A stretch of DNA of 11,544 bases, from the NCBI GenBank assembly GCA_913009765.1, contig CAJVYT010000108.1, positions 1 to 11,544 on the forward strand. Direction: 5' to 3'. Numbering within the stretch: position 1 is the stretch's first letter; every line of letters begins with the position of its first letter. This document shows positions 1-11,544 of this stretch, piece after piece. Position numbers and translations under genes: made by a program. Below the pieces are notes generated by a model, which saw nothing but the letters and a program-made list of their open reading frames with translations, searched no databases and was not told the DNA's origin. This stretch comes from an uncultured candidate division Zixibacteria bacterium. Lineage in GTDB: Bacteria; Zixibacteria; MSB-5A5; GN15; FEB-12.

Positions 1-2
1 AA

Positions 3-113
3 ATTCCCACAATATCCGAAAATGTGATCCGGAGTTCAAAGGAAAACTGGACTACGGAAATGGATAATGATAAAATACCGGATATGTTCAAACTTGGTCT
101 GGACGTTGCATGA
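3..113 (+). CDS. C-terminal end of a probable SNF2-family helicase (partial)
   Basis: An open frame enters the window from the left and stops at TGA 111-113, leaving 36 codons. The tail contains NWTTEMDNDKIPDMFKLG, which resembles the 'W-x-T-E-[LM]-[SD]-[ND]-[DE]..F-x-L' ending common in bacterial SNF2/DEAD-like helicases encoded beside SWIM zinc-finger proteins. The next gene is a SWIM protein, which supports the reading. No helicase motif lies inside the window, so the call rests on a short tail and on context; it could be another protein. Confidence 0.5.
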   Translation: MPTISENVIRSSKENWTTEMDNDKIPDMFKLGLDVA

Positions 114-132
114 AAAAAAGTAACTGCTCAGG

Positions 133-228
133 TCTCCCCCTTTGGCAAAGGGGGATTAAGGGGGATTTTTAAATAATATATTCATTAATAAAATCTCCCC
201 TAACCCCTCTTTGCCAAAGAGGGGGATA
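133..228. repeat. Pair of inverted palindromic repeats (REP/MITE-like)
   Basis: Two palindromes face each other. The left one, at 136-154, has a 9-bp perfect stem (CCCCCTTTG / CAAAGGGGG). The right one, at 204-224, has a 10-bp perfect stem (CCCCTCTTTG / CAAAGAGGGG). Their flanks are also complementary: GGATTAAGGGGGATTTT after the left one pairs largely with AAAATCTCCCCTAACC before the right one. The whole block can therefore fold into one long hairpin or two small ones. Repeats of the type 'TCCCCCTTTGGCAAAGGGGGATTAAGGGGGATTT' are, to my knowledge, common intergenic elements in several environmental bacterial phyla. The block lies between a stop codon (113) and the next ribosome binding site (246), so it may also act as a terminator or RNA stabiliser. 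Confidence 0.8.
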
Positions 229-254
229 AAGAAAATTACAACGATGGAGGGATC

Positions 255-1148
255 ATGGCCTATTGGGAATCTTTTGCCCCTTATGTAACTGTTGCTGAAA
301 AACGGGCAAAAGCAGAGAAAAAATTAAAAGCTCTTCTAAAGAAAAACCAGGACATCCAACCTGTTGTCATTGAAGGCAGAACCATAGCCAGGACATGGTG
401 GGGAAAGTCCTGGAATACTAATCTGGAAAGCTATGCCGATTATAGCAACCGCATCGGGCGTGGAAGGAGCTATGTCCGGCATAATGCCGTACTGGATTTA
501 CAAATAAAATCCGGACTTATCGAATCCATGGTGCAGGGGACAAACGCTAAACCGTACAAAATTCAGATTAAGATAAAGACCCTGAAGAAGGACATCTGGA
601 AGAATATCAAAAAGGCCTGTCAGGGAGAATTTGATTCCCTGCAGGAGCTTCTTAATGGTAAATTTCCAGAATCGTTATCGAATATATTTACTGATAAAAA
701 ATCAGGCCTGTTTCCCGCTCCTGGAGAAATCTCCTTTGATTGCAGTTGCCCTGACTGGGCTGTTATGTGCAAACATATTGCGGCCACGTTATATGGAATC
801 GGGGCCAGGCTGGATTCAGAACCTGAATTGTTCTTCACCTTAAGAGACGTAAAGATGAAAGATTTAGTCTCCGGAGCTGTTAAAGATCAGACAAGTGATC
901 TACTCAAAAAAGCCAGGCAAAAAAGCTCTAAAGTTATGGATGAGTCTGATTTGTCGGAGATATTCGGCATCGATATGGAAGAGGCGCCAACGCCTAAGAA
1001 AGCACGGTCAAAATCAAAGGAAAAACCGGCAAAAAAACCGACAGCAAAAACAAAAAAAACAGCAGCACGAAAACTCAAAAAAATTAAACCTGAAAAGAAG
1101 GCTGCCGTCAGGAAGAAGGTTACATGTAAAAAGACGAGGAGCATCTGA
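255..1148 (+). CDS. SWIM zinc-finger protein with lysine-rich C-terminal tail
   Basis: This 297-residue protein carries a clear SWIM zinc-binding motif, C163-S-C165-x6-C172-K-H174 (CxCx6CxH), preceded by the usual 'FD' strand and followed by a helix (IAATLYGIG). SWIM domains bind zinc and are thought to contact DNA or protein. In bacteria these proteins are typically encoded next to SNF2-type helicases, which fits the partial gene upstream. The N-terminal part has the 'ARTWWGKSWN' block typical of this protein group (residues about 45-54). Residues about 245-297 are a low-complexity Lys/Ala/Pro tail (repeats of the AKKP/SKSK type), resembling histone-H1-like tails and suggesting non-specific nucleic-acid binding. 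The start ATG 255 has a ribosome binding site GGAGGG at 246-251. Function in the cell is not established; a DNA repair or chromatin role is inference. Confidence 0.88.
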   Translation: MAYWESFAPYVTVAEKRAKAEKKLKALLKKNQDIQPVVIEGRTIARTWWGKSWNTNLESYADYSNRIGRGRSYVRHNAVLDLQIKSGLIESMVQGTNAKPYKIQIKIKTLKKDIWKNIKKACQGEFDSLQELLNGKFPESLSNIFTDKKSGLFPAPGEISFDCSCPDWAVMCKHIAATLYGIGARLDSEPELFFTLRDVKMKDLVSGAVKDQTSDLLKKARQKSSKVMDESDLSEIFGIDMEEAPTPKKARSKSKEKPAKKPTAKTKKTAARKLKKIKPEKKAAVRKKVTCKKTRSI

Positions 1149-1310
1149 ACATCCGGGCGCTGATATGATACATATTCATGAGGCAAGAGAATAGCAGAAT
1201 GCAGCGATTGCAACTTGACAATCAATAACACATCGGATCTCACTTTCACAATGGTAGATGGAGGCATGTCCTGGCTGTACATATATTACTTAACACAATA
1301 AGATGTCTCT

Positions 1311-1362
1311 GTAAAAATTTAGGACTGCCTGCCCAGCAGGCAGTCCTCACTGCAAATTTTTT
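1311..1362. terminator. Strong hairpin, likely bidirectional terminator
   Basis: A 12-bp perfect stem (AGGACTGCCTGC at 1321-1332 / GCAGGCAGTCCT at 1336-1347) closes a 3-base loop (CCA). It is flanked on the left by AAAAATTT (1313-1320) and on the right, after a short gap, by AAATTTTTT (1354-1362), which can extend the stem. The T-run starts about 9 bases after the main stem, so it is not a textbook intrinsic terminator. It sits between the SWIM gene and the operon promoter, where a terminator is expected. Confidence 0.6.
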
Positions 1363-1501
1363 ATAGTACCAGTTCACGGAATTTTCGGGAAAGTCGAAAA
1401 AGAAAAAAAACATTGCGACTAACCAGTTATTCTGTTAAAATGATGCAAGCTTAAAAAAGCGATTTCTTATCGTGGTATCTGTTAGATGGGGGGATTCATT
1501 G

Positions 1502-1530
1502 TTGACAGCTCAGCCGGAGATTTATTATAT
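1502..1530 (+). promoter_or_regulatory. Sigma70-type promoter of the ABC/ATPase/phosphorylase operon
   Basis: TTGACA (perfect -35) at 1502-1507 and TTATAT (-10-like) at 1525-1530 are separated by 17 bases, the optimal spacing. The expected transcription start is near 1537, only about 12 bases before the GTG at 1549. The mRNA would then have almost no leader for that start, or a leader of about 84 bases if the ATG at 1621 is used. No operator palindrome is obvious around the boxes. Confidence 0.65.
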
Positions 1531-1548
1531 ATTTGTTTAGTAATCTGA

Positions 1549-2409
1549 GTGGAGCGCCACGACAACCCTGTTTTTTATGAAAGCAGCAAACCAAACTTTC
1601 AAGTGAAAATTAATGGTAATATGGAGCAACGCAAACCTACTCAGCCAGATTCTCCAGGAATCAGGCTAAATAATATCGAATTCTCCTATAATAGTACAAG
1701 CGACCCTATTTTTAGAGGATTTTCCGAACAAATTGCTGGGGGGAAGATTACTTCATTGGTGGGCGCTTCCGGGTGTGGAAAAACCACATTGTTGGACCTT
1801 ATAGCTGGTGTTCTCCAACCAGTTGAAGGAGATATTATTAGGGATTCTTTATCAAAAAAGATGGGCTATATGTTTCAGGAATATCCCTTTATCCCCGGCT
1901 TATCTGTCATAAAACATGTTTCATTTCCTCTACGGATGCAAAGCCTACCGCGCCATGTGATTCGCTCCAAGGCAGAAAAGTGGCTCCAACGTATTGGACT
2001 ATATGATTATCAAACCTATGCTATTGAGTCTCTTTCAGCTGGTATGAAGGCGCGCGTTGCTCTTGCAACAGTTATGATCCAAGAGCCCAATATTCTCTTG
2101 TTAGATGAACCATTCAGGTCTCTGGATCTTGAAACACGTATGGACCTATGGAAACATCTTTATAACGTAAATAAAGAAAGTCATACAACCATTTTGTTAG
2201 TAACTCATGACCTGAATGAAGTGATAGCACTCTCCGATTTTGTGATAGTGTTAGGTGGCAGGCCGTGCCAGGTATTCAACCGGTGTGAAATTCCATTGAA
2301 TAGGAGTAATGGTCCTATAGGAGTATTACAAGATGAACAGTCGGGAAAATTTTTTAATAAGCTTTGGTCTGAACTTCGCAAAGCAATATATGGGGATTTA
2401 GCGGAATGA
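1549..2409 (+). CDS. ABC transporter ATP-binding protein, NitT/TauT/SsuB type
   Basis: This is the cytoplasmic ATPase that drives an importer of the nitrate/sulfonate/taurine/thiamine-precursor class. The Walker A motif is G72-A-S-G-C-G-K78-T-T. The Q-loop region (YMFQEYPFIPGLSV) follows. The signature is L162-S-A-G-M with A where G is usual. Walker B is ILLLD186-E187-P, and the H-loop is VTH220D. The long form starts at GTG 1549 (286 residues) and has no visible ribosome binding site. ATG 1621 would give 262 residues, closer to the usual family length, and the conserved fold begins just after it (IRLNNIEFSY), so 1621 is a serious alternative start. The stop overlaps the permease start by 4 bases (ATGA, 2406-2409), indicating translational coupling. 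The substrate cannot be deduced from the ATPase. Confidence 0.93.
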   Translation: MERHDNPVFYESSKPNFQVKINGNMEQRKPTQPDSPGIRLNNIEFSYNSTSDPIFRGFSEQIAGGKITSLVGASGCGKTTLLDLIAGVLQPVEGDIIRDSLSKKMGYMFQEYPFIPGLSVIKHVSFPLRMQSLPRHVIRSKAEKWLQRIGLYDYQTYAIESLSAGMKARVALATVMIQEPNILLLDEPFRSLDLETRMDLWKHLYNVNKESHTTILLVTHDLNEVIALSDFVIVLGGRPCQVFNRCEIPLNRSNGPIGVLQDEQSGKFFNKLWSELRKAIYGDLAE

Positions 2410-3164
2410 TAAAAAAAGTCATTGGCGTATTGATTTTTTTTCTCCCCTTGCTCTTTGCTATTCTTTACTGGGAGTATGTAGTGGCGAATGATACTATTTT
2501 TATAAGGCGATGGGGAACGCCTTCAGGCATCTTTATAATCATTTGGAATTGGATTGTTTCAGGTTACTTATGGCCACACATTTGGTCGACTTTCAGCATT
2601 GCGCTGGCAGGACTTGTTATAGGAGCGATTTCAGGAATTAGCCTAGCAGTGATTGCATACCGATTCAAGGACTTGGGTCTTCCTTTAGGTTCTATGATGG
2701 CTTGGTTGAACTCCTTGCCGAGGGTACTTCTTGTCCCCATTTTTATTGGTGCATTAGGTATTGGACTGGCTTCTAAACTGGCAATGGTAGTTGCAATGAC
2801 CGTATTTGTGTTTTTCTTTAACATGTCAGAAGGGCTTTCATCTATCGATAAGCGGATTGTGCTGAATGCACGTTTGCTTGGAGCAAGCCGATTTATGACT
2901 GTTTGGCATGTTCACTTACCCTTGTCTATAAAATGGTTATTGGCATGTTTGCGGCCCGCTATCGGTTTTGCTGTAATTGGTGCGATTATATCGGAATACC
3001 TTGGTGCAATATCAGGGATAGGCTATGTTGTTGATCTCGCATACGGAATGGACAAATATGATAGAGCCCTCGCAGGCATGATGGTAATTTTTGTATGCGT
3101 CGGACTAATAGACTTTATGCTTCGGCTTGCGGAGTATCGCTGGCTTCATAACTCAAAACAATGA
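2406..3164 (+). CDS. ABC transporter permease, NitT/TauT type (BPD_transp_1)
   Basis: This 252-residue inner-membrane permease has about six hydrophobic segments, beginning with a strong N-terminal one (residues about 4-25). The cytoplasmic EAA loop, which docks to the ATPase, is visible around residues 155-185: NARLLGASRFMTVWHVHLP, with the conserved G-A-S at 159-161. Length and layout match SsuC/TauC/NrtB-like permeases. It overlaps the ATPase gene by 4 bases. Its stop TGA (3162-3164) overlaps an ATG at 3161, although I prefer a later start for the next gene. Substrate unknown. Confidence 0.92.
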   Translation: MIKKVIGVLIFFLPLLFAILYWEYVVANDTIFIRRWGTPSGIFIIIWNWIVSGYLWPHIWSTFSIALAGLVIGAISGISLAVIAYRFKDLGLPLGSMMAWLNSLPRVLLVPIFIGALGIGLASKLAMVVAMTVFVFFFNMSEGLSSIDKRIVLNARLLGASRFMTVWHVHLPLSIKWLLACLRPAIGFAVIGAIISEYLGAISGIGYVVDLAYGMDKYDRALAGMMVIFVCVGLIDFMLRLAEYRWLHNSKQ

Positions 3165-3170
3165 TTCAAA

Positions 3171-3177
3171 AAGGAGG
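3171..3177 (+). promoter_or_regulatory. Strong ribosome binding site deciding the binding-protein start
   Basis: AAGGAGG lies 7 bases before ATG 3185. Its position inside the frame that would begin at ATG 3161 argues that 3185, not 3161, is the true start. A dedicated strong site also suggests that the binding protein is made in excess over the permease, as is usual for importers. Confidence 0.8.
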
Positions 3178-3184
3178 GAGAATT

Positions 3185-4345
3185 ATGATTTGGAACAGAT
3201 TTCTCAGATTATTTTTAATTGTTTTTATAGCATCGATATTACTATTTCCTCTGTTTCCTGCTACTGGTCACTGCAAAACTTTTAAACTTGGCTCTCTTGG
3301 ACATTCCTTCGGTTTTTTGCAAGTGGATATTGCTGAAACTCAAGGCGAATTTCAATGGGAGGGGCGCAAAGTAGAGGTCATACAGTTTAAGAGCGGGAAA
3401 CATGCCGCAACCGCATTGATAAATGGTGAGTTGCAGGCTGCAATACTAGGCGTCGATCATTGTATCACTGGGCTTAGGCAGGGAGTTCCCTTAAAGCAAG
3501 TCATGGTACTTAACCGTTTACCAGGGTGGTCCTTGGTTGTAGACCAAAAATATGCGGGAGAAATCCGAACTATCAGTGATCTCAAAGGCAGGAACATTGG
3601 TGTTACATCACCGGGCTCTGCCACTCATATTCTTCTAAACTACCTCCTTTCTCTTAATGGGATAGGCTCTGACAATGTGACTCCAGTCAAGGCCGGAGCC
3701 GCCACGCTTCCGGATTTTCTTACCAAGGGAGCTATAGACGCCGGGATGGCTGTGGAACCTTTTGCTACTAAGCTTGTGGATAGTGGTGCTGCCTTCGTCC
3801 TTGTTGACTTTCGTTCCGATGAACAGGTGAAGCAAGCCTTAGGCAGCAGTTATCCCATGACATCACTGATCGTGAGGCAAGACGCGATAGATAGTGATCC
3901 TGCTACAGTACAGCATGTTGTCAATGCCTTGCTCAATGCCGCTTCCTGGCTGAAAAAATCTAGCGCCGATGAAGTGATAGATCTTCTGCCTCAGGAGTAT
4001 GTTGGAGAGAAAGATCTCTGGCGACGGGCATTCACCAACTACCACGATGCATTCTCCTACGATGGCGCTATTGACCCCGACGGTATCAAATCCGTAATTG
4101 CCGCACAGGTGGCCTTCGGTAAACTCGATAGCGCAGAAGATGTCAATGCGCAGGACTTATATGATACGCAATTTCTTGCGGCCTACCAAACAAAACCATC
4201 TGCTTCGAAACCACCGTCTTCGGGCTCATCAGATCAACTAGTCCAAGAGAAAGAAGTGAACTTCCCTTGGGCTTATATAGGAATTGGTATAGCGATTATC
4301 GTTTTTATACTTATTGGAAAAGCTATCTTAAAACGCAATAAATAG
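3185..4345 (+). CDS. NMT1/NitT-family substrate-binding protein with C-terminal membrane anchor
   Basis: This is the extracytoplasmic ligand-binding component of the importer. I place the start at ATG 3185 (386 residues) because AAGGAGG at 3171-3177 lies 7 bases upstream. The ATG at 3161 would add 8 residues that contain the ribosome binding site itself. Residues 1-28 form a signal peptide (N-R-F-L-R, then a hydrophobic core); cleavage near ATG28-H29 is plausible. C30 is not in a proper lipobox. The family block ISDLKGRNIGVTSPGSATH is clear. A Ser/Pro-rich linker (KPSASKPPSSGSSD) is followed by a hydrophobic segment (residues about 361-379) and a basic end KAILKRNK, which predicts anchoring in the inner membrane with the C-terminus in the cytoplasm. 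Such an anchor is unusual for this family. The ligand is unknown; the family binds nitrate, sulfonates, and pyrimidine or purine-like compounds. Confidence 0.9.
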   Translation: MIWNRFLRLFLIVFIASILLFPLFPATGHCKTFKLGSLGHSFGFLQVDIAETQGEFQWEGRKVEVIQFKSGKHAATALINGELQAAILGVDHCITGLRQGVPLKQVMVLNRLPGWSLVVDQKYAGEIRTISDLKGRNIGVTSPGSATHILLNYLLSLNGIGSDNVTPVKAGAATLPDFLTKGAIDAGMAVEPFATKLVDSGAAFVLVDFRSDEQVKQALGSSYPMTSLIVRQDAIDSDPATVQHVVNALLNAASWLKKSSADEVIDLLPQEYVGEKDLWRRAFTNYHDAFSYDGAIDPDGIKSVIAAQVAFGKLDSAEDVNAQDLYDTQFLAAYQTKPSASKPPSSGSSDQLVQEKEVNFPWAYIGIGIAIIVFILIGKAILKRNK

Positions 4346-4356
4346 GACGCGGCAGA

Positions 4357-5796
4357 ATGAAAATCGATGATAATAAATGTGTTAATTTCTCTGACGCTAA
4401 AAAAATAACATTGGATAAGAATCTTATCGATTTTTTTGAAGGGGTTCAAGAAAAGTTGACTGAGATCCACGGGCCAGCTTTTTCCATGACAGATGGTGCT
4501 TTCAACTCCATCGGTAATGATGAGCAGCACTCCCAGAAAGTACTCGACCATCTATTTCCATCAACAATACTAAAGCTACTTGGTCATTCTCCAGGCCTCA
4601 TTCGCGGCTACGTCATTGCGCTTGATCCTTTTTCCGGCCGTTATAAGAGCTTTGGGAAAATAGGGAACTGGATTGATTTTGATGATGAGACAGGCGAATC
4701 CAGAAATATTTATGAGCAGATTTGGCGAAAAAAATGGATGCGTGGCTGTGAAAGGTTAGTTTCAGAGGGCCAATTAGCAATACGTTTTATTGAAAAGAAG
4801 TACAACTACATTGAAACACTAGAAAGTTTGCCCGGCAGGTCAGCAGTATATATTCAAGACTGGAATGATTCCAAGAGTAATGTCAGTCCAGTAACAAGAG
4901 AATTGAATATGGGTTGGTCGGTAACATCGCCAGTGTATCATCGCGGGCGTATGATCGGGTTCTTGAATATGGGTTTCCGTGAAAGGGGTACTGAAGAGAC
5001 TACAACTGAAGAGACTACAAAGGAGGCCGAAGCATGTGCAAGGAAAAACGCCCACACCATATGGTGGTTGGCCCAGAACATTCTTAGCCCTTTCCTCTTT
5101 GACGCTAGCGTTTCAATGGATGACACCAGGCTCGCAGCGCTTCTTTGGAGGGCATCTAAGTTTGATCGGAGGGGTGGAAAAGATCGATTTGCATTCGACA
5201 AGGAGCAGTTTGACGAATGGCAATGGCTTAATGATCGAGTATTTTTGATCTGTGCAATGTATCGAAATAAGGAAACGGAAGAAGGGCGGCGCTGTTCCTC
5301 AACTCAGATCATTCGGCAAACTATTAATGATCTCGCTAAAGGTTCCTTTTTTGATGATATGAAGAACAAATGGTTCAATGTTGTTATCGCCGAAGATATT
5401 CAAGAGATACCCATGCCCGAAAAAGTACTGCCGGGTGTCCTTAGAGAGCTTATCACAAATTCATTTGTGGCAGTCAGGCTGCTGCAGAAGGCAGGTACAG
5501 AAGTTATTCCCCCTTATGTGACTGTTGAAGTCAAAAGATGTCCTGAGATTGAGGATGCGAAAATAGAAATCATTGTCCGTGATAATGGAATCGGGATGGA
5601 TGCTTATACAATTTCTCGTGCCTTTGACCTGGGTTTCTCTGGATTTATACATACTGATGAGGCCAACGGTATCGGTTTGAACATTGTCCGCCTCAATGTG
5701 ATTGAATACGATGGAGAAGTACAGATTGAAAGCTGCGATTCTGAACATTATACTATGGTCAGCATTAAATTACCTTGCATTGAGGAATGTAAATGA
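4357..5796 (+). CDS. Soluble GAF-like sensor with GHKL (histidine-kinase-type) ATPase domain
   Basis: This 479-residue protein has no membrane segment. Residues about 20-215 look like a GAF-type sensory domain, ending in the typical strands 'MGWSVTSPVYHRGRMIGFLNMGF'-like at about 185-208. A Thr/Glu-rich tandem repeat (TEETT twice) follows at about 212-221, then a helical region. The C-terminus is a clear GHKL ATPase: N-box ELITN368S, G1 box D409-N-G-I-G-M, and G2 box G438-I-G-L-N. There is no canonical H-box (no HExxxP or HDxxxQ). H233 in KNAHTIWW lies in a helix 135 residues before the N-box, farther than usual, and is only a candidate phospho-acceptor. No response regulator is encoded in the window. 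It starts 11 bases after the binding-protein gene with AGGA at 4344-4347, and its stop overlaps the next start. It may sense the imported ligand or switch the phosphorylase protein; that role is inference. Confidence 0.85.
   Translation: MKIDDNKCVNFSDAKKITLDKNLIDFFEGVQEKLTEIHGPAFSMTDGAFNSIGNDEQHSQKVLDHLFPSTILKLLGHSPGLIRGYVIALDPFSGRYKSFGKIGNWIDFDDETGESRNIYEQIWRKKWMRGCERLVSEGQLAIRFIEKKYNYIETLESLPGRSAVYIQDWNDSKSNVSPVTRELNMGWSVTSPVYHRGRMIGFLNMGFRERGTEETTTEETTKEAEACARKNAHTIWWLAQNILSPFLFDASVSMDDTRLAALLWRASKFDRRGGKDRFAFDKEQFDEWQWLNDRVFLICAMYRNKETEEGRRCSSTQIIRQTINDLAKGSFFDDMKNKWFNVVIAEDIQEIPMPEKVLPGVLRELITNSFVAVRLLQKAGTEVIPPYVTVEVKRCPEIEDAKIEIIVRDNGIGMDAYTISRAFDLGFSGFIHTDEANGIGLNIVRLNVIEYDGEVQIESCDSEHYTMVSIKLPCIEECK
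4990..5019 (+). repeat. Perfect 15-bp tandem repeat, two copies
   Basis: ACTGAAGAGACTACA occurs twice with no gap (4990-5004 and 5005-5019). The period is a multiple of three, so copy-number change would keep the frame and lengthen or shorten the TEETT linker between the GAF-like part and the helical/ATPase part of the protein. Confidence 0.9.
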
Positions 5797-8261
5797 AGCG
5801 TGACCGTTCAGAAACCGCTTTGATTTTATCCAATACACCCAACTCATTAGTATTGACAAGTCTCGATATTATTGAAGCTCTCTTGGGGCTTGAGGCCAGA
5901 TTGATTCTGGTTTCATGGAACGAAGCTAATTTTGCTGATACCCTGCGAAATATCCTTTCTGAGAACATTATAGGATGTAAACTCCTGCTGGTACTATGGG
6001 AAATACCCTCTCAAGATAATTGTACGAGGCTAGATAATGAGGATGCAAATACTGTTGATGATGAAACGATTAAAAAAACGATTCGAGACGTTAAGAATAC
6101 CGCTGGGTTAAATCAGGAAGCATTTCAAACATATGTCCTCAAATCTCCCGAACATAGTATGGTCGAAGTTGAGATAGTGGAAAAAACAAAAGTACTCTTC
6201 CAAGATAATTATGCAGGGCTGAATATGGAGGATGCAAATACTATTGTCGGTGAGGTAAAATCGGAAAATTATCCAACGATTTCCTCCCGATGCCCCCAAC
6301 CTAATATAGTCAGAGTTAAAGAACCAATATCGAATAGTCTGGAACAGCAAGGAACCGCTGTGGAGGATATAACAATTGGATCAATTGAGGTTGTCGATAT
6401 GGCGACAATGGTATATATGTCGCAGGAAATTAAGGGGAATCACAATGACATAACAGACCTCTCAAAAGCAATAGCAAAAGAATCTGAAAAATTTATACAA
6501 GAAGTTGAGAAAAAAGGTTGGGTTGATGGAGTAAGCTTTAAGGAGAACTCAGACACCCCTGAAGAAATAGTGCCAGTAGTCGTCATTAATTCTGAGCAAA
6601 GTTGTTCGCTTAAGATGGAAGAAGGTAAGTGTTTTTTGAATGATAACCAACCACAAGAATTACAAAAAAATCGAGAGCTCAAGACCATTGCATCTTCAGA
6701 AATGTTTGTGAATTTCTGGTCTAAACATTCTCAGCCACGGCGACCTCCCGATTTTCCCGTGTTCGGCTGCTGTATGGATGGTTCAAAAATAAATCAAACC
6801 TTTATCCCTTTAGAATTGCTGAACACATCTCGCCGCAGTCGTATGCATGCCTGTGTTTGCAATTGGACAGGTGAGGATAATGTGAATTGCTTGGCAAACA
6901 TTAGGAACAAGTATCAACCAGCAGTAATATGGACCCAACTGCCGGATAAAGTGAATGCCGCTATCTCAACAATAACTCTCCAACATCTAATTTTACGTGA
7001 TGTACGCTCCGTCAATGCAAAATTCAATTATCCCGTTATTCGCACTATCCCTACTTTTTCAGATAGTAAATATCCAGGTTCATACAAAGGAGTGACGAAT
7101 ATTCTTCTCACCGCCGTCGATGCTGAAAGAAAGGCTGTTATGAACTCTAGCCGTTTGAACTATTGCCGTAGGATCTGGTTTCCCGATGATAAAGACGCTG
7201 AACTGTATCTTGTCAACCTCAAGCCGGTTCAAAAAGGGGACACTATGTGGCGCCCCTTTCTTCTCGGACAAACAGGCATGGGGCGTGTCAACGCAACAGC
7301 TTTTGTCCAACGCTGTCTTCATTATTGGCCGATAGAAAAAATTTTACTCACTGGTATTGCGGCTTCATTTGCAAAGCCCCTGAGCACAGTCGTTTCCAAT
7401 GAGCCTAATCTCGGGGACCTTATAATCCCAATGAAATTCGCTGATTTTGCCATGACTAAAGTATCGAGCAAAAATGGACATCATGAAACGACAGGGAAAA
7501 ACCTACCACCCGTACACATCGATCCTCAATATTCTAATATTTTGATACAGAAATTGAAGTATTATAAGAAGACTGCATACTTCAAAAAACTGAAAAACAT
7601 GGCCTGGACAACGTTCTTGCTGAATATTAAACCCGCGAGTAACAAAACAGGTGAAACTGAAGTATTAATTGACGAAGAAAGACTGAGAGCAGCTTGTGAA
7701 AAGCGCCTTAATGGTACGCTATGCCATAATGATCTTTTCGAATATATAGTTGGCAAAGCAAATGAAGGCCTTGCTGAACTTATAAAAGCAAAGGAAAATA
7801 GTGAACTGAATCTTCAGCATTGGTGGGACAACCTCGATTGGGAAATATATTGGGAGCCTTTGGCTAACAGAGAGATGATTCCAGCTTTTAATCAAATTGA
7901 GAACTCATTACTTAAAATACATTCTGGTCCCGACGTCCATGTTGTCACTGGTGACACGGTAGTTGCAGACAAAAGGTGCAAAAATTTTATTCTAAAATTG
8001 GTTGCTAAAAATTGGGGTCTATCAATAAAGGATAACGTTCGCGCTTTAGAGATGGAAAGCTATGCAATTGCCCATATGGCCTATTACTGGCCCCGCAGCG
8101 CTTCTTCTCCTCCAATAAAGATCGGAGTTATTCGGGTGATTAGTGATGATGGGGAAGAGAAAAGTGATGAATTACCATGGCGCAAGTTTTCCGAATGGTT
8201 AATTGCGGATTATGCCTTGCGCTTTCTCCAGGATGATTTGAAAATCTCACATACGACCTGA
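5793..8261 (+). CDS. Large protein with C-terminal nucleoside-phosphorylase-superfamily domain
   Basis: This protein is 822 residues, against about 230-300 for stand-alone phosphorylases or MTA/SAH nucleosidases. The C-terminal domain (about 433-822) shows the family landmarks: opening strand I437-L-L-T-A with E445; G495-M-G-R-V-N-A; the phosphate/ribose loop LLTG521-I-A-A-S; G541-D-L-I-I-P; TGDTVVADK; nucleoside-binding E753-M-E755-S; and V-I-S784-D785-D, where D785 matches the catalytic Asp position. An insertion of roughly 130 residues (about 555-700) sits between GDLIIP and TGD. Residues 1-430 are not recognised. They include an acidic region with two related 15-residue segments 63 residues apart (Q74-V88 and Q137-I151), and an alpha/beta-looking part at about 325-430. 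This gene overlaps the ATPase gene by 4 bases. It may cleave an N-glycosidic bond of a nucleoside-like ligand, or act as a nucleotide-depleting effector; both are inference. Confidence 0.85.
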   Translation: MKRDRSETALILSNTPNSLVLTSLDIIEALLGLEARLILVSWNEANFADTLRNILSENIIGCKLLLVLWEIPSQDNCTRLDNEDANTVDDETIKKTIRDVKNTAGLNQEAFQTYVLKSPEHSMVEVEIVEKTKVLFQDNYAGLNMEDANTIVGEVKSENYPTISSRCPQPNIVRVKEPISNSLEQQGTAVEDITIGSIEVVDMATMVYMSQEIKGNHNDITDLSKAIAKESEKFIQEVEKKGWVDGVSFKENSDTPEEIVPVVVINSEQSCSLKMEEGKCFLNDNQPQELQKNRELKTIASSEMFVNFWSKHSQPRRPPDFPVFGCCMDGSKINQTFIPLELLNTSRRSRMHACVCNWTGEDNVNCLANIRNKYQPAVIWTQLPDKVNAAISTITLQHLILRDVRSVNAKFNYPVIRTIPTFSDSKYPGSYKGVTNILLTAVDAERKAVMNSSRLNYCRRIWFPDDKDAELYLVNLKPVQKGDTMWRPFLLGQTGMGRVNATAFVQRCLHYWPIEKILLTGIAASFAKPLSTVVSNEPNLGDLIIPMKFADFAMTKVSSKNGHHETTGKNLPPVHIDPQYSNILIQKLKYYKKTAYFKKLKNMAWTTFLLNIKPASNKTGETEVLIDEERLRAACEKRLNGTLCHNDLFEYIVGKANEGLAELIKAKENSELNLQHWWDNLDWEIYWEPLANREMIPAFNQIENSLLKIHSGPDVHVVTGDTVVADKRCKNFILKLVAKNWGLSIKDNVRALEMESYAIAHMAYYWPRSASSPPIKIGVIRVISDDGEEKSDELPWRKFSEWLIADYALRFLQDDLKISHTT
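6012..6245 (+). repeat. Diverged internal duplication with 189-bp period
   Basis: CAAGATAATT begins at 6012 and again at 6201, and each copy continues into GAGGATGCAAATACT about 28 bases later. At protein level QDNCTRLDNEDANTV is matched by QDNYAGLNMEDANTI exactly 63 residues further on. Sequence between and after the copies is poorly conserved, so this is an old or partial tandem duplication inside the N-terminal half of the phosphorylase protein. Confidence 0.75.
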
Positions 8262-8266
8262 CTTAA

Positions 8267-9688
8267 ATGAATAATCCTGAACGAAATATCCTGTCCGTTG
8301 TTTTAATAGATCCGAATATCAAGTCTGCAACTATCGGTCGTTTTTTAAGGCATTGTAGTGTTGAACCGCTTGGTCTTGAATATGTGGCTGGCGCTATTCG
8401 CGAAATAGGCCATTCTGTAGAAATTCTCCGAGTCGAAGGATTGTCTGACGATGATGTCGTTGATAATGTTAAGCAACGCTCTCCTCAAGTAGTTGGCATT
8501 AGCGTGTTATCCTGTGACTTCCAGCGTGCGGACCACCTGTGTGAGTTGTTAAAGCTTAGCTGTCCTGAGATTGTCACTGTTCTTGGCGGTTATCATCCGA
8601 CTGCCTGTCCAGAAATTGCTTCCTTGCCGTCAGTAGATTATGTGGTGACAGGAGAGGGGGAAGCACCTTTCGCTGGGCTCTTAAAGGCACTGACTGGTGA
8701 GATTGATAAAAATGAAGTTCCTGGACTAGTTTGGCAAGACAACGAGACTTTGCGTAAGAATACTAATGCGCCATGCATCGACCTCGATGCTTTAGCCTCA
8801 CCCATCAGGAATCGCGAAATTTTAACTCAATCCCGGATTGGTGGCTTGGTTTATCCTCCGCCATCACAACAAATTGGAGTTGCACAGGTACTGACCTCAC
8901 GAGGCTGTATTTACAGATGTTCCTATTGCTGTTCTCCAAATATGTGGGGCAATCAGATACGAAAACGGCAACCCCACTTGGTTATTAAAGAGATTTCTGA
9001 ACTTCAAGCGCAATTTGAGACCAACATGATTTTTTTTGCCGATTTGAGCTTTAATGCAGACCGTACCCATGCTCTATCCATATGCGACCAGCTAGCTGCA
9101 TTGCCTAATCGCCCTAACTGGTATGGCCTCTGCAGACCAGACCATTTGGATGCTGAGTTAGTACAGGCTATGGCAAACGCTGGATGCTCCAAGGTCTCAG
9201 TCGGTATCGAGGCACTCGATGACTATACCCTGTCTCGCATCAAACCGAAGCAAACGCTGAACGTGAATTTGGTCCGCCAGAATCTGGCGATCGTAGAGCA
9301 GAGCCCGATCTTTGTTCGTGCTTTTATGATGATTGGCTACCCTTGGCAAAGCCGGGAAGATCTTGAGATTCTCAAGGATCAACTACCTGACCTACCAATA
9401 GATGAACTGCGTATTGGAATCTTTACTCCTCTGCCCGGCTCAGCGATTTTCTCTGAATATCGTGAAAGTGGTTTGCTGCTTCATGAAGATTTTTCAAAAT
9501 ATACAACGGAGGAGCCAGTCATTAAACTAAATGGGATGACTTCAGAAGAATTGCTATCTATACGGCTTGATTTATTTGAAACTTTCTATGGAAGCAGCGC
9601 TTATAAAGAAAGACTGAAAATTAAAATAGAAACCTTCCCTTGGCTCGCAGAATCATATACTGAATTTAGAGATGCTCTGAAGATCTAA
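8267..9688 (+). CDS. B12-binding-domain radical SAM enzyme
   Basis: This 473-residue enzyme has an N-terminal cobalamin-binding-like Rossmann domain (about 10-150) with G107-G-Y-H110-P and V127-T-G-E-G-E132, typical of the BchE/P-methylase-like B12 radical SAM group. The radical SAM core follows, with the 4Fe-4S cluster motif C214-IYR-C218-SY-C221 (CxxxCxxC) inside 'TSRGC..RCSYC'. Later core blocks are visible: 'GCSKVSVGIEALDD' (about 305-318) and 'MIGYPWQSREDLE'. The enzyme binds SAM and iron-sulfur, probably with cobalamin, and works in the cytoplasm without oxygen. Members often methylate unactivated carbon or remodel rings. The start ATG 8267 is 5 bases after the previous stop and has no clear ribosome binding site, suggesting coupled translation. 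Its substrate is unknown; a link to the nucleoside-like ligand of the phosphorylase is inference. No C-terminal SPASM cysteine cluster is seen. Confidence 0.92.
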   Translation: MNNPERNILSVVLIDPNIKSATIGRFLRHCSVEPLGLEYVAGAIREIGHSVEILRVEGLSDDDVVDNVKQRSPQVVGISVLSCDFQRADHLCELLKLSCPEIVTVLGGYHPTACPEIASLPSVDYVVTGEGEAPFAGLLKALTGEIDKNEVPGLVWQDNETLRKNTNAPCIDLDALASPIRNREILTQSRIGGLVYPPPSQQIGVAQVLTSRGCIYRCSYCCSPNMWGNQIRKRQPHLVIKEISELQAQFETNMIFFADLSFNADRTHALSICDQLAALPNRPNWYGLCRPDHLDAELVQAMANAGCSKVSVGIEALDDYTLSRIKPKQTLNVNLVRQNLAIVEQSPIFVRAFMMIGYPWQSREDLEILKDQLPDLPIDELRIGIFTPLPGSAIFSEYRESGLLLHEDFSKYTTEEPVIKLNGMTSEELLSIRLDLFETFYGSSAYKERLKIKIETFPWLAESYTEFRDALKI

Positions 9689-9735
9689 CAACTACTCTCT
9701 GATCTACAAATGACCACTCTGGGATAAACTTTTTT

Positions 9736-9743
9736 AAGGAGGA
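9736..9743 (+). promoter_or_regulatory. Strong ribosome binding site before the 421-residue gene
   Basis: AAGGAGGA lies 7 bases before ATG 9751. The 62-base gap (9689-9750) has no clear promoter or terminator hairpin, so this gene may be read through from the operon but initiates translation independently. Confidence 0.8.
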
Positions 9744-9750
9744 GCAACTT

Positions 9751-11016
9751 ATGAGCAAATCTGAAACAACCAATAACGTCTTGTTAAGATCTCAAACCGA
9801 GAATACTCTCGTAAACAACGTGTTTCACCTGCTCAACTCGAATGAATCAGTCATTACGAGTGATATCGATAATCTCATTAAGTATATTAATGCAATTGTG
9901 ATGTTTGACATAGTCGACCTTCCAACGGCAGCTAAAAAAGAATTGGCTGAAGAAAACATTCCAGATGTAATACAAAAAGCGGAGATTTTCAATGCCTACC
10001 TCATAGAAGATTATGAAACCAATTTAAAGGAAGCAGAAATCAGAGTTGAGAATGCGCTAAACTCCTGGCAGAGAAAAAGCAGCAGGGATTTGCCTGAAAT
10101 AGGAAGTGACTCCTCTGATTTGGACAAACAGTATACTCGGTATATTGATGACTTGCATAAAAAGCTCGACTTTGACCCCAATGCTTTTTGGAATAATTGT
10201 AAGATAAAGTCCAAACCGATATTGAATGATTGGGATAATAGAAAATTTAGAGTGATAAAAAGCGCTTTTGCAAGACCACGGTATGAAGAGTTAGATTTTC
10301 ATAAGCAATTAGGAATATACCATCTATGGAGAGCATATAATAATGTCGAGATAGTAACGAGAAATAACACAGTTTTTATCAACAATCAGGACAGAACACC
10401 ATTTGTAGCAGATGCCTATGAATCTGCTGGCAATCAATTTTTAAACAATTTTTTTTCGGGTAATGAAGTCAATCTGGAGTCTCTGCCGAAAAGAAAGTTT
10501 GAGCTCAACCTAAATAAAGATTACCTAATAAAAAGAGCTGTGCCATTACTTCTTCATAAAGTGCTTGTAAAAGCAAAATGTGAAAGAAAAAGGGTTGCAG
10601 ACGCAATCCTGGATGTCAGACACTCAAAGAGCGCCGAAAGGTTCAGGGCAAAGTATAGGCAAATACTGGAAAGAGATTATGGTAGAGACAATCCGAGGCG
10701 GGTCACAAATGAGATCAGCAAGGATTTTAATAGTCTACTCTCAATACTTCAATCACTAGATGACAAACGTTTGCAGCCATTGATTGCTATTCTTCCTTTC
10801 TCACAAGTTATAGCAGCAGTCATGATTGCTTATGAATATTGTGACATAAAGAGCTTGAAAGAGATTCTGGTATTGGGATCACTCGCTGCATTATCTAAGC
10901 CGCTAATGAAATACTATGATTTAAGGCACTTATGGTTTTTCTCGCCAGTTCTCTTTGGCAGTTATGATAAGGAGCTTGGCGATCTCCTGAAAAAAACTTT
11001 TGGTGAGATCGGTTAG
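9751..11016 (+). CDS. Protein of unknown family, 421 residues
   Basis: I do not recognise this protein. It is real by length, its strong ribosome binding site (9736-9743), and same-strand placement behind the operon. The first 120 residues look helical and charged (possible coiled coil at about 70-115, 'KEAEIRVENALNSW'). A middle part (about 150-260) is rich in aromatic and basic residues (RPRYEELDFHKQLGIYHLWRAY; 'NNQDRTPFVADAYESAGNQFL'). The C-terminal fifth (about 340-400) has hydrophobic helices ('PLIAILPFSQVIAAVMIAY' and 'EILVLGSLAALSKPL') that could be buried helices or weak membrane segments. No signal peptide, Walker motif, metal-binding cluster or catalytic signature is visible. It lies 62 bases after the radical SAM gene, and its relation to the module is uncertain. 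Confidence 0.75.
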   Translation: MSKSETTNNVLLRSQTENTLVNNVFHLLNSNESVITSDIDNLIKYINAIVMFDIVDLPTAAKKELAEENIPDVIQKAEIFNAYLIEDYETNLKEAEIRVENALNSWQRKSSRDLPEIGSDSSDLDKQYTRYIDDLHKKLDFDPNAFWNNCKIKSKPILNDWDNRKFRVIKSAFARPRYEELDFHKQLGIYHLWRAYNNVEIVTRNNTVFINNQDRTPFVADAYESAGNQFLNNFFSGNEVNLESLPKRKFELNLNKDYLIKRAVPLLLHKVLVKAKCERKRVADAILDVRHSKSAERFRAKYRQILERDYGRDNPRRVTNEISKDFNSLLSILQSLDDKRLQPLIAILPFSQVIAAVMIAYEYCDIKSLKEILVLGSLAALSKPLMKYYDLRHLWFFSPVLFGSYDKELGDLLKKTFGEIG

Positions 11017-11082
11017 AAAAAAGGAACATCATATATCCATCCTCAAGAGATGATGAAAAAAGCAGTAGGTGGTGTCTACGCT

Positions 11083-11229
11083 GGCTGTTGCCCAAATCAA
11101 TATTCTAATAAAAAATGTCTAATTGCTGAATAAACTCAACTTGTAAGTATACTATTTTTCAACATTTCTTATAGGTGGATCTATATAATATTTAAAAGAT
11201 ATTCATTGATTTGGGTTTGGGCAACAGCC
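11083..11229. mobile_element. 147-base AT-rich element with terminal inverted repeats (MITE-like)
   Basis: The outer 14 bases are a perfect inverted repeat: GGCTGTTGCCCAAA at 11083-11096 and TTTGGGCAACAGCC at 11216-11229. The left arm continues as TCAAT; its complement is present in the right arm (from 11205) but offset by a 6-base insertion (GGGTTT), so about 19 bases match overall. The interior is AT-rich and non-coding. No clear target-site duplication: the flanks are CGCT (11079-11082) and CGTT (11230-11233), which match at 3 of 4 positions. The structure suits a miniature non-autonomous element or the fused ends of a deleted insertion sequence. Confidence 0.6.
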
Positions 11230-11303
11230 CGTTTATCTGTGATGGGTATTGATGATTTATTAATGACTGATTAAAATAGACGGAAAATATCATTTAAGGG
11301 GCC

Positions 11304-11428
11304 ATGGTAAAAATGGCAGACCGCTACGGATTCAGTATCCCGGCGCAGTATACCACATAACCTGCCGGGGCAACGCAAGACAGGACATATACAAAGATAA
11401 CAAAGACAGAAAAGCATTTGTTGTATAG
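11304..11428 (+). pseudogene. Frameshifted, truncated REP-associated/IS200-like transposase start
   Basis: From ATG 11304 or 11313 the frame gives only a few codons of the expected start (M-A). One base appears to be missing near 11318-11320. In the next frame (codons from 11321) the sequence reads PLRIQYPGAVYHITCRGN, then ARQDIYKDNKDRKAF, the characteristic N-terminus of Y1-type REP-associated transposases ('MARPLRI.YPGA.YH.T.RGN'). It then runs into TAG 11426-11428 after about 35 codons, and family sequence stops. The gene is therefore doubly broken (frameshift and truncation) and cannot be active. GGGG just before 11304 may be its old ribosome binding site. Confidence 0.85.
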
Positions 11429-11544
11429 CAAATTAAACTAACCCCCCAAGCCGCAAATTAATCAAAATAAGCCAACCCAAAGAATAAGCCATTCAGATTA
11501 AAATAACCGGAACAAAGATCAAAGAAAGGAACCCGAAGCAGGGA

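Follow-up and report, generated by a model that had tools for sequence, protein, structure and literature searches.

A tightly packed Zixibacteria gene set with an NMT1-type ABC importer, a GHKL ATPase, a nucleosidase-domain protein and a B12-binding radical SAM protein

Introduction

Futalosine hydrolase and HpnG cleave adenosylated intermediates. In Detocs the PNP effector carries a receiver domain, and its partner histidine kinase has a phospho-accepting histidine. Detocs is a three-gene system whose best-described form, as presented in PMC11249213, has an ATP-cleaving PNP effector, and nucleoside phosphorylase domains are listed among the effector or second-messenger domains of conflict systems (PMC7159879). 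5'-Deoxyadenosine, a SAM by-product, inhibits radical SAM enzymes (PMC8102628). The selenocysteine-assisted organometallic (SAO) operon has also been described, with the ABC subunits SaoX, SaoB and SaoP listed as selenoproteins (PMC13188914). Here we compare these and related systems with a set of genes from a Zixibacteria contig; the window is the whole stretch of DNA analysed, 11,544 nucleotides in length.

Results

Gene content, packing and transcription signals

Six co-directional genes occupy 1549-9688 of the forward strand. They encode an ABC importer ATPase (1549-2409, with an uncertain GTG start), a permease (2406-3164), an NMT1/SsuA-type substrate-binding protein (3161-4345), a GHKL (HATPase_c) ATPase of 479 aa (4357-5796), a phosphorylase-domain (PNP_UDP_1) protein of 822 aa (5793-8261) and a B12-binding/radical SAM protein (8267-9688). 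The junctions comprise three 4-nt overlaps and gaps of 11 and 5 nt, so that the ORF coordinates bear out the original prediction of six genes packed with 4-base overlaps or gaps of at most 20 bases. Its parts list likewise agrees with the Pfam domains found above cut-off, namely ABC_tran, BPD_transp_1, NMT1_2 and NMT1, HATPase_c, PNP_UDP_1, B12-binding and Radical_SAM. We infer that the six genes are co-transcribed. In codon usage, every one of the eight window genes correlates with the other seven at 0.67-0.91, and this uniformity suggests that the orphans are genuine genes belonging to a single genome.

The good promoter claimed at 1502 fared less well. TTGACA is present there, followed by an AT-rich -10-like stretch (1502-1530, + strand), but this candidate was picked out by eye only and is absent from the list of a sigma-70 scan. 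The scan lists two 9-of-12 sites upstream on the same strand (1290-1318 and 1413-1441); sites of this quality are not enriched in the window (21 versus 27.7 +/- 6.3 in shuffles). No Shine-Dalgarno sequence is evident at GTG 1549, and the start of the first gene is therefore uncertain.

A seventh gene (9751-11016, + strand), called as an ORF, begins 62 nt beyond the radical SAM gene and is preceded by a strong Shine-Dalgarno sequence; given the gap, it may form a separate unit. Its 421-aa orphan product has one borderline hydrophobic segment from residue 343 and, as had been claimed, belongs to no known family, with zero Pfam families above cut-off and only weak matches in a PDB sequence search (best E 0.25). 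The set as a whole, for which the original prediction knew of no named system, is indeed unnamed by Pfam, NCBIfam and PADLOC (eight proteins each) and by PHROGs (four of the eight window proteins, of which just the SWIM protein and the ATPase's domain gave useful matches). As an unrecognised system the set is a candidate only.

The ABC importer

As in SsuA/TauA-type (NMT1 family) importers, the ATPase, permease and binding protein are found together. The ATPase has Walker A (GASGCGKT), signature (LSAG) and Walker B (LLLDEP) motifs, and the permease is SsuC/TauC-like with five hydrophobic segments on a Kyte-Doolittle plot. Hydrophobic segments start at residues 14 and 372 of the binding protein, which is predicted from its sequence to be membrane-anchored; SsuA/TauA-type importers differ in lacking the additional C-terminal segment, and the window proteins score under the NCBIfam cut-offs of the families listed.

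The GHKL ATPase and the 822-aa protein

The GHKL protein scores 46.1 bits against HATPase_c, where 26.4 are required, and has an N-box (LRELITNS, 362) together with DNGIGM (409) and GIGL (438). Its N-terminal region is unclassified, being GAF-like by eye only; no HisKA family is listed for it in Pfam, and H233 is the only histidine from residue 195 up to the ATPase domain. No match was found among 5.8 billion proteins, and a PDB sequence search gave only weak ones (best E 0.17).

In the product of the adjoining gene, an N-terminal region of some 430 aa that fits no family is followed by an MTAN-type PNP_UDP_1 nucleosidase domain, which passes the PF01048 gathering score (38.0 versus 25.1 bits) and holds an insert of about 120 aa (about 587-706). 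The best named matches of this domain are MTA/SAH nucleosidase (PRK05584) and futalosine hydrolase (TIGR03664), with which it shares the motifs of the fold as spotted by eye (DAER 443, LEMES 752 and ISDD 783). Matched by eye, these motifs may correspond to the catalytic Glu/Glu/Asp residues of the E. coli enzyme. Unlike those enzymes, the window protein combines the insert with an N-terminus that has no relatives, and it scores far under the cut-off of the PRK05584 equivalog (32.4 versus 169 bits; NCBIfam).

A search of 5.8 billion proteins returned a single match to the 822-aa protein, a near-copy (P0001) that is identical to it across 92% of the segment used as query. Residues 1-429 have zero Pfam matches even at E 10. 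The whole protein finds nothing in a PDB sequence search at E 1, pieces of the nucleosidase domain find only insignificant matches, including two MTA/SAH nucleosidases at E 0.6, and profiles built from PNP loci gave no useful alignment of the domain. Receiver domains glimpsed by eye at residues 1-70 and 320-430 were dropped because they score like shuffles: a profile of seven receiver sequences gave -1.2 and 1.0 bits on two N-terminal stretches, against 4.9 and 4.4 bits for the best of 100 shuffles of each.

The B12-binding radical SAM protein

Clear kin were found for the radical SAM protein alone. It scores 48.6 bits against the Pfam family (29.5 required) and contains an intact CxxxCxxC motif (CIYRCSYC, 214). 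Thirty kin share 33-45% identity with it, P0002-P0006 being closest at 42-45%, and it falls within a clade of diverse proteins set apart from more distant matches, on a long branch (1.1 versus 0.17-0.50 for its nearest kin in the tree). BchE-type enzymes (TIGR02026, TIGR04072) likewise have a B12-binding and a radical SAM domain with CxxxCxxC, and align over most of the length; the window protein nevertheless reaches only 156.5 of the 481 bits needed for BchE, its best equivalog score, and its kin group apart. We rejected identity with BchE, HpnR or BzaD since it lies below the NCBIfam equivalog cut-offs, as it does for all 25 listed of 26 matches to named B12 radical SAM families. Six PDB chains match, the best being apramycin oxidoreductase (6fd2, 7.5e-21). 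The plasmid matches listed (12 of 27 records) are all below 28% identity.

Conservation of the gene set

As support for its reading, the original prediction looked to joint recurrence of the genes for the ATPase, the phosphorylase protein and the radical SAM enzyme in unrelated genomes; they were seen together in none of the loci examined. No ATPase or phosphorylase-protein homologue was detectable in any of 158 radical SAM loci fetched, many of which are short and most outside the window's clade, nor beside any of the seven clade members whose flanks were read, a sample that leaves out P0002-P0006. No seventh-gene homologue was detected beside the radical SAM genes examined, and at the limits used the sampled genomes contained none of the ATPase, the 822-aa protein or the seventh gene. 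Misses are possible, because detection relied on the window's own fast-diverging sequences. Kin in unrelated contexts, which the prediction regarded as evidence against itself, were found for the radical SAM gene; the comparison does not apply to the ATPase, the phosphorylase protein or the seventh gene, for which the searches found no full-length kin except P0001.

A Pacearchaeota locus (L003) combines genes for a TrmB regulator, an NMT1-type binding protein and a radical SAM protein of the same clade, the last two ORFs overlapping by 32 nt. This makes binding protein plus radical SAM the sole association seen twice, and the archaeal binding-protein gene is the only match in 109 genomes of its order (cut-off 1e-10). 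The locus differs from the window in having no adjoining ATPase, permease, GHKL or nucleosidase gene, and identities to the window proteins are 22% for the binding protein and 31% for the radical SAM protein. A TrmB-type regulator adjoins, or lies one gene from, the clade member in four of the seven neighbourhoods (three of them in one genome), and one clade member overlaps a sub-threshold cyclodipeptide-synthase match, both of which suit regulated small-molecule chemistry.

Discussion

Our best guess at the function is importer-fed small-molecule chemistry. We tentatively favour, at less than even chances, a lineage-specific operon in which such radical SAM chemistry is joined by a nucleosidase of the adenosine type and by an ATPase with a regulatory role. 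The NMT1/SsuA-type importer would, judging by its family, bring in an organic precursor, and the B12-dependent radical SAM enzyme may alter it or a cell product made from it. The MTAN-type domain could then cut an N-glycosidic bond of the adenosine type; its target would be an adenosylated intermediate or else SAH and 5'-deoxyadenosine, the SAM by-products by which radical SAM enzymes are inhibited. The GHKL protein, whose gene overlaps that of the nucleosidase protein by 4 nt, might tie ATP and a sensed ligand to nucleosidase activity. The tight packing, the uniform codon usage, the action of the nucleosidase domain's best named matches on 5'-modified adenosines and the second binding protein-radical SAM pairing all argue for this. 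Against it, a binding protein occurs in just one of the seven clade neighbourhoods, there without its ATPase and permease and only distantly similar, and a nucleosidase or GHKL gene was detected in none; in the window itself two genes separate the binding-protein gene from the radical SAM gene. The nucleosidase domain also falls far short of named families, and so long an extra N-terminus and so large an insert would be odd in a housekeeping nucleosidase.

Only slightly less likely, in our view, is that the genes form no single pathway and are an assembly of unrelated genes behind one promoter in a fast-evolving genome, their order meaning little. The failure to find a second copy of the set, or homologues of the GHKL, phosphorylase and seventh genes beside the radical SAM genes examined or in the sampled genomes, speaks for such an assembly, as does the long radical SAM branch. 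It would however be unusual for six random genes to overlap by 4 nt at three junctions and to lie so close together at the other two, the archaeal pairing speaks for some coherence, and the neighbourhoods read do not cover the closest radical SAM kin.

A Detocs-like defence or stress pair, with the GHKL protein as a sensor-kinase-like switch, the phosphorylase-domain protein as an effector that depletes a nucleotide when triggered, and the importer and radical SAM genes as bystanders or accessories, is unlikely. As in Detocs, a GHKL gene neighbours a PNP-superfamily gene, here lying directly upstream of it and overlapping it, and the divergence and scarcity of kin fit conflict genes. The window differs, however, in having neither a detected receiver domain (Pfam is blank over residues 1-429) nor a recognised third gene, and H233 is the sole candidate phospho-histidine near the ATPase domain. 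Neither protein matches a family at E 0.1 in a PADLOC release that may or may not include Detocs, no vWA or MoxR domain was found by Pfam among the eight window proteins, and junctions of 11 and 5 nt connect the two genes with those of the importer on one side and the radical SAM gene on the other. The vWA-MoxR/VMAP ternary conflict systems were rejected for want of a vWA or MoxR partner among the eight window proteins. It is less probable still that the two proteins are a new receiver-less, ATP-switched pair that would sense an imported or radical-SAM-made molecule and cleave a nucleotide, linking import, radical chemistry and nucleotide depletion.

SAO-like metabolism, with an NMT1-type importer and radical chemistry serving an organometal, is hardly credible and we rejected the SAO operon: SaoA and SaoP are among the three best NCBIfam matches of the importer ATPase and permease but, with SaoX, score far under cut-off (140/360, 46/295 and 17/300 bits), and no SaoB, SaoC, SaoL or SaoT is among the matches listed for the eight proteins (for the ATPase, 25 of 191).

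If importer-fed radical SAM chemistry is the correct reading, the locus would couple an importer to B12 radical SAM chemistry and to a nucleosidase of its own, with control linked to ATP, and would give a handle on the chemistry of the radical SAM clade. The 822-aa architecture matched only its own near-copy in one very large search, so whichever reading holds, its activity would tell us something new.

Operon structure

Eight long genes, all on the + strand, were called in the window, and the six between 1549 and 9688 are as tightly packed as the original prediction had proposed, overlapping by 4 nt at three junctions (2406/2409, 3161/3164 and 5793/5796) and separated by 11 and 5 nt at the other two. 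In order these encode an ABC ATPase (1549–2409), a permease (2406–3164), a binding protein (3161–4345), a GHKL ATPase (4357–5796), an 822-residue phosphorylase-domain protein (5793–8261) and a B12-binding radical SAM protein (8267–9688). The families first assigned by inspection are confirmed by Pfam matches above cut-off to ABC_tran, BPD_transp_1, NMT1_2, HATPase_c, PNP_UDP_1, B12-binding and Radical_SAM; the seventh gene (9751–11016, + strand; 421 residues), which follows the block after 62 nt with a strong AAGGAGGAG upstream, matches no Pfam family above cut-off and had likewise been described as of unknown family. Synonymous codon usage of each of the eight genes correlates at 0.67–0.91 with that of the other seven, so the orphan genes are credible as genes. 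The operon is real and compact and its domains are known, but for three proteins, gene 7 among them, no full-length kin were detected.

The good promoter proposed at 1502 was not borne out by the promoter scan: TTGACA is present there, but the site is not listed. The scan does place 9-of-12 sites upstream at 1290–1318 and 1413–1441, although promoter-like sites over the whole window are no commoner than in shuffles (21 versus 27.7 ± 6.3). Rfam and tRNA searches of the window gave no matches. Downstream of gene 7, a short broken remnant at 11304–11430 resembles by eye the beginning of a gene for a REP-associated transposase.

Upstream of the operon, a SWIM-type zinc-finger protein (255–1148, + strand; Pfam SWIM match below cut-off) has a lysine- and alanine-rich tail. 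It matches Desulfobacterota genomes at up to 63% identity, with hits in 17 of 247 genomes from the phylum of a Syntrophus MAG at 1e-40 (best four 53–63%). It also matches 4 of 30 mixed genomes (36–46%) and PHROG 29996 (7e-26). Inverted 37-nt arms rich in CCCCC/GGGGG lie 5′ of this gene at 133–226, like a small mobile repeat element.

The phosphorylase-domain protein and its relatives

The phosphorylase domain occupies residues 436–815 approximately, and its motifs DAER (443), GMGRVNA (495), LGDLIIP (540), LEMES (752) and ISDD (783) are in place and may correspond to catalytic residues. Because the best Pfam stretch (490–586) stops at 586 and the NCBIfam MTA/SAH nucleosidase model, from its position 139, resumes at 707 (707–812), the approximately 120 residues between (587–706) look like an insert. 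At its start the domain is weakly similar to futalosine hydrolase, scoring 28.4 bits where the cut-off is 124.7. Residues 1–429 have no Pfam match at E 10. Two 64-nt copies with 75% identity, 189 nt apart, lie in the N-terminal part of the gene (6001–6253), and we read them as an internal duplication of a linker-like region. Single-sequence AlphaFold models were of no use (mean pLDDT 32 for this protein and 36 for gene 7).

A search of 5.8 billion proteins with residues 300–822, in which the 7,994 candidates with the most words in common were scored, returned one match, the near-copy P0001, which is 787 residues long with a different tail and lies on a 3,379-base contig. No relative was found in plasmids, in phages, or in viral or genome contigs. 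At 1e-3 there was also none in 297 genomes of the phylum, nor in 149 genomes from the order to which the best SWIM match belongs, although one weak 100-residue match appeared in the latter set (E 0.0128). The GHKL protein had no match at 1e-3 among 3,804 candidates, no viral relative was seen, and none of 108 order genomes matched at 1e-10; eleven plasmid records match at 24–39%, none covering >80% of the query, and the one inspected is an ordinary histidine kinase with a HELRSP box. Gene 7 has no plasmid, phage or viral relatives and none in 107 order genomes at 0.01, and the binding protein matches three of 149 order genomes at 1e-12 (24–27%). Whole-genome searches that come back empty are uninformative on absence when they include no genome known to match, and family-type and pattern searches are biased towards close kin.

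Phylogeny and neighbourhoods of the radical SAM gene

The radical SAM protein is the only one in the window with clear full-length kin: among 7,998 candidates scored, 30 proteins share 33–45% identity, followed by 22 at ≤30%. In a 66-row tree, midpoint-rooted for drawing and with the bootstrap not settled, it falls on a long branch (1.1) in a 35-row group with loci L002, L003 and L210 (support 99/97), nested in a 39-row group (100/100) with L004, L172, L173 and L212. With strict limits, close kin were found in none of 395 phylum genomes at 1e-60 (4 candidates scored per genome listed) and none of 199 genomes of a second phylum at 1e-90 (query P0022). P0005, one of the closest relatives, matched 47 of 194 genomes from the phylum of a Pacearchaeota genome at 1e-50, mostly at 26–35%, and the lower-scoring matches placed in the tree (L213, L214 and L217) lie outside the group.

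We compared 158 radical SAM loci, many short and most outside the window's group: 80 among the matches listed by a genome-contig scan, a lower bound on the kin there, and 78 more. In none was a homologue of the phosphorylase protein, gene 7 or the SWIM protein detected, nor one of the GHKL protein, whose sole match is the plasmid locus fetched for that protein itself. Flanks were also inspected for the seven group members named above, three of which (L003, L172 and L173) share the Pacearchaeota genome; by homology to the window proteins for all seven, and by Pfam for ten neighbours in L003, L172, L173 and L210, a GHKL or phosphorylase gene was detected in none. The predicted recurrence of ATPase, phosphorylase protein and radical SAM gene together was therefore found in 0/158 loci and 0/7 flanks.

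A TrmB-type regulator adjoins the radical SAM gene, or sits one gene away, in four of the seven, identified by Pfam in L003, L172 and L173 and by homology in L002, where it is split over two ORFs. The Pacearchaeota genome carries three wider-group radical SAM genes (L003:8121–11284, L172:7473–9712 and L173:6661–8860), each with its own such regulator at most one gene off. At L172 (6757–8861), beside the TrmB regulator, the radical SAM gene and a neighbour overlap by 4 nt; the neighbour scores 23.7 bits against cyclodipeptide synthase, below the threshold of 27, and the two genes may serve to tailor a small peptide in this archaeon with its tiny genome.

In L003, alone of the seven, an NMT1-type binding-protein ORF (9004–10053) overlaps the radical SAM ORF (10022–11284). 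These share 22% (E 1e-5) and 31% identity respectively with their window counterparts, and a search of 109 genomes from the order at 1e-10 gave no match other than this binding protein; as one case picked after inspection of many loci, the arrangement is suggestive only. L010 (bacterium BMS3Abin06), whose radical SAM protein lies outside the group, also has NMT1-type importer genes close to radical SAM and AOR-like ones. By eye, 9379–15669 reads as a tungsten-enzyme-like cluster, in which MoaD-like, ferredoxin-like, B12 radical SAM and AOR-like genes precede the importer.

Possible functions

To our knowledge, the nearest named GHKL-plus-PNP arrangement is Detocs. The window shares both components, and its pair may by analogy work in a Detocs-like manner; however, Detocs has a receiver domain, whereas two stretches within residues 1–429 of the phosphorylase protein score like shuffles against a seven-sequence receiver profile. 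Detocs is described in PMC11249213, and PMC7159879 counts radical SAM domains and nucleoside phosphorylase domains among the parts of conflict systems in other settings. No paper on this gene set was found among the open-access papers searched. An unrecognised system is still hypothetical, since recurrence was not found in the neighbourhoods examined, which are those of less close kin.

The sequence evidence leans, weakly, towards importer-fed small-molecule chemistry, because a binding protein recurs once beside a group radical SAM gene, because the nucleosidase domain resembles enzymes for 5′-modified adenosines, and because radical SAM enzymes release one by-product of this class that has inhibitory effects (PMC8102628). 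The operon would then couple uptake through its importer to such chemistry.
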